Source of the DNA: Halorubrum trapanicum
GTDB lineage: Archaea; Halobacteriota; Halobacteria; Halobacteriales; Haloferacaceae
Assembly: GCF_002355655.1 (NCBI RefSeq)
Contig: NZ_AP017569.1
Span: forward strand, 2,046,001-2,110,000
Direction of reading: 5' to 3'
DNA length: 64,000 nucleotides
Below the pieces are notes generated by a model, which was not told the DNA's origin, searched no databases, and saw only the letters and a list, made by a program, of their open reading frames with translations. The translations under genes and the position numbers were made by a program. Of this stretch, positions 1 to 64,000 are shown piece by piece. Every line of letters starts with the position of its first letter. Position 1 is the first letter of the stretch.

Positions 1-875
1 TGGCTCAGCACGGCCGAGAGCCGCTTACAGCGGTCACGGTACTTCTCGACGGCGATCTCGCGCTGGCGTTCGAGCGTCTCGTCGGTCACCTCGGGGGTGA
101 CGAACGGGTTGCCGTCGCGGTCGGAGCCCGCCCACGAGCGGAACTCGAAGAGCTTCGGGCAGTCGACGTCGTCGTACTCCTTCGAGATGGTCTCCTCGAA
201 CTCCTCGTAGGCGTCGCCGACGACGTCGAAGAGGGTGTTCTCGAGGTACCACTGGACGTTTCGCGCCTCGTCTTCCGGCTCGGGCGCCCGCTGGCGGACC
301 TGTCGGGTGCCCCACAGGCTGGTCACCTCGGCGGTGACGTCGCGCCAGACGGCGCGCCGCTCGCGGTCGGTGAGGTTGCGCTCGTCGAGCTCTCCCAGGT
401 GGTTCGCGATGGAACGGAGCTTGGACTTCACGGTCGATCGCCGGGCCTCCGTCGGGTGGGCGGTGAACGTCGGCTCGATGAGCACGTCGGCGAGCAGCTC
501 CTCTAACTCGTCGGCGTCGACGCCGGCCTCGGCGAACTCGGCGATCGTCGCGTCGAAGGAGTCGTGGAGGGCGGTCCCGTCGTCGGCGTTCCGGACCGCG
601 CGGACGCGCTCGCGCTCCTCGGCGAGGTTGATCAGTTCGAAGTAGGTCGTGAACGCGCGGGCGACGACCTCCTCGCGGGTCGTCGAGAGATCGTCGACCG
701 CCTCGTGGAGGGCGTCGCGGTTCGGGGCGTCGCCCCGCCGGTAGTCGATCGCCGCGTTCCGTAGCGTCTCGACCGTCTCGTACGCCTCGGTCGAGGCTTG
801 CGCGGCCAAGACGTCTCCCACCAGCGCCCCGAGTTCCCGAACGTCCGTCCGCACGTCCCGATTGTGCAACTTCAT
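1..875 (-). CDS. ppc: Phosphoenolpyruvate carboxylase, N-terminal part (cut by window edge)
   Basis: Carboxylates phosphoenolpyruvate with bicarbonate to oxaloacetate, refilling the TCA cycle in the cytoplasm. Only about 291 N-terminal codons are inside the window; the rest of this roughly 900-residue family lies beyond base 1. The reading frame runs from ATG at 875 without a stop. The PEPC signature TAHPTEARR with its catalytic His is near residue 140, and SWAGSDRDGNPFVTP near residue 265 is the second conserved block (GSDRDGNP). The start gives MKLHNRDVRTDVRELG, typical of haloarchaeal PEPC. A TTTTAA box lies about 25-30 nt upstream, and a cluster of inverted repeats at 916-960 may be its control region. 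The family assignment is very secure. Confidence 0.95.
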   Translation of the reverse strand, partial: MKLHNRDVRTDVRELGALVGDVLAAQASTEAYETVETLRNAAIDYRRGDAPNRDALHEAVDDLSTTREEVVARAFTTYFELINLAEERERVRAVRNADDGTALHDSFDATIAEFAEAGVDADELEELLADVLIEPTFTAHPTEARRSTVKSKLRSIANHLGELDERNLTDRERRAVWRDVTAEVTSLWGTRQVRQRAPEPEDEARNVQWYLENTLFDVVGDAYEEFEETISKEYDDVDCPKLFEFRSWAGSDRDGNPFVTPEVTDETLERQREIAVEKYRDRCKRLSAVLS

Positions 876-915
876 ACCACGCACACTGCGGTCGCGATCG
901 GTTAAAACCGCGGTC

Positions 916-960
916 TGAACGAATGTTTGCCTCGGTTTCGAGTAAATTCGTTCACGAACG
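916..960. promoter_or_regulatory. Inverted-repeat cluster between ppc and the Rieske gene
   Basis: TGAACGAAT (916-924) and ATTCGTTCA (946-954) are perfect 9-nt inverted arms. The second arm overlaps CGTTC-AC-GAACG (949-960), so the half-site GAACG occurs three times. A separate short palindrome, CGGTTAAAACCG, lies closer to ppc and contains its probable TATA box. The cluster is 41 nt or more upstream of the ppc start and about 140 nt upstream of the Rieske start. It looks like a transcription-factor site; the factor is unknown. Confidence 0.4.
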
Positions 961-1098
961 TTTCTGTGTGACCGGCGCCGAGACGCCGCGGCCATCGGTG
1001 CCCGACTCGAGGCGTCGGTGTTGGCCGATGAGGACCCCGATTCTCGCGCCGGTGGAGGGTTCGTCACCCTTTTTACCGATCCAACCCCAGGTGCGAGT

Positions 1099-1938
1099 AT
1101 GAGTGCGTCCGACAAGTATCCGTCTGAGTCCGGGCGGCGACGCTTCGTGAAGGGCGTCGTCGGCGGCGCGGCCCTCGCGGGGGTCGGCGCGATGGGGTCG
1201 GCGACCGTGAACACCCTGACGACCGCCGGCGGCGTCGGCGGCGGGTCGACGATCGCGAAGACGATCGCACAGACCGGCGGTCCGGCGCCCCGCGGGCTCC
1301 CGCAGATTCCGGTCCAGGTCACCGACGAGGGCTACATCGAGGGAATCTGGCCCGAGACGACCACCGTCACCCAGGAGGGACAGGAGATCGAGGTCGCCCA
1401 AGAGGAGCTCGGCGGATTCACCTACTCCGGCGCGTGGTTCCAGTACTGCGGCGTCGAGTCCCAAGAGAACGTCCAGCCGAACTTCGAGTCGGACAACCTG
1501 TTCCGGTCCGCGAGCGCCCCGCCGTACGACTGGCAGTCGAACACCTACTCGGGCGGCGACCGGATCCACATCGACGACTTCTCGGACTACACCGAGTGGG
1601 GCAACGGGATCGGCAGCGACGGCGTCGGCAAGCCGGCGTCGGTCACGTGGCGCTCCGAGGACGCCGAGACGAACCTCGGCGCGATCGTCATCCGCTCGCC
1701 CCAGATCGAGGAGGCGGCCCAGAACGACGAGTGGCTACAGGCGTCGACCGACCAGGGGTTCATGGCGTACCTCAACGTCTGTACGCACTTCTGTTGTATC
1801 CCGGGCTACAAGGTGCTAGAGGAGTCCGCCCGCTACGACGCCGCCAACGGGACCTACTGCGTCTGCCACCAGTCGACGTACGACCCGTTCACCATCGAAG
1901 AGGCGCTGTTCATCGCGCGGCCCCGCCCGGAAGAGTAA
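1099..1938 (+). CDS. Tat-exported Rieske [2Fe-2S] protein
   Basis: Probable electron-transfer Rieske protein on the outer face of the cytoplasmic membrane, likely partner of a cytochrome b in a quinol-oxidising complex; no cytochrome b gene is adjacent here. The 279-aa protein starts with a twin-arginine signal (GRRRFVKGVVGG, residues 12-23) followed by a hydrophobic segment that may stay as an anchor. Cluster ligands are C228 and H230 (CTHFCC) and C254 and H257 (CVCH); C233 and C256 are placed for the structural disulfide. ATG at 1099 was chosen over the longer frame because it puts the Tat motif near the N-terminus and has a TTTTTAC box upstream. The Rieske fold is certain; the exact complex is inferred. 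Confidence 0.92.
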   Translation: MSASDKYPSESGRRRFVKGVVGGAALAGVGAMGSATVNTLTTAGGVGGGSTIAKTIAQTGGPAPRGLPQIPVQVTDEGYIEGIWPETTTVTQEGQEIEVAQEELGGFTYSGAWFQYCGVESQENVQPNFESDNLFRSASAPPYDWQSNTYSGGDRIHIDDFSDYTEWGNGIGSDGVGKPASVTWRSEDAETNLGAIVIRSPQIEEAAQNDEWLQASTDQGFMAYLNVCTHFCCIPGYKVLEESARYDAANGTYCVCHQSTYDPFTIEEALFIARPRPEE

Positions 1939-2038
1939 CGCGTCCGTCTCGTCCCTGATTTTCTCACCTCCCGATCCGCGTCCCGCACAGCCGACGGTCC
2001 CCGCCGCGCTTTTCACGCCGCTCGCCCGAGGGACCGAC

Positions 2039-2434
2039 ATGAGCGACGACGACCCCGCAGACGCCGACGCGCCCGCCGGAGCCGACGGCTCCGAGACCGC
2101 CGACGATTCGACGGACGCCGCCGAGAGCGCGTCGGCGGACGACGACTTCGAGGCGGAGCTCGCCCGCGCCCGCGACCTCCTCGACGGCGACGACGTCGAC
2201 GCGGTCCACGTCGGCGTCGTCCGCGACGGCGAGGTCGACACCACGTTCGCCCAGCGCACCGACGACGACGCCGACGGCGCCGGGCTCCGGGCGCTCGCGC
2301 TGCTCGCCGCGCACGTCAGGCTGGTCGCGGGCGAGGCGGGCGTCGAGCCTTCGACCGTCGCCGGCGACGCCGCGACGCTCGCGGGACAAGTGGAACAGAT
2401 CCCGGCCAGCACCGACCAGATCCCCGACGAGTAG
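2039..2434 (+). CDS. Acidic hypothetical protein
   Basis: 131-aa soluble protein with no recognised catalytic motif. Residues 1-35 are almost entirely Asp, Glu, Ala and Ser (disordered halophilic tail). The rest forms a small alpha/beta-looking domain containing VHVGVVRDGEVDTTF and a helical stretch GLRALALLAAHVRLVAGEAG. The ATG at 2039 begins 100 nt after the Rieske stop in the same orientation, and the next gene is convergent, so it may be co-transcribed with the Rieske gene. The composition and GC-rich third positions support real coding. Function unknown. Confidence 0.7.
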   Translation: MSDDDPADADAPAGADGSETADDSTDAAESASADDDFEAELARARDLLDGDDVDAVHVGVVRDGEVDTTFAQRTDDDADGAGLRALALLAAHVRLVAGEAGVEPSTVAGDAATLAGQVEQIPASTDQIPDE

Positions 2435-2510
2435 CTCGACACCGCGTCCCGCCAAACAGTTCGGGCCGCGCGCGCCGTCGAGCCCGTTCGTCGGTCGAGC
2501 CCGTCCTCCG

Positions 2511-2993
2511 TCAGGGCTCGCTGGACCGGATCCGGCGGAGCTGGTGGGTCACGCCCGCGAGCGCGACGAGCAGGACCGCGAGGTTGAAGACGGCGAGCGC
2601 CACGGACTGGTAGGCCGGGTCGAACCACGTGCGGATCGCGTTGCCGGACTGGCTGTAGAAGCCCCAGCCGGCCACGACCGCGAGCAGCGACAGCGCGGCC
2701 AGCCCGACGCGGTCGAGCAGACCGCGGAGGTCGTCGGTCGAGAGGCGGTCCAAGCCCGAGGAGTCGACCGGCTCCGTCCATCCGTTCGCGTCGGTGTCCT
2801 CGGCGTCCGCCGCCGTGCGGTCGGGAGCGGTCGCCGTGCGTTCGGGGTCCGTGCGGTCGGTCGCGTCGGTGTCGTCTGTCATTGGCTGTGGTGGGTCGGG
2901 GGTGTGGTCGCCGTCGTCGGTCGCGGGGTCCGTCGCCGGTTCGTCGGCGTCCGGATCGTCGGTCGGGCCGTCGAGGGGCCGGTCGTCCGTCAT
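2511..2993 (-). CDS. Small membrane protein with acidic N-terminal tail
   Basis: 160-aa protein, second gene of a two-gene minus-strand unit: its start overlaps the stop of the upstream PGF-CTERM gene by 4 nt (ATGA), which implies translational coupling. The first ~85 residues are a low-complexity Asp/Thr/Pro tail. Two hydrophobic segments follow (LAALSLLAVVAGWGFY near 100-115 and LAVFNLAVLLVALAGV near 133-148), with a short basic C-terminal end. An internal Met at residue 38 is an alternative start. No family function is known to me. Confidence 0.75.
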   Translation of the reverse strand: MTDDRPLDGPTDDPDADEPATDPATDDGDHTPDPPQPMTDDTDATDRTDPERTATAPDRTAADAEDTDANGWTEPVDSSGLDRLSTDDLRGLLDRVGLAALSLLAVVAGWGFYSQSGNAIRTWFDPAYQSVALAVFNLAVLLVALAGVTHQLRRIRSSEP

Positions 2994-4006
2994 CGTCGCC
3001 TCCGCGCGGTCAGCGCCGCGACGACGAGCGCGACGAGCGCGACGAGCGGGCCGAAGCCGGGCGTCGAGCCGTCAGTGGCGCCGTCGCCCGGCGGTGCGGC
3101 GTCGGCGCCGTCACCACCCTCGCCGCCGACGTCGTCACGCTCGAAGTCCTCGACGGAGAACTGGACGTCGCGGACCGTCTCGTTCGCGGTGATCGTCTCC
3201 CGCGGGTTCAGGTTCGCGACGCCCTGCGTCTCGTCGACGAGCACGTCGTCGTCGAACAGCGCGGCGTCGACGTAGTAGTTGTAGCCGCTCGGGACCTCGA
3301 CGGTCGCCGTGACGGTGTCGGTGCGGCCGGGGCGGACCGCGCCGACGGTCTCCGTCGCCTCCGCGGCGATCACGTTCGACTCCGCCTGCCGGAGGTAGAG
3401 GCGGAGTTCGACGTCGTCGGAGGCCTGGTCGCCTCGGTTCGTCACCGAGACGGCGGTCGACAGCGTCGCCGTCTCGTTGTCGGCCTCGACGACGCTCACC
3501 GCGACGGTCGGCCAGACCGTCCCCTCGGTGAAGCCGACCTGCGTGTCCGCGTAGTCGGGCGTGAGCGCCGCGACGCCGGCGATCCGGGTGGTCTGCTGCT
3601 CGCGGCGCTGATCGTCCGCGAAGACGACCGTCTCGATGCGGTAGCCGCCCTCGCGCTCGACGGTGACGGTGCCGTTGACGGTGCGCTCGCCGTCGATGTC
3701 GACGTCGCCGACCTCGACCGTGGTCTCGTCGACGAGGAGGCCGGACTCGGCGCCGATCGCGCGGTGGCGCACCGTGACGTTCTCGACCGTCCCGCCGCGG
3801 TGGCGGAGGTCGGTGCCGAGCCGGAGCTCCGCGGTCTCGCCTCGCACGTCACCGGGCGCGACGGTCGTGCCGGCGATATCGATCCGCCCGGGCGGCTCGT
3901 CCGTCGCTCGGGGGTCGCTGATGGCGCCGGGCGCGGCGACGGCGCCGACCGCGCTCGCGACGAGGAGGGCGGCGGCCGCCGCCAGGAGGGCCGTGCGGGT
4001 GTCCAT
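2990..4006 (-). CDS. Secreted PGF-CTERM surface protein
   Basis: 338-aa exported protein. Residues 1-25 are a Sec-type signal peptide (RTALLAAAAALLVASAVGAV), the middle is all beta with repeated CARDB/Ig-like features (for example NVTVRHRAIGAESG), and the C-terminus carries the archaeosortase A signal: PGF at 316-318, a hydrophobic stretch, then RRRR at 335-338. Such proteins are processed by ArtA and anchored through a lipid at the S-layer. A TATA box (CTTATAT, 4029-4034 region) sits 27 nt upstream of the ATG, consistent with a leaderless transcript. Substrate or role unknown. Confidence 0.85.
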   Translation of the reverse strand: MDTRTALLAAAAALLVASAVGAVAAPGAISDPRATDEPPGRIDIAGTTVAPGDVRGETAELRLGTDLRHRGGTVENVTVRHRAIGAESGLLVDETTVEVGDVDIDGERTVNGTVTVEREGGYRIETVVFADDQRREQQTTRIAGVAALTPDYADTQVGFTEGTVWPTVAVSVVEADNETATLSTAVSVTNRGDQASDDVELRLYLRQAESNVIAAEATETVGAVRPGRTDTVTATVEVPSGYNYYVDAALFDDDVLVDETQGVANLNPRETITANETVRDVQFSVEDFERDDVGGEGGDGADAAPPGDGATDGSTPGFGPLVALVALVVAALTARRRR

Positions 4007-4075
4007 ACGCGACCCCTCACGACCGCGATATAAGTGCTTTGTCCGGGATTCGCTCCGGGCGGTCCGGAACCGGTC

Positions 4076-4606
4076 TCAGAGGACGCGGTACCGCCCGTTC
4101 GACTCGGTGACCTCGCCGCGGCGCGCGAGGCGGGTCAGGATCTCGCGGGCCGCGTCGGCGGGAACTCCCTCCGTCGCGGCCCGCTCTATAACCGCCGACT
4201 CGGTGGGGTCGTCGACCGCGTCGACCGCGTCGCGAACGACCTCGGTCCGGCTCCGCGAGCCGCCTCCGCCGCCCTCCGCGCGCTCGCCGGCCTCGTCGAC
4301 CGCGTCGGCGTCGAGCCCGGACGCTTCGAGGTACTCGCGGTCGTCGATGCCGGCGTCCTCGACGGCGGCTTCCAGCTCCGAGACGTGGTCGACGTCCGCG
4401 AACGCGGCGCTGTCGCCGCGCTTCTTCGCGAGGAGCGCCGACCGAGCCTCCCGCGCGGCCGCGCGGTCCTCGGACTCGAAGAACCGCTTGAGCTTGGCGG
4501 TCCGGTGGGTCTTGCCGCACCGCGAGCACTGCGCCGTCTCGCTCGTCTCCGGGTCCGTCACCAGCCACATGTTGGCGCACTCGTTACAGCCGACGACCGC
4601 GTACAT
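4076..4606 (-). CDS. Zinc-ribbon protein with C-terminal winged-helix-like domain (DUF5817-like)
   Basis: 176-aa cytoplasmic protein. The N-terminus has two CxxC pairs (CNEC near residue 7 and CSRCGK near residue 27) that would bind one zinc. A charged helical middle part and a Gly/Ser linker follow, then a C-terminal domain with a helix-turn-helix look (ESAVIERAATEGVPADAAREI, EILTRLARRGEV, ESNGRYRVL). The architecture suggests a nucleic-acid-binding regulator. The ATG at 4606 was preferred over longer in-frame extensions because those run into the GC-rich repeat element. Function not established. Confidence 0.8.
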   Translation of the reverse strand: MYAVVGCNECANMWLVTDPETSETAQCSRCGKTHRTAKLKRFFESEDRAAAREARSALLAKKRGDSAAFADVDHVSELEAAVEDAGIDDREYLEASGLDADAVDEAGERAEGGGGGSRSRTEVVRDAVDAVDDPTESAVIERAATEGVPADAAREILTRLARRGEVTESNGRYRVL

Positions 4607-4682
4607 ACGAGGGGATTCGCCGGCCCCGAATTTGAACCCTCGGCTCCGAGACGCGGCCGCGCCCGCGAACACCTCACACGAT

Positions 4683-4935
4683 GCGGTGGCGCGTGCCTGC
4701 GAGGCCGCCCCGCGGCCGAGCAGCACGCGCGAGGGACGCGGCGACCGGAGCGAAGCGGAGGGAGCCGCGAGGCTGGGGAGGTGTGAGGTGCTGTGCGGTC
4801 GCGGTGCGGGGTGGGACTCAAAGGGGCAGCCGCGAGGACGAAGCACGACGACGCAAGCACCGCAAGGAGCGAGCGGAGCGAGCGACTGAGGAGCACAGCG
4901 AGTCGCGCAAGTCCTCGCGGCTGGGGCTTTGGAGG
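4683..4935 (+). repeat. Structured GC-rich dispersed element, copy A
   Basis: One of five related intergenic elements (A-E). The copy runs from GCGGTGGCGCGTGCC to GGCTGGGGCTTTGGAGG. Four stems can be drawn: P1 GCGCGTGC (4689-4696) with GCACGCGC (4723-4730); P2 GGCCGC (4703-4708) with GCGGCC (4712-4717); P3 CGCGGC (4737-4742) with GCCGCG (4764-4769); P4 CAGCCGCGAGGAC (4827-4839) with GTCCTCGCGGCTG (4911-4923). Unpaired blocks such as GAGGCTGGGGAGG and GGGACTCAAAGGGGCAG are shared with the other copies. Frames are not conserved between copies, so it is not coding. Unlike the other copies there is no clear TATA box directly before it. Belongs with copy E to one subfamily. Confidence 0.8.
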
Positions 4936-5225
4936 CGTTCACCGCCGATCCGCTACCAGTCATTTATAAGTAAGCGGCTGGGGCTTTGGAGGAGTTCACC
5001 GCCGATCCGCTACCAGTCATTTATAAGTAAGCGGCTGGGGCTTTGGAGGCGCTCACCGCCGATCCGCTACCAGTCATTTATAAGTAAGCGGCTGGGGCTT
5101 TGGAGGCGCTCACCGCCGATCCGCTACCAGTCATTTATAAGCGAGCGGCTGGGGCTTTGGGAGTGTTCGTCGTCGATCTACTGTCGGCTATTTATAAGCG
5201 AGCGGCTGGGGCTTTGGCGGTGTTC
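4921..5225 (+). repeat. 57-bp tandem repeat array attached to copy A
   Basis: Units start with CTGGGGCTTTGG at 4921, 4978, 5035, 5092, 5149 and 5206, an exact 57-bp spacing. The first four are nearly identical, the fifth is diverged and the sixth is cut short. Each full unit holds a small hairpin (GGCG-TTCAC-CGCC type) and a box ATTTATAAG near its end that resembles a haloarchaeal TATA box. The first unit overlaps the right arm of stem P4 of copy A. 57 is a multiple of three, but the sister arrays have spacings of 56, 57 and 66, which argues against a coding repeat. Confidence 0.9.
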
Positions 5226-5302
5226 TGCCGAGAGTGATCCGCGGTCTCGCCTCATCAACCGCTGACCGAGAATCGATCAAAAACCACCCCGAACCCCACG
5301 TA

Positions 5303-6169
5303 TCAGTCCGATTCGATCTCGTTCGCGGCCGCGAGCACCGCGTCGTGGAGGGCGCCGTTCGAGGCGACGAGCCCTTTCGAGTCGTGCCGCCAGCGGTTTC
5401 CGTCCAGATCCGTCACGCGCCCGCCCGCCTGCCGGATCACGAAGACCCCCGCGACCGTGTCCCACGGGTTCGCGCGGAGATTCGTGATCGTCCCCTCCAG
5501 CCCGCCGGCCGCGACGGTCGGGAGCACCACCTGCGCGGCGCCGAGCCGGCGCATGTCGCCGAAGCGCGTGACGATCGCCTCGCACGCGCGGGCGTACTCG
5601 TCGCGGGCGTCGTAGGCCCACCAGATCGTCGGGTCGACGGCCGCGTCGCGGGGCTCGTCCACGTCGCTCACCGCGATCGGCTCGCCGTTGCGGTACGCGC
5701 CCGTGGCGTCGGCGGTGTAGGTGTCGCCGAGCGCGGGCGCGACGATCGCGGCCGCGACGGGCTCGCCGTCGACCACGGCCGCGACCGCGGTGGCCCAGAT
5801 CCGCACGTCGCGGACGTAGTTGTTCGTGCCGTCGATGGGGTCGATCACCCACGCGGGGCCGTCGTCGGGCACGGTCTTGCGCTCGTCCTCCTCCTCGCCG
5901 ACGACCGCGTCGTCCGGGAACGTCTCGCGGATCGACGCGATGACGGCGCGCTGGGCGGCGCGGTCCGCCTCGGTGACTACGTCGTCCTCGCCCTTCGTCT
6001 CCACCGCGATGTCGCTCCGGAAGTGCTCGTGCGCGACCGCGGCGCCCGCCTCCGCGGCGCGCTTCGCGACGGCAGCACGCTCGGCGACATCGTCCGCGCG
6101 GTCCGCGACGGGGGAGGGCTCGTCGGCGCGGTCGCCCGGGGCGGCGCCGCGCTCGGCTTCGTCGGTCAT
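5303..6169 (-). CDS. Inositol monophosphatase-family phosphatase (SuhB/IMPase/FBPase type)
   Basis: 288-aa Mg-dependent, Li-sensitive-type phosphatase fold. Metal ligands are visible: GEE at 91-93, the DPIDGTNN signature at 110-117 and D237 in NPWDTVAG. The family hydrolyses inositol-1-phosphate, fructose-1,6-bisphosphate or related sugar phosphates; archaeal members often act on several substrates, so the true substrate is open. The first ~30 residues are an acidic extension ahead of the catalytic fold, so a later start is possible. It is a stand-alone gene; the repeat array A lies just downstream of its stop. Confidence 0.88.
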   Translation of the reverse strand: MTDEAERGAAPGDRADEPSPVADRADDVAERAAVAKRAAEAGAAVAHEHFRSDIAVETKGEDDVVTEADRAAQRAVIASIRETFPDDAVVGEEEDERKTVPDDGPAWVIDPIDGTNNYVRDVRIWATAVAAVVDGEPVAAAIVAPALGDTYTADATGAYRNGEPIAVSDVDEPRDAAVDPTIWWAYDARDEYARACEAIVTRFGDMRRLGAAQVVLPTVAAGGLEGTITNLRANPWDTVAGVFVIRQAGGRVTDLDGNRWRHDSKGLVASNGALHDAVLAAANEIESD

Positions 6170-6286
6170 GGCCCTAGTCGACGCCCCCGACGCGTATAAA
6201 CGTCGGTTCGGCGCGGGCGAGGAGCCGAAATTAACTCAGTTTCGAATCCGAGTACCTTTAAGTGGGTCGCGGTCGGTGAATCGGAT

Positions 6287-6544
6287 ATGGAACCCGAGGA
6301 AGCGGTCCGTCAGCTCGAATACACCATCGACGCCTCGCTCGACGAGATCGGTCAGCGCGCCGCCGCCGGCTACCGGCCCACCTTCGAGCGCGTGGCCGAG
6401 CGCGCGGACGGGGCCGCGGTGTACGACCTCGCGGGCGAGCTCTGTCAGGACGTCGTCGACGGCTCCTGTCCCTCGCCGGCGGAGGCGAACGCGGTCGCCG
6501 AGCGCGTGCTCGACGACTGGGCGTACACCGATGGCGGGGAGTAA
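6287..6544 (+). CDS. Small acidic hypothetical protein
   Basis: 85-aa cytoplasmic protein, largely alpha-helical, with two Cys (C48-region ELCQDVVDGSCPSP). No motif of known function. Its ATG is about 28 nt after a CTTTAAG box at 6255-6262, so the transcript is probably leaderless. It is divergent from the IMPase-family gene. GC content and codon use match the core genome, unlike the low-GC region that begins directly after its stop. Confidence 0.7.
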   Translation: MEPEEAVRQLEYTIDASLDEIGQRAAAGYRPTFERVAERADGAAVYDLAGELCQDVVDGSCPSPAEANAVAERVLDDWAYTDGGE

Positions 6545-6783
6545 GATTAGACGTAACAAAACTATAGTATCAAATCCCGTTATAAAGAGTCCGGGTAATT
6601 AAAGGGAGGTCTGAATACATTCAAGAAGGACTTGACTGGTTTCTGGGTCTACTCAACGTCCTTCTGGCAGTTAATAACCATACTATTGGAAATCATTTGT
6701 GATAGTACGTGCTATCCGTGTGTCATGCCTCTGCTGCGATGTCAACAGGAGCAGACGGATAGCACGAAACAATACGCAAATCC
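6545..6783. other. Low-GC intergenic stretch with two hairpins
   Basis: 239 bp of AT-rich DNA with an abrupt change of composition after the preceding gene. It has no ORF of note. It contains an imperfect inverted repeat at 6624-6665 (AGAAGGAC / GTCCTTCT, with TTGA / TCAA inside) and a strong inverted repeat at 6709-6765 listed separately. The change of composition suggests that this DNA and the following gene were acquired. Confidence 0.5.
6709..6765 (+). promoter_or_regulatory. 11-bp perfect inverted repeat just upstream of the Tat-protein gene
   Basis: GTGCTATCCGT (6709-6719) and ACGGATAGCAC (6755-6765) are perfect complements; CTGCT (6731-6735) and AGCAG (6750-6754) can extend the stem across a bulge. 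The right arm ends 18 nt before the ATG at 6784. It could be a 5' leader structure, an operator, or a remnant of a mobile-element end; the sequence does not decide between these. Confidence 0.45.
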
Positions 6784-7812
6784 ATGAGTAACCGACGGAA
6801 ATTTATGAAGCTGGTCGGAGGTATTGGAGCAGCAACCGTAGCAGGTGGTGCGGGAGTGGTGTCGATGACTGGAGGGGCGGCTGCGTCTACAGTCAGTATC
6901 AGTGCTACTGGGCCCAGTACAGTCTCAAATGATCGTGGGGATGTCAGTAAAGTTACTGTTGATCCCGCGTTTAATGTCAACTGGTCCGGTCTGGACGATG
7001 CAGTCGGGAAGGTCTTCTGGCTTTTGGAAGCAAAGGTCGCTGGTGGTGACTGGCAGCCGATCTACCGTGCGACGCCGTGGCTAAGTGCAGAAGACATCGG
7101 AACTAGCGGCACCTTCAGCCGACCAAACAGTAACAACGGGGGTCTGGGGCCGCTCGTCATCGCTGACGAACAAGGCCGTCCCGACTATGATGGATGGAAT
7201 TGGGGCTCTTACGGGGACGCCGACCTGAGTTCCTTCCTTTCAGGGACGAGCCTTGGGTCCGCGGAGAACTACGTGAACGGGTCTGAACCCGTCGGTAGCG
7301 GCCCGACGCCGCAGAATAACTTCCCGGATCAAAACGCCGGTTACTACGGTGCAGCAAGCGATACGGCTCCATTTGACAACAACAACGATGATGCCGGAAA
7401 TGGATCGTCTGAGACAACGACCGTTCAACTCCGATACACCATTGAACTTCAGCGTCCAAACCTGAGTCAGCTCAAATATCGCGTTGATTATGACCAGATT
7501 GAGGACGTGGCAGATGAAGAAGAGTTCAGCAATCTCGCAGATAGTGAACAGAAATCTATTGCTGTAGAACAGATTGACGGGCTAGAAGAGTCTGATATTG
7601 ACGAAGGTAACTCACGGCTTGTCATGGAGGGAGAAGATGGTTACCAGAGCTTCGACTCGTACAGTGATGGTGCAGGGATTCCGTATAACGTTCTTCGAAA
7701 CAACACGGATCATGTCGGTATCATCGTGGAAACCGCGCAGTTCGGAGTGAGTGCGCAAAATCTCGGCTCTGACTCCGGCGTTACTGGCGACTCTAATACC
7801 GCGGCCGAGTAA
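6784..7812 (+). CDS. Tat-secreted protein of unknown function (low GC)
   Basis: 342 aa with a clear twin-arginine signal (NRRKFMKLVGGIGAATVAGG, residues 3-22) and a likely cleavage after GGAAAS. The mature part is Asn/Asp/Gly/Ser-rich and beta-like, with no Cys ligands, enzyme motif or C-terminal anchor visible, so it is probably released or loosely surface-bound. Codon use includes many A/T-ending codons unlike the flanking genes, which points to horizontal acquisition. A strong hairpin precedes the gene and a terminator-like hairpin follows at 7825. I do not recognise the family. Confidence 0.75.
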   Translation: MSNRRKFMKLVGGIGAATVAGGAGVVSMTGGAAASTVSISATGPSTVSNDRGDVSKVTVDPAFNVNWSGLDDAVGKVFWLLEAKVAGGDWQPIYRATPWLSAEDIGTSGTFSRPNSNNGGLGPLVIADEQGRPDYDGWNWGSYGDADLSSFLSGTSLGSAENYVNGSEPVGSGPTPQNNFPDQNAGYYGAASDTAPFDNNNDDAGNGSSETTTVQLRYTIELQRPNLSQLKYRVDYDQIEDVADEEEFSNLADSEQKSIAVEQIDGLEESDIDEGNSRLVMEGEDGYQSFDSYSDGAGIPYNVLRNNTDHVGIIVETAQFGVSAQNLGSDSGVTGDSNTAAE

Positions 7813-7824
7813 TTATTGGCTGAC

Positions 7825-7856
7825 GCCGCGGAGCCGGTCCGCGGCAGCTATACTTA
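7825..7856 (+). terminator. Hairpin plus T-rich tail after the Tat-protein gene
   Basis: GCCGCGGA (7825-7832), a 5-nt loop GCCGG, then TCCGCGGC (7838-7845): an 8-bp perfect GC stem starting 12 nt after the stop codon. It is followed by a T/A-rich run (TATACTTATTTTA). This is the most terminator-like structure in the first 10 kb. Confidence 0.55.
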
Positions 7857-7990
7857 TTTTATGGAAATTTTGATATTTTGAGGGATTACATTCAACTGTA
7901 GGTGGTGAACTCAGCAACTACACTGAACAATCCATGCCGGTATTTAGCCGCCTGTTTTCATATCCCTGCTGACTGATAATGTTCAAGAAA

Positions 7991-8060
7991 TCAATATGCA
8001 ACTCTCATCGACCGATTGTTTCAGGCGAGAATATCTATGAAGAAGAGGGTTTCAACAGAG
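7991..8060 (+). repeat. Diverged block shared with the 46-kb low-GC element
   Basis: The stretch with CTCTCATCGACCG, GTTTCAGGCGAGAAT, CTATG and TTCAACAG matches 46041-46107 (CTCTCATCAACCG, GTTTTAGGCGAGAAT, CTATG, CTCAACAG). The similarity also shows at the peptide level in one frame (SH-P-V-GEN-Y-E-NR). The surrounding 7813-8320 stretch holds only a doubtful 66-codon frame (7979-8179). A remnant of an insertion sequence is the likeliest reading, but no transposase is recognisable. Confidence 0.4.
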
Positions 8061-8323
8061 CCACCCTATCCAATGTCGTTATGACACGCTCAAAGTATCG
8101 TATGCGCACCCGAAACCAGTCACGACGCGACCTCGAAGCGCCACAGGTACCGGTTGATCCCACCTCGACCGGGACCTAAACCCCAAATCACGTCGAATCA
8201 CGGAAACGAACTCGAATTGCCGGTTTTACCCCGGAATTCACCGTTTCAAGCACCGCTTGACCCGGTCGTAGGGACCGGAAGAACCGGCGAGAATCAGATC
8301 CTCTCAGATCAAGTATCGGATCG

Positions 8324-8356
8324 ATTTATGTGGCCCAGCGCACAGTATCGTGTAAA
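8324..8356 (+). promoter_or_regulatory. Conserved upstream block of the first DUF7344-type regulator
   Basis: TTTATGTGGCCCAG followed by ACAGTATCGT and AAA lies 50-80 nt before the ATG at 8406. The same order of blocks (TTTATGTAGCCCGG, GCAGTATCGT, AAA) occurs at 10862-10895, 50-80 nt before the paralogous gene at 10944. TTTATG can serve as TATA box. The conservation outside the coding region suggests a shared control element or a recent duplication that included the promoter. Confidence 0.5.
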
Positions 8357-8405
8357 ACGCCGAACAGGAGATCTACTCACGATCTCGGTCGGCGCACGCC
8401 ACACG

Positions 8406-8984
8406 ATGCTCTCGACGACGCCGCTGGGAACGACGAGCGACGTATCGCTGCCGGAGGAAACGATCTTCGAACTGCTGGCGAACCGCCGCCGCCGGTACAC
8501 CATCCACGCGCTGAAACACGCGGGCGAGCCGATGGACGTCGCGGACCTCTCGACGCGCATCACTGCGTGGGAGCGCGGGGTCGATCCCGAGACGATCGAC
8601 TACGACGACCGCCGGAACGTCCACACGGTCCTCACGCGCACCCACCTGCCGAAGCTCGACGAGCACGACGTGGTGGAGTACGACGACGAGGCGAAGGTCG
8701 TCGAGCCGACCCCGACGCTCGACGACCTCGATGTGTACATCGAGGTGCTGCGCGGACGCGAGATCCCGTGGAGCCTCTACTACCTCGGGCTCGCGGTGCT
8801 CGCCGGGCTCGTCCAAGTCGCCGTCGCGGTCGAGGCTCCCCTGTTCGCCGCGCTTGACGCGACCGCCGCGGCCGTCTTCGTCGTCACCGCGTTCGCGGTC
8901 TCCGCCGCGCTCCACTACTACTACGGCGAGCGCGCTCGTTTGGGGAATCTGGAGAAGCCGCCCGAACTGCGCGAGCGGGAGTGA
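8406..8984 (+). CDS. Winged-helix regulator with two C-terminal membrane segments (DUF7344-type)
   Basis: 192 aa. The N-terminal half is a winged helix-turn-helix seen in many haloarchaeal regulators (ETIFELLANRRRRYTIHAL near residues 18-36, then a helix with ADLSTRITAWERG, and THLPKLDEHDVVEYDD as wing). The C-terminal half has two hydrophobic helices (LYYLGLAVLAGLVQVAVAV and TAAAVFVVTAFAVSAALHYY) and ends ERARLGNLEKPPELRERE. It is a close paralogue of the gene at 10944, and the two flank two Tat-exported proteins on the opposite strand. A membrane-tethered transcription factor is inferred. Longer in-frame extensions upstream lack coding character. Confidence 0.82.
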   Translation: MLSTTPLGTTSDVSLPEETIFELLANRRRRYTIHALKHAGEPMDVADLSTRITAWERGVDPETIDYDDRRNVHTVLTRTHLPKLDEHDVVEYDDEAKVVEPTPTLDDLDVYIEVLRGREIPWSLYYLGLAVLAGLVQVAVAVEAPLFAALDATAAAVFVVTAFAVSAALHYYYGERARLGNLEKPPELRERE

Positions 8985-9108
8985 CTGGAAACGCAACGAC
9001 GAACCGCCGACTTCGGGGTCTCTCACGTGCTCACCTGAGGACCCGACCGATGCGGGTTCGCCTCGTGCCTTCGGTCTCGGTCGAATAAAAAAGACAGCAG
9101 AAACGCGG

Positions 9109-9744
9109 TTACTGCGTCGGCGGGCCGGCGGTGACCGAGAAGGACGCCCGGAACCGATCGCCGACCCTCCCGTCCGTCGCGTCGACGAGGAACGACACGC
9201 CGAACTCCTCGCCGACCCCGAGCTCGTCCACGCTGAGCGAGAGGTCCTGATCGTCGGGATAAATGAGCGTGTTCGTTTCGTCCGCGGAATGCGTCTGATA
9301 GACGAACGTGGCCGCCCCCGGATCGGACTGCTCAGCGTCGACGGTGAAGTCGAACGTGACCGATTTCGGGCTCCGAGACTGGTTTCGGACGACGAACGCC
9401 GACTCGATGCCGGGGCCCGAGATCGGATCTGCCACGGTCAGCGGGAAGGAGTCGCTCGCGACGTTCACCTCCCCTCCGCCCGCCGCGAAGTAGCCGAACT
9501 GATAGATCGAGTTCGCGTTGATCCCGGGATCGTCGAGGTCGATGGTGAGCTCTCCGTCCTCCAGCCGAACCCCACGGAGGTCGTCGTTCGGGTCTAAGGC
9601 GATCAGGCTCGTGTCGTCGTTCGAGACGGTGATCGTCGCCTGACGGTTGCGCAGCTCCGCCGCAGTGAACGCGCCCGTCCCGAGAGCGGCCGTCATTCCG
9701 CTCGCGGTGGCACCGAGACCCAACAGCAGTTGTCTTCGATTCAT
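9109..9744 (-). CDS. Tat-exported DUF1102-type surface protein
   Basis: 211 aa. NRRQLLLGLGATASGMTAALG (residues 2-22, quoted in part) is a Tat signal, followed by GTGAFTAAE, a motif typical of haloarchaeal DUF1102/camelysin-like proteins. The mature domain is beta-rich and acidic, with no Cys. It lies 33 nt downstream of a paralogue (9778-10479) in the same orientation, so the two form one operon. Related proteins are exported and thought to form extracellular structures; no enzymatic motif is present. Confidence 0.78.
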   Translation of the reverse strand: MNRRQLLLGLGATASGMTAALGTGAFTAAELRNRQATITVSNDDTSLIALDPNDDLRGVRLEDGELTIDLDDPGINANSIYQFGYFAAGGGEVNVASDSFPLTVADPISGPGIESAFVVRNQSRSPKSVTFDFTVDAEQSDPGAATFVYQTHSADETNTLIYPDDQDLSLSVDELGVGEEFGVSFLVDATDGRVGDRFRASFSVTAGPPTQ

Positions 9745-9777
9745 AAGTAGAGGGGAGCGTAGTGCCGGCCGCCTCGA

Positions 9778-10479
9778 TTACGACCCCGAGTTGGGACTGA
9801 AGATGTCGTCGTTCTCCCCGGCCCGGACCGTCATCGTCCCGCTCCACTCCTCGCTTTCCGTGCTGGTCGTTTTGCCCTCGCGGTCGACGAGGATTGAGAC
9901 GCTGATCGCACCGCCCGAACCGACGATCGCCCCGCTTGTCTCCTCGGTGAACGACAGCAGTCCCTGCCAGTCGTTGTCCGCGTCCACCTTTCCTTCGACG
10001 AGGGCCTCCTGACCGTCGTCGGCGGTGTTGTCGTCCGTGTACCCGACGAGGTAGATGGTGGCGTCGTCCGGACACTCGTCCATGTCTACCTCGACCTCGA
10101 TAGCTTGGTCGCTGGCGCTCTGATTCTGGACCTGGAAGGCGTGGTCGCTCGGGTCCGTGTTGGGGCCGACGTGGAGCGGGTCAGACTTCAGCGCCGTCTC
10201 GTCGTCGAACTCCGGAATCGCCCCGATCTGGTACTTGGAGTTCGGGTTCACGCCGTTGCTCCCGTTGGAGAGATCGATTCCCAGCTCACCGTCGTCGCCC
10301 TCGCTCACGTAGTCGTTCTCGCCCGCGACGAGCGCGACGAGGCCTTGACTGTCGTCCGCCACGGTCACTCCCACGCTCCGCCCGTTGATCTCTGCTGCGG
10401 TGAACGCGCCCGTCCCCATCGCAGCCGCTGCTCCCGAAGCCAATGCGCCCAGTCCAACCACGAATTTGCGTCGGTCCAT
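9778..10479 (-). CDS. Tat-exported DUF1102-type surface protein, paralogue
   Basis: 233 aa from ATG at 10479, four codons after another possible ATG (10491). DRRKFVVGLGALASGAAAAM is the Tat signal, and GTGAFTAAEINGRSV repeats the motif of the neighbour. The mature part is acidic, beta-rich and without catalytic motifs. It is the first gene of a two-gene minus-strand operon, sharing its 464-bp upstream region with the divergent regulator at 10944, which may control it. Confidence 0.78.
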   Translation of the reverse strand: MDRRKFVVGLGALASGAAAAMGTGAFTAAEINGRSVGVTVADDSQGLVALVAGENDYVSEGDDGELGIDLSNGSNGVNPNSKYQIGAIPEFDDETALKSDPLHVGPNTDPSDHAFQVQNQSASDQAIEVEVDMDECPDDATIYLVGYTDDNTADDGQEALVEGKVDADNDWQGLLSFTEETSGAIVGSGGAISVSILVDREGKTTSTESEEWSGTMTVRAGENDDIFSPNSGS

Positions 10480-10943
10480 GTCGTATCTCACCTGTGTTCA
10501 CACACCCCCGCGACCCGCCGTCCGGGCCGGGAGTGCTTGGGAAACACATACGACGGGTGGTACTTCGTTATGAGATCCCCGTTGGTCCCACCGGGAGATC
10601 CCGTCGGATCCTCGGCTTCTGATCGTCGCGTGACACGCTCGTCTCGTTGCCGCCGACGGGACGGCCCTGAACCCCTCGACAGTACGTACTCGGATCGAAT
10701 CGACCGATTACGGCGACCATCGGGACCCCCCTGAAACCCGACCGCAAACGGTCGTTTCGACGGTATACAGACCCAACCGCGAGTTAGGACCCACTATACC
10801 AACAACGGGACGTGTTATCTCCTCTCACCTAACAGAGAGTAACAGATTAACTATCTAACTGGTTTATGTAGCCCGGTTGAGCAGTATCGTCCGAAACCGG
10901 GCGTTCCGAACGAGACGAACGCCGACGAGGAGGAAACAATCGC
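10480..10943. other. 464-bp divergent intergenic region
   Basis: Separates the DUF1102-type operon (minus) from the DUF7344-type regulator (plus). No convincing ORF. It holds a short palindrome AAACG-GT-CGTTT (10746-10757) and, nearest the regulator, the conserved block 10862-10895 described separately. The last 140 bp before the regulator are AT-rich. Confidence 0.5.
10862..10895 (+). promoter_or_regulatory. Conserved upstream block of the second DUF7344-type regulator
   Basis: TTTATGTAGCCCGG, GCAGTATCGT and AAA in the same order and at the same distance from the ATG as the block at 8324-8356. The stretch CCGAAACCGGGCGTTCCG that follows is partly palindromic. Confidence 0.5.
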
Positions 10944-11534
10944 ATGGGCTCCACCACCGCACCGACGGCCGAATCGCGCTCGGAGGTCGACGACCTGTCC
11001 GAAGACGACGTCTTCGAGATGCTCTCCAACCGCCGCCGGCGGTTCGTCATCCACGCGCTCAAGCGCGCGGAGGAGCCGGTCGACGTGTCCGAGCTCTCCA
11101 CGCACGTCACCGCGTGGGAGCGCGGCGTCGACCCGGACGCGGTCAAGTACGAGGACCGCCGGAACGTGTACAGCACGCTCCAGCGCATCCACCTGCCGAA
11201 GCTGGAGGAGAAGAACGTGGTCCGCGTCGACGAGGAGGCGAACCTCGTCGAGCCGACCCCGACGCTCGACGACCTTGACGTGTACATCGAGGTGTTACGC
11301 GGACGCGAGATACCCTGGAGCCTCTACTACTTCGGGCTCGCCGTCCTCGCGGGGCTCGTCCTCGTCGCTGTCGCGGTCGGCGTGCCGGGCTTCGCCGCGC
11401 TCGACGGGACCACCGCCGCCGTGTTCGTAGTCACCGCCTTCACCGTCTCCGCGCTGCTCCACTACCACTACGGCGAGCGCGCTCGGTTGGGGAACCTCGA
11501 AGAGCCGCCCGAACTGCGCGGGCGGGAAAAATAA
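10944..11534 (+). CDS. Winged-helix regulator with two C-terminal membrane segments, paralogue
   Basis: 196 aa, closely similar to the protein at 8406: VFEMLSNRRRRFVIHALKRA in the N-terminal winged helix, SELSTHVTAWERGVDPDAVK, THLPKLEEK-type wing, then LYYFGLAVLAGLVLVAVAV and AVFVVTAFTVSALLHYHYGE as two membrane helices. The shared tail ERARLGNLEEPPELRGRE shows that the pair duplicated recently. It probably controls the divergent operon of exported proteins; this is an inference from arrangement only. Confidence 0.82.
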   Translation: MGSTTAPTAESRSEVDDLSEDDVFEMLSNRRRRFVIHALKRAEEPVDVSELSTHVTAWERGVDPDAVKYEDRRNVYSTLQRIHLPKLEEKNVVRVDEEANLVEPTPTLDDLDVYIEVLRGREIPWSLYYFGLAVLAGLVLVAVAVGVPGFAALDGTTAAVFVVTAFTVSALLHYHYGERARLGNLEEPPELRGREK

Positions 11535-11565
11535 CTCGGGACGCGGTCTCCTCTGTTCGACGCGG

Positions 11566-12816
11566 CTACAGCTCGATCCGCTCCCCGATTTCGGGCGCGC
11601 TTGCCGCGAACCCGTCCTCGCGCAGGTCCTCTGCGAACGCCTCGCAGCGGTCGCCGTGGTTCACCAGCACGCGCGCGTCTCGATACGACGCCAGGAACGA
11701 CTCCAACCCCTCTCGGTCGGCGTGCGCGGAGAAGTCGTACGACTCCACCCGCGCGCTCACGGGCTGAACCCGGCCGTTGAGTTCCAGCTGCCCGCGCTCT
11801 TGGAGCTCGCGCCCCGGCGTCCCCTCCACCTGATACCCCGTGAGCGTCACGAGGTTCGTCGGGTTCGTCCGGATCTCCGGCAGGTAGGTTTGGACCGGGC
11901 CGCCGGCGAGCATTCCGGAGGTGGTGACGATGAGCGCGTTCTCGGCCGCGATCCGCTCGCGCTGCCCGTCGCGGCCCGTGACGACCCGCGCGCGACCGAC
12001 CGCCTCGCCGAACGCGTCCGCGTCGCGCAGGAACGACGGGTACCGCCGGAGCATCTCCGTCACGTCGACGCCCATTCCGTCCACGTACGGCGTGAGGTCG
12101 TTCGCGGCCGCGACGAGGAGCATCTCCTGCGTCCGACCGATGGCGAACGCGGGCGCGACGACCGTCCCGCCCTCCCAGATCGTTCGCTCGACGCCCTCGG
12201 CCCACGCCGACTCCACCGCGGCGCGGTCCTCGTGGGTCACGTCGGCGTAGGTGGACTCGCAGACCACCACGTCGGCGTCGGGTCGCGCGGTCGTCCCCGC
12301 GACCAGCCGCTGGTCGTCGGTGTGGAAGTCGCCGGTGTACAGCAGCCGGGTCTCCCCGTCGTCGACGAGGACGTGCGCGGAGCCCGGGATGTGCCCCGCC
12401 GAGAACAGCGTCACCTCGTACCCACCGCCGTCGATCCCGCCCGCGACCGGGAAGGCTTCCTCGTAGCCGTGCCGCTGCTCGGCCTCGCCCAGCCGCGCGA
12501 CGTGTTCGGCGCCGAACGGACACAGCGGGCTGTTGCCGTGGAGCTTCAGCGTGTCCTCGGCGAGCGTCCGCGCGAGCTCCCCGGTCGGCGGCGTCCAGTG
12601 GACCGGCGGTCGGCGGTCGCCCTTCAGCAGCGCGGGCACCGCGCCGACGTGGTCGAGGTGGCCGTGCGAGACGACGACCGCGTCCGGCTCCGGGTCCCGC
12701 ACCGGGTACCGCGGCGGGTCCGCCGTCATGAGCCCGTAGTCCACGAGCAGCGCGTCGTCGACGAGGAGGGCGCTCCGGCCGACCTCGCGGGCGCCGCCGA
12801 GGAACTCCAACTCCAT
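11566..12816 (-). CDS. MBL-fold beta-CASP ribonuclease-like protein (aCPSF/RNase J group)
   Basis: 416-aa cytoplasmic metallo-beta-lactamase-fold hydrolase. The metal-binding motif SHGHLDHVGA is at 50-59 (H51, H53, D55, H56), with further ligands in SAGHIPGSAHV and TGDFHTDDQ. The beta-CASP part carries ESTYADVTH, APAFAIGRTQEML, TTSGMLAGGP and SAHAD near the C-terminus. No KH domains, so it is of the short aCPSF2-like class rather than aCPSF1. Such proteins cleave or trim RNA. It is followed by a membrane-protein gene 25 nt upstream on the same strand. Confidence 0.88.
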   Translation of the reverse strand: MELEFLGGAREVGRSALLVDDALLVDYGLMTADPPRYPVRDPEPDAVVVSHGHLDHVGAVPALLKGDRRPPVHWTPPTGELARTLAEDTLKLHGNSPLCPFGAEHVARLGEAEQRHGYEEAFPVAGGIDGGGYEVTLFSAGHIPGSAHVLVDDGETRLLYTGDFHTDDQRLVAGTTARPDADVVVCESTYADVTHEDRAAVESAWAEGVERTIWEGGTVVAPAFAIGRTQEMLLVAAANDLTPYVDGMGVDVTEMLRRYPSFLRDADAFGEAVGRARVVTGRDGQRERIAAENALIVTTSGMLAGGPVQTYLPEIRTNPTNLVTLTGYQVEGTPGRELQERGQLELNGRVQPVSARVESYDFSAHADREGLESFLASYRDARVLVNHGDRCEAFAEDLREDGFAASAPEIGERIEL

Positions 12817-12841
12817 CGGCGAACCGTAGCCGCCCGCGGCG

Positions 12842-13501
12842 TTAGTGTCCGTCGGTCGGGTCGCCGGGCGAAGACCGAATCGCCCCGACCACCGGTGCCG
12901 GCCCGACGACCCAGACCCACGCGGCGAGCATGAGCGCCCCCGGAAGCTCGGGGAGCGCGAGCCCGGTCACGGGCCACCACCCGGCGGCGAACGTCGCCCA
13001 GACGGCGACGTGGACCGGGGCGAACGCGAGCGCGACGCGGCCGGTCAGCTCGTCTCGCCTCACCCACCCGTCGACGGCGAACACCTGCGTTATCAGTCCG
13101 TAAAACCCGATCGCCGCCGGTCCGTGGAGCGGCTCGGTGAGGTCGAAGACGCCGACCCCGGCCATCGCGACCATCGACAGCGCGAGGAGGAGCGCCCGGA
13201 GCGGGCGACCGGTCCGTCCGAGGCCCGCGGCGTAGCAGACGCCCGCCGCCCCGCCGCCGATCAGCCCCCAGTTGAACGCGGCGGCGCTCCCGTCGCGGAC
13301 GCCCAGGTCGGAGAGCGCGTCGGCCGTCCACGAGAAGGTCGGATCGAGGAGCACCGCGAGCGCGATGCCGCCGAGCGCCGAGAGCGTCGCGACGGCGCCG
13401 AACGCGGCCGCGAAACGCCCGAATTCGCCGACTTCGGGAGAACGAGAGTCCGCGTCGGTGCCGGCCCGACCGTCGGCTGAGGAGGGCGCGGAGGGCGCCA
13501 T
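12842..13501 (-). CDS. DUF998-like membrane protein
   Basis: 219 aa with six hydrophobic segments (for example FAAAFGAVATLSALGGIALA near 29-48 and LMLAAWVWVVGPAPVVGAI near the end). The loop after the first segment has DPTFSWTADALSDLG, the hallmark of the DUF998 family. The first 25 residues are a disordered acidic/Ser tail. It is between the beta-CASP gene and GINS, 9 nt after the GINS stop, so transcription may be shared. Function unknown. Confidence 0.8.
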   Translation of the reverse strand: MAPSAPSSADGRAGTDADSRSPEVGEFGRFAAAFGAVATLSALGGIALAVLLDPTFSWTADALSDLGVRDGSAAAFNWGLIGGGAAGVCYAAGLGRTGRPLRALLLALSMVAMAGVGVFDLTEPLHGPAAIGFYGLITQVFAVDGWVRRDELTGRVALAFAPVHVAVWATFAAGWWPVTGLALPELPGALMLAAWVWVVGPAPVVGAIRSSPGDPTDGH

Positions 13502-13510
13502 CGACCGCGG

Positions 13511-14587
13511 TCAGTCGAGCCGCTCGGCCGCGTCGCGCTGGACCAACGGGTCGGCGTTCTCGACCGGGAGGGAGACGACGTCCTCGCTCGCGAGTTCGTA
13601 CTCCCGCTCGTCGACGCCGAAGATGGCCCCGACGTCGCGGGTGATCCGGACGGTCGCCCGTTCGGTCCCTTCGGCCGGGTCGGCGTCGGCGGTCGTCGGC
13701 GAGTCGGCCGCCGGCTCGCCGGCCGGCGCTCCCTCGGGCACCGCTCCGCCGTCCGTCGTCGCGTCAGCGGTCGATTCCTCGTCGGCGTCGCCCGCGGGAG
13801 TCCCGTCGGGCTCCTCGTCGACGCCGACCGCTCCCGGAGGCGCCGGATCGGGCGGCACCGGCGTCGGCTCGTCGCCGTTCGCCCCGGTTCCTTCGGCCGG
13901 CTCCGATTCGGAGGGATCCGGGCCGCTCTCGGTCGGCTCGGGCGGCGTGGGCGGAGCGTCGGCGGACGGATCGGACTCGCCGCCGCCCATCGCACCGGCG
14001 AGCGCGTCCGAGGCGGCGGGGCCGTCGGCGGCGTCCGCCACCTCGGTACTCGGATCCGTCGGCTCCGCGCCCGTCGGGGACGCATCGGTTTCGGATGTCG
14101 GGTCGCTCGGCGTCGGGTCGCGCGACCCCGCGGCGTCGGGTGCGGCAGCGGTCTCGTCGGCGATCTCGTCGGTGGTCTGGGAATCGTCCGGGACCGGCGA
14201 CTCGCCCGCGAGCACGTCGAGGACCTCGGACTTGTTCGCGGTGATGCGCTCGACGAGGTCGTCGAACAGCCGGCGCTCCTCCGTCGTCATCCCCTCCTCG
14301 TCGACGGACATGTCGGCGGCGGCGAAGGAGGCGAGCTTGACGACTTTGCCCACTCGGCGCTCGTACAGCGCCTCGGCGACCTCCTCGGCGGTCTCCACCT
14401 CGTCGGAGAGCCGGCGGACGTCGTCGTCCGCGAACGGGTTCTCGACCTGCTCGGCACGGCGGTCGCGCGCGGCCCGCAGGTCCGCGACGTACGCGCCCAC
14501 GTCGTCGTAAAACGAGTCCCGCAGGTGCTGGAGGCTGTCCTTCCGGCGCTCCTTCGCCTGCGCGGACCGGAGTTCGTCGAGGTTCAT
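13511..14587 (-). CDS. GINS complex subunit (Gins51-type)
   Basis: 358-aa replication factor. Archaeal GINS ties MCM helicase to the Cdc45/RecJ-like nuclease and primase at the fork. The helical A domain is residues 1-115 (starts MNLDELRSAQAKERRKDS, contains EALYERRVGKVVKLA), the small B domain is at 305-358 (RITRDVGAIFGVDEREYELA). Between them is a long disordered linker of ~170 acidic, Pro- and Thr-rich residues, larger than in non-halophiles. It lies directly downstream of the primase gene (10-nt gap), the usual archaeal arrangement, and the pair is probably one operon. Confidence 0.88.
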   Translation of the reverse strand: MNLDELRSAQAKERRKDSLQHLRDSFYDDVGAYVADLRAARDRRAEQVENPFADDDVRRLSDEVETAEEVAEALYERRVGKVVKLASFAAADMSVDEEGMTTEERRLFDDLVERITANKSEVLDVLAGESPVPDDSQTTDEIADETAAAPDAAGSRDPTPSDPTSETDASPTGAEPTDPSTEVADAADGPAASDALAGAMGGGESDPSADAPPTPPEPTESGPDPSESEPAEGTGANGDEPTPVPPDPAPPGAVGVDEEPDGTPAGDADEESTADATTDGGAVPEGAPAGEPAADSPTTADADPAEGTERATVRITRDVGAIFGVDEREYELASEDVVSLPVENADPLVQRDAAERLD

Positions 14588-14597
14588 CTATATTCGG

Positions 14598-15761
14598 TCA
14601 TCGTTCGGGGGCTTTCCGCGCCTCGCCGCGGGCCATCAGGAAGGCTCCCGCGAACTCGGGCACGGTGTTTCTACCGGATTCAACTCTGACGCGCTCGCCG
14701 TTTAATTCTACCGTCCGATCCGCGTCCGTCTCGATCCGGATCTCGCGGCCGACGAACCGGTCCGGGACCGCGTCACGCAGGGGGTCGAAGTCGTCGATCT
14801 CGTCGCGGTCGAGCGGCGTGACGACCAGGGCGGAGCCGCCGTGGAGCGTCCCCGGCAGCCGGATGAGCCGCCGGGTGTCGGTGGTCACCGGCTCGTCGAT
14901 CGGCGCGGCGTCGGCGGCGGCGACGCGCGAGGCGAGCGCGGAGACGAGCCGTCGCACGCCCGGGCCGCCGGCCTCCACGTTGCCCTCGCGGACCGCGGTC
15001 GGGTTCCGGTCGAACGCGCCGAGGATCGTCTCCGCGCGCCCCTCGCCGATGCCGTCCAACTCCATCAGCTTCTCTCTCGCGTCGTCCTCGTCCATCTCGC
15101 GGAGGTTGTCGGCGTAGTTCACCAGTTCCTCGTGGACGCGCGCGCCCCACCCGCCCTCCGTCCGGAGGACGCGCTTCGTCGTCCCCCGGTCGGAGACGGT
15201 GCGGATCAGGTTGTCGGTGTCGAGGTCGATCGCGCGCACGTAGTCGACGATCTCGCGGCGCGCCTCGCTGTCCAGCTCCCGCACGCTCTCGTCGCGGACG
15301 TGGACGTGGTAGCCGCGGCCGCCGGAGAAGACGACCGTCACGTCCTCGAACGCGAAGTCGTCGTCGATAAAGTCCAACAGCCGCAGGAGGGCCTCTTTAC
15401 ACGCCGCCAGCATCTCCGGGTACGAGGTGGTCTCGGGGTCGACGCCGGGGAGGTGGTCGGCGTCTAGGTCGAAGACGAGGTCGGCGTTCCGCCACCCCTT
15501 CTGCCCCATCGTCGCCGCGCCCGGATCGTCGTAGCGCGCGGCCGAGAAGTAGGCGTGGCGGGGGGCGTTGTCCGCGAAGAACGTGTCGACGTCGCCGAGG
15601 TCGAACAGCGACTGGTGGCGGACCATCGTCGTCCCCGACCCGGGGGTCCACGGGATGTGGCCCCACTCGCGGAGGTTCGCGTCGGGCGGGAGCGACAGCG
15701 AGACCGACCGGTAGTAGTCGCCGAACCGCCCCCGGAGGTACTCGCGGGTCCGCTCGTCCAT
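14598..15761 (-). CDS. priS: DNA primase small (catalytic) subunit PriS
   Basis: 387-aa archaeo-eukaryotic primase. The catalytic Asp pair is D98 and D100 in LVFDLDADH, and the [10 protein letters not shown] motif follows near residue 155. The N-terminus has [15 protein letters not shown] and HIPWTPGSG, typical of PriS. ATG at 15761 gives the usual family length; the open frame upstream of it has no conserved character. Co-oriented with GINS. It synthesises RNA primers with PriL, which is not in this window. Confidence 0.93.
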
Positions 15762-15829
15762 CGTCTCCTCTCGTACCCGCGGTCGACGTATCAACGTTAC
15801 CGTTCGCCCGCGACCGCGACGCCACTCGC

Positions 15830-16230
15830 TTTTTAAATAATCAGGGCGGTGGCGCGTGCCTGCGAGCGGCCGGAGCGAAGCGGAGGCCGCGAGTCGCACG
15901 CGCGAGGGAGTCGGGCGCTCCGAGGGCGACCGAAGGGAGCCCGAAGGACGCGCCCGACGAGGCTGGGGAGGTGTGAGGTGCTGTGCGGTGCGGTGGGGGA
16001 TGGGACTCGAAGGGGCAGCCGGGAGGCGAGCGCAGGCGACGCGAGCACCACAGCGAGTGAGCGGAGCGAACGAGCGAGGAGCGCGGCGAGCGTGCGCCCG
16101 CCTCCCGGCTGGGGCTTCGGTGGTGTGCGTGTCGGTCGGTAATTTATAGGAAGTATCGCCGCACAGCCGAGCGGTTGGGGCTCCGGGGGATGGTCACCGT
16201 CAATTTGCCGTCGCCTATTTATAAATGAAC
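15830..16230 (+). repeat. Structured GC-rich dispersed element, copy B, with two downstream units
   Basis: Starts with an AT-rich box (CTTTTTAAATAATC) 16 nt before GCGGTGGCGCG at 15846. Stems: P1 15852-15859 with 15896-15903; P2 GCGGCC (15866-15871) with GGCCGC (15885-15890); P3 GTCGGGCG (15910-15917) with CGCCCGAC (15951-15958); P4 CAGCCGGGAGGCG (16016-16028) with CGCCTCCCGGCTG (16099-16111). Two repeat units follow (starts 16109 and 16175, 66-bp spacing), each ending in a TATA-like box (AATTTATAGG; CTATTTATAAATGAAC at 16215-16230). It uses CTTCGG and GGACTCGAAGG where A and E have CTTTGG and GGACTCAAAGG. Groups with copy D. Confidence 0.8.
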
Positions 16231-16300
16231 ATCGCCGATTCGACGGCGACCACCACGTCTCGGCCACAACACTATCCGAGACGGCTCCGTACCCCTTCGC

Positions 16301-16447
16301 ATGCGCTCCGAAGAGGAGGTCAGAGAGCAGTACGAGTTCCTCCGCGAACAGCTGGACGACGAGGAGATGAGCCACCGCGGCGTCGAGGAACTGTTCACGC
16401 ACTACAAGCGCGCGCTCGGGTGGGTGTTAGAAGAGGAACATATGTGA
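16301..16447 (+). CDS. Micro-protein (48 aa), acidic and helical
   Basis: Short frame from ATG 16301 to TGA 16447: starts MRSEEEVREQYEFLREQ and ends ALGWVLEEEHM. Composition (Glu-rich, amphipathic helix throughout, no low-complexity) looks like a real haloarchaeal small protein rather than a chance frame. The terminal TATA-like box of copy B (16215-16224) is 80 nt upstream. Function unknown; it could form a small helical hairpin or dimer. Confidence 0.6.
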   Translation: MRSEEEVREQYEFLREQLDDEEMSHRGVEELFTHYKRALGWVLEEEHM

Positions 16448-16461
16448 GCGACGTACGACAC

Positions 16462-16556
16462 GTTTATCACTCCCTACGCTGTACGATCGGGTGACGCTTC
16501 GTCTGGAGGGCCGAAGCGTCAGCGGGGACCAATCGGCAGGCCCGACGCGGCTTTTT
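16462..16556 (+). ncRNA. Candidate small RNA or strong terminator
   Basis: Within a 427-bp gene-free stretch (16448-16874). TTTATC at 16462-16468 could be a TATA box. TGACGCTTCG (16492-16501) and CGAAGCGTCA (16512-16521) form a 10-bp perfect stem with a 10-nt loop. A T6 run at 16551-16556 lies 30 nt further, after a GC-rich segment (GGCCCGACGCGG). This would fit a ~65-nt transcript starting near 16488, or a terminator for the preceding micro-gene. The rest of the stretch up to the PadR promoter shows nothing clear. Confidence 0.3.
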
Positions 16557-16833
16557 TCCGCGCCGGGCGTGCCTTCTTCCGACACTCGACCGCGCAGCGC
16601 TCAGCTTCTCGTGTCGCCCCCGAGCGAACGCGCTTCCCGCGATCTCGATTCCCGCGATCCCGACCGACGGGTCGCCGTCCTCGCGTCCGCATACGTATCA
16701 GACGCCGAAAACGACGTCCGACCGCGGGGAGTATAATTTCGCTTCGCGTGCGAGTTACGGAACTGACAGAACGGAGGCGTCTGTTACGGGGATGTAGGGC
16801 CCGGTGCGTGGTCGTACGTGGACTGATATAACG

Positions 16834-16856
16834 GTATATTTATTTATTCTCGACAG
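16834..16856 (+). promoter_or_regulatory. AT-rich promoter of the PadR-type gene
   Basis: TATAACGGTATATTTATTTATT before the gene at 16875 includes a TATA element at the right distance for a nearly leaderless transcript. TATA-ACGG-TATA is a short imperfect dyad that could be an autoregulatory site. Confidence 0.45.
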
Positions 16857-16874
16857 GTATGTATTAGCAGTTGT

Positions 16875-17150
16875 ATGTACGACCTCACAGGTTTTCAGCG
16901 AGACCTGCTCTACGTGATCGCGGGGCTCGACGAGCCGCACGGGCTGGCCATCAAGGAGGAGCTCGAAGAGTACTACGAGAAGGAGATCCACCACGGCCGC
17001 CTCTACCCGAACCTCGACACGCTCGTCGAGAAGGGGCTCGTCGAGAAGGGCCAGCGCGACCGCCGCACGAACTACTACACGCTGACCCGCCGCGGGCGCC
17101 GCGAGATCGAGGCCCGGACCGACTGGGAAGCCGAGTACATCGAGCACTGA
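16875..17150 (+). CDS. PadR-family transcriptional regulator
   Basis: 91-aa winged-helix protein. LTGFQRDLLYVIAGL (4-18), then HGLAIKEELEEYY and the PadR wing HHGRLYPNLDTLVEKGLVEKG (in part), ending in TRRGRREIEARTDWEAEYIE. Short PadR-like proteins of this type are common in haloarchaea, and some are close to viral repressors. It stands alone with its own AT-rich promoter and is followed after 140 nt by gatD. Ligand and targets cannot be read from sequence. Confidence 0.88.
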   Translation: MYDLTGFQRDLLYVIAGLDEPHGLAIKEELEEYYEKEIHHGRLYPNLDTLVEKGLVEKGQRDRRTNYYTLTRRGRREIEARTDWEAEYIEH

Positions 17151-17290
17151 CCCGGCCGCCCGCCGATCCCGCACCCGGTCGATAGCCCCGCCCGTTCCGT
17201 TCTTTCTCGCTCCGTTCTGCTCGTTTTCCGGCCGTCGACGCGCCGCCGCGAACGGTTGGATTCAAGTCCGCCCCGGGGGAACCCGGTCGT

Positions 17291-18583
17291 ATGCAACCGG
17301 GAGATCGCGTCCGCGTCGAGCGCGGGGGCGTCACCAACGAGGGCGTACTGCTCCCCTCCACGACGCGCGACCACCTCGTCGTCAAGCTCGACGGCGGTTA
17401 CAACGTCGGTATCGACCGCGATGAAGCCGACGTCGAGGTGCTGGAGTCCGGCGTCCGCGAGGTCGACCCCGCGGCCGACGACGGCGGCGACGCCGCCTCG
17501 GAGATCACCTTCGACGAGGACCTGCCGACCGTCTCGCTCATCTCGACCGGCGGGACGATCGCCTCCACCGTCGACTACCGGACCGGCGCCGTCACGGCCC
17601 AGTTCGACGCCGAGGACGTCCTCCGCGCCGTCCCCGAGCTCGCCGGCCGCGCGAACTACCGCGGCCGCGTCGTCGCGAACATCCTCTCGGAGAACATGGA
17701 GCCGTCCATCTGGCGCGACCTCGCCGACGCGGTCGCCGAGGAGATCGAGGCGGGTGCCGACGGCGTCGTCGTGATGCACGGCACCGACACGATGCAGTAC
17801 TCCGCCTCCGCGCTCTCGTTCATGCTCGACGCGCCCGTGCCGGTCGTGTTCACGGGGAGCCAGCGCTCCGCCGACCGCCCCTCCTCCGACAACGTGATGA
17901 ACGCGGTGTGCGCCGTCGAGGCCGCGAAGGCCGACCACGCCGAGACGCTGGTGTGTATGCACGCGAGCCCCTCCGACGACGCCTGCGCGCTCCACCGCGG
18001 CACGCGCGTCCGCAAGAACCACACCTCCCGCCGGGACGCCTTCGAGACCGTCGGCGCCGCGCCCCTCGGCCTGATCGACTACGAGGCCGCCGCGGAGGCG
18101 GGCGCCGAGGGCGACGCGGCCGACGCCGCGATCGAGTGGCGCCGCGAGCCGCTCCCGCGCGGGAGCGCGGCGCAATCGGTCGACCTCGCGCCCGACCTCG
18201 CTCCCGACGTCGAGCTCGTCAAGTTCACGCCCGGGATGGATCCGGCGGCGTGGGCGTACTTAGACGAGAAGGACGGCGTCGTGATCGAGGGCACCGGGCT
18301 CGGCCACGTCCACACCGACCTCATCCCGCGGATCGAGGACCTCGTCGAGGGCGGCGCCGTCGTCGCGATGACGAGCCAGTGCCTCGACGGGCGGGTCTGC
18401 GACCGCGTGTACGACACCGGCCGCGACCTGCTGGACGCGGGCGTCGTCGAGGCCGGCGACACCCTCCCCGGCACCGCGAAGGTGAAGCTGATGTGGGCGC
18501 TCGCGAACCGCTCCGACCCCGCCGAGGCGATGGGCCGCGACCTCGCCGGCGAACTGACCGAGGAGTCGCGGCCCTGGGGATGA
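17291..18583 (+). CDS. gatD: Glu-tRNA(Gln) amidotransferase subunit D
   Basis: 430 aa. GatDE converts Glu-tRNA(Gln) to Gln-tRNA(Gln); GatD is the asparaginase-like subunit that releases ammonia from glutamine or asparagine. The N-terminal AnsA-like barrel domain (1-75) precedes the catalytic part with STGGTIAS (85-92) and HGTDTM (163-168), the two Thr/Asp motifs of L-asparaginases. SERSADRP-type region and MTSQCLDGRV follow. Length and the N-terminal domain separate it from plain asparaginase. gatE is not in the window. Its stop overlaps the start of the GNAT gene by 4 nt. Confidence 0.93.
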   Translation: MQPGDRVRVERGGVTNEGVLLPSTTRDHLVVKLDGGYNVGIDRDEADVEVLESGVREVDPAADDGGDAASEITFDEDLPTVSLISTGGTIASTVDYRTGAVTAQFDAEDVLRAVPELAGRANYRGRVVANILSENMEPSIWRDLADAVAEEIEAGADGVVVMHGTDTMQYSASALSFMLDAPVPVVFTGSQRSADRPSSDNVMNAVCAVEAAKADHAETLVCMHASPSDDACALHRGTRVRKNHTSRRDAFETVGAAPLGLIDYEAAAEAGAEGDAADAAIEWRREPLPRGSAAQSVDLAPDLAPDVELVKFTPGMDPAAWAYLDEKDGVVIEGTGLGHVHTDLIPRIEDLVEGGAVVAMTSQCLDGRVCDRVYDTGRDLLDAGVVEAGDTLPGTAKVKLMWALANRSDPAEAMGRDLAGELTEESRPWG

Positions 18584-19644
18584 CGGGAGCTGGAGGCGAG
18601 TTCGACGTCGTCGTCCGCGAGGCGCGCCCCGCCGACGCCGACGCGGTCTCGGCGTTCACGCGGGACACCTGGGGCGAGCGCCACGAGGACTACATCCCCC
18701 GAGTGTTCCCGGAGTGGGCCGCCTCCGACGACCCCGACCGCGGCACCTTCGTCGCGACGCTCCCGCCGGAAGCCGCCGAGGCCGGCGACCTCGACGGCCG
18801 AGAACCGGGCGACACCCACGTCGAGGGCGAGGGCGACGGCGCCGCCGACGCGGGCGCCCCCGAGGCGGTCGTCGGCTGTATCCAGTCCGTGCTCCTCTCC
18901 GAGTGGGAGGCGTGGGGACAGGGGATCCGCGTCGACCCCGCGGCGCGCGGCCACGGCGTCGGCACCGCGCTCTCGGAGGCCGCGCTCGACTGGGCGCGCG
19001 AGCGCGGCGCGACCGTCTGCCGCAACATGGTGTTCTCGTGGAACGTCATGGGGCTCGGCCAGTCGCGCGCGGTCGGCTTCGAGCCCGAGACGGAGTTCCG
19101 GTTCGCGGAGCCGGAGCCCGACCCGGACGCGCTCGCCGCCGCGACCGCGGACGCCGCCCCCGCCGACGGCGACGCGGTCGTCCCCCTCGACGATCCCGAC
19201 CCTGACGCGGCGTGGGCGTTCTGGAGCGACAGCGACGCCCGCGGCCGCCTGCGCGGGCTCGCGCTCGACCCCGGCGAGTCGTGGGCCTGCTCGCAGCTCA
19301 CCCGCGAGCGGCTCGCGACCGCGGCCGCCGAGGACCGGCTGCTCGCGGTCGCCGACGCCGACGCACTCTCCGGGTTCGCGGTCCGGACCCGCGTGACGGA
19401 GCGCGAGGTCGACGGCGAGACGACGCGGACCGCGACGTACGGGACCGCCGCGTGGCGCGACGTCGACGCGGCGGGCGCGCTGTTCGACGCGGTCGCCGCC
19501 GACGCCGCCGCGGCCGACGCCGACGGCGCCCGCGTGCTGATCCCGGAGACGGCCGAGCACGTGAGCGACGCCGCCGCGAACCGCGTCGCGGTCGCGGCCG
19601 AGCCCGACTTCGTGCTGTGCGCGGACCTCTCCGGTGGGCGATGA
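18580..19644 (+). CDS. GNAT-family acetyltransferase, two-domain
   Basis: 354 aa from ATG 18580, overlapping the gatD stop (ATGA). Residues 8-180 hold a GNAT domain with the acetyl-CoA motif VDPAARGHGVGTALSEAA near residue 117 and a typical NVMGLGQSRAVGFEPE block. The rest (about 200-354) looks like a second, degenerate GNAT-like half without the RxxGxG motif. An acidic insertion lies near residues 70-90. Substrate unknown. Coupling to gatD and to the small membrane gene downstream (another 4-nt overlap) suggests one operon. Confidence 0.82.
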   Translation: MTGAGGEFDVVVREARPADADAVSAFTRDTWGERHEDYIPRVFPEWAASDDPDRGTFVATLPPEAAEAGDLDGREPGDTHVEGEGDGAADAGAPEAVVGCIQSVLLSEWEAWGQGIRVDPAARGHGVGTALSEAALDWARERGATVCRNMVFSWNVMGLGQSRAVGFEPETEFRFAEPEPDPDALAAATADAAPADGDAVVPLDDPDPDAAWAFWSDSDARGRLRGLALDPGESWACSQLTRERLATAAAEDRLLAVADADALSGFAVRTRVTEREVDGETTRTATYGTAAWRDVDAAGALFDAVAADAAAADADGARVLIPETAEHVSDAAANRVAVAAEPDFVLCADLSGGR

Positions 19645-19853
19645 CCCTCTTCGGCGCCGCCCTCCCGTGGTCGCTCCCGCTCACGCTCGTCATCTACGGC
19701 GTGGTCGTCGCCGCCGCGGTCTGGATCTACCGCGACGCGAGGGCGCGCGGGAGCCGCTACGCGGCCCTCTGGGCGCTCTCGACGCTCCTCTTCACTATCG
19801 TTCCGGTGCTCGCGTACCTGTACCTCCACCGCGACGCCGGCCCGTCGCGGTAG
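19641..19853 (+). CDS. Small two-helix membrane protein
   Basis: 70 aa; ATG 19641 overlaps the stop of the acetyltransferase (ATGA). Two hydrophobic helices (LTLVIYGVVVAAAVWIY and YAALWALSTLLFTIVPVLAY) joined by a basic loop RDARARGSR. This short PLDc_N/DUF-like topology is common in haloarchaea. Translational coupling with the upstream gene is the main clue; function unknown. Confidence 0.75.
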   Translation: MTLFGAALPWSLPLTLVIYGVVVAAAVWIYRDARARGSRYAALWALSTLLFTIVPVLAYLYLHRDAGPSR

Positions 19854-19921
19854 GCGACCGCGACGAGGGCGAGCCGAATGCTCCCGGCCGCTTATGTGAG
19901 ACGACCCGAAACGACCGACGG

Positions 19922-21199
19922 ATGCCCGCCCTCCCCCTGCCCGACCGCCTGCGCGCGCTCGGTCGCGGCCGCCGGCCGCGCGCGCTCTCGGTCGCGGTCG
20001 CCAACCTGCTCCCGCTCGTCGGCGTCGTCGCGCTCGGCTGGAACGCGGCCGCGCTGATGACGCTGTACTGGTTCGAGCTCGGGATCGCGTCCCTCTGGGC
20101 CGTCGTCCGCGCGCTGTTCGCCGGGCGCCCCTCCGAGATCGAGCGCGAGGTCCTGCTCTCCGGCCCGCTCGCGCAGCGGCGGCTCGGGCTGTCGATCCCG
20201 CGGACCGACCTTCAGGTCCGGTTCTCCTCGCTGCTCGTCCTCCCGATCGCCGCGCCGATCCTCGCGGTCGTCTGGGGGGTCGTCGGCACGCTCACGGTCG
20301 GCGTCGTCGTCGAGGAGGGGACGGTCCCGACCGTCGTCGACACGGTCGCGCTCGCGACGCTCGCACTCTTCGTCGGTGAGGGGGCGACGACGCTCGTCGA
20401 GTACTTCGGCCGCGGCGAGTACCGCGACCACAGCGCGCAGACCGCGCTCACGGGCGTGTTCGCCCGCGGTGCGGCGGTATTCCTCGGCGCGCTGTTCACC
20501 GTCACCGTCGTCGCCGTGGCGACGCTCGAAGGCGACACGCCGATCTCGGCGCTCGACCCCTCCGCGATCGGACTCCCCCTCCTGCTCGGGATCGTCGCGG
20601 TGAAGGCCGCGTTCGACCTCGGGGGGCTGTACGGCGACCGACTGGCGGCCTTCGACGAGTCGCAGGCGCTCGACCTGGGCTTCTCCTACGACCCGCCCGC
20701 GGCGGAGCCCGTCGACGGCTCGCTCGCAGCGCCGGTCGAGACGGTCCGCCAGCCCCCTCGCGCGCGGATCGCGGGAGCGCTGACGACCCCGCTCGGCCAC
20801 CCGGGGCTGTGGTACCTCGCCGCGCTCCCCGCGCTCGGCGCCGCGCTGTTCGCGATCGGCGGGAAGTGGGGCGCCGCCGCCGCCCTCGCCGCGGCCGCGG
20901 TCGCGCTCCCGCTCGTGCCCGCCGCGATCGACCACGAGCTCCGGCACGGACTCGTCGAGTACCGCGCCGGCGACGACGCGCTGGTCGCCCGCGACCGCCT
21001 GTCCGGGGCGACGCTGTGGCGCGTCGAAGCGTGGGACGAGACCGACCTCCGGGTGGAGCGAAGCGGACTCGACCGCCGACTGGACACGGAGACCGTCGCC
21101 ATCGAGCTCCGCGACGACGAGTACCGGATTCCGGGTGTCGCCGACCCCGAGCCGATACTCGACGTCTTCGAGCGGCGGCCGGACCGGCCGGACGGTTAG
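19922..21199 (+). CDS. DUF6498-like polytopic membrane protein
   Basis: 425 aa from ATG 19922. Residues ~20-40 (SVAVANLLPLVGVVALGWNA) and MTLYWFELGIASLWAVVRAL are the first two membrane helices; about six to eight more follow, and the C-terminal ~75 residues are soluble (EYRAGDDALVARDRLSGAT, DEYRIPGVADPEPILDVFE). The early LYWFELGI block is characteristic of DUF6498. 68 nt after the preceding gene. Its stop overlaps that of the convergent HPP gene by 4 nt. Confidence 0.75.
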   Translation: MPALPLPDRLRALGRGRRPRALSVAVANLLPLVGVVALGWNAAALMTLYWFELGIASLWAVVRALFAGRPSEIEREVLLSGPLAQRRLGLSIPRTDLQVRFSSLLVLPIAAPILAVVWGVVGTLTVGVVVEEGTVPTVVDTVALATLALFVGEGATTLVEYFGRGEYRDHSAQTALTGVFARGAAVFLGALFTVTVVAVATLEGDTPISALDPSAIGLPLLLGIVAVKAAFDLGGLYGDRLAAFDESQALDLGFSYDPPAAEPVDGSLAAPVETVRQPPRARIAGALTTPLGHPGLWYLAALPALGAALFAIGGKWGAAAALAAAAVALPLVPAAIDHELRHGLVEYRAGDDALVARDRLSGATLWRVEAWDETDLRVERSGLDRRLDTETVAIELRDDEYRIPGVADPEPILDVFERRPDRPDG

Positions 21200-21738
21200 C
21201 TCGGACCGCCGCCGCCTCCCCCTTTGTCCCGCCCGTACAGCGGGTGCGCGTCCCCGACGAGGCGCTTGAACGCGAGGATCACGGCGGCGTGGAAGGCGAC
21301 GAGGACGGTCACGCTCGCGACGATGATCGCCACCTCGGCGGGCGTCGAGAGCAGGCCGAGCGAGACGATGAGCGTCGTCGCGCACGCCGGCGGGTGGACC
21401 CAGTCGGTCGCGATCATCGCCCAGCTGGTCGCCACGAGCGAGAGGACCGCGCTCGCGGTCAGCCGGAACCCCGCGGGGGAGAAGGCGGGCGGCGTCGCCG
21501 TGAGCGCGGCGCCGTCCGCGATGACCGTCCACGCCGCGAGCCCGGTGACGCCGCCGATCAGGTGGCTCCCGACCACGCGGACGGCGCGCTCGCGCTCGCT
21601 CCGGCGGTCGAACGCGAGCACGAACGCCGACGGGCCGAGGCTCGGGAAGACGAACGGCTGGCCGGTCGCCCACGCCACCAGACCGAGAACGGTGAACAGC
21701 AGGCCGGCGTAGACGCTCGTCCCGAGGCGGCGGCGCAT
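21196..21738 (-). CDS. HPP-family membrane protein
   Basis: 180 aa with four to five membrane helices. FVFPSLGPSAFVLAF near residue 30 and WVHPPACATTLIVSLG near residue 110 give the family signatures (PSLGPSA, HPPA). Bacterial HPP members have been linked to nitrite transport; the substrate here is not known. ATG at 21738 yields the family length; upstream in-frame sequence runs through a direct repeat and is not coding. Converges with the DUF6498-like gene and diverges from pibD. Confidence 0.85.
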   Translation of the reverse strand: MRRRLGTSVYAGLLFTVLGLVAWATGQPFVFPSLGPSAFVLAFDRRSERERAVRVVGSHLIGGVTGLAAWTVIADGAALTATPPAFSPAGFRLTASAVLSLVATSWAMIATDWVHPPACATTLIVSLGLLSTPAEVAIIVASVTVLVAFHAAVILAFKRLVGDAHPLYGRDKGGGGGGPS

Positions 21739-21768
21739 TGCGACCCGGTCGGCGGGCGACTCACAAAT

Positions 21769-21826
21769 GCCCGGCGGATCGGAGAGCGGCGCGCCTGAGG
21801 CCCGGCGGATCGGAGAGCGGCGCGCC
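21769..21826. repeat. Perfect 27-bp direct repeat in the HPP-pibD intergenic region
   Basis: GCCCGGCGGATCGGAGAGCG continued by GCGCGCC occurs at 21769-21795 and again at 21800-21826, separated by 4 nt (31-bp spacing). It lies 31-88 nt upstream of the HPP start and about 100 nt upstream of pibD. It may be a slipped-strand duplication or a pair of binding sites. Confidence 0.7.
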
Positions 21827-21927
21827 GGCCGACCGGCGGACGGAACGCCGCCGCTTCGCGACCCCACGCTATCGCTCGCGATAGCCGAACCCGAACGCCT
21901 AATTGGTCCCGTCTCGCCCGTGGGGAC

Positions 21928-22950
21928 ATGTTCGCGACGCTGCCGGACCTCCTCCGACTGCTCGTCGTCCCGGTCTTCGCGTGGGCGGCGATCCGGGACG
22001 TCCGGACCCGGCGCCTCCCGAACCGGCTGTGGCCGCCGCTGTACCTGTTCGGCGGGCTGCTTCTGGTCTGGGAGGCCGTCTCGCTGTGGCCGTTCGCGGG
22101 GTTCGACGGGCGGGTGTTCCTCGTGCGGGCCGCGATCAGCCTGCTGTTCGTCGCGCCGCTCGGCTACGCCTTCTGGTACCTCGGCGCGTTCGGCGGCGCC
22201 GACGCCAAGGCGATGATCGCGCTCGCGGTGCTCTTCCCGACGTTCCCGGCCTACGAGGTCGGCGGGGTCGTCCTCCCGCTCGTCGACACCGACGTCGGCG
22301 TGTTCTCGCTGACGATCCTCACGAACACGGTGCTTCTGGGCCTCGCGTACCCGGTCGGACTCGCCGCGCTCAACCTCGTCCGCGGCGAGGCCTCGCGGAG
22401 CATGTTCTTCGCGCGCCCGGTCGCGACCGACTCGCTGCCCGACCGGCACGGTCGATTGTTCGAGGACCCGGACGGCCCGACTCGGAGCGGTCTCGACCTG
22501 GACGCGCTCCGGATGTACCTCCGCTGGCGGGGATTCACGCTCGCGGAGCTGCGGGCGATTCCCGACGACTGCCGCGACCCCGATTCGGTCGGCGAGACGT
22601 TCAACCCGACCGACGGCGGCACTCACGTCGGGCCGCGGACCGACGGGGGACGCGCGGTCGACGCGGAAGCCGACTCGACGAGCGACGCGGAGGCGGCGGA
22701 AGGCGCCGCCGGCGACCGCGACCTCGGCGATCCGTGGGCGGCCGAGCGCTTCCTCGACGACATCGATCACGGGGCCTACGGCACCGACGCGGCGACGCTC
22801 CGCGACGGCCTCGACGTCGTCGCCCGCGCGGACCGCGTGCTGGTCTCGCCCGGGATGCCGTTCGTCGTCCCGATGGCGGTCGGCCTCGTCGTCTCCCTGA
22901 CGTTCGGCGACGCGCTGTTCGCGGTGCTCGGCGCGGTCGGGCTGGTGTGA
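21928..22950 (+). CDS. pibD: Archaeal prepilin peptidase (A24 family)
   Basis: 340-aa membrane aspartic protease that cleaves class III signal peptides of archaellins and type IV pilins at the membrane. The catalytic Asp pair is D24 in IRDVRTRRLPN and D92 in FGGADAKAM (the GxGD-type motif). About six membrane helices: four N-terminal ones, then a long acidic cytoplasmic insertion (~180-305, including a disordered part), then a final helical hairpin. The insertion makes it longer than most PibD proteins. Divergent from HPP; its stop is 16 nt before the start of dispersed element C. Confidence 0.88.
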   Translation: MFATLPDLLRLLVVPVFAWAAIRDVRTRRLPNRLWPPLYLFGGLLLVWEAVSLWPFAGFDGRVFLVRAAISLLFVAPLGYAFWYLGAFGGADAKAMIALAVLFPTFPAYEVGGVVLPLVDTDVGVFSLTILTNTVLLGLAYPVGLAALNLVRGEASRSMFFARPVATDSLPDRHGRLFEDPDGPTRSGLDLDALRMYLRWRGFTLAELRAIPDDCRDPDSVGETFNPTDGGTHVGPRTDGGRAVDAEADSTSDAEAAEGAAGDRDLGDPWAAERFLDDIDHGAYGTDAATLRDGLDVVARADRVLVSPGMPFVVPMAVGLVVSLTFGDALFAVLGAVGLV

Positions 22951-22965
22951 GCCGACGGGACGAGC

Positions 22966-23143
22966 GTATTTATAAATAGAACCGCGGTGGCGCGCGAGCG
23001 ACCGAGTGAGGACCACAGCGAGTGTGCGCCCGCCTCGCGACTGGGGCTTTGAAAACAATCGCCCTACCAAGAGCGATTTATAAACGACTGAGTGGGGAAC
23101 TCGGGGATTCTCTGTCCGGCTTCGCGAGTCGCTATTTATATAT
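22966..23143 (+). repeat. Truncated dispersed element, copy C
   Basis: GTATTTATAAATAG (22966-22979), then GCGGTGGCGCG (22984) joined directly to the 3' region CACAGCGAGTGTGCGCCCG and CCTCGCGACTGGGGCTTTG. About 170 bp of the core, including most of stems P1-P3 and the left arm of P4, is missing. Two degenerate downstream units follow, with boxes GATTTATAAAC (23074 onward) and CTATTTATATATG (23132 onward). It fills the gap between the convergent genes pibD and dnaG. Confidence 0.7.
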
Positions 23144-23162
23144 GACCGACGACGGCCTCGGC

Positions 23163-24719
23163 TTAATTCCCGGCCCAGACGTCGTCCGCGGCGAGGACGC
23201 GCGTCCCGACCGGCCGCTTCACGAACTCGCCGAGGTCGCGGCCGACCAGGTCGCCGACGCCGCGCTGGGCGGCCACGTCGAGCAGCCGCTGGTCGACGGT
23301 CCCGTCGACGACCACGGCGTGCGGCGCGGGCTCTGTGCCCTCGACCGCGTCGAACGCCTCCGCGGCGTCGACCTCGCTGAGAACCTCGAATCCGTCGTCG
23401 AGGAGCCGCGCACGGCCGGTCTCCCCGTCGACGACCTCGTCGACATGCGCCGCCATCGATCCCGGTTCGTCGGACTCGCCGTCGCGCTCTGTCCCGGCGG
23501 CTTCGTCGCGGTCGGCTTCGGCGCACTCGTCGGATTCTGATTCCAGATCGGCGTCCGTGTCGGGTTCGACGGTTGAGGCCGCGTCGGTGTCGGGCGTCGA
23601 GTCGAGCTCGTCCTCGTCGGTCGGCGTCGACTCCGGCTCCGGCGCTTCGCTCGTTCCGTCGGCCGGGGGCGGATCGCCGGTCTCGGTCGCCGCGTCGCGC
23701 GCTTCGGACCCTTCGGACTCTGACGGTTCGGACTCGTCCGATTCGGTCTCCGGCTCGATATCGGGCGAGGCGGCCGACCGGGTCGACGGTCCGGCCGAGT
23801 CGTCGTCCGAGGAGTCGTCCGGGACCGCCCCGCCGTCGCCGACGCGGGCGACCGACCCGGGGTCGTCGCCGTCGGCGATCTCCTCGTCGCTCGCTGCGGC
23901 TCGGAGGTCGGCGGCGTCCGCGAGGCTGGCGTACGGCACCTTCCCGCGGAGCGCCTCGAAGACGGCGTCCCGGTCGAGGTCCTCGACGGACTCGCCGGGC
24001 GGCGCGAACGCGACGTAGTCGACCTCGCCCACCTGGGCGAGCTCGCGGAGGATGAGCTCGCCGCCGCGGTCGCCGTCGAGGAACGCGGTGACGGTCCGGT
24101 CGGCGGTCAGGTCGGCAACCGACTCCGGGACGTTCGTCCCCTCGACCGCGACGGCGTTCTTGATCCCGCAGTCGAGCAGCGTGAGCACGTCCGCGCGCCC
24201 CTCGACGACGATGACGGCGTCGGAGTCGCCGACGCGGGGGCCCGCCGGGAGCCCCTCGTAGTCGACGATGCCCTCGACGCGCGCGGCGTCGCGCACCTCG
24301 TCTAACACGTCGCTGCTCGCGAGGCTCGTCTCCTCGAAGCCGCCGGCGATGAGCTCCTTGGCGCGCTCGACGACCTCGCGGCGCTTGGCCGCCCGCACGT
24401 CCTCGATGCTCGTCACCTCGACCGAGGCGTGACAGGGACCGATGCGATCGATCGTCTCCAGCGCGGCCGCCAGAATGGCGGTCTCTACTTTGTCCAGGCT
24501 CGACGCGACGGTGACCTCCCCGAACGACTGGCCGTTCTCGGACTCGACGGAGACGTCGATCCGGCCGACGCGCGAGGACTCCTGGAGGTCGCGGAGGTCC
24601 AGCTCGTCGCCGAGCAACCCCTCCGTCTGGCCGAACACCGCCCCGACGACGTCGCTCCGCTCGACGACGCCGTCGGCCGCGATGGTGGCGTGTATCAGGT
24701 ATTTTTCTGTGTCTTTCAT
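23163..24719 (-). CDS. dnaG: DnaG-type primase
   Basis: 518 aa from ATG 24719 (MKDTEKYLIHATIAADG). Archaeal DnaG has a TOPRIM domain and is found in the exosome, where it binds poly(A) and may aid RNA degradation; a priming role has also been proposed. TOPRIM residues are E173 in VVEGRADVL and D215/D217 in FLDGDRGG. Residues ~300-440 are a disordered acidic linker of Glu, Ser, Asp and Pro, and the C-terminal ~75 residues form a second small domain (AVVVDGTVDQRLLDVAAQRG). The acidic linker is a common halophile feature. Confidence 0.92.
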   Translation of the reverse strand: MKDTEKYLIHATIAADGVVERSDVVGAVFGQTEGLLGDELDLRDLQESSRVGRIDVSVESENGQSFGEVTVASSLDKVETAILAAALETIDRIGPCHASVEVTSIEDVRAAKRREVVERAKELIAGGFEETSLASSDVLDEVRDAARVEGIVDYEGLPAGPRVGDSDAVIVVEGRADVLTLLDCGIKNAVAVEGTNVPESVADLTADRTVTAFLDGDRGGELILRELAQVGEVDYVAFAPPGESVEDLDRDAVFEALRGKVPYASLADAADLRAAASDEEIADGDDPGSVARVGDGGAVPDDSSDDDSAGPSTRSAASPDIEPETESDESEPSESEGSEARDAATETGDPPPADGTSEAPEPESTPTDEDELDSTPDTDAASTVEPDTDADLESESDECAEADRDEAAGTERDGESDEPGSMAAHVDEVVDGETGRARLLDDGFEVLSEVDAAEAFDAVEGTEPAPHAVVVDGTVDQRLLDVAAQRGVGDLVGRDLGEFVKRPVGTRVLAADDVWAGN

Positions 24720-24816
24720 GAGTGGTGAATGGTGATGTCGGGCGGTAGCGCCCGTCCGTGTATGGTTGCGCTCCTCGCGGAAAATAGCTATCGCCACGCT
24801 CCTCCGCCGGGGATTA

Positions 24817-24860
24817 TTGAAGAAAATTTCTCTTCAACACGCATTTTCGAATCTATTCGA
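24817..24860 (+). promoter_or_regulatory. Two palindromes upstream of the DUF3311-symporter operon
   Basis: TTGAAGA-AAATTTC-TCTTCAA (24817-24837; 7-bp perfect arms) and TCGAAT-CT-ATTCGA (24847-24860; 6-bp perfect arms). The second ends about 5 nt before a TATA-like CTTAGTA box (24865 region), itself 28-30 nt before the ATG at 24897. The position directly upstream of the promoter fits an activator or repressor site. The block is AT-rich against a GC-rich background. Confidence 0.5.
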
Positions 24861-24896
24861 CAACTCTTAGTACACATAGACGTACCATTATCCCAC

Positions 24897-25184
24897 ATGA
24901 CGCGTTCACGCAGCGATCTCGTGTGGATACCGACGTTCGCAATCCTCGTCGCGTTCGCGGTGCCGTGGCCACTGTGGGGGGTCGACCGCGTCGTCGCGGG
25001 GCTGCCGGTGTGGATCTGGTGGCACGTGGCGTGGCTCGGGCTGTGCGCAGTCCTGTTCGCGCTGTTCGTCCGGAGCGGCGCGTGGGAGCGCGGGATGGGG
25101 CAGCGACCGGGCGACGATGCTGCGGGCGTCGACGCCGCGACTAGCGGCGACCCGGTAGACCCAACTGGGGGTGACCGCCGGTGA
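24897..25184 (+). CDS. DUF3311 small membrane protein, symporter partner
   Basis: 95 aa with two membrane helices (WIPTFAILVAFAVPWPLWGV and VWIWWHVAWLGLCAVLFALF) and an acidic tail. DUF3311 proteins are nearly always encoded just before sodium:solute symporters, and here the next gene starts inside this one (GTGA overlap at 25181-25184). It is thought to assist or form part of the transporter. ATG 24897 was chosen because the upstream frame overlaps the AT-rich promoter. Confidence 0.85.
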   Translation: MTRSRSDLVWIPTFAILVAFAVPWPLWGVDRVVAGLPVWIWWHVAWLGLCAVLFALFVRSGAWERGMGQRPGDDAAGVDAATSGDPVDPTGGDRR

Positions 25185-26653
25185 CGCTCGGCGTCGTCGT
25201 CGGGTACCTCGTCGTCGCGCTCGCGCTCGGGCTGGTCGCGTACCGCGTCTCGGAGACGACCGCCGAGGACTACTACCTCGCGAGCCGGTCGATCGGCACG
25301 CTCGTGCTGCTGTTCACGACGTTCGCGACCCTCCTGTCCGCGTTCACCTTCTTCGGCGGTCCGAACCTCGCGTACGCGGCGGGCCCCGAGTGGCTGATCG
25401 TGATGGGGACGCTGGACGGGGTGCTGTTCGCGGTGCTGTGGTACGTGATCGGCTACAAGCAGTGGCTGATCGGCGCCCGCAACGGTTACGTGACGCTCGG
25501 CGAGATGCTCGGCGACCGGTTCGGCTCGACCGGGCTGCGCGCGCTGGTCGCCGCCGTGAGCCTCCTGTGGCTGTTCCCGTACGTGATGCTCCAGCAGATG
25601 GGCGCCGGCGAGGCGCTCGTCGGGCTCACGGACGGCGCGGTCCCCTACTGGGGCGGCGCGGCGCTCATCACGGCGTTCATGATCCTCTACGTCGCCGTCG
25701 CGGGGCTCCGCGGCGTGGCGTGGACGGACACGCTCCAGGGGCTGTTCATGCTCTCCGTCGTCTGGCTCGCGGCCGCGTGGGTCGTCTCGGCGCTCGGCGG
25801 CGTCGGCGCCGCGACCGAGGGGATGCTGGCGGCCCGGCCCGAGTTCGGGTCCTTCGGCGGCGGGACCTACTCGGTCGGGTTCATCGTCTCCACGGCGATC
25901 ACCATCGCGTTCGGGGTGACGATGTTCCCGCAGATCAACCAGCGGTTCTTCGTCGCGAAGTCGGCGACGACGCTGAAGCGGTCGTTCGCGTTATGGCCCG
26001 TGCTGGTGCTGCTCCTCTTCGTCCCCGCGTTCATGCTCGGCGCGTGGGCGGCGGGCACCCCGGTGACCGTCCCGGAGAACGCGAACGTGCTCCCGGTCGT
26101 GTTGAACGAGTACGCGCCGACGTGGCTCGCCGCGGTCGTCGTCGCCGGCGCGATGGCCGCGATGATGTCCTCGTCGGACTCGATGCTGCTCTCGGGGTCG
26201 TCGTACTTCACCCGGGACCTCTACCGCCCGCTGATCGACGCGGACGCCTCCGAGCGCCGCGAGGCGTGGATCGCGCGGATCGGCGTGGCGGCGTTCGCGG
26301 CGCTGGCGTTCGTCGCGAGCCTGTTCCGCCCCGGGACGCTGATCGAGGTCGGCGACACCGCATTCTCCGGGTTCGCACTGCTCGCGCTCCCCGTGATCTG
26401 CGCGCTCTACTGGCCTCGGACGACGCGCACCGGGATGATCGTCGGCGTCGCGGTCCCGCAGGCGATCTACCTCGCGGTGGTGCTTTCCGCGGTCGTCGGC
26501 GCCGTCCCGACGCTGCCCCGTACCGTCGCCGGCGGCTGGGACGTGGCGCTCGGGCTGATGGTCCTGTCCGGCGTGCTCACGGTGGGCGTGTCGCTCGTGA
26601 CCGCGCCGAGCGAGGAGAGCGACGCCTCGCGGTTCGCGGTGGCCGGGGACTGA
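25181..26653 (+). CDS. Sodium:solute symporter (SSS family)
   Basis: 490 aa, GTG start at 25181 coupled to the DUF3311 gene. About 13 membrane helices. ETTAEDYYLASRSIGTLVLL near residue 25, AFTFFGGPNLAYAAGPEW near residue 55 and MAAMMSSSDSMLLSGSSYFT near residue 330 are typical of the family; the Ser-rich segment is the sodium-site helix. The DUF3311-containing pairs usually import monocarboxylates or similar organic acids with sodium; the substrate cannot be read here. Confidence 0.88.
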   Translation: MTLGVVVGYLVVALALGLVAYRVSETTAEDYYLASRSIGTLVLLFTTFATLLSAFTFFGGPNLAYAAGPEWLIVMGTLDGVLFAVLWYVIGYKQWLIGARNGYVTLGEMLGDRFGSTGLRALVAAVSLLWLFPYVMLQQMGAGEALVGLTDGAVPYWGGAALITAFMILYVAVAGLRGVAWTDTLQGLFMLSVVWLAAAWVVSALGGVGAATEGMLAARPEFGSFGGGTYSVGFIVSTAITIAFGVTMFPQINQRFFVAKSATTLKRSFALWPVLVLLLFVPAFMLGAWAAGTPVTVPENANVLPVVLNEYAPTWLAAVVVAGAMAAMMSSSDSMLLSGSSYFTRDLYRPLIDADASERREAWIARIGVAAFAALAFVASLFRPGTLIEVGDTAFSGFALLALPVICALYWPRTTRTGMIVGVAVPQAIYLAVVLSAVVGAVPTLPRTVAGGWDVALGLMVLSGVLTVGVSLVTAPSEESDASRFAVAGD

Positions 26654-26698
26654 GTCCGGGCTCACACGGCGGCCGCCGTCGGGGACCCGGCTCCGACC

Positions 26699-27130
26699 TC
26701 AGTCGTCGCGCAGGAACCGGAGCGTCTTCGGGTCGGGCTCGTCGTAGTACCGCTCCAGCGCCGTCCCGAACGGTTCGGACTCGTCCGCGACAGCGTCGAA
26801 CAGCGTCATCGACGACCGGAACTTCAGATCGTCCGGCGACCCGAACACTTCGTGCGCTGTCCGTCCCTCCAGGGCGTTGACGATCTCCGTACACTCCCGT
26901 AGCCGCGGCCCCAGCGTCGGGTGTGCGAGGTACGCGCTCGCCTCCTCGCGGGACCCGATCGCGTAGCGCCGGGAGGTCCGGCTGCTCCCCAACCCCTCGA
27001 CCTGCGGGAACACGTACCACATCCAGTGGCCGCGCTTCCGTCCCGATCGCAGCTCCTCTTTGGCCGACTCGATTACGCCGGCCTGCGCTTCGACGAAGCG
27101 GTCGAGGTCGTGGGGGTTGCCGTCGGACAT
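26699..27130 (-). CDS. DUF1810-family protein
   Basis: 143 aa, starting MSDGNPHDLDRFVEAQ. The family pattern is clear: LDRFVEAQAGV, SGRKRGHWMWYVFPQVEGLG (in part), GSREEASAYLAHPTLGPRL, and FGSPDDLKFRSSMTLFD. All-helical; members are believed to be small calpastatin-like or enzyme-like proteins, with no proven function. ATG at 27130 matches the family length of ~140. Divergent from the YqcI-like gene; the 142 bp between them hold two promoters. Confidence 0.85.
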   Translation of the reverse strand: MSDGNPHDLDRFVEAQAGVIESAKEELRSGRKRGHWMWYVFPQVEGLGSSRTSRRYAIGSREEASAYLAHPTLGPRLRECTEIVNALEGRTAHEVFGSPDDLKFRSSMTLFDAVADESEPFGTALERYYDEPDPKTLRFLRDD

Positions 27131-27272
27131 CTCGTCGGGCGACGTTCCCGCCGATCGGAAATAAATCCGGGTGCCGGACCGCCGGGTCTCGGCGTCTCGA
27201 ACTCGACCGCGTCGGTTCCCACCGCGCCGAACCCGGCGAAAGCCAAAAGACCGCCTCGCCCCGACAACGCGT

Positions 27273-28145
27273 ATGAACGAGCCCGGCACCGAGGGCGTGC
27301 TGTTGGACCAGGCGACGCTCCGCGGTCGGCTCGACGACGCGCCGCCGTGGCTCCGCGAGCACTACCGCACCTTCCGGGAGTCGATGCTCGGCGAGCGCGA
27401 CGGGTCGCCGTTCCCCTGCTACTTCGGCATCGAGGCCGAGCGCGAGGGGGACCTCCTGTACGCCGCCTGCGAGTCGACCACGGACCCGGCCGCGCTGCTG
27501 CGGCTGCGCGACGTCCTCCTCGAATACCTCGACGCGTACCCGGACCACGCCGACCGCGCGCCCCTCGCTGTCTTTTTCAAGCCGCCGGCGGGCGACCGCG
27601 GCGAGGCGCACTACCACGAGCGGCTCTGGAACGTGCTGGAGTTCCTCCACGTCCACGACCCGGCGCCGTGGCCCGACGACATCCCGACCGACCCGGACAC
27701 CCCGCGCTGGGAGTTCTGCTTCGGGGGCGAGGCGCTGTTCCCGACCTCGCGCGCGCCTTTCTACGACGAGCGGAAGAGCCGGTACTCGCCCGTCGGGTTG
27801 GAGGTCACCTTCCAGCCGCGCGCCGTTTTCGAGGGGATCACGGCCGACACCGAGGCCGGCGAGCGCGCCCGCGAGACGATCCGCGGCCGGATGGGCGACT
27901 ACGACGGGGTCTGCCCCCACGCCGACCTCGGGGACTGGGGCGCCGAGGGCGACCGGGAGTGGAGACAGTACCTCTTCCGCGAGGACGACGACGCGAGCCC
28001 CGACGCCTGCCCCCTGTCGCCGACCCGCGAGCACCCGAAGGCGCCCGCGTCACTGCTCGAACGCGGCGCGTGGCGGCGGTTCGCGGGCGACGCCGACGCG
28101 AGCGATCACGACGCCTCCGTCACCGCGGGGCTCGGCGATGACTGA
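27273..28145 (+). CDS. YqcI/YcgG-family protein
   Basis: 290 aa. Family blocks are [20 protein letters not shown] near 50-70, AVFFKPP near 100, [18 protein letters not shown] near 112-129, [20 protein letters not shown] near 148-168 and [15 protein letters not shown]. Activity is unclear; related proteins include enzymes that hydroxylate guanidinium groups (heme-oxygenase-like diiron folds are a different family), so no reaction is assigned. It overlaps the isochorismatase-like gene by 8 nt, which makes co-translation likely. Confidence 0.8.
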
Positions 28146-28734
28146 CGACCCGGGGGCCGACGACGCGGCGCGCGCCGCGACCGTCCCCGACGACGCCGTC
28201 CTCCTCCTCGTCGACTTCCAGACCGGCTTCGACGAGCCGGGCTGGGGCGAGCGCAACAACCCCGACGCCGAGGCGGTCGCGGCCGCGCTCCTCGACCGCT
28301 GGCGCGCGACGGACCGCCCCGTCGCGCACGTGCGGCACGCCTCGACGGAGCCTGACTCGCCGCTGCGTCCGGACGCCCCCGGCTTCGCGTGGAAACCGGA
28401 AACCGCGCCCGTCGAAGGCGAGCCGACGTTCGAGAAGTCGGTCAACGGCGCGTTCCTCGACTCCGGGCTCGACGAGTGGCTCCGGGGAGGAGGTCACGAC
28501 TCGCTCGTCGTCTGCGGGCTGACCACCGACCACTGCGTCTCGACGACGACGCGCGAGGCCGAGAACCGCGGCTACGACGTGCGCGTCGTCACCGACGCGA
28601 CCGCGACGCACGCCCGCGAGACACCCGACGGCGAGCGGATCGACCCGGAGACCTCCCACCGCGTCGCGCTCGCCCACCTGCGCGGCGAGTTCGCGACCGT
28701 CGTCGAGAGCGCGGAGCTGCTGTCGGCGGTCTGA
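28138..28734 (+). CDS. Isochorismatase-like cysteine hydrolase
   Basis: 198 aa. The catalytic triad is D26 (LLVDFQTGF), K100 (FEKSVNGAF) and C133 ([12 protein letters not shown]). Members split nicotinamide, isochorismate, N-carbamoyl amines or related amides; the pocket cannot be assigned. The first ~15 residues are acidic and disordered. It starts inside the end of the YqcI-like gene, so the two form an operon, and it converges with the MATE gene 16 nt later. Confidence 0.87.
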
Positions 28735-28750
28735 CTCGACTCGCCCGCGC

Positions 28751-30217
28751 TCAGTCGTCGGCGGCGTCCGCGGCCTCCGCGTCCCCGCCGCTCGCGCGCT
28801 CGGCGGCGTTCGCGAACATGCCGCGCCGCGCCGTGTACAGGAAGTACGCGCCGAGGCCGAGGAAGCCGACGACGTTCGAGGCCGCGACCGCCCAGAAGAC
28901 GGCCTCGACCCCCCAGCCCAGCCCGGGCGCCACGGTGACGCCGAACGCGCCGAACGTCGTCGCGACGGGCACGGCCGCGACCGCGATCGGGAACCGGATC
29001 GCCCAGTACTTGATCAGGTCGGCGACGAAGGAAGTCCGCGTGCGGGAGGCGCCGTTGAACCCGGCGATCAGGGTGTAGGTGCCGCCGAGCGCCCAGTAGG
29101 AGGTGCCGAGGATCCGGAGGTACGTCACCGCGAGGTCCCGGCCCGTCGAGGTGAGGTCGGGCGCGATGAGGCCCGCGATATCGCCGGCGAACAGGAACTG
29201 GATCGCGCCGAGCGCGAGGAACCCGGCGACGACCATCCCGGTGCCGACGGTCGTCGTGCGGCGGGCGCGCTCCGGGGCGTCCGCGCCCAGGTTCTGCCCG
29301 ATCATCGACTGAGCGGCCTGCTGCATCCCGAGCGCCGGGACGATCGCCAGCGTCGCGACCCGCGCGCCGATCGTGTACGCGGCGACGCCCGCCGCGCCGC
29401 CGGCGACCGCGACGAGGCCGACGACGAGGACCCGGACGAGCTCGCTCACGCCGCGCTGGCCGCCGAGCGGGAGGCCGACGGAGACGACCTCGCGGGCGGT
29501 CGCTAGGTCGAACGCGAACGCGTCGCGGGTGAGCCGGAAGGTGTCGCGGCCGATCCCCGCGGCGTACCCGAGGATCCACAGGAGGCCGGCGACGCCCGCG
29601 AGCGCGGTGCCGAGCGCGGCGCCGGCGACGCCGAGCCGCGGGGCCGGACCGACTCCGAAGATGAGCACCGGCGCGGCGACGAGGTTGACCAGGACGCCCA
29701 CGAGGCTCACGTGGAACACCGCGCGCGTGTCGCCGTACGCCGTGAAGCAGTTCTCGACGGTGTCGCCGACCGCGCCGACCGGGAGGACGGCGACCACGAT
29801 CGCGAGGTACGTCGCCGTCGTTCCGGCGAGCGCCGGGTCCGCCCCGAGCAGCGCTACCACCTCCTCGGCGTAGACGACCACCGGGACGGCGACCGCAGCG
29901 CTGACCGCGAGCGCGACGAGCGCGCCGTTGACCGCGACGCGCCGAGCGCCCGCCTCGTCCTCGTCGCCGGTGCGCTGCGCGACGAGGACCTGGGTGCCGA
30001 CCGCGCCGACCACGGCCGTCGCGCCGAGCAGCGACTGGACCGGCAGGCTGAGGCCGACCGCGGCGACCGCGTCCTCGCCGACCCGGCCGAGCCAGAACGT
30101 GTCCACCAGCGCGTTGACGACGTACACGACGTTCTGCGCGACGAGCGGCGCGGCGAGGACCAGCAGCACCCGCCCGACCGGCCCGTCGGTGATCGCCTCG
30201 CGGTCGACGTCCAGCAT
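28751..30217 (-). CDS. MATE-family efflux transporter
   Basis: 488 aa from ATG 30217 (MLDVDREAITDGPVGRVLL). Twelve membrane helices in two similar halves; VYVVNALVDTFWLGRVGEDA (residues ~30-49) and the second-half IGQNLGADAPERARRTTTVG block are family marks. Exports cationic drugs or metabolites in exchange for sodium or protons. A longer frame with TTG start adds nine residues; ATG was preferred. An AT-rich TTAATTT box about 30 nt upstream is the probable promoter. Confidence 0.88.
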   Translation of the reverse strand: MLDVDREAITDGPVGRVLLVLAAPLVAQNVVYVVNALVDTFWLGRVGEDAVAAVGLSLPVQSLLGATAVVGAVGTQVLVAQRTGDEDEAGARRVAVNGALVALAVSAAVAVPVVVYAEEVVALLGADPALAGTTATYLAIVVAVLPVGAVGDTVENCFTAYGDTRAVFHVSLVGVLVNLVAAPVLIFGVGPAPRLGVAGAALGTALAGVAGLLWILGYAAGIGRDTFRLTRDAFAFDLATAREVVSVGLPLGGQRGVSELVRVLVVGLVAVAGGAAGVAAYTIGARVATLAIVPALGMQQAAQSMIGQNLGADAPERARRTTTVGTGMVVAGFLALGAIQFLFAGDIAGLIAPDLTSTGRDLAVTYLRILGTSYWALGGTYTLIAGFNGASRTRTSFVADLIKYWAIRFPIAVAAVPVATTFGAFGVTVAPGLGWGVEAVFWAVAASNVVGFLGLGAYFLYTARRGMFANAAERASGGDAEAADAADD

Positions 30218-30427
30218 CGAATTGTTACGTCCTAGTGTCGGCAAATTAAAAATATATTGGTGACGAAACCCTCGTCGCGCGGGACGGCTCGTCGGCGTCC
30301 TCCGCGTCCGTCGCCGGCGTCCTCCCCGTCGTCCGTGCCGATGACGGCCCGCTTCGACCGTTCGCGAACGTCGCCGCGCGCCGCGAAGGGAAACCTCTTA
30401 ATGGACTACACACGGAGTTCGTGGTAT

Positions 30428-31870
30428 ATGAGCAACGGCGACGACGACCCGGCGGACGCCTCCGAGGAGGCCGACGCCGCGGACGACGGCGGGGACGCCG
30501 GCGAGTCGGCGGAGACGGCCGCCCCGACGCTCCCCGATGACGCGACCGAGGAGTCCCTGAACGAGTACCTCGACGAGATCGCCGACCGGCTCGAGGCCGC
30601 CGAGACGGAGGCCGACCTCGACGACGTCGAGGCGCTCTTGGACGACGCCGAGACCGGCATCGCGGAGGCCGACCTCCCCGAGCCGGACGAGGACGACGAG
30701 GACGCCGACGACCCCCGCGGCGACCTCGAGGACCGCGTGGCGGAGCTCCGGGAGGGCGTCGAGGAGGCCCGCGGCCCGTACGGCGACGACGTCGTCGACG
30801 CGATCGAGACCGCCGCCGGGCGGGTCGAAGAGACCGAGTGGACCGAAGACGGGCACGACGACGTCGCGGCCGCCGTCGCGTCGTTCGTCGACGCGGCCGC
30901 CGACGCGATCGACGACGCGGCCGCCGACGCGATCGACGAGGCCGACGAGGACCCCGAGGCGCTGCTCGACGAGGCCGCGGACGGCGAGGAGACCGCCGCC
31001 GCGCAGCCGACCCCCGTCGACCAGCTCACCGCGGCGCTCGACGCCGTCGCCGCGGCGGTCGCCGAGGCCGGCTTCGACGCCGACGAGGACGCGGACGTGA
31101 TCGCCGCGCTGCTGGCGGCGACGGACGACCTGGAGGCCGCCCTCGACGACGCCGAGGAGTGGGACGACCTCGAGACCCACGAGCAGCTCCGCGCGCAGGG
31201 GTACTACGACGTGCTCGGCCACTACAAGGACTTCCCGGTCGAGTGGGCCGCGCTGAAGGAACACGAGGCGCAGGGGAACGTCGACATGATCCTGCTCGCG
31301 CTCGACTCGCTACAGTCCGAGTTCATGGAGCGCCACTGCTTGGAGGCGTTCGAGCGGATGGGCAAGCGCGGTAAGACCGAGGCGTCCGTCGAGGAGATCC
31401 TCGGCCGCGCCGAGAAGCGCGACCGGCCCGCGATCCGGATCCTCGGGAAGATGGCTGCCGAGGAGGCGACCGACACCCTCGTCGAGTACGTCCCCGAGGA
31501 CTCGAACCCGCAGCTCCAGAAGGCCGTCTTCAAGGCGCTCGGCGAGATCGGCGCGCCGGAGGCCGTCCAGCCGCTCGCGGACCAGCTCGACCCCGACGGC
31601 GACACCGACGACCTCGTCCGCCCCCACGCCGCCCGCGCGCTGGGCCTGATCGGCGACACCCGCGCCGTCAAGCCGCTCGCCGACGCGCTCGAAGCGCACC
31701 CGTCCGACGACGTCCGCGCGGCCGCCGGCTGGGCGCTCCGCCAGATCGGGACCCGCGAGGCGCTCGAAGCGGTCGCCGAGTACGCCGACGAGCGCTCCTT
31801 CGTCGTCTCGACGGAGGGTGAGAAGGCGCAGCAGGCGCTGGACGAGACCGAGCCCGCCCCGACGGCCTGA
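30428..31870 (+). CDS. Acidic HEAT-repeat protein
   Basis: 480-aa cytoplasmic protein. Residues 1-220 are extremely acidic and helical (LNEYLDEIADRLEAAETEAD and similar), then a helical core with PBS-lyase/HEAT repeats at ~330-470: AIRILGKMAAEEATDTLVEY, KAVFKALGEIGAPEAVQPLA, PHAARALGLIGDTRAVKPLA and AAGWALRQIGTREALEAVAE. HEAT solenoids usually bind partner proteins; phycobilin chemistry is not implied. ATG 30428 was chosen because a CTCTTAATGG promoter box lies upstream; an earlier ATG (30401) in frame is possible. Confidence 0.85.
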   Translation: MSNGDDDPADASEEADAADDGGDAGESAETAAPTLPDDATEESLNEYLDEIADRLEAAETEADLDDVEALLDDAETGIAEADLPEPDEDDEDADDPRGDLEDRVAELREGVEEARGPYGDDVVDAIETAAGRVEETEWTEDGHDDVAAAVASFVDAAADAIDDAAADAIDEADEDPEALLDEAADGEETAAAQPTPVDQLTAALDAVAAAVAEAGFDADEDADVIAALLAATDDLEAALDDAEEWDDLETHEQLRAQGYYDVLGHYKDFPVEWAALKEHEAQGNVDMILLALDSLQSEFMERHCLEAFERMGKRGKTEASVEEILGRAEKRDRPAIRILGKMAAEEATDTLVEYVPEDSNPQLQKAVFKALGEIGAPEAVQPLADQLDPDGDTDDLVRPHAARALGLIGDTRAVKPLADALEAHPSDDVRAAAGWALRQIGTREALEAVAEYADERSFVVSTEGEKAQQALDETEPAPTA

Positions 31871-31937
31871 GGCGCGCACTCCTCCCCCCTCGCGGCGGTC
31901 GCGAACCCTTTTATCTGATACCGCCGCCACGCCCGCC

Positions 31938-33674
31938 GTGTCACCCCGCCGCCCGAGGCGCCGGTCCCGCGTCGCCGCGCTCGTCCTGCTCGTCGCCGCG
32001 ACGAGCGTCGTCTGCTCCCTTTCGGCCGCGGCCGCCCCGGTCGGCGCCGCCGCTCCGCTCGACGCGGCCGAGCCCACCCCGGCCAACGCTACCGACGCCC
32101 GCGGCGGCCCCCGAATCGTCGAGCTGTACCCGAACCCGACGACCGCGGAGAACCGCGGCGAGTACCTCGTCGTCTCCCTCCCCGAGCGCGGGAACTGGTC
32201 GCTCTCCGACGGCTACTACGACACCGAAATTCCGACGAACGCGAGCGGTCGGGTAACGCTGTCGATGGCCCCGAACCGGACCGCCTCGATCCTCGCCGGC
32301 GACTCGGGGACGGCCGCCGGGGTCGCGGACCGGCGCACGATCCGGCGGCTGACCGACTACTTCCCGCTGTCGGCGTCGGGCGACCGGATCGAGCTCCGCC
32401 GGAACGGGCGCGCCGTCGACGTCGTCGCCTACGACCGCGCCAGCGAGGGCCACCGCTGGCGCGCCTCGTGGGGCGAGTGGCGCCCCCGTGGCTACGATCC
32501 CCGCTCGCCGGAGTCGACCGCGGACGCGGCCGTGACGCCCTTCGTCCTCCCCGACAGCCCGGGAATCCCGGTCGAGCCCCTCCGGGCCGCGGACGAGCGG
32601 CTGTTCGTCGCCGGCTACACGCTGACCTCGGAGCGGGTCGTCGGGGCGCTCGTCGCGGCCGCCGACCGCGGGGTGCGCGTTCGCGTGCTGCTGGAAGGGT
32701 CGCCCGTCGGCGGATTCCCGTCCCCGAGCGCGCCGCTGCTCGACCGCCTGACCGCCGCCGGCGTCGCGGTTCGAATCCTCGACGGCGAGGTCGAGCGGTT
32801 CCGCTTCCACCACCCGAAGTACGCGGTCGCGGACGACCGCGCCGTCGTCCTCACGGAGAACTGGAAGCCGTCCGGCACCGGCGGACACAGCAACCGCGGG
32901 TGGGGCGTCGTCGTGGGCGGCGACGGCGAAACGGCGGACGACGAGACGGCGGACCGTGCCGGAACCGACCGGAGCGCGGCGGTCGCGGACGACCTCGCCG
33001 CGCTGTTCCTCGCCGACTTCGAGGCGCACGACGCGCGGCCGTGGCGGGCCTTCCGCGCGGACACCGACTTCTACGATGACGGTCGAGCGAACGGCTCCTA
33101 TCCGACGCGGTTCGACGCACCTGCGGAGCCCGTGGCCGCGGACGTGACCGTCCTGACCGCCCCGGGTAACGCCGCCGACCGGATCGTCGCGCGGATCGAC
33201 GCCGCCGACGAGCGGGTGCTCGCGGTCGTGCCGCGCGTGGGCGGTCCGAACGACCGGATCGTCCGCGCGCTCCGGCGCGCCGCGGACCGCGGGGTCGACG
33301 TTCACCTGCTGCTCTCGGACGCGTGGTACGACCGCGAGGCGAACCGGAACCTCTCGAAGCGGCTCGCGGACGAGCCGATCGCGGTCGACCTCGCGGAACC
33401 GCGCGGCCGGTTCGGGAAGGTCCACGCGAAGGGGCTCGTCGTCGACGACACCGCGGTCGTCGGCAGCCTCAACTGGAACCCGAGTGCGCGGACGAACAAC
33501 CGCGAGGTGTTGCTCGCGATAGAGAACGAGTCGGTCGCGGAGTTCTACGCTCGCGCGTACGCGGCCGACTGGCGCGGCGGCGGGATTCAGCTCCCGATCG
33601 CCTTCGTCGGCGGCCTCGGCGTCGCGCTCGCGGGGGCCGGCGCCGTCGCTCGGCGAGAGATCGCGTTCGGCTGA
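31938..33674 (+). CDS. Exported phospholipase D-like protein with lamin-tail-like domain
   Basis: 578 aa with GTG start at 31938. SPRRPRRRSRVAALVLLVAA is a basic N-region plus signal helix. Residues ~55-190 resemble a lamin-tail domain (PRIVELYPNPTTAENRGEYL, GDRIELRRNGRAVDVVAYDR). Two PLD half-sites follow: FHHPKYAVADD near 292 and KVHAKGLVVDDTAVVGSLNW near 495, both HxKxxxxD. A C-terminal membrane helix (LPIAFVGGLGVALAGAGAVA) anchors it. This domain order suggests an extracellular nuclease or phosphodiesterase at the cell surface. Confidence 0.87.
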   Translation: MSPRRPRRRSRVAALVLLVAATSVVCSLSAAAAPVGAAAPLDAAEPTPANATDARGGPRIVELYPNPTTAENRGEYLVVSLPERGNWSLSDGYYDTEIPTNASGRVTLSMAPNRTASILAGDSGTAAGVADRRTIRRLTDYFPLSASGDRIELRRNGRAVDVVAYDRASEGHRWRASWGEWRPRGYDPRSPESTADAAVTPFVLPDSPGIPVEPLRAADERLFVAGYTLTSERVVGALVAAADRGVRVRVLLEGSPVGGFPSPSAPLLDRLTAAGVAVRILDGEVERFRFHHPKYAVADDRAVVLTENWKPSGTGGHSNRGWGVVVGGDGETADDETADRAGTDRSAAVADDLAALFLADFEAHDARPWRAFRADTDFYDDGRANGSYPTRFDAPAEPVAADVTVLTAPGNAADRIVARIDAADERVLAVVPRVGGPNDRIVRALRRAADRGVDVHLLLSDAWYDREANRNLSKRLADEPIAVDLAEPRGRFGKVHAKGLVVDDTAVVGSLNWNPSARTNNREVLLAIENESVAEFYARAYAADWRGGGIQLPIAFVGGLGVALAGAGAVARREIAFG

Positions 33675-33710
33675 GAAACGGGTTCGGTACGAACGGCCGC
33701 GGCGGCCGAC

Positions 33711-35681
33711 TCAGTCGTCGAGCGCGATCGTCGACGAGAGCGCCTCGTCGATCTCCGCGCCCGCCATCTTCTCGACGAGCGCCTCGATCACCTCGCTCCG
33801 GCGCCCCTTCACGAACTTGATCGAGCCGACGACGAGGTGGCCGCCGCCGGAGACGCCGGCCTCGGGCAGCTCCTCGTTCAGCTCGGTCACCATGTTCGGG
33901 ATGTCGAGCCGGACGCCGTCCGAGCGGAGGACGCAGAAGTCGGGGCCGTAGCCGATGGTGATGACGGGATCGCCGGTCTCCGTCACCTTCGCGTCGTGGA
34001 GTTCGCCGGTCGTCTTTCCCGGCGCCGGGTAGGTGAACCGGTGGGCGTACTCGTCTAAGTCGATCCGGTAGAGGTGTGCGCCGGAGGCGAGCCGCTCGTG
34101 TTCGACGTGGTCGTCGACGGCGTCGAGCTGGCGCTCCACGTCGCGCTCGGCGCGCTCGGAGAGGAACTCCACGAGCTCCTCGTGTCGCTCCTCGTCGTCG
34201 CAACCGACGTTGAGGGCGTCGTTGACGAGCGTCTTCCCCTCGGAGTAGCGGAGCCAGTGGGCGGCGTAGTCGAGCGCCTCCCCGATGTCGAGGAGGTCGG
34301 ACTCGTCGTAGCCGGCGCCCTCGGCGAGCGCGACGTAGTCGTCCATCGCCTCCGCCTTCGAGCGGTCGGAGAGGCCGGCGACCGCCGGCACGTGTTCGAG
34401 CTCTTCGGTGAGCGACGGGTCGATCAGGCGGGCGAGCTCGACGCACATCATCCCCGTGGTGACCCGGTAGTCCTCGCCGTGGAGATAGGGGTTGACGTGG
34501 GCGTCGAGCAGGGGCTCGACCGCCTCGGGATCGGGGTGGTGGTGGTCGACGGCCGCGATGGGGATGTCGTAGTGCGCGAGGTTCTCGTAGGCCGGCACGT
34601 CCTCCTCGGTCGACCCGTTGTCGAGCATTAGGAGGAAGGGGAGCTTCTGCCCGTGGCGGGCGCGGCCCTCTAAGGCGAAGTTGAGGTCGCGGGTGACGTC
34701 CTCCATCTCGTAGTAGGGCGCCTTGCTCGGGAGCCGCTTGAACAGGTGCCGCGGCGAGTCGGGGTCGCCGTGGACCTCCTCGATCAGGTTCTCGACGGCG
34801 AGCTGGACCGGGATCGCGGCGCACATCCCGTCCCCGTCGGCGTGGTGGCGGACGCGGATCGGGCGGCCGGCGAGGACCGTCCGGCGGAGCAGCCGGGCCA
34901 GCTCGCGGAGGTCCTCGTGGATCGGCTCGAACGCCTCCCACTCGACGAGGGGGTCGACGTCCGCGGGCTCGGCGCGCTCGTCGAGCGCCGCTTCGAAGCG
35001 CTCGCGGGCCTCGGCGGCGCGCTCGTCGGGGAGCCGCGTCAGCGAGTCGACCTCCAGCTGGAGGGCGTCCTCGCGGCTCTCGATCGTCCCCGCGACGTGG
35101 ACCATGTCGCCGACCTCGACCTCGGGGTACGCCCGGACGCCGGCGGACTCGAAGGCGGCACAGGAGAGGACGCCGGAGGCGTCGGCGACGGCGAAGATGG
35201 TGGGGCCGCCCGTCTGTTTCGCTTGGACGACCTCGCCTTCGACGGTCACCTCGTCGCCCGGGGTCAGGCCGCGGACCCGCGAGACGGTCGGCTCGTGGGC
35301 GACGGCCTCGGTGCGGTAGTCGTCGGGCTCGACGTCGTCGAACGCCACGTCGCCGTTCTCCTTCACCTCGGTGAGCCGGACGATCAGCCGGTCGCCGACG
35401 GCGTAGTCGCCATCGAGGTTCGACTCGTGGACGAGCCCGCTCAGGGCGTCGGAGAGGTCGACGAACACGCCGTAGTCGACGACGCCGTTGACCTCGGCGT
35501 GGTACAGGGCGTCGACCTCGGCGTCTTCGAGTGTACAGTCAGGTGCCAGGTCGTAGACGGTCGGCCGGTCGTCGGTCGCGTTCGCCGGCCGGTCGTCGGC
35601 CGTCCCCTCCGCCGCGTCGGCGTCGGGTTCGGGGCTCGAATCGCCCCGCGTGCCGGAATCCCCGGCGGTGTTTTCGCTCAT
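33711..35681 (-). CDS. DHH-family phosphoesterase with S1 and OB domains (RecJ-like)
   Basis: 656 aa. Order: acidic tail (1-45), S1 RNA-binding domain (~50-115: [20 protein letters not shown]), OB fold (~130-215: [20 protein letters not shown]), DHH catalytic domain (~270-480: [28 protein letters not shown]) and a DHHA1-like end ([17 protein letters not shown]). The Asp/His clusters bind Mn. Archaeal RecJ-like proteins of this kind act in DNA repair/replication or RNA turnover; the S1 domain favours RNA. Which haloarchaeal RecJ paralogue this is cannot be settled here. Confidence 0.88.
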
Positions 35682-35821
35682 GGACAGTCCTCGGGAACGG
35701 CCGGTGTTAAGCCTGTTCTCTCGGGGCTCTCGGCCGCGGACTGGCGAGGTCCGGCTCCGAGAGCCCGCCCCGCGTCCCGCGGTCCGGAACCCCTATGAGG
35801 CGACGGCGACTTGTCTCGCTC

Positions 35822-36337
35822 ATGCGACTGTTCCGCTCGGACGAGCTCCTCGGGATCGCCCGAGAGACCCTGGAGTTCGTGCTCGAGGCGAGCGAGGAGA
35901 CGCACCCCAACGAGTACATGGGGTTCCTCCGCGCGGACGACGCCCGGAAGCTGGACCTCGACCGGGAGGGTCAGGTGATCACCGACGTGCTCGTCATCCC
36001 GGGCACGGAGTCGAGCCCGACGAGCGCCACCGTCCGCACCAACATGAAGCCGAACGACATGCGGTCGGTCGGGTCGGTCCACTCGCACCCGAACGGCGCG
36101 CTGCGCCCGAGCGACGCCGACCTCGCAACCTTCGGACAGGGGAAGGTCCACATCATCGTCGGCGCCCCCTACGGCTGGGGCGACTGGAAGGCGTTCGACA
36201 ACGACGGGAGCCAGACCACCCTCGAGGTGCTCGACGTGGAGGTGCCCGACGAGCACTTCTTCGATTTCACCCAGGCGGACATCGACCGCGAGCTGGACGA
36301 ACGCGACTCCGGCGGCTTCCTCTCGTGGTTCAGATGA
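35822..36337 (+). CDS. JAMM/MPN+ metalloprotease
   Basis: 171 aa. The JAMM motif is complete: E31 in [10 protein letters not shown]87 and H89 in VHSHPNG, then S97 and D100 (HSHP-x6-SDAD). In haloarchaea such enzymes remove ubiquitin-like SAMP proteins from targets or process them (desampylase, HvJAMM type); the equivalence is inferred. ATG 35822 was chosen over 35795 because the extension is basic and unlike the family. Its stop overlaps the ribL start by 4 nt. Confidence 0.87.
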
Positions 36338-36786
36338 CGCGAGTCGTCGCGCAGGGGACGTTCGACCTGCTGCACCCCGGCCACGTCCACTACTTAGAGG
36401 ACGCGGCGACGCACGGCGACGAGCTCCACGCCATCGTCGCCCGTCGTCCCAACGTCACGCACAAGCCGGCGCCGGTGCTCTGCGCCCGCCAGCGGCGCGA
36501 CATGGTCGCGGCGCTCGACGCGGTCGACGAGGCCCACCTCGGGGACCCGGAGGACGTGTTCGTCCCCATCGAGCGGCTCGACCCCGACGTGATCGTGTTG
36601 GGGTTCGACCAGCACCACGACGAGGCCGACATCGCCGATGCCCTCGACGCGCGCGGCATCGACTGCCGGGTCGAGCGCGCGTCGGGCCGGGAGCCGAAGT
36701 ACGAGGACGAGCTGCTCTCCAGCGGCGACATCGTCGATCGGATTCTGCGCGAGCGCGGCGACGGACCGGACGCGGCGCCGTCGTAG
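36334..36786 (+). CDS. ribL: FAD synthetase (archaeal cytidylyltransferase-like)
   Basis: 150 aa. Transfers AMP from ATP (CTP also possible) to FMN to give [15 protein letters not shown] at residues 10-21 is the HxGH nucleotidyltransferase motif and [11 protein letters not shown] near residue 130 the C-terminal KMSKS-equivalent region; two Cys are present as in archaeal RibL. Translationally coupled (ATGA) to the JAMM gene. The last 12 codons and the stop form the first unit of a 45-bp tandem repeat that continues downstream. Confidence 0.88.
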
Positions 36787-36880
36787 GTCGGACGCGAGCG
36801 CGCGACGGATGCGGACGCGGCGCCGTCGTAGGTCGGACGCGAGCGCGGCGACGGACCGGGCGCGGCGCCGTCGTAGGTCG
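36751..36880 (+). repeat. 45-bp tandem repeat made from the end of ribL
   Basis: Units start at 36751, 36796 and 36841 (third one 40 bp). The core GCGGCGCCGTCGTAGGTCG recurs at exactly 45-bp steps, with a few substitutions in the second unit. The ribL stop codon TAG is inside the first unit and again in each copy, so the protein end is unchanged. This is a small segmental duplication of the 3' end. Confidence 0.9.
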
Positions 36881-36974
36881 CTGTCGGGGAGCCCTCCGAC
36901 CGCGGCGAACGCGCGGACCCCGACGGGGGGCGGAAGCGCGGGGTCTAAATGGACTGACTCCCAAACCGAGGTGA

Positions 36975-38378
36975 GTGAACGTTCCCGACAAGTTCCCCGC
37001 GGTGCTGGCCGCGGCCGCGATGGGCGTGTACCTGCTCGTCGTCGTCGGCGCGACCACCTCCCTCACGGAGGCGGCGACCGCCTGCGGCGGCTGGCCCGCC
37101 TGCGGGAGCGGCGCGGCCCTGCCGACGGCGACCGCCGGGTGGATCGCCCTCGGCCATCGCGCCCTCGCGGTCGTCGTCGGCCTCCTCGTCGCCCTCTCCG
37201 CCGCGCTCGCGTGGCGGCAGGGGGCGGACCGCCGGGTCAAAGCCGCGCTCGCGGTCGCGCTCGTCGTCTACCCCGCGCAGGCCGGCGTCGGGGCGCTCGT
37301 CGCGCTCGGCGACCTGCCCGCCGCGCTCGGCTCCGCCCACCTCCTCCTCGGGATCGGTATCTTCGGGGCCGTCCTCGCGGCGCTCGCGTGGTGGCTGGAG
37401 GCCGAGACGGGGAGCCCGAACGACGCCCCCGACGAGTTCGAGGCCGGCACCGACGACCTCCCGCCGGTCGAGGAGGCGCCGGAGCCGGAGATCCCCTCGG
37501 CGACGCTCCCGCGGCTGAAGGCGACCGCGGCCGCGTACTTCCGACTGATGAAGCCGCGGCTGATGTGGCTGCTCTGCCTGGTCGCGGCCGCGGCGATGGC
37601 GCTGCGGGGCGGTCCCGGCTTCACCCCGTACGCGGTCGGGGCGACGCTGGCCGGCGGCGCGCTCTCGATCGGCGCGTCCGGAACCTTCAACCACGTGTTC
37701 GAGCGCGACGTGGACAAGCGGATGCAACGCACCAGCGACCGCCCGCTCGCCACCGACCTCGTGCCCGTTTCGCACGCGCTCGCGTTCGGCGGCACCCTCG
37801 CGCTCGTCTCGCTCGGGCTGTTCTGGACGGTGAACCCGCTGACGGCCGCGCTCGGGCTGGTCGCGATCGTATTTTACAGCGTCGTGTACACGCTCGTCCT
37901 CAAGCCGAACACGGTCCAGAACACCGTCATCGGCGGCGCGGCCGGCGCGCTCCCGGCGCTCATCGGCTGGGCCGCGGTCACGGGCGAGGTCGGCGGCGGC
38001 GGGCTGCTGCTCGCCGCGGTCATCTTCCTGTGGACGCCCGCGCACTTCTACAACCTCGCGCTGGCGTACAAGGACGACTACGAGCGCGGCGGCTTCCCGA
38101 TGATGCCCGTCGTCCGCGGCGAGACCGCGACCCGCCGCCACATCCTCTGGTACCTCGGCGCGACGCTGGTCGCCGCGGTCGCGCTTGCGGCGGCCGCCGA
38201 CCCGCTCGGCGCGCTGTACGCGGTCGTCGGCGTCGGCGTCGGGGCCGTCTTCCTCTGGACGGTCGTCCGGCTCCACTACGAGCAGACGGAGAGCGCGGCG
38301 TTCCGCGCGTTCCACGCCTCGAACGCCTACCTCGGGCTCCTCCTGTTCGCGGTCGTCTTCGACGCGCTGGTGGTCTGA
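36975..38378 (+). CDS. ctaB: Heme O synthase fused to an N-terminal CtaA-like membrane domain
   Basis: 467 aa, GTG start at 36975. Residues ~185-467 are protoheme IX farnesyltransferase: the prenyltransferase motif NHVFERDVDKRMQRTSDRPL near 240-259, then DDYERGGFPMMPVV near 365. Residues 1-150 form four helices with CGGWPACG and conserved His (GHRAL, GSAHL), as in half of heme A synthase (CtaA/COX15). An acidic linker joins the parts. It would make heme O (and perhaps help heme A formation) for the oxidases encoded downstream. Confidence 0.88.
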   Translation: MNVPDKFPAVLAAAAMGVYLLVVVGATTSLTEAATACGGWPACGSGAALPTATAGWIALGHRALAVVVGLLVALSAALAWRQGADRRVKAALAVALVVYPAQAGVGALVALGDLPAALGSAHLLLGIGIFGAVLAALAWWLEAETGSPNDAPDEFEAGTDDLPPVEEAPEPEIPSATLPRLKATAAAYFRLMKPRLMWLLCLVAAAAMALRGGPGFTPYAVGATLAGGALSIGASGTFNHVFERDVDKRMQRTSDRPLATDLVPVSHALAFGGTLALVSLGLFWTVNPLTAALGLVAIVFYSVVYTLVLKPNTVQNTVIGGAAGALPALIGWAAVTGEVGGGGLLLAAVIFLWTPAHFYNLALAYKDDYERGGFPMMPVVRGETATRRHILWYLGATLVAAVALAAAADPLGALYAVVGVGVGAVFLWTVVRLHYEQTESAAFRAFHASNAYLGLLLFAVVFDALVV

Positions 38379-38453
38379 GGCGGTCGCGGTCGACGTCGCG
38401 CTCGCCGCGGCCGCGACCCTCGCTTTTAATCCGTTCGCGCCCTACGATAAGCC

Positions 38454-38696
38454 ATGACACGCGTCGAAATCGAGTACTGCGTCCCCTGTGGCATGTTGAA
38501 CCGCGCGCAGGACGTTTCGGAGGCGATCCTCAAACAGTTCGGCGAGAGCATCGACGAGGTCGCGCTGGTGACCGGCGACGCGGGCGTGTTCGTCGTCCGC
38601 GCCGACGACGAGGTCGTCTTCGACAAGGAGGAGGACGAGTACGACGTCGACGCGATCGTCCGCGCGGTCAAGCCGCACGTCGGCGCGACGGCGTAA
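38454..38696 (+). CDS. SelW/Rdx-type thioredoxin-fold protein
   Basis: 80 aa. MTRVEIEYCVPCGMLNRAQD has the CxxC redox motif (C9, C12) after the first strand, as in SelT/SelW/SelH proteins where one Cys is selenocysteine in animals. Short Rdx-like proteins are general thiol redox factors. A CTTTTAAT box lies about 28 nt upstream of the ATG. Its place after ctaB and before copper-ATPase genes might hint at a redox role in oxidase assembly, but this is only context. Confidence 0.83.
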   Translation: MTRVEIEYCVPCGMLNRAQDVSEAILKQFGESIDEVALVTGDAGVFVVRADDEVVFDKEEDEYDVDAIVRAVKPHVGATA

Positions 38697-38809
38697 CCCC
38701 CGACCGCGGTTCGGGCCTCACTTCTTCGTTCGAGCGACACCGCGGAAATCCTTGCGCGTAGTTCACACGGCGCAAGCTAATTGTCGCTCGGCCACGAACA
38801 GCTCCGGCG

Positions 38810-39397
38810 ATGTCGGACTCATCGGGGCGTGCGCGCGGCGACCCTCCCGCCGAGGACCCGACGCTCGGGGCCGACGATCCGACGCTGGCGGGCGACGCCG
38901 CGTCCGGCGCGGACGGCCGATCGTGGCTCGCGCGGACTTGGTACCGGTCCCGGCTCGGGACCGCCGTCGTCGCCGTCGACGTCCTCCTCACCGCCGTCTT
39001 CGCGGGCGCGGCGTCCGTGGCGATCGACGCGCCGTTCGCCGGGATCGGTGGCCTCGGTCCGGGGATCGTCCCGCCGTTCGTTCCGCTCTTCAGCCTGCTC
39101 GGCGCGCTGGGGTTCGTGTTCACGGCCTTAGTCGAGCGCTTCGACGCCTCGGTCGGGAGGCTCCTCCGGTACAACCTCCGGCTGCCCGCCGCGCTGCCGC
39201 TCGGCGTCGGGATCTACCTGCTCTCGGACCTCGTCCTCGGTCAGGGCGTCGACGACGTGCCGCTCGTCGTCGGGACCGTCTTCCTCTCGGGGCTGTACGT
39301 GAACCTCGCGTACAAGCGCCTCGCCGCGCTGGCGCGCCGGCTCCTCCCCCCGGAGAGCGGTCGGAGCGAGGGCGGCACCGGACAGGGCGGGAACTGA
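38810..39397 (+). CDS. Hypothetical membrane protein
   Basis: 195 aa. An acidic tail (1-38), then four hydrophobic helices (AVVAVDVLLTAVFAGAASVA near 52-71, FVPLFSLLGALGFVFTALVE, LPAALPLGVGIYLLSDLVLG, VVGTVFLSGLYVNLAYKRLA) and a Gly/Ser-rich end. No recognised family. It converges with the P-type ATPase gene with 13 nt between the stops. Confidence 0.72.
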   Translation: MSDSSGRARGDPPAEDPTLGADDPTLAGDAASGADGRSWLARTWYRSRLGTAVVAVDVLLTAVFAGAASVAIDAPFAGIGGLGPGIVPPFVPLFSLLGALGFVFTALVERFDASVGRLLRYNLRLPAALPLGVGIYLLSDLVLGQGVDDVPLVVGTVFLSGLYVNLAYKRLAALARRLLPPESGRSEGGTGQGGN

Positions 39398-39410
39398 CCG
39401 CCCCGAGGCC

Positions 39411-41843
39411 TCAGTCCGGGTCGAACACCGCCCGCGCGGAGTTCGTCACCACGAGGAGGCTGCTCGACGCCATCGCGAGCGCGGCCAGCAGGGGATTGAG
39501 GACGCCCGAGAGCGCCAACGGGATCGCGACGGCGTTGTAGACGAACGCCCAGCCGAGGTTCTGCTTCAGCCGCCGGTTCGTCCCGCGCGTGACGGCGAAC
39601 AGCTCCGGGACCGCGGAGAGGCGGTCTTCCAGCAGGACCGCGTCCGCGGCGTCCGCCGCGAGGTCCGTCCCGGAGGCGATCGAGATCCCCAGGTCGGCCG
39701 CGGCGAGCGCGGGGGCGTCGTTGCTCCCGTCGCCCACCATCGCGACCGACCCGTCGGCGCCGAGCCGCCGGACCGTCTCGGCCTTCGCCTCCGGCGGCAC
39801 CTCGGCGAACACATCGTCGATCGCGGGGTGGTCCGCGAACCGCGTCGCGGCCGCGGGCGCGTCGCCGGTGAGCACGACCACGCGCCGCCCGTCCGCGTCG
39901 AGGTCGGCGACGACCGCCTCCCACCCCTCACGTACCTCGTCGCCGACCGTCAGGACGCCGCGAACGCGACCGCCCCAGCCGACGTAGACGGGGACGTTCC
40001 CGCGGTCGCGGGCGCCCCTCCCCGCCTCGCGCAGTCGATCGGAGACCGGCCACTCGCGCTCGTCGAACAGGTCCGGGTGGCCGACGACGACCTCGTCGCC
40101 GTCGACGCGTCCCGCGACCCCGCGGTCGAAGACGTCGACGTCGGTCGCGGCGGGGGCGTCGAGCGCGTCGACCTCGGTTGGCGGGCCGTCGCCCGGATCC
40201 GCGGCGGCCGCGGCGCCGCCGTCGGTGGCCGGTCGCTCGCCCGCCGTCTCTCCGGCATCTCCCGACACGCCGGCGACGATCGCCTCGGCGACCGGGTGGA
40301 CCGAGGCGCGCTCGACGGCGGCCGCCCGCTCGCGGACGCCGTCGACCGAGGTCCCCTCGTCGGCGGTCGCGTCGAGCAGCCGCATCTCGCCGTCGGTGAG
40401 CGTCCCGGTCTTGTCGAAGACGACGGTGTCGACGTCGGCGGCCGCCTCGAAGACGGCGTCGGAGACGACGACGATTCCCCGCTCCGCCGCGTCGCGGATC
40501 CCGGCGGCGACCGCGAGCGGGGTCGCCAGCCCGAGCGCGCACGGACACGAGACGATGAGCACCGTCAGCCCGACCAAGGCGGCGTCGATCGGCGCCGAGC
40601 CGAGGGCGAGGGTGGCGGCGGCGCCGACGGTCGCGACCGCCACGACGAGCGGGACGAACACCGTCGCCAGCCGGTCGACGAGCCGCTGGATTCCGGACCG
40701 CGAGCTCTGGATCTCCCACAGCAGGCGCACGAGGGTGTCGAGGGTGTTCGCCGCGTCCTCGCCGACCTCGATCACGACGGGCGAGTCGGTGACGACGGTG
40801 CCGCCGCGGACCGGGTCGCCCTCGCGCTTCGTCGCCGGGAGCGACTCGCCCGTGACCAGGGCCTCGTCGACCGCGGCGGTCCCCTCGGCGACGGTCCCGT
40901 CGAACGGCACGCGCTCGCCGGGGCGCACGAGCAGGCGGTCGCCCGGGTCGACCGCGTCGGCGTCGAGTGGCTCGCCCGCCTCGGTGCGCACGGTGCGGTC
41001 ATCGGTCGTCGTCAGGTCGGCGAGCATGCCCGTCGCCCGGCGCTTAATTATCGACTCGTAGTGGTTGCCGGCGGTGACGACCAGGATCACGGCGATGGTC
41101 ACGTCGAAGTAGAGGTCGGTCCGGCCGACGAGCAGCGCGAGCGTGCTGTACGCGTACGAGCTCGTCGCCGCGAGCGACACGAGGAGGTCCATGTTGGGCT
41201 GTCGCGCCCGGAGGCTCACGTACGCGCCACGCAGGATCGGGTAGCCGGTGTAAAACAGCACGATGGAGGCGAACAGCCAGATCTGCGCGAAGAGGTAGGT
41301 GCCGGAGACGCCCCCGAGGTCGACGATCGGATCGTACCCGAAGTAGGTCGGGTACAGGAAGACGACGTACCACAGCATCGCCATCATCCCGAAGAAGCCG
41401 CCGCCGATCAGGAACCGGGCCACGGCGTTGTCGCCGTCGTCGGCCGGGTCCGCGCGGTCGCTCGCCGAGTAGCCCGCGACCGAGAGCCGGTCCGGGAGCT
41501 CGTCGGCGCTCACGGCGTCGGGGTCGTAGTCGACCCGGATCGTGTCGGTGGCGTAGCTCGCCTCGGCGGCCGCGACCCCGTCCTGCTCGCCGGCCGTCAT
41601 CTCCAGGAAGGACTCGCAGGTCGCGCAGTGCATCCCGTCGACGTGGAGGAACGTCGTCTCGCCGTCGAACTCCTCGTCCGGCGTCGCGTCCGGGCCCCGC
41701 TCGTCGAGGTCGTCGAGGTCTTCGACGCCGTCGAGCGAGCGCGCGACCGTCAGGCAGCCGCGGCAGCAGAACTCGCCGTCGACGTCGGGGGCCGTGTGCG
41801 GGTCGTCCCCGGTCGGGAGGTCACAGAGGGTACAGCCTGACAT
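39411..41843 (-). CDS. Copper-type P1B ATPase, oxidase-assembly class
   Basis: 810-aa membrane ATPase. N-terminus: a cysteine-rich metal site (CTLCDLPTGD ... CCRGC, residues 4-30) then a heavy-metal-associated domain with MHCATC near 72. Eight helices, transport motif SCPCALG near 435, phosphorylation site FDKTGTLTDG near 480, TGES actuator near 315, and GDGSNDAPAL near 708. The double-cysteine N-domain and the location next to a heme-copper oxidase operon match CcoI/FixI-like pumps that supply copper for oxidase assembly rather than simple detoxification. Confidence 0.9.
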   Translation of the reverse strand: MSGCTLCDLPTGDDPHTAPDVDGEFCCRGCLTVARSLDGVEDLDDLDERGPDATPDEEFDGETTFLHVDGMHCATCESFLEMTAGEQDGVAAAEASYATDTIRVDYDPDAVSADELPDRLSVAGYSASDRADPADDGDNAVARFLIGGGFFGMMAMLWYVVFLYPTYFGYDPIVDLGGVSGTYLFAQIWLFASIVLFYTGYPILRGAYVSLRARQPNMDLLVSLAATSSYAYSTLALLVGRTDLYFDVTIAVILVVTAGNHYESIIKRRATGMLADLTTTDDRTVRTEAGEPLDADAVDPGDRLLVRPGERVPFDGTVAEGTAAVDEALVTGESLPATKREGDPVRGGTVVTDSPVVIEVGEDAANTLDTLVRLLWEIQSSRSGIQRLVDRLATVFVPLVVAVATVGAAATLALGSAPIDAALVGLTVLIVSCPCALGLATPLAVAAGIRDAAERGIVVVSDAVFEAAADVDTVVFDKTGTLTDGEMRLLDATADEGTSVDGVRERAAAVERASVHPVAEAIVAGVSGDAGETAGERPATDGGAAAAADPGDGPPTEVDALDAPAATDVDVFDRGVAGRVDGDEVVVGHPDLFDEREWPVSDRLREAGRGARDRGNVPVYVGWGGRVRGVLTVGDEVREGWEAVVADLDADGRRVVVLTGDAPAAATRFADHPAIDDVFAEVPPEAKAETVRRLGADGSVAMVGDGSNDAPALAAADLGISIASGTDLAADAADAVLLEDRLSAVPELFAVTRGTNRRLKQNLGWAFVYNAVAIPLALSGVLNPLLAALAMASSSLLVVTNSARAVFDPD

Positions 41844-41948
41844 GCGTGATGGTGTCCGTCGTTCCGCCGAGCGGCGCGTTCCCGGACCGTCGCCCGCCCG
41901 GCGGCGTGCCCTCGGATCGTCCGTCGCCTCGCGGTGCGTCCCGACCGG

Positions 41949-42149
41949 TTACGCCTGATCCGGTTCGGTCGCGTCGCCCCCGAACCCCGGCAGGCTCCCG
42001 CCGGTCGCGATCCGGAGGCTCGCCCAGATGAGCAGGACGTTCACCAGCGTGACCGCGACGACGAACTCCGCGCGGTCGGCGATGAACACCGCCGCGGGAA
42101 CGAGCCCGCCGAGGACCAAGAGCACGGCCTGTTGTAACGAGAATCGCAT
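41949..42149 (-). CDS. Small membrane protein next to the oxidase operon
   Basis: 66 aa with two hydrophobic helices (QQAVLLVLGGLVPAAVFIA and FVVAVTLVNVLLIWASLRIA) and a short acidic tail (ATEPDQA). ATG 42149 gives MRFSLQQAV; longer frames upstream run into the divergent promoter region. Small proteins like this accompany haloarchaeal ba3-type oxidases; function unknown. Confidence 0.7.
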   Translation of the reverse strand: MRFSLQQAVLLVLGGLVPAAVFIADRAEFVVAVTLVNVLLIWASLRIATGGSLPGFGGDATEPDQA

Positions 42150-42216
42150 AGAGTCGCTACGCTTCTGGTAGTCATAGATAACGGCAAAGTTCTCACGAGC
42201 TGGGAACGAGTCGATC

Positions 42217-42238
42217 GTATATATTACGAGGGTCGTAA
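42217..42238 (+). promoter_or_regulatory. TATA box and overlapping palindrome of the ba3 oxidase operon
   Basis: GTATATA (42217-42223) is 24-30 nt before the ATG at 42247, as expected for a leaderless mRNA. Directly behind it is TTACGA-GGG-TCGTAA (42224-42238), 6-bp perfect arms. A site between TATA box and transcription start would block polymerase when occupied, so a repressor operator is likely. Confidence 0.6.
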
Positions 42239-42246
42239 CCCGGGGT

Positions 42247-42423
42247 ATGGCTCGAAGCGAGACCGCACACGCCGACGCGGACGACGTGGGCGGCGACGGC
42301 GAGGAGTTCGACCCGATCGGCACGCTCACGCTCATCGGGATCTACTTCGTGATTCTAGTGCTCGCATGGGTGTACATCTACTTCGTAGAGTTCCTGGGCC
42401 GAGACCTCGTCGTGGTGGGGTGA
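42247..42423 (+). CDS. Small single-helix subunit of the ba3-type oxidase
   Basis: 58 aa (ATG 42247, TGA 42423). An acidic N-terminus (MARSETAHADADDVG) and one membrane helix (LTLIGIYFVILVLAWVYIYF) followed by VEFLGRDLVVVG. It sits 6 nt before subunit II and has the size and topology of the CbaD/subunit IIa-like peptide of ba3 oxidases. First gene of the operon after the TATA box. Confidence 0.8.
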   Translation: MARSETAHADADDVGGDGEEFDPIGTLTLIGIYFVILVLAWVYIYFVEFLGRDLVVVG

Positions 42424-42429
42424 TCAGAC

Positions 42430-42939
42430 GTGCACATTCACGCCTACGAAAAGCTCTGGCTCGCGCTCTCGATCGTGTTGATCCTCGCCCTTATCGGGAC
42501 CGTGACGTACGGCGCCGTCGGCCCGGGCGTGGCGATGGTCGCCGACTCGCAGTCAACCATCGACCCGACGGCGCTCGACGAGGACGAGCGGTTCTCGGAG
42601 CCTCGGGTCGAGCAGGTCGGCGAGAACGAGTACGAGGCGTACGTCGTCGCTCGACAGTTCGGGTTCCAACCCGACCCGATCGTCGTGCCGGCGAACAGCA
42701 CGGTGACGTTCTACGTCACCTCCGCCGACGTGATCCACGGGTTCGAGGTGGTCGGCACGAGCGCGAACACGATGGTCGTCCCCGGCGAAGTCTCGGAGAT
42801 CACGGTCGAGACCGACGAGCCCACCGAGTACGGGATCGTCTGTAACGAGTACTGCGGCGCGGGTCACCACGTCATGGAGGGAAAGCTCCACGTCGTCAGT
42901 CAGTCGGAGTTCGAGAACCGAGGGGGTGACTCGGCGTGA
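42430..42939 (+). CDS. Heme-copper oxidase subunit II (ba3-type)
   Basis: 169 aa, GTG start. One N-terminal helix (LWLALSIVLILALIGTVTYG) then the cupredoxin domain with the CuA site: H103 (VIHGFEV), C138, C142, H146 and M149 (CNEYCGAGHHVM). CuA accepts electrons from halocyanin-like donors on the outer face. Its stop overlaps the subunit I start (GTGA). The single helix and short length are typical of type B (ba3) oxidases. Confidence 0.9.
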   Translation: MHIHAYEKLWLALSIVLILALIGTVTYGAVGPGVAMVADSQSTIDPTALDEDERFSEPRVEQVGENEYEAYVVARQFGFQPDPIVVPANSTVTFYVTSADVIHGFEVVGTSANTMVVPGEVSEITVETDEPTEYGIVCNEYCGAGHHVMEGKLHVVSQSEFENRGGDSA

Positions 42940-44726
42940 GCACAGCCCTCGAGTCCGAGCGGACGTTCGTCGACAAGTTCCCCGACGAGGCGCGCGTCGT
43001 CCGCGCGGCCTTCCTGAGTTCATTCTTCGCCCTGTTCCTCGGTGCGGTGTTCGGGATCATCCAGACGCTCCACCGGACCGATGTCGCGCGGATCATCCCC
43101 TCAACGGATTACTACACCGTTCTCACCGCGCACGGCGTCTTCATGGTGATCAGCTTCACGATCTTCTTCCTCGTCGGGTTGTTCACTTGGGCGATAACTC
43201 GGAGCCTTGACCGGCCGCTGTTGAACATCAAGATCACGTGGACGTGGTACGGACTGATGGCGACCGGCATGACGCTCACCGGCATCTCGATCCTCGCCGG
43301 GTTCGTCGACTCCATCGACATGAGCGCGGACGTGCTATACACCTTCTACGCGCCGCTTCAGGCCCACCCGCTGTTCTACGCCGGGCTCGTTGTGTTCATC
43401 GTCGGCACGTGGATCGCGGGGGCGGACTGGTTCCGGACGTTCCTCGCGTGGCGGCGCGACCACCCGGACGAGCGGATCCCGCTCCAGACGTTCATGGTGT
43501 TGACCACGATGACGATGTGGTACATCGCCTCGTCCGCCGTCGCCGCCTCCGTGCTGCTGTTCCTCCTGCCGTGGTCGCTCGGCTTCATCGACCAGGTGAA
43601 CCCGACGCTGACCCGGACGCTGTTCTGGTTCTTCGGCCACCCGGTCGTCTACTTCTGGCTGATGCCGGCGTACATGCTCTGGTACACCGTCCTGCCGAAG
43701 ATCGCCGGCGGGCGGCTGTTCAGCGACCCGCTGGCCCGGGTCGTGTTCGTGCTGTTCGTCCTCCTCTCGACGCCGGTCGGGATCCACCACCAGTACCTCG
43801 ACCCCGGCATCGCGGAGGGGTTCAAGTTCATCTCGATGACGAACACGATGTTCCTGCTGTTGCCCAGCCTGCTCACCGCGTTCACCGTTGTCGCGAGCGT
43901 CGAGTACGGGGCTCGCAAGAACGGCGGCACCGGACTGCTCGGCTGGCTCACGCACCTCCCGTGGCGGAAGCCGGAGTTCACGGGCATGATGCTCGCCGGG
44001 CTCATGTTCGCGGCCGGCGGCTTCTCCGGGATGGTGAACGCCGGAATGAACATCAACTACCTCATCCACAACACGCTGTGGGTGCCGGGCCACTTCCACC
44101 TCACCGTCGGGACCGCGGTCGCGCTGACCATGATGGCCGGGACCTACTGGCTCTGGCCGCAGATCAGCAACAAGCCGATCTACAGCAGTCAGATCGGACT
44201 GTTCCAAGTCGTGCTCTGGTTCATCGGCATGGCGCTGATGTCGAACGCGATGCACGCGCAGGGGCTGCTCGGTGTGCCGCGTCGGACCGCCGAACCGGAG
44301 TACTCCGGCTTCGACTACCCGACGATGTTCGGCGGCTTCGAGGAGCTGAACATCCAGATAGCGATCGGCGGGACGCTGCTTTTCGTCTCGACGATCCTGT
44401 TCCTCGGGAACCTCGTGTTGACGATGGGGAACCCGACGGTCTCCGGGCTCGCGGAGACCCTGCCGACGCCGGTCTCCGGGCCCGAGGACGCCCCGCAGGT
44501 GCTCGATAACCTCCGCCTGTGGGTCGGCATCGCTGTGACGCTCGTCGTCTTAGCCTACGCCCTCCCGATCGCGGCGATCATCCAGCGCGGCGGGCTGCTC
44601 GGCCCGGGCGTCGGCACCTATCCGGTGTGGCTCGCCCCCCTGTTGGACGCGCTCGCGAACGCGGCGGCGACGCTGTTCGGCGCGGTCGGCGACGCGGGGG
44701 CCTCGCTCGCCGGGGTGGTCCGATGA
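42936..44726 (+). CDS. Heme-copper oxidase subunit I (ba3-type)
   Basis: 596 aa, GTG start at 42936. Catalytic subunit reducing oxygen to water and pumping protons. Heme and CuB ligands are visible: AHGVFMV near residue 65 (low-spin heme), GHPVVYFWLMPAY near 233 (CuB His and crosslinked Tyr), VGIHHQYLDP near 285 (CuB His pair) and GHFHLTVGTAVA near 386 (heme His pair). About 13 helices. Lacks the D-channel motif of type A oxidases, consistent with type B. Overlaps both neighbours by 4 nt. Confidence 0.92.
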   Translation: MSTALESERTFVDKFPDEARVVRAAFLSSFFALFLGAVFGIIQTLHRTDVARIIPSTDYYTVLTAHGVFMVISFTIFFLVGLFTWAITRSLDRPLLNIKITWTWYGLMATGMTLTGISILAGFVDSIDMSADVLYTFYAPLQAHPLFYAGLVVFIVGTWIAGADWFRTFLAWRRDHPDERIPLQTFMVLTTMTMWYIASSAVAASVLLFLLPWSLGFIDQVNPTLTRTLFWFFGHPVVYFWLMPAYMLWYTVLPKIAGGRLFSDPLARVVFVLFVLLSTPVGIHHQYLDPGIAEGFKFISMTNTMFLLLPSLLTAFTVVASVEYGARKNGGTGLLGWLTHLPWRKPEFTGMMLAGLMFAAGGFSGMVNAGMNINYLIHNTLWVPGHFHLTVGTAVALTMMAGTYWLWPQISNKPIYSSQIGLFQVVLWFIGMALMSNAMHAQGLLGVPRRTAEPEYSGFDYPTMFGGFEELNIQIAIGGTLLFVSTILFLGNLVLTMGNPTVSGLAETLPTPVSGPEDAPQVLDNLRLWVGIAVTLVVLAYALPIAAIIQRGGLLGPGVGTYPVWLAPLLDALANAAATLFGAVGDAGASLAGVVR

Positions 44727-44938
44727 GCGTGGACATCAGCCGCGGCGGGCTGCTCGTGACGCTCGCGATCTTCGGCGTGATCGTCTACGAGATGCGGACC
44801 GTCCTCGACTTCGTCGGCCTCGAACTGCCGATCATTCCGTACATGGCCGCCGTCTTCGTCCTCGCCGGCCTCTCGGTCTGGTACGTCACGCTGAAGGGCG
44901 GGTGGCGCACCGAGCCCGAGGGCGACGAGCCGGCCTAA
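44723..44938 (+). CDS. CbaE-like small membrane protein of the oxidase operon
   Basis: 71 aa; ATG 44723 overlaps the subunit I stop (ATGA). Two hydrophobic helices (GLLVTLAIFGVIVYEMRTVL and IIPYMAAVFVLAGLSVWYVT) and an acidic end. Fourth gene of the operon. Comparable small proteins are seen after ba3 subunit I in other haloarchaea; likely an accessory subunit or assembly factor. Confidence 0.72.
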   Translation: MSVDISRGGLLVTLAIFGVIVYEMRTVLDFVGLELPIIPYMAAVFVLAGLSVWYVTLKGGWRTEPEGDEPA

Positions 44939-45030
44939 CGGCTCGAAACGCGGTCTCGAAGACCGCTCGCTCGTCTTTCTCCCGGAACACGTTTTCCGAC
45001 AGAAGCAGTTATGACCCCTCGGCCACAATA

Positions 45031-45420
45031 ATGCGTATGGAATCCAATACTGTATCGAACGATGCCGACGCTTCCGAAGCGCCGGCCGGTGCGAACCGCC
45101 CGGTCTCGCTGTCGGACGAGGATGACCTCGACGAGTTCGTCGCGGACGCGGACGTCGCGCTCGTGGAGTTCTACACCGACGGCTGCGGCATCTGCGCGAG
45201 CATGGAGCCGGTAATCGGGAACGTGGCCCGCGGCGCCGACGCCGATCTGGCGGTCGGCACGGTGAACCCCCGCGACGACCCGCCGCTGGTCGAGCGGTTC
45301 GACGTGCGGAGCGTCCCGCTGTTCGTCCTCTTCGTCGACGGCGAACCGGTCGCGCGGCGCGCCGAGGGGTTCATTCCGGGCGACGAGCTGACGGCGTGGG
45401 TCGACGAACACGCGGCCTGA
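45031..45420 (+). CDS. Thioredoxin-like protein
   Basis: 129 aa from ATG 45031 (a second ATG is at 45037). Thioredoxin fold with active site FYTDGCGICASMEPV (C-G-I-C) near residue 48, the cis-Pro in VRSVPLFVLF near residue 92 and a final helix. The CGIC pair instead of CGPC suggests a specialised disulfide reductase. 92 nt after the oxidase operon, so it may share its transcript and serve copper-centre assembly; this is inferred from position. Confidence 0.87.
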   Translation: MRMESNTVSNDADASEAPAGANRPVSLSDEDDLDEFVADADVALVEFYTDGCGICASMEPVIGNVARGADADLAVGTVNPRDDPPLVERFDVRSVPLFVLFVDGEPVARRAEGFIPGDELTAWVDEHAA

Positions 45421-45480
45421 GCGATCGCGATTCGTCGGTTTGAGATCGTCTCGGGAGTTCGGTGTGGTGACGCGACGGCT

Positions 45481-45526
45481 ATCGAAGCCCCAGTCGCTCG
45501 CCCGTACGACGATTTTATTTATAAAC
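45481..45526 (-). repeat. Distal unit of copy D, separated by the insertion
   Basis: On the minus strand this reads TTTATAAATAAAATCGTCGT ... GAGCGACTGGGGCTTCGAT. With the 46.75-kb side it reconstitutes two units at 66-bp spacing, the same as copy B. Bases 45519-45526 (TTATAAAC) are one copy of the 8-bp target duplication. Confidence 0.75.
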
Positions 45527-45562
45527 GAGGGTGTCATAGAAGTCTTCTCACACCTACCTAGG

Positions 45563-45597
45563 AATCGCTCAGTACAGGGAACTCGCAGATCGCTTAG
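45563..45597 (+). repeat. 25-bp repeat motif, site 1
   Basis: AATCGCTCAG followed by TACAGGGAACTC, GCAG and ATCGCTTAG (unit 45573-45597). The same 25-bp unit recurs at 46136-46160. One frame across this site reads GIAQYRELADRLDH, which could be a decayed transposase or recombinase end, but the open part is short. Confidence 0.6.
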
Positions 45598-45651
45598 ACC
45601 ATCCCAGTTTGACCCACAAGGCATACGTAATGTAAGACAAGACAAATTTAT

Positions 45652-46017
45652 ATGCTCTTGAACAAGCGAACAAGTGAGATTATAGTGGCTATAGCCGCGT
45701 TTCTCTTTGTTCTTGGGACGTTGACTGGGTTGCGAGTCTGGGACTTGGAACCCTCGACTTCAGTACAATCGGCTATTGTCTACGGTGGTGCGCTCTTTAT
45801 TACTGTTATCGTTGTCTTGCGAGCGTTTCAGGGTGCAGATCTCGTTGGGAATTGGATACTCACATTCGGTCCATGTTTTGGTTTCACACTCAATCTGTTC
45901 ATCCCAATCATGGCAAACCCGACCGCTTTCATATTTCCACTTGTCACCGGAGCAATCGTATCTGGCGTGATTACAGTAGTTGGGTACTTGATCGGACGAG
46001 GTTTCAGCGAGGTTTGA
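45652..46017 (+). CDS. Low-GC four-helix membrane protein, cargo of the 1.2-kb element
   Basis: 121 aa with four hydrophobic helices (IIVAIAAFLFVLGTLTGL, SAIVYGGALFITVIVVLRAF, WILTFGPCFGFTLNLFIPIM, FPLVTGAIVSGVITVVGYLI). A TATA-like TTTATA (45646-45651) abuts the ATG, so the real start may be the in-frame GTG at 45685, which would fit a leaderless transcript better. A/T-ending codons mark it as foreign. No family recognised. Confidence 0.65.
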   Translation: MLLNKRTSEIIVAIAAFLFVLGTLTGLRVWDLEPSTSVQSAIVYGGALFITVIVVLRAFQGADLVGNWILTFGPCFGFTLNLFIPIMANPTAFIFPLVTGAIVSGVITVVGYLIGRGFSEV

Positions 46018-46040
46018 GATGAACAGGACGCGTAACCGGA

Positions 46041-46107
46041 TTCAATAAGCAGCTCTCATCAACCGGCTGTTTTAGGCGAGAATGGCTATGTTGAAATCCT
46101 CAACAGG
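46041..46107 (+). repeat. Diverged block shared with 7991-8060
   Basis: CTCTCATCAACCG, TTTTAGGCGAGAAT, CTATG and CTCAACAG in the same order as at 8.0 kb. One frame reads SSHQPAVLGENGYVEILNR followed by a stop. It lies between the two genes of the 1.2-kb element. Confidence 0.4.
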
Positions 46108-46135
46108 TGACATATTCTGACCCGGTTGCGGTCAA

Positions 46136-46165
46136 TACAGGGAACTCACGAATCGCTCAGTACAG
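46136..46165 (+). repeat. 25-bp repeat motif, site 2
   Basis: TACAGGGAACTC, ACGA, ATCGCTCAG (46136-46160), then TACAG begins another unit. One unit therefore joins head to tail with the start of a second, as at site 1. Confidence 0.6.
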
Positions 46166-46241
46166 ATGAACATAGAAAGTTTAGTATAGATTATAGGTTT
46201 ATCAGAAAGCCTTTGTGTTCCTGTAGATCAGTGAAAAATAA

Positions 46242-46670
46242 ATGTGCGATCCGTCACGCCGGCAATTTCTCAGATCTGGCGGTCTAATCGGCCTCATAGG
46301 GCTTGCTGGCTGTACATCAGTACCGTTCGTCGGGACACTTGGATTCCGGCTCCGTAATTATACAGACGAAGCCTACGAAGCTCGAATCGAGATCCAGGTT
46401 ACCGGGCGGTCGGATTTCGAGAAGACGTATGACCTGCCGAGTCCAAGCGGAGCAGACCCGTACGTACACACTGAATCAACTGCCATCTCAAACGTGCCGA
46501 AGGGAATGTCATATACCGTTTCCCTGTTTCTCGATGGAACCGAGGTAGAGACCCTTACAGCGACTATGGACTGTGTAGGCCGCGATAAACAGCAGATAGA
46601 GGAAGAAATTGACATTAATATTGGATTCGGTGGAAACGATACGGTGAAAATGGCTGATTCCCAGTGCTGA
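46242..46670 (+). CDS. Tat-exported lipoprotein, cargo of the 1.2-kb element
   Basis: 142 aa. SRRQFLRSGGLIGLIGLAGC (residues 5-24) combines a twin-arginine motif with a lipobox (LAGC), so the mature protein would be lipid-anchored on the outer face. The rest is a small beta domain (RNYTDEAYEARIEIQVTGR, MSYTVSLFLDGTEVETLTAT) with two further Cys (in MDCVG and at the C-terminus). Low-GC codon use. No family recognised; an Ig-like domain is plausible. Confidence 0.75.
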   Translation: MCDPSRRQFLRSGGLIGLIGLAGCTSVPFVGTLGFRLRNYTDEAYEARIEIQVTGRSDFEKTYDLPSPSGADPYVHTESTAISNVPKGMSYTVSLFLDGTEVETLTATMDCVGRDKQQIEEEIDINIGFGGNDTVKMADSQC

Positions 46671-46750
46671 ATTAGCAAGCGCGTTCCATCGGCTGATTCA
46701 GCTGTGAATCCACGAAATAAATGTCGTGGTAAATCTTCTATGACACCCTA

Positions 46751-47056
46751 TTATAAACTGCTAAGCCACGCGGACCGCTCCGAAGCCCCAGCCGCGAGGC
46801 GGGCGCACGCTCGGGGCGGTCCTCGCTCGTTCGCTCCGCTCACTCGCTGCGGTCCTGCCTTCGCCTGCGCCCGCCTCGCGACTGCCCCTTCGAGTCCCGC
46901 CCGACAGCACCGCACAGCGCCTCGCGCCTCCCCAGCCTCGTCGGTGGTCCTCCGCGTTGCTCCGGACCACCGACTCCCTCGCGCGTGCTCCTCGCGGTCG
47001 CCGAGGGCGACCGCTCGCAGGCACGCGCCACCGCAGTGCCGCTGTTCATTTATAAG
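46751..47056 (-). repeat. Structured GC-rich dispersed element, copy D
   Basis: Minus strand: CTTATAAATGAAC box (47045-47056) then GCGGTGGCGCG from 47034 downward. Stems (forward coordinates): P1 47021-47028 with 46981-46988; P2 9-bp 47006-47014 with 46994-47002; P3 GTCGGTGGTCC (46940-46950) with GGACCACCGAC (46964-46974); P4 19-bp 46866-46884 with 46789-46807 (one G-U pair). Its first downstream unit is split by the 1.2-kb insertion at 46750/46751. Subfamily with copy B (CTTCGG, CTCGAAGG). It is divergent from the SufU-like gene. Confidence 0.82.
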
Positions 47057-47109
47057 TAGCTGCGATCGACGGAACCCTTTTGAGCCGGACCGGCGTACTC
47101 GGAGGCAGT

Positions 47110-47535
47110 ATGGGACTGGGCTCGGACATGTACCGGCAGCAGATCCTCGACCACTACAAGAACCCGCGTAACTACGGGGAACTCGAGGATCCGGACTTCA
47201 CGCACGTCGGCGAGAACCCCTCCTGTGGCGACACGATCCGGATGGACGTCCAACTCGACGACGCCGAGGAGACGGTCGAGGCAGTGCGGTTCACCGGCGA
47301 CGGCTGCGCCATCTCGATGGCCTCCGCGAGCATGCTCTCCGAGCGGCTCCACGGGATGCCCGTCGACGAGCTCGACGCGCTCGACACCGACGACGTCACG
47401 GAGATGCTCGGCGTCGACATCTCGCCGATGCGCGTCAAGTGCGCGGTGCTGGGCCGACAGGTCGCGCAGGACGGCGCGAAGATCCACCGCGGCGAGCTCG
47501 ACCCGGACGCGGACCGCACGGTCACCGAGGAGTAG
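47110..47535 (+). CDS. sufU: SufU/IscU-like iron-sulfur scaffold
   Basis: 141 aa. Assembles [2Fe-2S]/[4Fe-4S] clusters or relays sulfur from a cysteine desulfurase. The three conserved Cys are C39 (ENPSCGDTIRM), C66 (GDGCAISMASASML) and C111 (RVKCAVLG), with D41 next to the first. LYQQILDHYKNPRNYGELED-type N-terminus is intact (MYRQQILDHYKNPRNYG). A promoter lies between it and copy D. No other suf genes are in the window. Confidence 0.92.
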   Translation: MGLGSDMYRQQILDHYKNPRNYGELEDPDFTHVGENPSCGDTIRMDVQLDDAEETVEAVRFTGDGCAISMASASMLSERLHGMPVDELDALDTDDVTEMLGVDISPMRVKCAVLGRQVAQDGAKIHRGELDPDADRTVTEE

Positions 47536-47626
47536 CCGCTCGACTCTCGCTGCGGCCGGCTCGCGCCGCGGACGCGCCCGTCCCGAGCCCACCGGACTTT
47601 TGCCCGCGAACCACGTTCGTCCGCCC

Positions 47627-48364
47627 ATGAGCGACGGCTTCGACAAGGAGGCGGAACGCGAGAAGCTCCGCGAGAAGTTCGCGGAGGACGAGAAGAAGCG
47701 CGAGCACACCCAGCAGATGTCCGAACTGCTCCTGAAGGGCGCGACGATGACGAACCGCCACTGCGGGGAGTGCGGCGACCCCATCTTCCGGTACGACGGC
47801 CGCGAGTTCTGCCCCACCTGCGGGAACGAGGCCGGGGGCGCGGCCGAGGCGGGGGAGGCTCCGGCTGAGGCGGGCGACGCTCCGGCCGAGGCGGACGGGG
47901 CTTCGGTCGAGGCGGGCGACGCTCCGGCCGACGCGGGTGACGCTCCCGCCGTCGCGACCGGAACGTCGACTGAAGCGGACGCCGAGGAGGGCGTCGACGC
48001 CGCGGCGGAGAACGGCGCGGTCGACTCCGGCGCGAACGAACCGGGCCGGTCGGAGTCGCCCCCGTCGACCGCGGCCCCGCAGGGCTCGACACCGTCGCAG
48101 GAGTCGGCGCCCTCGCAGGACTCGGCGTCGCCACGGAGGTCGTCGCCGCAGCGGTCCGAGCCGCAGCGGTCCGAGCCGCAGCAGTCGGTCCCGTCGCGGT
48201 CGGCCGACGACGCCGAGGGCGTCGGGGCCGCTCGCGCGTCGCTGACGCGGACGCTGACGCGGTTCGCGCGCGCCGCCGAGGAGACGGACGATCCGCGGCG
48301 CGCCCGCGACCACCTCGAAGCGGCCCGCGAGGCGGCCGAGGCGCTCGCGGCGCTGAATCGGTAG
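47627..48364 (+). CDS. Zinc-ribbon protein (Sjogren's/scleroderma autoantigen 1-like)
   Basis: 245 aa. N-terminal helices with MSELLLKGATMTNRHCGECG (residues ~24-43) and a single CxxC...CxxC zinc ribbon (CGEC / CPTCG, residues ~40-63), as in archaeal autoantigen p27-like proteins. The middle (65-175) is a low-complexity repeat of EAGDAPAEADG-like units followed by Ser/Pro/Gln. The C-terminal ~60 residues are a helical domain. Probable nucleic-acid binding; actual role unknown. Confidence 0.85.
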   Translation: MSDGFDKEAEREKLREKFAEDEKKREHTQQMSELLLKGATMTNRHCGECGDPIFRYDGREFCPTCGNEAGGAAEAGEAPAEAGDAPAEADGASVEAGDAPADAGDAPAVATGTSTEADAEEGVDAAAENGAVDSGANEPGRSESPPSTAAPQGSTPSQESAPSQDSASPRRSSPQRSEPQRSEPQQSVPSRSADDAEGVGAARASLTRTLTRFARAAEETDDPRRARDHLEAAREAAEALAALNR

Positions 48365-48516
48365 CCGGCGACGTCGCGACGCGGCGACGCCTCGAACGAG
48401 GGTGGGGTAGATCGGGAAGTACGGAGAGCGGGGAGACGGAAAATACGGGAGCCGGAAAAGACGAAGAGGGTGAGAGAGAACGGAGAGACGGCGGACTCGC
48501 TTCGGTCGCGGCGGCG

Positions 48517-48804
48517 TCAGGCCCGAACCGGCGAGCCGGCCGGCTCCATGTTCGCCCAGCTCGGCTCGTCGCACAACAGCGCGTGGACGATCCGGACGAC
48601 CGCGTCGAGGTTCGCCTCGTTGTCGATCTCGCCGCGCTCCGCGCGCCGGACGAACTGATCGACTTCCTCCAGCGTCACGGTTCCGGCGGCGATAGCGCCG
48701 GTGACCGTCTCCGTGTCGCTTTCGAGCGCGTTCAACAGTTCGGGCGACGGATCCGGGTCGGACGTGGCGTGGCGTGGCGGGTTCTCCGGCTTCGCGGCGG
48801 TCAT
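48517..48804 (-). CDS. Hypothetical acidic helical protein
   Basis: 95 aa from ATG 48804. Two helical blocks (SPELLNALESDTETVTGAIA and TLEEVDQFVRRAERGEIDNE) and VRIVHALLCDEPSWANMEP. No known motif. AT-rich promoter sequences (TATATAGCGAGTTAATATATTA in part) lie just upstream at 48816-48838. Copy E lies further upstream. Function unknown. Confidence 0.65.
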   Translation of the reverse strand: MTAAKPENPPRHATSDPDPSPELLNALESDTETVTGAIAAGTVTLEEVDQFVRRAERGEIDNEANLDAVVRIVHALLCDEPSWANMEPAGSPVRA

Positions 48805-48939
48805 GTCGATAGTTACTATATAGCGAGTTAATATATTAGTATCGGAACTCATAAACTTCCTGTCAGTCTCGTGCTGGCTGCTGAGCGAGATGAATCGATG
48901 CGTCGGTGCTCGAACCGGACGCGCCGAGAAAATCGTCGA

Positions 48940-49310
48940 AATCCCAGCCAATCGCTTATAAATAATCCACAACGGATTGGCGGCGAACACCGCCAAAGTC
49001 CCAGCCAATCTCTTATAAATAGTTGACTGCGATCGGCGACGACCACCTCCAAAGCCCCAGCCGCGAGGACGGCGCACACTCGTTGCGCTCCTCGGTCGCT
49101 CACTCCGTTCGCTCCCTGCGGTGCTTACGTCGTCTGCGCCGTCCTCGTGGCTGCCCCTTTGAGTCCCGCCCCTCACAGCACAGCAGCCTCACGCCTCCCC
49201 AGCCTCGCCGCTCACTCCCTCCGGTCGCTCGCGGCGTCCCTCGCGCGTGCTGCTCGGCCGCAGAGCGGCCTCGCAGGCACGCGCCACCGCACACGTTCAT
49301 TTATAAATAG
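48940..49310 (-). repeat. Structured GC-rich dispersed element, copy E, with two downstream units
   Basis: Minus strand: CTATTTATAAATGAAC (49310-49295) then GCGGTGGCGCG from 49290. Stems (forward): P1 49277-49284 with 49243-49250; P2 GGCCGC (49256-49261) with GCGGCC (49265-49270); P3 CGCCGC (49206-49211) with GCGGCG (49231-49236); P4 19-bp left 49058-49076 with a matching arm near 49123-49151. Repeat units follow at 56- and 57-bp spacing, with TTATAAATA boxes. Subfamily with copy A (CTTTGG, CTCAAAGG). It begins 8 nt after the stop of the phosphohexomutase gene. Confidence 0.82.
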
Positions 49311-49317
49311 GTCGCCG

Positions 49318-50682
49318 CTATCGCCCGCTCTCGACGGCGACGCGCATGTCTTGGGCGAGCCGCTCGGCGCGTTCGGCGTCGGCGGACTCGGCGTAGATCC
49401 GGATCTTCGGCTCGGTGCCGGAGGGGCGGACCAGCACCCACGCGTCGCCGTAGTCGAGCCGGTAGCCGTCGGTGGTGTTCGGCTCCGCGTCGGCGGTCTC
49501 GACGTACGCGCGGGCGGCAGAGAGCATCTCGTCGCGCTCGTCGTCGCCCTCGTACTCCACGTTCGCCCGCACGAAGTGGTAGTCGCTGTACGGCGCGACG
49601 ACCTCGCTGACGGGCGCGCCGTCGGCGTCGGCGAGCAGTTCGAGGAACCGCGCGCCGATGTACGCGCCGTCCCGCGAGAGCCGGTACGGCGGGAAGAAGA
49701 CGCCGCCGTTCCCCTCGCCGGCGACCGGGACGTTGACCCCCTCCTCGTGGAGTTCGCGGGTGCGGGTGATGATGTTCGTCGCGCCGATGGGGGTCAGCTC
49801 TAGGTCGGCGTCGTTGGCGCCGCAGACGTCGACGAGCCGCTGGGAGACGTTGACCGCGCTGACGACCGCGTCGCCCGGGTCGAGGCAGGCGTCCGCCAGC
49901 GCCGCGAAGGAGGTGTCGCCGTCGACGAACTCGCCCTCCTCGTCGACGAACACCGCGCGGTCCGCGTCGCCGTCGTGCGCGATCCCCACGTCCGCGTCGC
50001 TCGTCGCGACCAGCCGCGAGAGGTCGCCGAGGTTCTCCGGGACCGGCTCCGAGTCGCGGCCGGGGAAGTGGCCGTCCGGGGTCGCGTTGACGGTCAGCAC
50101 CTCGCAGCCGAGCTCGCGGTAGATCCGGGGCGACGCGACCGAGGCCGCGCCGTGCCCGGGATCGACCGCGACCGTGAGGTCGGCGTCGGCGATCGCCTCC
50201 CGGTCGACCGCGGCGATCAGCTGGTCGACGTAGTCGTCGACGGCGCCCTCGACCGGCGTCGTCGCGCCCGCCGCCCGCCAGTCGGCGTGGTCGTACTCGT
50301 CGTCGAGGACGCGCCGCTCGATCCGCTCTAACACGTCGACCGAGAGCTCCACGCCGTCGTCGCCGACGAGCTTGATCCCGTTGAACTCCGGCGGGTTGTG
50401 CGATGCGGTGACGAGGACGGCGGGCACCCCCGCCGACTCGCAGTAGTTGCCGACCGCGGGCGTGGGGACGACGCCGAGTCGGTCGACGTCGCAGCCGACC
50501 GCGGCGAGGCCGCTCGCGGCCGCGTTCGCGAACAGCTCGCCGGTGGTCCGCGTGTCGCGCGCGACGGCGACACGGTCGGCGTCCCAGACCGTCCCCGCCG
50601 CCTTCGCGATGTCGAGGACGAGCGCGGGCGTGAGGTACCGCAGCGCGACCCCGCGGATGCCGCTCGATCCGAACAGCTCCAT
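49318..50682 (-). CDS. glmM: Phosphohexomutase (GlmM/phosphomannomutase family)
   Basis: 454 aa from ATG 50682. Interconverts hexose-6-phosphate and hexose-1-phosphate; archaeal GlmM-like enzymes act on glucosamine or mannose/glucose phosphate. The phosphoserine is S94 (TASHNPPEFNG), the metal loop DGDADR near 232, GEGNGGVFFP near 330 and RPSGTEPKIRIY near 430. MELFGSSGIRG is the standard N-terminus. Substrate preference between glucosamine and mannose cannot be told from sequence, so the symbol is tentative. Confidence 0.88.
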   Translation of the reverse strand: MELFGSSGIRGVALRYLTPALVLDIAKAAGTVWDADRVAVARDTRTTGELFANAAASGLAAVGCDVDRLGVVPTPAVGNYCESAGVPAVLVTASHNPPEFNGIKLVGDDGVELSVDVLERIERRVLDDEYDHADWRAAGATTPVEGAVDDYVDQLIAAVDREAIADADLTVAVDPGHGAASVASPRIYRELGCEVLTVNATPDGHFPGRDSEPVPENLGDLSRLVATSDADVGIAHDGDADRAVFVDEEGEFVDGDTSFAALADACLDPGDAVVSAVNVSQRLVDVCGANDADLELTPIGATNIITRTRELHEEGVNVPVAGEGNGGVFFPPYRLSRDGAYIGARFLELLADADGAPVSEVVAPYSDYHFVRANVEYEGDDERDEMLSAARAYVETADAEPNTTDGYRLDYGDAWVLVRPSGTEPKIRIYAESADAERAERLAQDMRVAVESGR

Positions 50683-50811
50683 GCGAGGCCATCCGCCGGC
50701 CGAGGGGAAAGCGGTTCCGAACCGCTCGGCGACGTGTCGGCGGAGGGACACGCTCGCGCCGGGCCCGCGACGACGCGTGCGGTTCATGCCGGTGGCGCTC
50801 GTTCGCCCCGT

Positions 50812-51402
50812 ATGGACCACACGCGACGCGACGCGCTCGTCGGAAGCGCGCTCGCCCTGTCCGTCGCGACGGCGGGCTGCCTCGACTTCGCCGCGGGCGA
50901 CGGGCCGCAGGGCCCCGAGGGGACGCCGGCGACGCTGACCTGCGAGGACGACGGGTTCGTCCGCCTCGATCGGCCGTTCGAGGCGTCGGTCGCCGAGACG
51001 CTCGTCGAGACGGGCGAGACGACCGTGGAGCTCTCCACCGAGGGGACGACCGAGACGTACGGCCAGTCGCTCCGGCTCGTCCTCCGGAACACCGGCGACG
51101 CTCCGACGCCCACGCGCGGCGAGTCCGCCTACTCGCTCCAGCGCGAGACGGGCGAGGGGTGGCTCGACGTCCGCGGATCGACGACGGGCGAGGCGGTCGA
51201 ACTCCCGCGGAGCGAGTCGTCGCTCGGCACGAGCTCGGCGTACTCTTGGGACATCACGCTGACCGAGTCGGGCATCGCCGACGCGGTCGACGGCGTCGAC
51301 CTGGCCGTCTGTCCGCCGCTCGGCGCCGGGACCTACCGGTTCGTCTACTGGGGGCTCGTCGACGCGCCGCCGATCGGCGCGGAGTTCGAACTGGTCGGGT
51401 GA
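50812..51402 (+). CDS. Exported lipoprotein of unknown function
   Basis: 196 aa. THTRRDALVGSALALSVATAG-type signal (RRDALVGSALALSVATAGC, residues 5-23) with a twin-arginine pair and lipobox ATAGC, so likely Tat-exported and lipid-anchored. The mature part is beta-rich (SYGQSLRLVLRNTGDAPTPT-like) with two further Cys, in the first strand (LTCEDD) and near the end (LAVCPPLG), which may form a disulfide. It is divergent from glmM and converges with the KaiC-like operon. No motif for a ligand. Confidence 0.78.
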   Translation: MDHTRRDALVGSALALSVATAGCLDFAAGDGPQGPEGTPATLTCEDDGFVRLDRPFEASVAETLVETGETTVELSTEGTTETYGQSLRLVLRNTGDAPTPTRGESAYSLQRETGEGWLDVRGSTTGEAVELPRSESSLGTSSAYSWDITLTESGIADAVDGVDLAVCPPLGAGTYRFVYWGLVDAPPIGAEFELVG

Positions 51403-51454
51403 GGCCGGTTCGACGTGGGCCCGGTCGACTTCGGACCGCAGCGCGGGTCTCGAC

Positions 51455-52063
51455 TCAGAACGACTGCCAGTCGGAGGGTTGGCCCACGCGGCCGCGGACC
51501 CGGAACTCCCGGTCGTCGTCCTCGACGCGCGTCTCGACGACGACCTCGAACGGCTCGTGGAGGGTGTGAACGACCTGCTCGTCGTGGGCGGTCGAGCCGA
51601 CGACGCCGACGAACGGCCACCCCTCGCCGGATGTCTGGGAGGTCATCACGCGGGTGAACCGGTAGATGCGCTCGGGGTCCCAGTACATCAGCAGCTGCGA
51701 GAGCGAGTAGACGCCGACCGCGCGGTCGCGCCCGGCGGAGGACTCGACGATGTCGGTGAACTTGATGCCGATGTCCGTGAGGTTGCCCGCGCTGGCGACG
51801 TACTTGGTCGTCGGCGTGTCCTCGCGTTTGTCGCCCTGCTCGTGGGTGACGCAGTCGATGACGACGACGTCGTCGCCGTCGCCGCCCGTCAGCTCCTCGT
51901 AGTCGTCGCGGACCTTCTCCGCGGTCCGGCCCGTCGAGATGACGACCGGGCCGTCGGACCACGCGGCGAGCAGCCGGTTGAACAGGTCGTACTTCCCGCT
52001 CATCGGGGGACCGCTGATGAGGACGCTGTCGGCGCCGCGGACAGCGTCGGGAAGCGCGGTCAT
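51455..52063 (-). CDS. KaiC-like RecA-superfamily protein with altered Walker A
   Basis: 202 aa. SVLISGPPMSGKYDLFNRLL near residues 14-33 has the P-loop frame, but Lys is followed by Tyr instead of Thr/Ser (GKY). Walker-B-like DDVVVIDCVTHEQ near 64-76 and a typical third block RAVGVYSLSQLLMYWDPERI follow. This GvpD/KaiC-related group is common in haloarchaea. Last gene of a minus-strand run with two further genes; it may regulate or assist a signalling partner. ATPase activity is doubtful. Confidence 0.75.
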   Translation of the reverse strand: MTALPDAVRGADSVLISGPPMSGKYDLFNRLLAAWSDGPVVISTGRTAEKVRDDYEELTGGDGDDVVVIDCVTHEQGDKREDTPTTKYVASAGNLTDIGIKFTDIVESSAGRDRAVGVYSLSQLLMYWDPERIYRFTRVMTSQTSGEGWPFVGVVGSTAHDEQVVHTLHEPFEVVVETRVEDDDREFRVRGRVGQPSDWQSF

Positions 52064-52106
52064 AGTGAAAACGTGAGAGAGTGTCGGGTAAAACCCTTCG
52101 GAGCGA

Positions 52107-52499
52107 TCACTTTCGGAGCATGGAGGGGAGGTCGAGCGAGGACGGCGGTCCCTCTCGCGGCCCGTCGGTGAGTGTCAGCTCGCGTATCGCACCGGGGAGC
52201 GCGGCGGGGACCGGGGACTCGCGCGGCTCGCCGGCGCCGTCGACGAGCGAGCGCCAGACGGCCTCGTCGTCCGGGTCGTCCCGCTCCGCCTTCGCCTCCA
52301 GCGCCTTCGTCCGCCCCTCGTCGTACGCCAGCTCCACGATGCTCCGGTCGTAGCTCCCCGGGAACGCCTCCAACACCCGGTCGAGCTCCTCCGGGCGCGC
52401 GCTGTCGACGCCGGCCGCGACGCCCAGCGCGAAGGCGCGCTCGACGGCCTCCTCCCGCGAGAGGTCGTCCCACTCCGTGCCGAACGTGCGGTCGTACAT
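52107..52499 (-). CDS. Hypothetical acidic helical protein in KaiC-like operon
   Basis: 130 aa. Helical and charged (EEAVERAFALGVAAGVDSAR, RSIVELAYDEGRTKALEAKA). Its ATG overlaps the stop of the KaiC-like ATPase gene (52499). No motif known. Position between two KaiC-like proteins suggests a shared pathway. Confidence 0.72.
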   Translation of the reverse strand: MYDRTFGTEWDDLSREEAVERAFALGVAAGVDSARPEELDRVLEAFPGSYDRSIVELAYDEGRTKALEAKAERDDPDDEAVWRSLVDGAGEPRESPVPAALPGAIRELTLTDGPREGPPSSLDLPSMLRK

Positions 52500-53194
52500 C
52501 AGTGCGTCACCGTCGCGGCCGAGCCGACGCGAAGCCCGCCGTCGGTGAACTCCACGTCCTGGATGTCGGTGTCGACGTTCGTCCCCCGCATCTTCAGCAC
52601 TTGGACCCCGCGGCGCATCCCCTCGTCCTCGAGGTAGTTGTGCATGAAGACGACGCCGTGCGCGAGGTAGTGCTCCTCGGAGTAGGCGCTCGGGTCGGTC
52701 ATCTCGGAGATCAGGAGGGTCGTGGCGTCGGTCCGCTTCAGCGAGGAGAGCAGCTGGACCATCGTGTCCTCGTCGTCGTCGAGGAGGAACCGCAACAGCA
52801 TCGTCGAGTCGAAGACGACCCGGTCGATGTCGCGGGAGTTGATGAACCCGGTGAGGCGGTTGGTGACGCCCGAGCGGTCGCGCCGGTCGCCGGGGAGGCC
52901 GAAGAAGCGCCGCCCGTCCGACGAGAAGGAGTCGAGGAAGGTGACGCGGTCGGAGTCGAGCGCGCGGTCGAACCCGAACTCGTAGCCGCTCATGTCCTCG
53001 CGGATCCCCTCCTTCGTCTCGTGCATGCTGATGTAGAGGACGTCCTCGCCGTTCCGGGCGCCCTGGGCCGCGAACTGCGAACAGAAGGTCGTTTTGCCGC
53101 TCCCGGGCGGACCGCTGACCACGTAGAGGCGGTCCGCGGGGAACCCGCCGTCGACGAGGGCGTCGAACCCCGGGACGCCGCTTGAGACGCGCAT
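52499..53194 (-). CDS. KaiC-family RecA-like ATPase
   Basis: 231 aa from ATG 53194. SGVPGFDALVDGGFPADRLY gives the KaiC N-terminus, SGPPGSGKTTF near residue 28 a complete Walker A, DRVVFDSTMLLRFL a Walker B, and HGVVFMHNYLEDEG near 195 the C-terminal family block. KaiC-like single-domain ATPases in archaea often act in signalling or taxis. It lies 113 nt from cheW on the same strand, which supports a sensory role, but no partner is certain. The ATG start removes a basic upstream extension. Confidence 0.85.
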   Translation of the reverse strand: MRVSSGVPGFDALVDGGFPADRLYVVSGPPGSGKTTFCSQFAAQGARNGEDVLYISMHETKEGIREDMSGYEFGFDRALDSDRVTFLDSFSSDGRRFFGLPGDRRDRSGVTNRLTGFINSRDIDRVVFDSTMLLRFLLDDDEDTMVQLLSSLKRTDATTLLISEMTDPSAYSEEHYLAHGVVFMHNYLEDEGMRRGVQVLKMRGTNVDTDIQDVEFTDGGLRVGSAATVTH

Positions 53195-53307
53195 ACGTGG
53201 GAGACCCGTCGGACGGCTGATAAGCGTTGGCACCCGGTTCTCACGGGTGAGAACCGACGCAGCCCTCGCGTGTCCCGCGTCGATCCGAGGGCGGCCGCTT
53301 CTCCCGA

Positions 53308-53781
53308 CTACGCCTCCGCGGCCTCGACGTCGTCGAGGTCGGCGGCGAGCGCGTCGTCGACGTCCGGCGAGACCCACACGACGAACCGGTCGTCGGACTT
53401 GACGATGCCGCGGACGCCCTCGTCCTCGACGGTGGTGTTCTGGTCGACGTCCTCGGGCGAGACGTCGCGGACCTGGAACACCTCGTCGACCATCCAGCCG
53501 ACCGTCCCGCCCTCGTCGATCTCGCCGTCGTCGAAGACGACGATCCGCTCGCGCGGCCCGTCCTCGTCGATGTCGAACACCGTCTTCGGGTCGACGATCG
53601 TCGTCGTCCGGCCGCGGAGGTCCATCACGCCCTCGACGTGGTCCGGCGAGTTGGGGATCCGCGTGAGCTCGCCGGCGTCGACGATCTCGTCGATGACGCC
53701 GATGTCCAGACAGTACGTCCCGTCGCCCAGGCCGAACTCCAACACCTTGGTCGGTTCGGCGTCCGCCTCTGTTGCTGCCAT
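53308..53781 (-). CDS. cheW: CheW chemotaxis coupling protein
   Basis: 157 aa. Links CheA to transducers. KVLEFGLGDGTYCLDIGVID (12-31), HVEGVMDLRGRTTTIVDPKT (48-67) and VGWMVDEVFQVRDV are CheW-fold motifs. Divergent from cheB; the 102-bp gap holds both promoters and the palindrome at 53817-53834. A TATA-like GATTATCT box lies about 28 nt upstream of its ATG. Confidence 0.92.
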   Translation of the reverse strand: MAATEADAEPTKVLEFGLGDGTYCLDIGVIDEIVDAGELTRIPNSPDHVEGVMDLRGRTTTIVDPKTVFDIDEDGPRERIVVFDDGEIDEGGTVGWMVDEVFQVRDVSPEDVDQNTTVEDEGVRGIVKSDDRFVVWVSPDVDDALAADLDDVEAAEA

Positions 53782-53816
53782 GCCCGTAGCTGCGGCGAAC
53801 CGACAGATAATCGTGT

Positions 53817-53834
53817 CCCCTGAATTATCAGGGG
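53817..53834. promoter_or_regulatory. Perfect palindrome between cheW and cheB
   Basis: CCCCTGA-ATTA-TCAGGGG: 7-bp perfect arms around ATTA. It is 36 nt from the cheW ATG, directly upstream of its TATA box, and 50 nt from the cheB ATG, about 20 nt upstream of the cheB TATA box (TTTATG, 53854 region). It is well placed for a factor that controls both operons. Confidence 0.6.
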
Positions 53835-53883
53835 TGATTACTGGGTCCGTGGATTTATGCTGATTCTGGGCGCGCCGTGAGAC

Positions 53884-54978
53884 ATGAGCAGGACGACGGA
53901 TCGGCGCGGCGGTCGGGACGGGTCGCCGCGGGTGGTGGTCGTCGACGACTCGCCGTTCATGCGGGGACTGATAAGCGACCTCCTGAGCGACGCCGGGGTC
54001 GCGGTCGTCGGCGAGGCGGGGGACGGGGAGGAGGCGCTCTCGGTGGTCGCCGAGACGCGTCCCGACGTCGTGACGATGGACGTCGAGATGCCCGGAATGG
54101 GCGGGCTCGAAGCCGTCGAGCGGCTGATGGAGGAGACGCCGACGCCGGTGTTGATGCTGTCGGCGCACACGGACGAGGGCGCGGAGGTCACCTTCGAGGC
54201 GCTCGACCGCGGCGCGGTCGACTTCTTCGCGAAGCCCGGCGGCGAGGTGTCGACGGGCGTCTCGCGGGAGTCGGAGCGCCTCGTGGAGGCGGTGCGCTCG
54301 GTCGCGGGTGCCGACCTCGACGCCGCGACCCGCGAGCGCGACGACCCGAGCGCCGCGGCGTCGCGCTCGCCGGACGCCGGGTCCGAGGCGGACGCGGCCG
54401 ACGTCGACGGGCCGCTGACCGTGGTGATCGCGGCCTCGACCGGCGGGCCGAACGCCGTCGAGCGCGTGCTGTCCGCGCTGCCGATGGCGGACTGCCGCGT
54501 GGTCGTCGTCCAGCACATGCCGGAGGCGTTCACCTCGCGGTTCGCGGACCGGCTCGACGCCGCCTCCGCGTACGACGTGCGCGAGGCCAGCGACGGCGCG
54601 CGGATCGGCGCCGGCGAGGTGCTCGTCGCCCGCGGCGGGAGCCACACGCTGATCGACAGCTACCGCTCGGGGCGGCTCCGGGTGAAGCTCGACGCGGACG
54701 ACGACTCCCACACGGTCACCCCCGCGGCCGACGTGACGATGCGCTCCGCGGCCGAGGTGATCGACGACCCGCTCGTCGGCGTCGTGCTGACCGGGATGGG
54801 CTCGGACGCCGCGGCGGGGATCCGCGCGATGGCCGACGCCGGGGCGCGCACGCTGGCGCAGAGCGAGGACACCTGCGTCATCTACGGGATGCCGAAGCGC
54901 GCGGTCGAGACCGGCGGGGTCGACGCCGTCTGCGACCTCGACGACGTCGCCGGCGCGATCGTGGGGGGTGAGGCCTGA
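53884..54978 (+). CDS. cheB: CheB methylesterase
   Basis: 364 aa. Removes methyl groups (and deamidates) receptor glutamates when phosphorylated. Receiver domain 14-130 with VVVDDSPFM and phospho-acceptor D66 (TMDVEMPGM). Catalytic domain 175-364 with S185 (AASTGGPN), H211 (VQHMPEAF) and D308 (TGMGSDAAAG). An acidic linker of ~40 residues lies between. TATA box 27-30 nt upstream; its stop overlaps the cheA start by 1 nt (TGATG). Confidence 0.94.
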   Translation: MSRTTDRRGGRDGSPRVVVVDDSPFMRGLISDLLSDAGVAVVGEAGDGEEALSVVAETRPDVVTMDVEMPGMGGLEAVERLMEETPTPVLMLSAHTDEGAEVTFEALDRGAVDFFAKPGGEVSTGVSRESERLVEAVRSVAGADLDAATRERDDPSAAASRSPDAGSEADAADVDGPLTVVIAASTGGPNAVERVLSALPMADCRVVVVQHMPEAFTSRFADRLDAASAYDVREASDGARIGAGEVLVARGGSHTLIDSYRSGRLRVKLDADDDSHTVTPAADVTMRSAAEVIDDPLVGVVLTGMGSDAAAGIRAMADAGARTLAQSEDTCVIYGMPKRAVETGGVDAVCDLDDVAGAIVGGEA

Positions 54979-57407
54979 TGGACTCCCACCGCGCCGCGTT
55001 CGTCGCCGAGGCCGAAGACGGGATCACCGACCTCAACAACGCCCTACTCGCCCTCGAAGCCGACCCCGAGGACACCGAGGCGATGGACGACGTGTTCCGC
55101 GTCGCCCACACCCTGAAGGGGAACGCCGCGGCGATGGGGTACGAGGACGTCTCCGACTTCGGGCACGCCTTAGAGGACCTGCTGGACGCGGTCCGGCAGG
55201 GCGACCGCGAGGTGACGCCCGAGCTGATGGACCTCCTCTTCGAGGGGGTCGACACGGTCGAGGCGATGGTCGAGGAGATCGCCGAGGCCGGCGAGGTGTC
55301 GACCGATCCCTCCGACCTCGAATCGCGCCTCCGCGAGATGGAGGAACACGGCACCGTCGGCGGCGGGGACGGCGGCGATTCGGCGGACGACGCCGCCGAG
55401 ACCGCCGACGACGGGTCCGACGACGATGCCGCCGAGGAAGAGGGTAGCGGCGACGCAGATGAGGGCGAAGACGACGCCGACGTCTCGGTGCCGGAACCGC
55501 CGGCGGCCGCGGCCGACCTCCCCGACCCGGTCGCGTACGCGGACGTGACGATCGGCGACGCGCAGATGCCGGGCGTCGACGCCGCGCTCGTCCTCCAGGC
55601 GCTCGACGAGCAGTTCGACGCGCACGCGACCGACCCGGCCCCGGAGGCGCTGGAGGACGGCGAGTACGACGAGTCGTTCGACGCCTTCGTCGGCGGCGCC
55701 GACCCCGAGGTCGTCGCCGAGGGGCTCCGGGCGCTCACGCAGGTCGAGGCGGTCACTGCGGTCGCTGTCGGCGACGGCGCGGACGGCGCGGCCGCGGTCG
55801 GCGACGGCGAGGACGCTGCGGCCGCGGAACCGAGCGACGGGGACGCCGAGTCGGTCGGTTCGGCCGACGCGGACGCGACGGCCGACGACGAGTTCGAGTC
55901 CGCCGAACCGGCGGATCCCGAGAGCGCCGAACCGGAACCGACCGACGACGCGACCGACGCACCCGAGCCGTCGGACGCCGACCCCGACGCTGACGACTCC
56001 GACGGTTCGGACCCGGCGTCGACCGGTTCGGACCCGGCGTCGACCGATTCGGACTCGGCGTCGACCGATTCGGACCCAGTGTCGACCGATTCGGACTCGG
56101 CGTCGACCGATTCGGACCAGAAGCCGAACGACTCCGGCTCGAAGTCGGAGTCGAAGTCCGGCGACGAGATCAAATCGATCCGGGTCGACGTCGACCAGGT
56201 CGACGAGCTGTACGGGCTCGTCGAGCAGCTGGTGACGAGCCGGATCAAGCTCCGGCGGGAGCTGGAGGCCGCCGACGCCGAGTCGGACACGTTAGACGAG
56301 CTCGACAAGCTCGCCTCCAGCCTTCAGGACACGGCGATGGACATGCGGCTCATCCCGTTCTCGCAGGTGTCGGACTCGTTCCCGCGTCTCGTCCGCGACA
56401 TCTCGCGGGACCTCGACAAGCGGATCGACTTCGAGATCGAGGGCGACGACGTCGAGCTCGACCGCACCATCCTCACGGAGATGCGCGACCCGCTCGTGCA
56501 CGTCCTGCGGAACGCGGTCGACCACGGGATCGAGCCGCCCGAGGAGCGCGAGGCCGCCGGGAAGGACCCGACCGGGCACGTGGAGCTCACGGCCGAGCGC
56601 GAGCGCGACCACGTCATCATCGAGGTCGCGGACGACGGCGCGGGGCTCGACCCCGACCAGCTCCGCGACAAGGCGGTCGAGGAGGGGGTCAAGAGCCGCG
56701 AGGCGGTCGAGGCGATGGAGGACAGCGAGGCGTACGACCTCGTCTTCCACCCCGGCCTCTCGACCGCCGAGGAGGTCACGGACGTCTCCGGCCGCGGCGT
56801 CGGGATGGACGTGGTCCGGACGACCGCGCGCGACCTCGACGGCTCCGTCTCGGTCGAGAGCGAGCCCGGCGAGGGGACCACGGTCCGCTTCCGACTCCCC
56901 GTCACCGTCGCCATCGTGAAGGTGATGTTCGTCGACGTCGGCGGCACGGAGTACGGCATCCCGATCAAGTCGATCGCGGAGGTCGCCCGCGCCGACGACG
57001 TCGAGGAGGTCCACGGCGACGAGGTCGTCAGACACGAGGACGACCTCTACCCCGTCATCCGGCTGAACGAGCGCCTCGGCGAGATCGACTCGACCGCGGC
57101 CGAGGCCTCGGCGGCCGCCGACGAGACGCCCGCCGCCGACGGCGGCGTCGCGGTCGACGACGGGACCGACCCCGCCGGACCGGCACCCGACGACGCGGGC
57201 GGCGCGGGCGCGACCGACGACGGGATGCTCGTCCGGATCCGCGAGGAGACGCGGCAGGTCGCGCTCCACTGCGACGCGGTGTTAGACCAGGAGGAAGTGG
57301 TCGTCAAACCGCTCGACGGCCCGCTCTCGGGGACGCCCGGACTCAGCGGCACGGCGGTCCTCGGCGACGGGGACGTCGTGGCCGTGCTCGACGTGGTGAG
57401 CCTATGA
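54978..57407 (+). CDS. cheA: CheA histidine kinase
   Basis: 809 aa. Hpt domain 1-110 with phospho-acceptor H44 (VAHTLKGNAA); P2-like region about 165-270; long acidic linker with heptapeptide repeats (about 340-380); dimerisation helices ~395-460; HATPase domain ~460-640 with HVLRNAVDHG, DDGAGLD, GRGVGMDVV and GEGTTVRF; CheW-like domain ~643-809. Transmits sensor signals from Htr receptors to CheY and CheB. It overlaps cheB and cheR, so one operon. Confidence 0.95.
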   Translation: MDSHRAAFVAEAEDGITDLNNALLALEADPEDTEAMDDVFRVAHTLKGNAAAMGYEDVSDFGHALEDLLDAVRQGDREVTPELMDLLFEGVDTVEAMVEEIAEAGEVSTDPSDLESRLREMEEHGTVGGGDGGDSADDAAETADDGSDDDAAEEEGSGDADEGEDDADVSVPEPPAAAADLPDPVAYADVTIGDAQMPGVDAALVLQALDEQFDAHATDPAPEALEDGEYDESFDAFVGGADPEVVAEGLRALTQVEAVTAVAVGDGADGAAAVGDGEDAAAAEPSDGDAESVGSADADATADDEFESAEPADPESAEPEPTDDATDAPEPSDADPDADDSDGSDPASTGSDPASTDSDSASTDSDPVSTDSDSASTDSDQKPNDSGSKSESKSGDEIKSIRVDVDQVDELYGLVEQLVTSRIKLRRELEAADAESDTLDELDKLASSLQDTAMDMRLIPFSQVSDSFPRLVRDISRDLDKRIDFEIEGDDVELDRTILTEMRDPLVHVLRNAVDHGIEPPEEREAAGKDPTGHVELTAERERDHVIIEVADDGAGLDPDQLRDKAVEEGVKSREAVEAMEDSEAYDLVFHPGLSTAEEVTDVSGRGVGMDVVRTTARDLDGSVSVESEPGEGTTVRFRLPVTVAIVKVMFVDVGGTEYGIPIKSIAEVARADDVEEVHGDEVVRHEDDLYPVIRLNERLGEIDSTAAEASAAADETPAADGGVAVDDGTDPAGPAPDDAGGAGATDDGMLVRIREETRQVALHCDAVLDQEEVVVKPLDGPLSGTPGLSGTAVLGDGDVVAVLDVVSL
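56007..56111 (+). repeat. 21-bp (7-codon) tandem repeat in the cheA linker
   Basis: Five units with period 21 bp encode SD(P/S)(A/V)ST(D/G) repeats; the second begins at 56028. It is in the disordered acidic linker ahead of the dimerisation domain and would be prone to length change between strains. Confidence 0.85.
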
Positions 57408-58222
57408 GCGAGTCCGCAGACGACGGCGAGACGGCGTTCGAAGGCGTCCTCCGCCAGATCGACGACACGGTGCCGTTCGAGCCGGGCTACTACAACGAGT
57501 CGTACCTCGACCGCCGGATCACGGCGCGGATGCGCCGGCGAGACACGGAGTCGCACGCCGAGTACGAGCGCATCCTGCGCGAGGACGCCGACGAGCGGCA
57601 GGCGCTGATGGACGCGCTCACGATCAACGTGACGGAGTTCTTCCGCAACCCGGAGATGTGGGACGTCCTCCGCGACGTGTTGCGCGAGCGGACCGCGGAG
57701 CAGCGGCGCGTCCGCGTCTGGTCGGCGCCCTCGGCGGACGGCCGCGAGCCGTACTCCGTCGCGATGTTAGCCTGCGACGACCCCGAGATCGACGAGTCGC
57801 GCGTGGAGGTGCTCGGCTCCGACATCAGCGAGGAGGCGCTCGACAACGCCCGCGAGGGCGTCTACCACACGACGCGGACGACCGACATCGCCGAGGAGCT
57901 CGAACCCCTCTCGGACCCGGACCGCTACGTCGAGCGCGACGGGGACACGTTCCGCGTCCGCGAGGCCCCTCGCCGGCTCGTCGAGTTCGCGACGCACGAC
58001 CTGATCCGCGACGGCGCCCGCGACCCCTTCGACGTGGTGCTGTGCCGGAACCTGCTGATCTACATCGACGTCGACCACAAGGCGGCCCTGTTCGACACGC
58101 TGGAGGCGTCGCTGGCCGACGACGGCGTCCTCGTGTTGGGGATGACCGAGAGCGTCCCCCCGGACCGCTCCGACCGCTACGAACCGATCGACAAGCGACG
58201 GCGGGTGTTCGGGAGGCGCTGA
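57404..58222 (+). CDS. cheR: CheR chemotaxis methyltransferase
   Basis: 272 aa. Methylates receptor glutamates using S-adenosylmethionine. The N-terminal helical domain holds YLDRRITARMRRRDTESHAE (28-48 region) and NVTEFFRNPEMWDVL; the SAM-binding part has ADGREPYSVAML (the usual STGEEPYS region, here changed), DISEEALDNAREGVY and FDVVLCRNLLIYID. Overlaps cheA by 4 nt and the HEAT gene by 1 nt. Confidence 0.94.
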   Translation: MSESADDGETAFEGVLRQIDDTVPFEPGYYNESYLDRRITARMRRRDTESHAEYERILREDADERQALMDALTINVTEFFRNPEMWDVLRDVLRERTAEQRRVRVWSAPSADGREPYSVAMLACDDPEIDESRVEVLGSDISEEALDNAREGVYHTTRTTDIAEELEPLSDPDRYVERDGDTFRVREAPRRLVEFATHDLIRDGARDPFDVVLCRNLLIYIDVDHKAALFDTLEASLADDGVLVLGMTESVPPDRSDRYEPIDKRRRVFGRR

Positions 58223-59436
58223 TGTCGCTGTACCAGCACGCTCGGGACGGGAACGCGGAGCGACTCCGGGACGCGCTCGGCAGCGACAGCGCGGCCGTCC
58301 GGCGGCGCGCCGCGGAGTTCCTCGGCGAGATCGGCGAGGAGGACGACCAGCCGACGGTCGACGGGCTGCTCCGCGCGGCGACGACGGACGACGACCCCGA
58401 GGTCCGCGGCGCGGCGGTCGACGCGCTCGACGAGATCGGCGAGGCGGCGCTCGAACAGCTCCTCGAAGAGCTCACGGGCGGGGGCGGCGACTCGGAGGCG
58501 GAGTGGGTCACCGCGCGAAAGTTCGCCCGCGCGCTGAAGGCCGACCGTCCGGAGCTCCGGATGGCGGCGGCGAACGCGCTCGGGCGCCTCGACGACGCGA
58601 GCGGCCTCCAGGCGCTGGTCGGCGCGCTCGACGACGGGGACGCCCGCGTCCGGCTCCGCGCGGCGCAGGCATGCGGGACCTACGCCGACGCGCGCGCGGT
58701 CCCGGGGCTGCGCGAGCGGCTCGACGACGAGGAGCCGCGCGTCCGGCGGGCCGCCGCGAACGCGCTGGGGACGATCGGGACGGACCAGGCGCTGTCGCCG
58801 CTGCTCGAACTGCTCGACGACGGCGACGAGTCGATCCGACGGATCGCGGCCGGCGCGCTCGGGAAGGCCAGCACCCCGGAGCCGGTCGAGCCGCTCGCGC
58901 GGGCGCTCGGCGACGAGAGCGCCGTGGTGCGGAACGCGGCGGTGTACTCGGTGATCGAGCTGCTCTCGAACGTGCCGACCGAGCAGAGCCACGCCGTCCG
59001 CGACCAGGTGGTCTCGGAGCTGAAGGCGGCCGACGACGCGACCGTCGTCGAGCCGCTCGTCGAGATCCTCACCGAGGGCCAGCAGTCCCGCCAGCGCCGG
59101 AACGCGGCGTGGATCCTCGGTCGGGTGGCCGACCCGGACACGGCGACCGCGGTGGAGGCGCTCGCGGACGCGCTCGCGGACGACGACCCCCAGACCGCGC
59201 AGTTCGCGGCGACGAGCCTCAAGAGCCTCGGCGGCCCGGTCGTCGAGGACCGCCTGCTCGACATGCTGGGCCCCGAACACCCGGAGGACGCCCGCGCGAA
59301 GGCGGTGTTCGTCCTCGGGCAGATCGGCGGGCAGGAGACGCTCAACCGCCTCGAAGAGTACGCCGACGACGACAGCCAGGCCGTCAGAAAGCGCGTGTTC
59401 TCGGCCGTCTCGAAGCTGCGCGCGGGGGGTCCGTAA
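58222..59436 (+). CDS. HEAT-repeat taxis protein
   Basis: 404 aa built from PBS-lyase/HEAT repeats throughout (ARKFARALKADRPELRMAAA, VRLRAAQACGTYADARAVPG, VRRAAANALGTIGTDQALSP, IRRIAAGALGKASTPEPVEP). In Halobacterium, a HEAT-repeat protein of this place in the che cluster (OE2401F) binds CheY, CheD and the CheF proteins and is needed for taxis; that study is from memory. ATG 58222 overlaps the cheR stop. Confidence 0.88.
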   Translation: MSLYQHARDGNAERLRDALGSDSAAVRRRAAEFLGEIGEEDDQPTVDGLLRAATTDDDPEVRGAAVDALDEIGEAALEQLLEELTGGGGDSEAEWVTARKFARALKADRPELRMAAANALGRLDDASGLQALVGALDDGDARVRLRAAQACGTYADARAVPGLRERLDDEEPRVRRAAANALGTIGTDQALSPLLELLDDGDESIRRIAAGALGKASTPEPVEPLARALGDESAVVRNAAVYSVIELLSNVPTEQSHAVRDQVVSELKAADDATVVEPLVEILTEGQQSRQRRNAAWILGRVADPDTATAVEALADALADDDPQTAQFAATSLKSLGGPVVEDRLLDMLGPEHPEDARAKAVFVLGQIGGQETLNRLEEYADDDSQAVRKRVFSAVSKLRAGGP

Positions 59437-60309
59437 ATGGCGCAAGAGGAAGGCGAGTACAAGATCACCGACACGCAGGCGAAGTTCGCGGTCGCGGTCC
59501 GCGAGGGCCGGAAGGTGAGCGACGTCTCGTGGACGCCCGGCCGCGTCCTCCTCTCGAACCGGCGGCTCATCCTCGCCGGCAACGACGGGAAGCGGACCGT
59601 CCCGCTGTCGAAGCTGGAACGGCTCGGCGGCCGGCACGACGCGAACCAGTCCGTCGCGCGCGTCTCCAACTACGTGAGCTTCGACCTGGGCGAGCAGGTG
59701 TTACTCGTCGCCGCCAAGGACCACGAGCCGTTCGAGCGCGACGTCTACCGCGCGCTGCTCGACCAGAAGACCGTGATGGTGAAACACCCCGCCATCGAGG
59801 GCGGGGTCGTCACGGACACCGAGTGGGAGCAGGCCCGCGTGAAGATCGACGAGAACGGGCTCAACGCCGCCCTGGAGCGCGGCGCCTTCGTGAAGTTCGA
59901 CCTCGACGACATCAGCGGGCTCGACGCCGCGAAGCGCACCGTCAACGGCGACAAGAAACCCGTCATCGAGGTGTCGCACACCGACGACGAGGGGACGAGC
60001 ATCGAGACGCACGTCGCGGGCGACCCGAGCCGGATGCGGTTCGTCGAGTCGTGGCTGCGCAAGGGCGAGGAGCGGTCGTCGACGAACGTCGACCTCTCCA
60101 GCCGCGACCGCGAGGTGCTGATGGCCCTGTACTCCGGCGTCTCGCCGTTCGAGATCCCCTCGTTCCTCGGGATGGACGTCGACGACGTCGAGGAGACGTT
60201 CGAGCGGCTCGTCGAGCTCGAAGTGGTCGAGGAGGTGCGGGTCCGCCGCGAGGTCGCGCTCAACTCCCGCGGCCGCAACATCGCCAGCGAGGCGATGAAC
60301 GAGCAGTAA
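59437..60309 (+). CDS. cheF: CheF (DUF439) taxis protein linking Che system to archaellum
   Basis: 290 aa. DUF439 family: KITDTQAKFAVAVREGRKVS near 9-28, WTPGRVLLSNRRLILAG near 31-47 and a C-terminal winged-helix-like part (SSRDREVLMALYSGVSPFEI). In Halobacterium two such proteins, CheF1 and CheF2, bind CheY and the archaellum accessory FlaC/D/E complex. Starts immediately after the HEAT gene stop. Last gene of the cheBARHEAT-F run. Confidence 0.9.
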   Translation: MAQEEGEYKITDTQAKFAVAVREGRKVSDVSWTPGRVLLSNRRLILAGNDGKRTVPLSKLERLGGRHDANQSVARVSNYVSFDLGEQVLLVAAKDHEPFERDVYRALLDQKTVMVKHPAIEGGVVTDTEWEQARVKIDENGLNAALERGAFVKFDLDDISGLDAAKRTVNGDKKPVIEVSHTDDEGTSIETHVAGDPSRMRFVESWLRKGEERSSTNVDLSSRDREVLMALYSGVSPFEIPSFLGMDVDDVEETFERLVELEVVEEVRVRREVALNSRGRNIASEAMNEQ

Positions 60310-60397
60310 CGGCGCTCACCTCTCCCGGACGGCGAGTCAACGCCGGCGCGCCGCGGCGTCGAACCACCCTTAAGTCGGTGCCGCGCCGAGTCGGTCC

Positions 60398-61111
60398 ATG
60401 AGCTACGAGGCAGTGCTTTTCGACCTCGACAACACGCTGTACCCGTACGCCCCGTGTAACGAGGCGGGCAAGCGGGCCGCGCTCGACGCCCTCCGCGAGC
60501 GCGGGTACGACCTCGACCGCGACGCGTTCGACGACCTGTACGCGACCGGGCGGCGGGAGACCAAACGGGAGACCGGCGGGACCGCCGCCTCGCACTCCAG
60601 GCACGTCTACTTCAAGCGCGGGCTGTACCGGCACGCCGGCGACCCCGACCCCGCGGGCGCGCTGGCGGCCGGCGACGCCTACTGGAACGGCTACCTCGCG
60701 GCGATGTCGCTCTGTGACGGCGTCGAGGCGGTCCTCGACGCGCTCGACGCGGCGGGGACCGACGTCGCGGTCGTGACGAACCTCACGACGCGGGTCCAGC
60801 TGCGGAAGCTCGTTCGCCTCGGAATCGACGACCGGATCGACCTGCTCGTCACCTCCGAGGAGGTCGGCCGCGAGAAGCCGAGCGCGCTCCCGTTCACGGC
60901 CGCGCTCGCCGAGCTCGACCGCCGGCCGAGCGAGGCGCTGGCGGTCGGCGACAACGTCGAGACCGACGTCGCCGGCGCGAACGCCGTCGGGCTCGACTCC
61001 GCGCTGTTCGTCGCCGACGGGGACGCGCCCGCCGACGCGGACCTCTCCGAGGGGCAGCGGCCGGACCACCGGCTCGACGCGCTCGCCGACCTGACGGAGG
61101 CGGCGGCGTGA
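60398..61111 (+). CDS. HAD-family phosphatase, probable RuBP phosphatase of the nucleoside pathway
   Basis: 237 aa. HAD motifs: [10 protein letters not shown] (D9, D11), [13 protein letters not shown] (motif II Thr), REKPSALPF (Lys) and [12 protein letters not shown] (acidic motif IV). On its own a sugar-phosphate phosphatase. In this cluster it fits ribulose-1,5-bisphosphate phosphatase giving ribulose 1-phosphate, as in the published non-carboxylating pentose bisphosphate pathway of haloarchaea. A CTTAAG box 26-30 nt upstream suggests a leaderless mRNA; GTGA overlap with the aldolase gene. Confidence 0.85.
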
Positions 61112-61821
61112 CCCCCGACGGCTCCGGCGGCGGCGGCTCCCGCTCCGCAGGCGGTTCCGGCCGGGACGCGAACCCGGACCTCCTCCGGGAGGCGCGTGAA
61201 GCGGTCGTCGAGTACGCACCGGCGCTCGCGGACCTGACGCCCGGGCGGACCGGGAACCTGAGCGTCCGCGACGGCGACCGGGTCGCGGTCACGCCCACCG
61301 GCGTCCCCTACGACTCCTTCGACGCGGCGGACGTGCCCGTGGTGTCGCTGGCGGGCGAGCGGCTGGCCGGGCGGATGGCGCCGTCGAGCGAGGTGCCGAT
61401 GCACACGGGAATTTATCAACACGACCGGCCGGGCGCGATCGTCCACACCCACTCGCCGTGGGCGACGACGATGGCGACGCTCGGTCGGAAGCTCCCCCCG
61501 ATCCACTACATGATCGCCGCCGTGGGCCGGGAGGTGCCGCTCGCCGACTACGCGCCGTACGGCACCGAGGAGCTGGCCGCGAACGTCGTCGCCGCGATGG
61601 CCGAGGCGGACTCGGACGCCGCAATCTTAGCGAACCACGGGCTCGTCGTCACCGGGCCGGACGTGGAGACGGCGGTGGAGAACACCCGCCACGTCGAGGA
61701 CATCTGTCGGCTCTACCTGCGCGCGTCCGCCGTCGGCGAGCCGCACGTGCTCACCGACGAGCAGATGGCGACGGTGGAGGAGCGGTTCGAGAGCTACGGC
61801 CAGCAGCCGGACGCGGAGTGA
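61108..61821 (+). CDS. Class II aldolase/adducin-family aldolase, probable ribulose-1-phosphate aldolase
   Basis: 237 aa, GTG start. Zinc ligands H113, H115 (VHTHSPWAT) and H177 (LANHGLVV) and catalytic E95 ([11 protein letters not shown]) define a FucA-like aldolase; GRTGNLSVR near 47-55 is the phosphate loop. Would split ribulose 1-phosphate into DHAP and glycolaldehyde if the pathway assignment holds. The basic alternative is L-fuculose- or other 1-phosphate aldolase. Coupled to the HAD gene (GTGA). Confidence 0.87.
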
Positions 61822-61849
61822 GGAGGGGAATCGCCGACAGTCGGCCGGT

Positions 61850-61858
61850 TTTATAAAT
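61850..61858 (+). promoter_or_regulatory. TATA box of the R15P isomerase-PfkB transcript
   Basis: TTTATAAAT ends 23 nt before the ATG at 61882, giving a leaderless start. It means that isomerase and kinase may be transcribed separately from HAD and aldolase. Confidence 0.6.
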
Positions 61859-61881
61859 ACACGGGCGGCTACCGGATCGGT

Positions 61882-62853
61882 ATGACAGACACCGAGCCGG
61901 CGCCGGCGGTCCGCGAGACCGCCGAGTCGATCGCGACCATGGAGATCCGCGGCGCGGCGACCATCGCCTCCGCGGCCGCCGAGGCCCTCGCCGAGCAGGC
62001 GGAGGCGGCGGCCGAGGCGGACGCGACCGCGAGCGACCCCGAGGCGTTCCGCGCGTCGCTGCGCGCCGCGGCCCGGACGCTCCGCGAGACGCGCCCGACC
62101 GCGGTGTCGCTGCCGAACGCCCTCCGGTACGTCCTCCAGCGGATGGAGGGCGACTCGGTCGACCGACTCCGCCGAAGCGTCGTCGACGCGAGCGAGGCGT
62201 TCGTCGACCAGCTCGACCGCGCGCAGGAGGACCTCGGGCAGGTCGGCGCGAACCGCCTCGCCGACGGCGACACGGTGATGACCCACTGCCACTCCACCGA
62301 CGCCCTGGCGTGCATCGAGGCGGCCGTCGAGCAGGGGAAGTCGATCTCGGCGGTCGTCAAGGAGACGCGCCCGCGCCAGCAGGGCCACATCACCGCCGAA
62401 CAGCTCCGCGACGCCGGCGTCCCCGTCACGCTCATCGTCGACTCCGCGGCGCGGCGCTACCTCGACGAGGTCGACCACGTCGTCGTCGGCGCTGACTCGA
62501 TCGCCGCCGACGGCGGCGTGATCAACAAGATCGGCACCTCGGGGCTCGCGGTCAACGCCCGCGAGCGCGGCGTCCCGATCATGACCGCCGCGCAGACGAT
62601 CAAGCTCCACCCGGAGACGCTGACGGGCCACACCGTCGAGATCGAGATGCGCGACGAGGCCGAGGTGATCGCTCCCGAGGCCCGCGAGGCGATCGGCGAG
62701 ATCGACGTCGAGAACCCCGCGTTCGACGTGACGCCGCCGCGATACATGGACGCGATCGTCACCGAGCAGGGGCAGTTCCCCCCGGAGAGCATCGTGACGC
62801 TGATGCGCGAGCTGTTCGGCGAGGGCGCCGCCGAGCCGTGGGCGGAGCCATGA
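61882..62853 (+). CDS. e2b2: Ribose-1,5-bisphosphate isomerase
   Basis: 323 aa, eIF2B-alpha/MtnA-like fold. Converts ribose 1,5-bisphosphate to ribulose 1,5-bisphosphate. The N-terminal helical domain (1-125) starts MTDTEPAPAVRETAESIATM and carries MEIRGAATIASAAAEALAEQ. The active Cys is C136 (MTHCHSTDALA) and the catalytic Asp D205 (VVGADSIAADGGVINKIGTS in part), matching the characterised Thermococcus enzyme. Stop overlaps the PfkB start by 4 nt. Confidence 0.92.
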   Translation: MTDTEPAPAVRETAESIATMEIRGAATIASAAAEALAEQAEAAAEADATASDPEAFRASLRAAARTLRETRPTAVSLPNALRYVLQRMEGDSVDRLRRSVVDASEAFVDQLDRAQEDLGQVGANRLADGDTVMTHCHSTDALACIEAAVEQGKSISAVVKETRPRQQGHITAEQLRDAGVPVTLIVDSAARRYLDEVDHVVVGADSIAADGGVINKIGTSGLAVNARERGVPIMTAAQTIKLHPETLTGHTVEIEMRDEAEVIAPEAREAIGEIDVENPAFDVTPPRYMDAIVTEQGQFPPESIVTLMRELFGEGAAEPWAEP

Positions 62854-64000
62854 GCGGGCGCGACGGCGCTCCGGATGACGGCGATCGCTCCGACGCCTCT
62901 GTCGACGGCGAGCGACCCGACGACGGTACCGAGGTCGACGACGGCGAGGGCGTCGGCGACTGGGACGAGACGGTCGCGGCGTGGGACCGCGAGGTCGACG
63001 AGTGGGAGGAGGCCCCGGACGGCGGCACCGAAGGGCGGGTCGACGGCGACGGGCCGGACGCCGACGGAACCGGCGACGGGCCGGACGAGGTCGACCCCGC
63101 GGTCGACCGCGACCCCGACCTGACCCCGGGCGACGCCGACCGCGTGCCGAAGGTCGTCTCGGCGGGCCACATCAACTGGGACGTGACGATCCACGTCGAC
63201 AGCCTGCCCGAGCCGGACGGGGAGACGCGGATCGACCGGCTCGAACAGTCCGGCGGGGGCAGCGCCGCGAACGTCGCGGTCGGGCTCGTCGATCTGGGCG
63301 GCCAGTCGGTCGTCTACGGCAGCGTCGGCGGCGACGAGTCCGGCGCGCTGGCGCTGCGCGAGCTCGCCAGCGCCGGCGTCGACCCCGGGCAGGTGCTGGT
63401 CGACGCCGACGAGCCCACCTCGGTGAAGTACGTCATCGTCGACGGCGGCGGCGAGCTGCTCATGCTCGCGAACGACGGCGCCAACGAGTCGTTCTCCGCG
63501 GCCGGGCTCGACCGCGACACGCTCGCGGCCGCCGACCACCTCCACCTCACGGGACAGCAGCCCGAGACCGCGGCGGCGCTCGCGACCGCGGCCGCGGAGG
63601 CGGGCGCGACGCGGAGCTTCGACCCCGGCCGCCGCGTCGCGGACCGCGATTTCGAGGCCGCGCTCCACGCGAGCGACGTGCTATTTTTAAATGACCGCGA
63701 GGCCGACGCGCTCGAAGCGGCGACCGACGTCGACCCGTGGGAGCCGGACGACCGCGTCGTCGCGATCAAGCTCGGCGACGAGGGCGCCACGGTGCGGACG
63801 CCGCACGGGAGCGTCTCGCACCCGGGGTTCGACGTCGACCCCGTCGACACGACCGGCGCGGGCGACGCCTTCGCGGCCGGGTTCCTCGCGGCCGCGCTCC
63901 GGGAGTCGGAGATCACCGGCGACGGGTTCTCGCACGACCCGCGCGACTACCAGGTGCCGATCCTGGTCGGCAACGCCTGCGGCGCGGTCGCGACCGAGTC
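62850..64000 (+). CDS. PfkB-family sugar kinase, probable ribose-1-phosphate kinase (cut by window edge)
   Basis: At least 383 aa without stop at the window end. Residues 1-100 are an acidic Asp/Gly/Glu-rich extension; the kinase begins near 101 (KVVSAGHINWDVTIHVDSLP). GGGSAANVAVGL near 134-145 and the catalytic signature DTTGAGDAFAAGFLAA near 332-347 (base D339) identify PfkB. In the proposed pathway it phosphorylates ribose 1-phosphate to ribose 1,5-bisphosphate. Substrate cannot be proven from sequence. ATG overlaps the isomerase stop (ATGA). Confidence 0.85.
   Translation, partial: MSGRDGAPDDGDRSDASVDGERPDDGTEVDDGEGVGDWDETVAAWDREVDEWEEAPDGGTEGRVDGDGPDADGTGDGPDEVDPAVDRDPDLTPGDADRVPKVVSAGHINWDVTIHVDSLPEPDGETRIDRLEQSGGGSAANVAVGLVDLGGQSVVYGSVGGDESGALALRELASAGVDPGQVLVDADEPTSVKYVIVDGGGELLMLANDGANESFSAAGLDRDTLAAADHLHLTGQQPETAAALATAAAEAGATRSFDPGRRVADRDFEAALHASDVLFLNDREADALEAATDVDPWEPDDRVVAIKLGDEGATVRTPHGSVSHPGFDVDPVDTTGAGDAFAAGFLAAALRESEITGDGFSHDPRDYQVPILVGNACGAVATE

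Follow-up and report, generated by a model that had tools for sequence, protein, structure and literature searches.

A TATA-like box at the edge of a folded intergenic repeat in Halorubrum: core promoter or putative protein-binding module?

An AT-rich box precedes the first conserved stem of a structured intergenic element in Halorubrum trapanicum. Is this box the promoter of a structured RNA, or does it belong to the element for another reason? We addressed this question for a 64,000-nucleotide stretch of contig NZ_AP017569.1 (positions 2,046,001 to 2,110,000), hereafter termed the window, in which a preliminary description had noted five copies of the element, A to E. There, the box was read as a haloarchaeal core promoter placed at a fixed distance before the structured part.

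The element and its copies

The segment 49244-49310 comprises the first stem and the box of copy E, which lies on the minus strand. The box, TTTATAAATGAAC (49295-49307, minus strand), has the palindromic core TTTATAAA, is located 17 nt before GCGGTGGCGCG and is constrained in sister species. GCGGTGGCGCG itself (49280-49290, minus strand) forms the 5′ arm of the first stem, the 3′ arm of which ends with GCGAGGGA (49237-49244, minus strand). The remainder of copy E, likewise on the minus strand, consists of a second stem module (49207-49236), which is hypervariable and exchanged whole between species, the conserved motif GAGGCTGGGGAGG (49194-49206; class-wide variant GGCTGGGGAGG), a 3′ hairpin domain extending from GGGACTCAAAGGGGCAG to CTGGGGCTTTGG (49049-49167), and a tail (48956-49018) in which TTATAA at 49018-49013 and at 48961-48956 each ends a 57-nt unit.

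Copy D (46751-47055, minus strand), which has an orthologous copy in the closest available relative (G051), carries the box TTATAAATGAAC with TTATAA at 47055-47050, 21 nt before the start of the core at 47034; its last box is found at 46756-46751. The other three copies are located on the plus strand. Copy C (22969-23141) is internally deleted, its orthologue in G051 being full-length; the box TTTATAAATAGAACC (22969-22976) lies 15 nt before the core start at 22984, and downstream boxes are present at 23078 and 23136. In copy B (15830-16224) the box TTTTTAAATAATC (15830-15842) is placed 16 nt before the core, which begins at 15846, and is followed by downstream boxes at 16144 and 16219. Copy A (4683-5197), the orthologous site of which in G051 has the opposite orientation, is devoid of a 5′ box and contains five TTATAA sequences in its tail units (4964, 5021, 5078, 5135 and 5192). 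In line with the preliminary description, copies B, C, D and E bear the box upstream of GCGGTGGCGCG, at 15-21 nt rather than the 16-21 nt given there, copy A lacks it, and downstream repeat units bear it as well, in copies A and E and in weaker forms in copies B, C and D.

The element occurs across the haloarchaea as a dispersed, intergenic, non-coding and strongly folded repeat. An nhmmer profile identified 27 copies in 400 kb of the window's genome (G000) and 28 in the collinear 400 kb of G051, which together constitute the sample used for most comparisons. Extrapolation from 400 kb, with even density assumed, yields about 190-200 copies on the 2.84-Mb chromosome, and a first search revealed the element in 22 of 22 genomes of the genus. 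Plasmid copies are few and unannotated, and a search of the phage collection with the element core returned no match; a viral origin was rejected on these grounds. According to genes predicted by a simple codon model, with a coverage of about 74-75% of the sequence, every mapped copy lies between genes, and convergent gaps are over-represented (10 of 27 element sites vs 28 of 223 intergenic gaps). The copies occur in both orientations relative to genes, which excludes a terminator or an element confined to 3′-UTRs.

The RNA fold of the element has a z score of -5.2, and the stems pair equally well in boxed (0.73) and box-less copies (0.72), as compared to 0.49 after shuffling. Hairpins are present and a convincing ORF is absent, as in the PATE repeats, defined by palindromes near the termini and no transposase gene; an autonomous partner with a gene between the two halves was not seen in 800 kb. 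Rfam 15 returned no match in the window and elsewhere one chance hit (E 0.31) below the gathering score; a known ncRNA or tRNA was rejected for want of a match.

Both GACTGAAAGGGGC and ACGTAAGCACCGCA are also found in genera other than Halorubrum, among them Natrinema, Haloparvum, Haloglomus, Haloarcula, Halonotius and Halobacterium. There, the arms pair at 11.4 of 12 positions with their own partners and at 7.2 with shuffled partners. All 43 Halorubrum copies have a C-G pair adjoining the AAAG/CTTT helix. In the 77 copies from outside the genus this pair is always G-C; of its two bases only the 3′ C is independent, the copies having been found by a pattern that fixes the 5′ G.

Distribution, constraint and turnover of the box

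In the two 400-kb samples, TTTATAAA with at most one mismatch is present within the last 30 nt before GCGGTGGCGCG in 42 of 54-55 copies, and within the next 30 nt further upstream in 4 of 54. By chance, 0.4 boxed copies are expected, and the maximum in 200 Markov simulations was 3 (vs 42 of 54); a chance origin is thereby ruled out. Genus-wide, TTATAA (at most one mismatch) is found 7-26 nt upstream in 82 of 117 copies, the box starting 12-15 nt upstream in 64 copies and 18-21 nt upstream in 15. The distance is therefore restricted, as had been noticed, but two-peaked and not strictly fixed. Moreover, 158 (80%) of the 198 TTATAA sequences in the 800 kb are located at elements and 3 in genes. 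The box edges the element against the locus-specific flank on both sides and sits at the joints of the tail units.

Two variations of this arrangement were observed. In about 25 of the 82 boxed copies the box is preceded, at a distance of approximately 33 nt, by a second one, TATTTAAAT, and the two often enclose GAGCGACGGCGACG (for example at positions 175405 and 38678 of the G051 fragment, and at L022, L038 and L046). At L064, L070 and L076, which are copies downstream of the phosphomannomutase gene, and at position 85834 of the G000 fragment, tail joints have TACGTA or ACGTAC in place of TTATAA.

Other species of the genus differ in the presence of the box. It is absent from all copies inspected in G019 (0/5) and G053 (0/3), and present in a minority in G016 (3/7), G008 (2/6) and G064. 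At the phosphomannomutase site of copy E, the TATA string is gone and the core kept in G042, G045, G016, G044 and G050. Outside the genus, none of 60 copies has a TATA-like hexamer within 260 nt upstream, and the core is again kept. Species that lack the element at the phosphomannomutase or sufU locus have a different sequence in place of the box, and at the inspected loci the box was found only where the element is present. The box is thus a lineage-specific add-on, and since the core persists without it in other species, it is dispensable for the core over longer times.

We also compared orthologous sites in G000 and G051. An element is held at 24 of the 27 G000 sites in G051 as well. At two of these 24 the orientation is opposite, namely at copy A of the window (4683-5197) and on G000 C1 at about 2126123 (fragment position 176123), and one of the two lacks the 5′ box in G000. 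Three non-shared intervals were inspected and all had been replaced, so that no clean empty site was found between the two genomes. Given the shared sites and the lack of a clean empty one, recent transposition was not seen; both edges carry the palindromic box, which could pass as the terminal inverted repeat or the target duplication of a MITE.

The short motifs of orthologous copies have a median identity of 96%. The second stem has a median of 61.5%, falls below 70% in 12 of 18 cases and is often replaced wholesale by a stem that pairs well, several such replacements recurring at other loci. The number of tail units likewise differs between orthologues. Hence, stems change between the sister species as whole palindromic cassettes, probably by gene conversion, and box-less copies exchange cassettes just as boxed ones do.

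In 16 orthologous pairs, selected as boxed in both copies, which confines the substitution test to such pairs, the hexamer of the box is identical at 95 of 96 positions (99%), whereas its flanks reach 66-77% in the adjacent stretches without gaps and a gapped median of 80% over the 60 nt upstream. Because of this difference, the alignments argue that the box is constrained against substitution in the window's lineage. Four further orthologous pairs have no box in either species, and, judged by eye, no pair is clearly boxed in one species only.

Readings of the box

We consider the box to be a putative lineage-specific edge module of the folded repeat, probably a binding site for a TBP-type protein, and we assign this reading a probability of about 45%. 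In the Halorubrum branch of the window, the palindrome TTTATAAA would have been acquired by the core, once at the 5′ edge and again in every 57-nt tail unit, and the constraint would reflect protein binding at the edges of the element. TBP is the favoured candidate because the sequence is almost an ideal archaeal TATA box. Since the same hexamer is also found 30-31 nt before the start codons of a few ordinary genes (fragment positions A157851, A176587 and A55447), it can plausibly serve as a TATA box. As a palindrome, it could allow initiation in both directions, with starts either shortly inside the element or in the flank outside. Several points count against this reading. No BRE or -10 signature accompanies the box, selection that keeps a binding site at some 150 loci is a strong demand, and the hexamer could also be preserved by continuing conversion between copies, though the spacers around it stay locus-specific; at the phosphomannomutase locus the box has decayed in several species that keep the core. 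A bolder version, which we regard as a long shot, is that a haloarchaea-wide structured repeat that swaps its stems among loci as intact palindromic cassettes has, in one Halorubrum branch, spread a uniform palindrome binding TBP or another factor to well over 100 intergenic sites, forming chromosome-wide sites of bidirectional initiation or of architectural function under selection.

The position of the box where element and flank meet, on either side, and again at the joints of tail units, would also be expected of an end or joint signal of a mobile repeat, cut, inverted or duplicated by a recombinase acting in trans, for instance of the IS200/IS605 type. The two inverted sites, which resemble the 'SwitchRepeats' of Haloquadratum, and the varying number of tail units fit such a signal, and Y1 transposases are encoded in 41 of 52 genomes of the genus, with one each in G000 and G051. 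However, the sharing of 24 of 27 sites between sister species without a clean empty site, the lack of a 5′ box at one of the inverted sites and the presence of elements in G016 and G019, which have no Y1 transposase, speak against it, and a pure insertion signal leaves the constraint after insertion unexplained. This explanation is unlikely, though it deserves serious attention. The presence of a Y1 transposase does not follow that of the element or of the box.

The second alternative is architectural: the element would be a BIME-like repeat, the box of which binds a nucleoid protein or another chromosome protein, unrelated to transcription. This is consistent with the roughly 190 dispersed intergenic copies obtained by extrapolation, their two orientations and excess in convergent gaps, and with the confinement of most TTATAA sequences to elements that have few plasmid and no phage copies. 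On the other hand, there is no candidate protein, and other Halorubrum branches lack the box although their elements are similar; we therefore hold this possibility to be quite improbable.

We consider it slightly more doubtful still that the box is a directional haloarchaeal core promoter, driving a structured ncRNA from the first conserved stem, as originally proposed. The TATA-like sequence, its constraint and its restricted upstream distance agree with this proposal, as do the strong RNA fold and the covariation of stems by cassette. A precedent is provided by the TATA-bearing repeats of the Halorubrum virus HF2, which are proven promoters, tolerate BRE changes and are partly active in reverse (PMC8707807). 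The other features expected from the haloarchaeal consensus motifs, as quoted in PMC4983044, were not found. A BRE (CGAAA, at most one mismatch, within the 10 nt upstream) accompanies 4 of 42 boxes against a background of 8%, and columns 16-21 after the start of the box, where a -10 WW would be placed, are G/C-rich. The missing BRE is weak evidence against a promoter, because HF2 IR4 was insensitive to changes of its BRE. Moreover, the box is palindromic and consequently sets no direction.

The position of the predicted start is at variance with the proposal as well. In haloarchaeal core promoters the TATA box (TTWT) is placed about 24-31 nt before the start site. With the TATA centre taken as -27, the first transcribed nucleotide would be +10 to +19 of the element, which falls in the 5′ arm GCGGTGGCGCGTGCC of the first stem or slightly beyond it; with the TATA box beginning at -26, as measured in HF2, the start would move back by a few nucleotides but remain in GCGGTGGCGCGTGCC. 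Such a transcript would lack part or all of the 5′ arm and could therefore not form the first stem, and its 5′ domain is predicted to refold differently. A start near the first conserved stem, in the sense of one that yields the whole structure, is thus not borne out. Furthermore, the core is kept in box-less copies, species and genera, and no Rfam family corresponds to it. The suggestion that copy A may be silent fares no better: box-less copies pair as well as boxed ones and exchange cassettes equally, so that a copy without the box need not be dead. By sequence, the box appears to be almost an ideal archaeal TATA box but not a dedicated promoter of the complete structured RNA.

Finally, it is highly improbable that the box serves as an outward promoter, provided by insertion of the element to the gene beyond its 5′ edge: in about half of the copies the upstream neighbour is directed away from the element, mostly at a distance of 53-230 nt, and box D is located 55-60 nt before the start codon of sufU, but sufU has a promoter of its own whether or not the element is present, and most of the remaining copies lie 10-50 nt behind a stop codon, where outward transcription would be antisense. 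The sufU promoter, CGACGGAACCCTTTTGA (window 47064-47110, plus strand), is conserved in nearly all of the 30 Halorubrum species compared, so that box D is not needed to explain sufU and was rejected as its promoter. Separately, a 21-nt in-frame tandem repeat was observed at 47840-47960 (plus strand) of the window, in a gene for a small zinc-ribbon-like protein.

Relation to known repeats

Dispersed palindromic intergenic repeats that lie near stop codons, as the element does, and carry protein-binding boxes, as it probably does, are represented by BIME/REP of enterobacteria, which have much shorter units and occur in Bacteria; a sequence relation would not be expected. The Correia elements of Neisseria are likewise non-autonomous repeats with promoter-like boxes at their ends, but they have true terminal inverted repeats with a TA target duplication, which were not clearly seen for this element.

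Among archaeal repeats, the element resembles the PATE and SMR repeats of Haloquadratum walsbyi (PMC3119063); as no clean empty site was found, we claim no membership. Like PATEs, it is non-coding, heterogeneous and present in high copy number, has prominent palindromes and no transposase gene, and hosts nested small repeats; PMC3119063 also lists repeats at the same position in opposite orientation. PATEs are defined further by termini related to IS605-type transposons and by insertion into contiguous empty sites that leaves no target duplication. In contrast to PATEs, the element provided no clean species-specific insertion, and neither haloarchaea-wide motifs between hypervariable stems nor TATA-like boxes are reported for PATEs in the parts of that paper considered here. 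SMRs are also short and non-coding, without a known transposase, but they comprise about 80-110 bp with mostly >95% identity, whereas this element spans approximately 250-600 bp with 75-85% identity between copies. The class I intergenic repeats of HF2 (58 bp, PMC8707807) share with it a repeat-borne AT-rich box, a Halorubrum host and a length near that of the 57-nt tail units. They differ in that their promoter activity is proven and that they have a conserved TSS motif as well as a native direction, and the phage collection holds no match to the element core. A search of open-licence papers for the sequence strings of the element or for Halorubrum repeats returned nothing specific, PMC3119063 and PMC8707807 being the nearest, and the element is unreported as far as the searched literature and Rfam go.

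These results indicate that conserved TATA-like boxes between haloarchaeal genes can be part of a repeat and not of a gene. Since 80% of the sampled TTATAA sequences are repeat-borne, promoter calls in Halorubrum that are based on this box may be inflated. Moreover, the element provides a clear case of a structured nucleic acid that changes its stems by replacement of whole cassettes while the loci remain fixed. This is relevant to gene conversion in polyploid archaea and to the function of such repeats.

Small hairpin units (CCGGCGGC..GCCGCCGGCTG, GAGAATCTTCGATTCTCGCTGG and variants) were also observed inside copies of the element, namely at L069, L071, L072, L073, L074, L009 and L027, at position 298500 of the G000 fragment and at position 63084 of the G051 fragment. 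They resemble a second, nested mobile repeat, and look like SMR-A inside PATE palindromes (PMC3119063).
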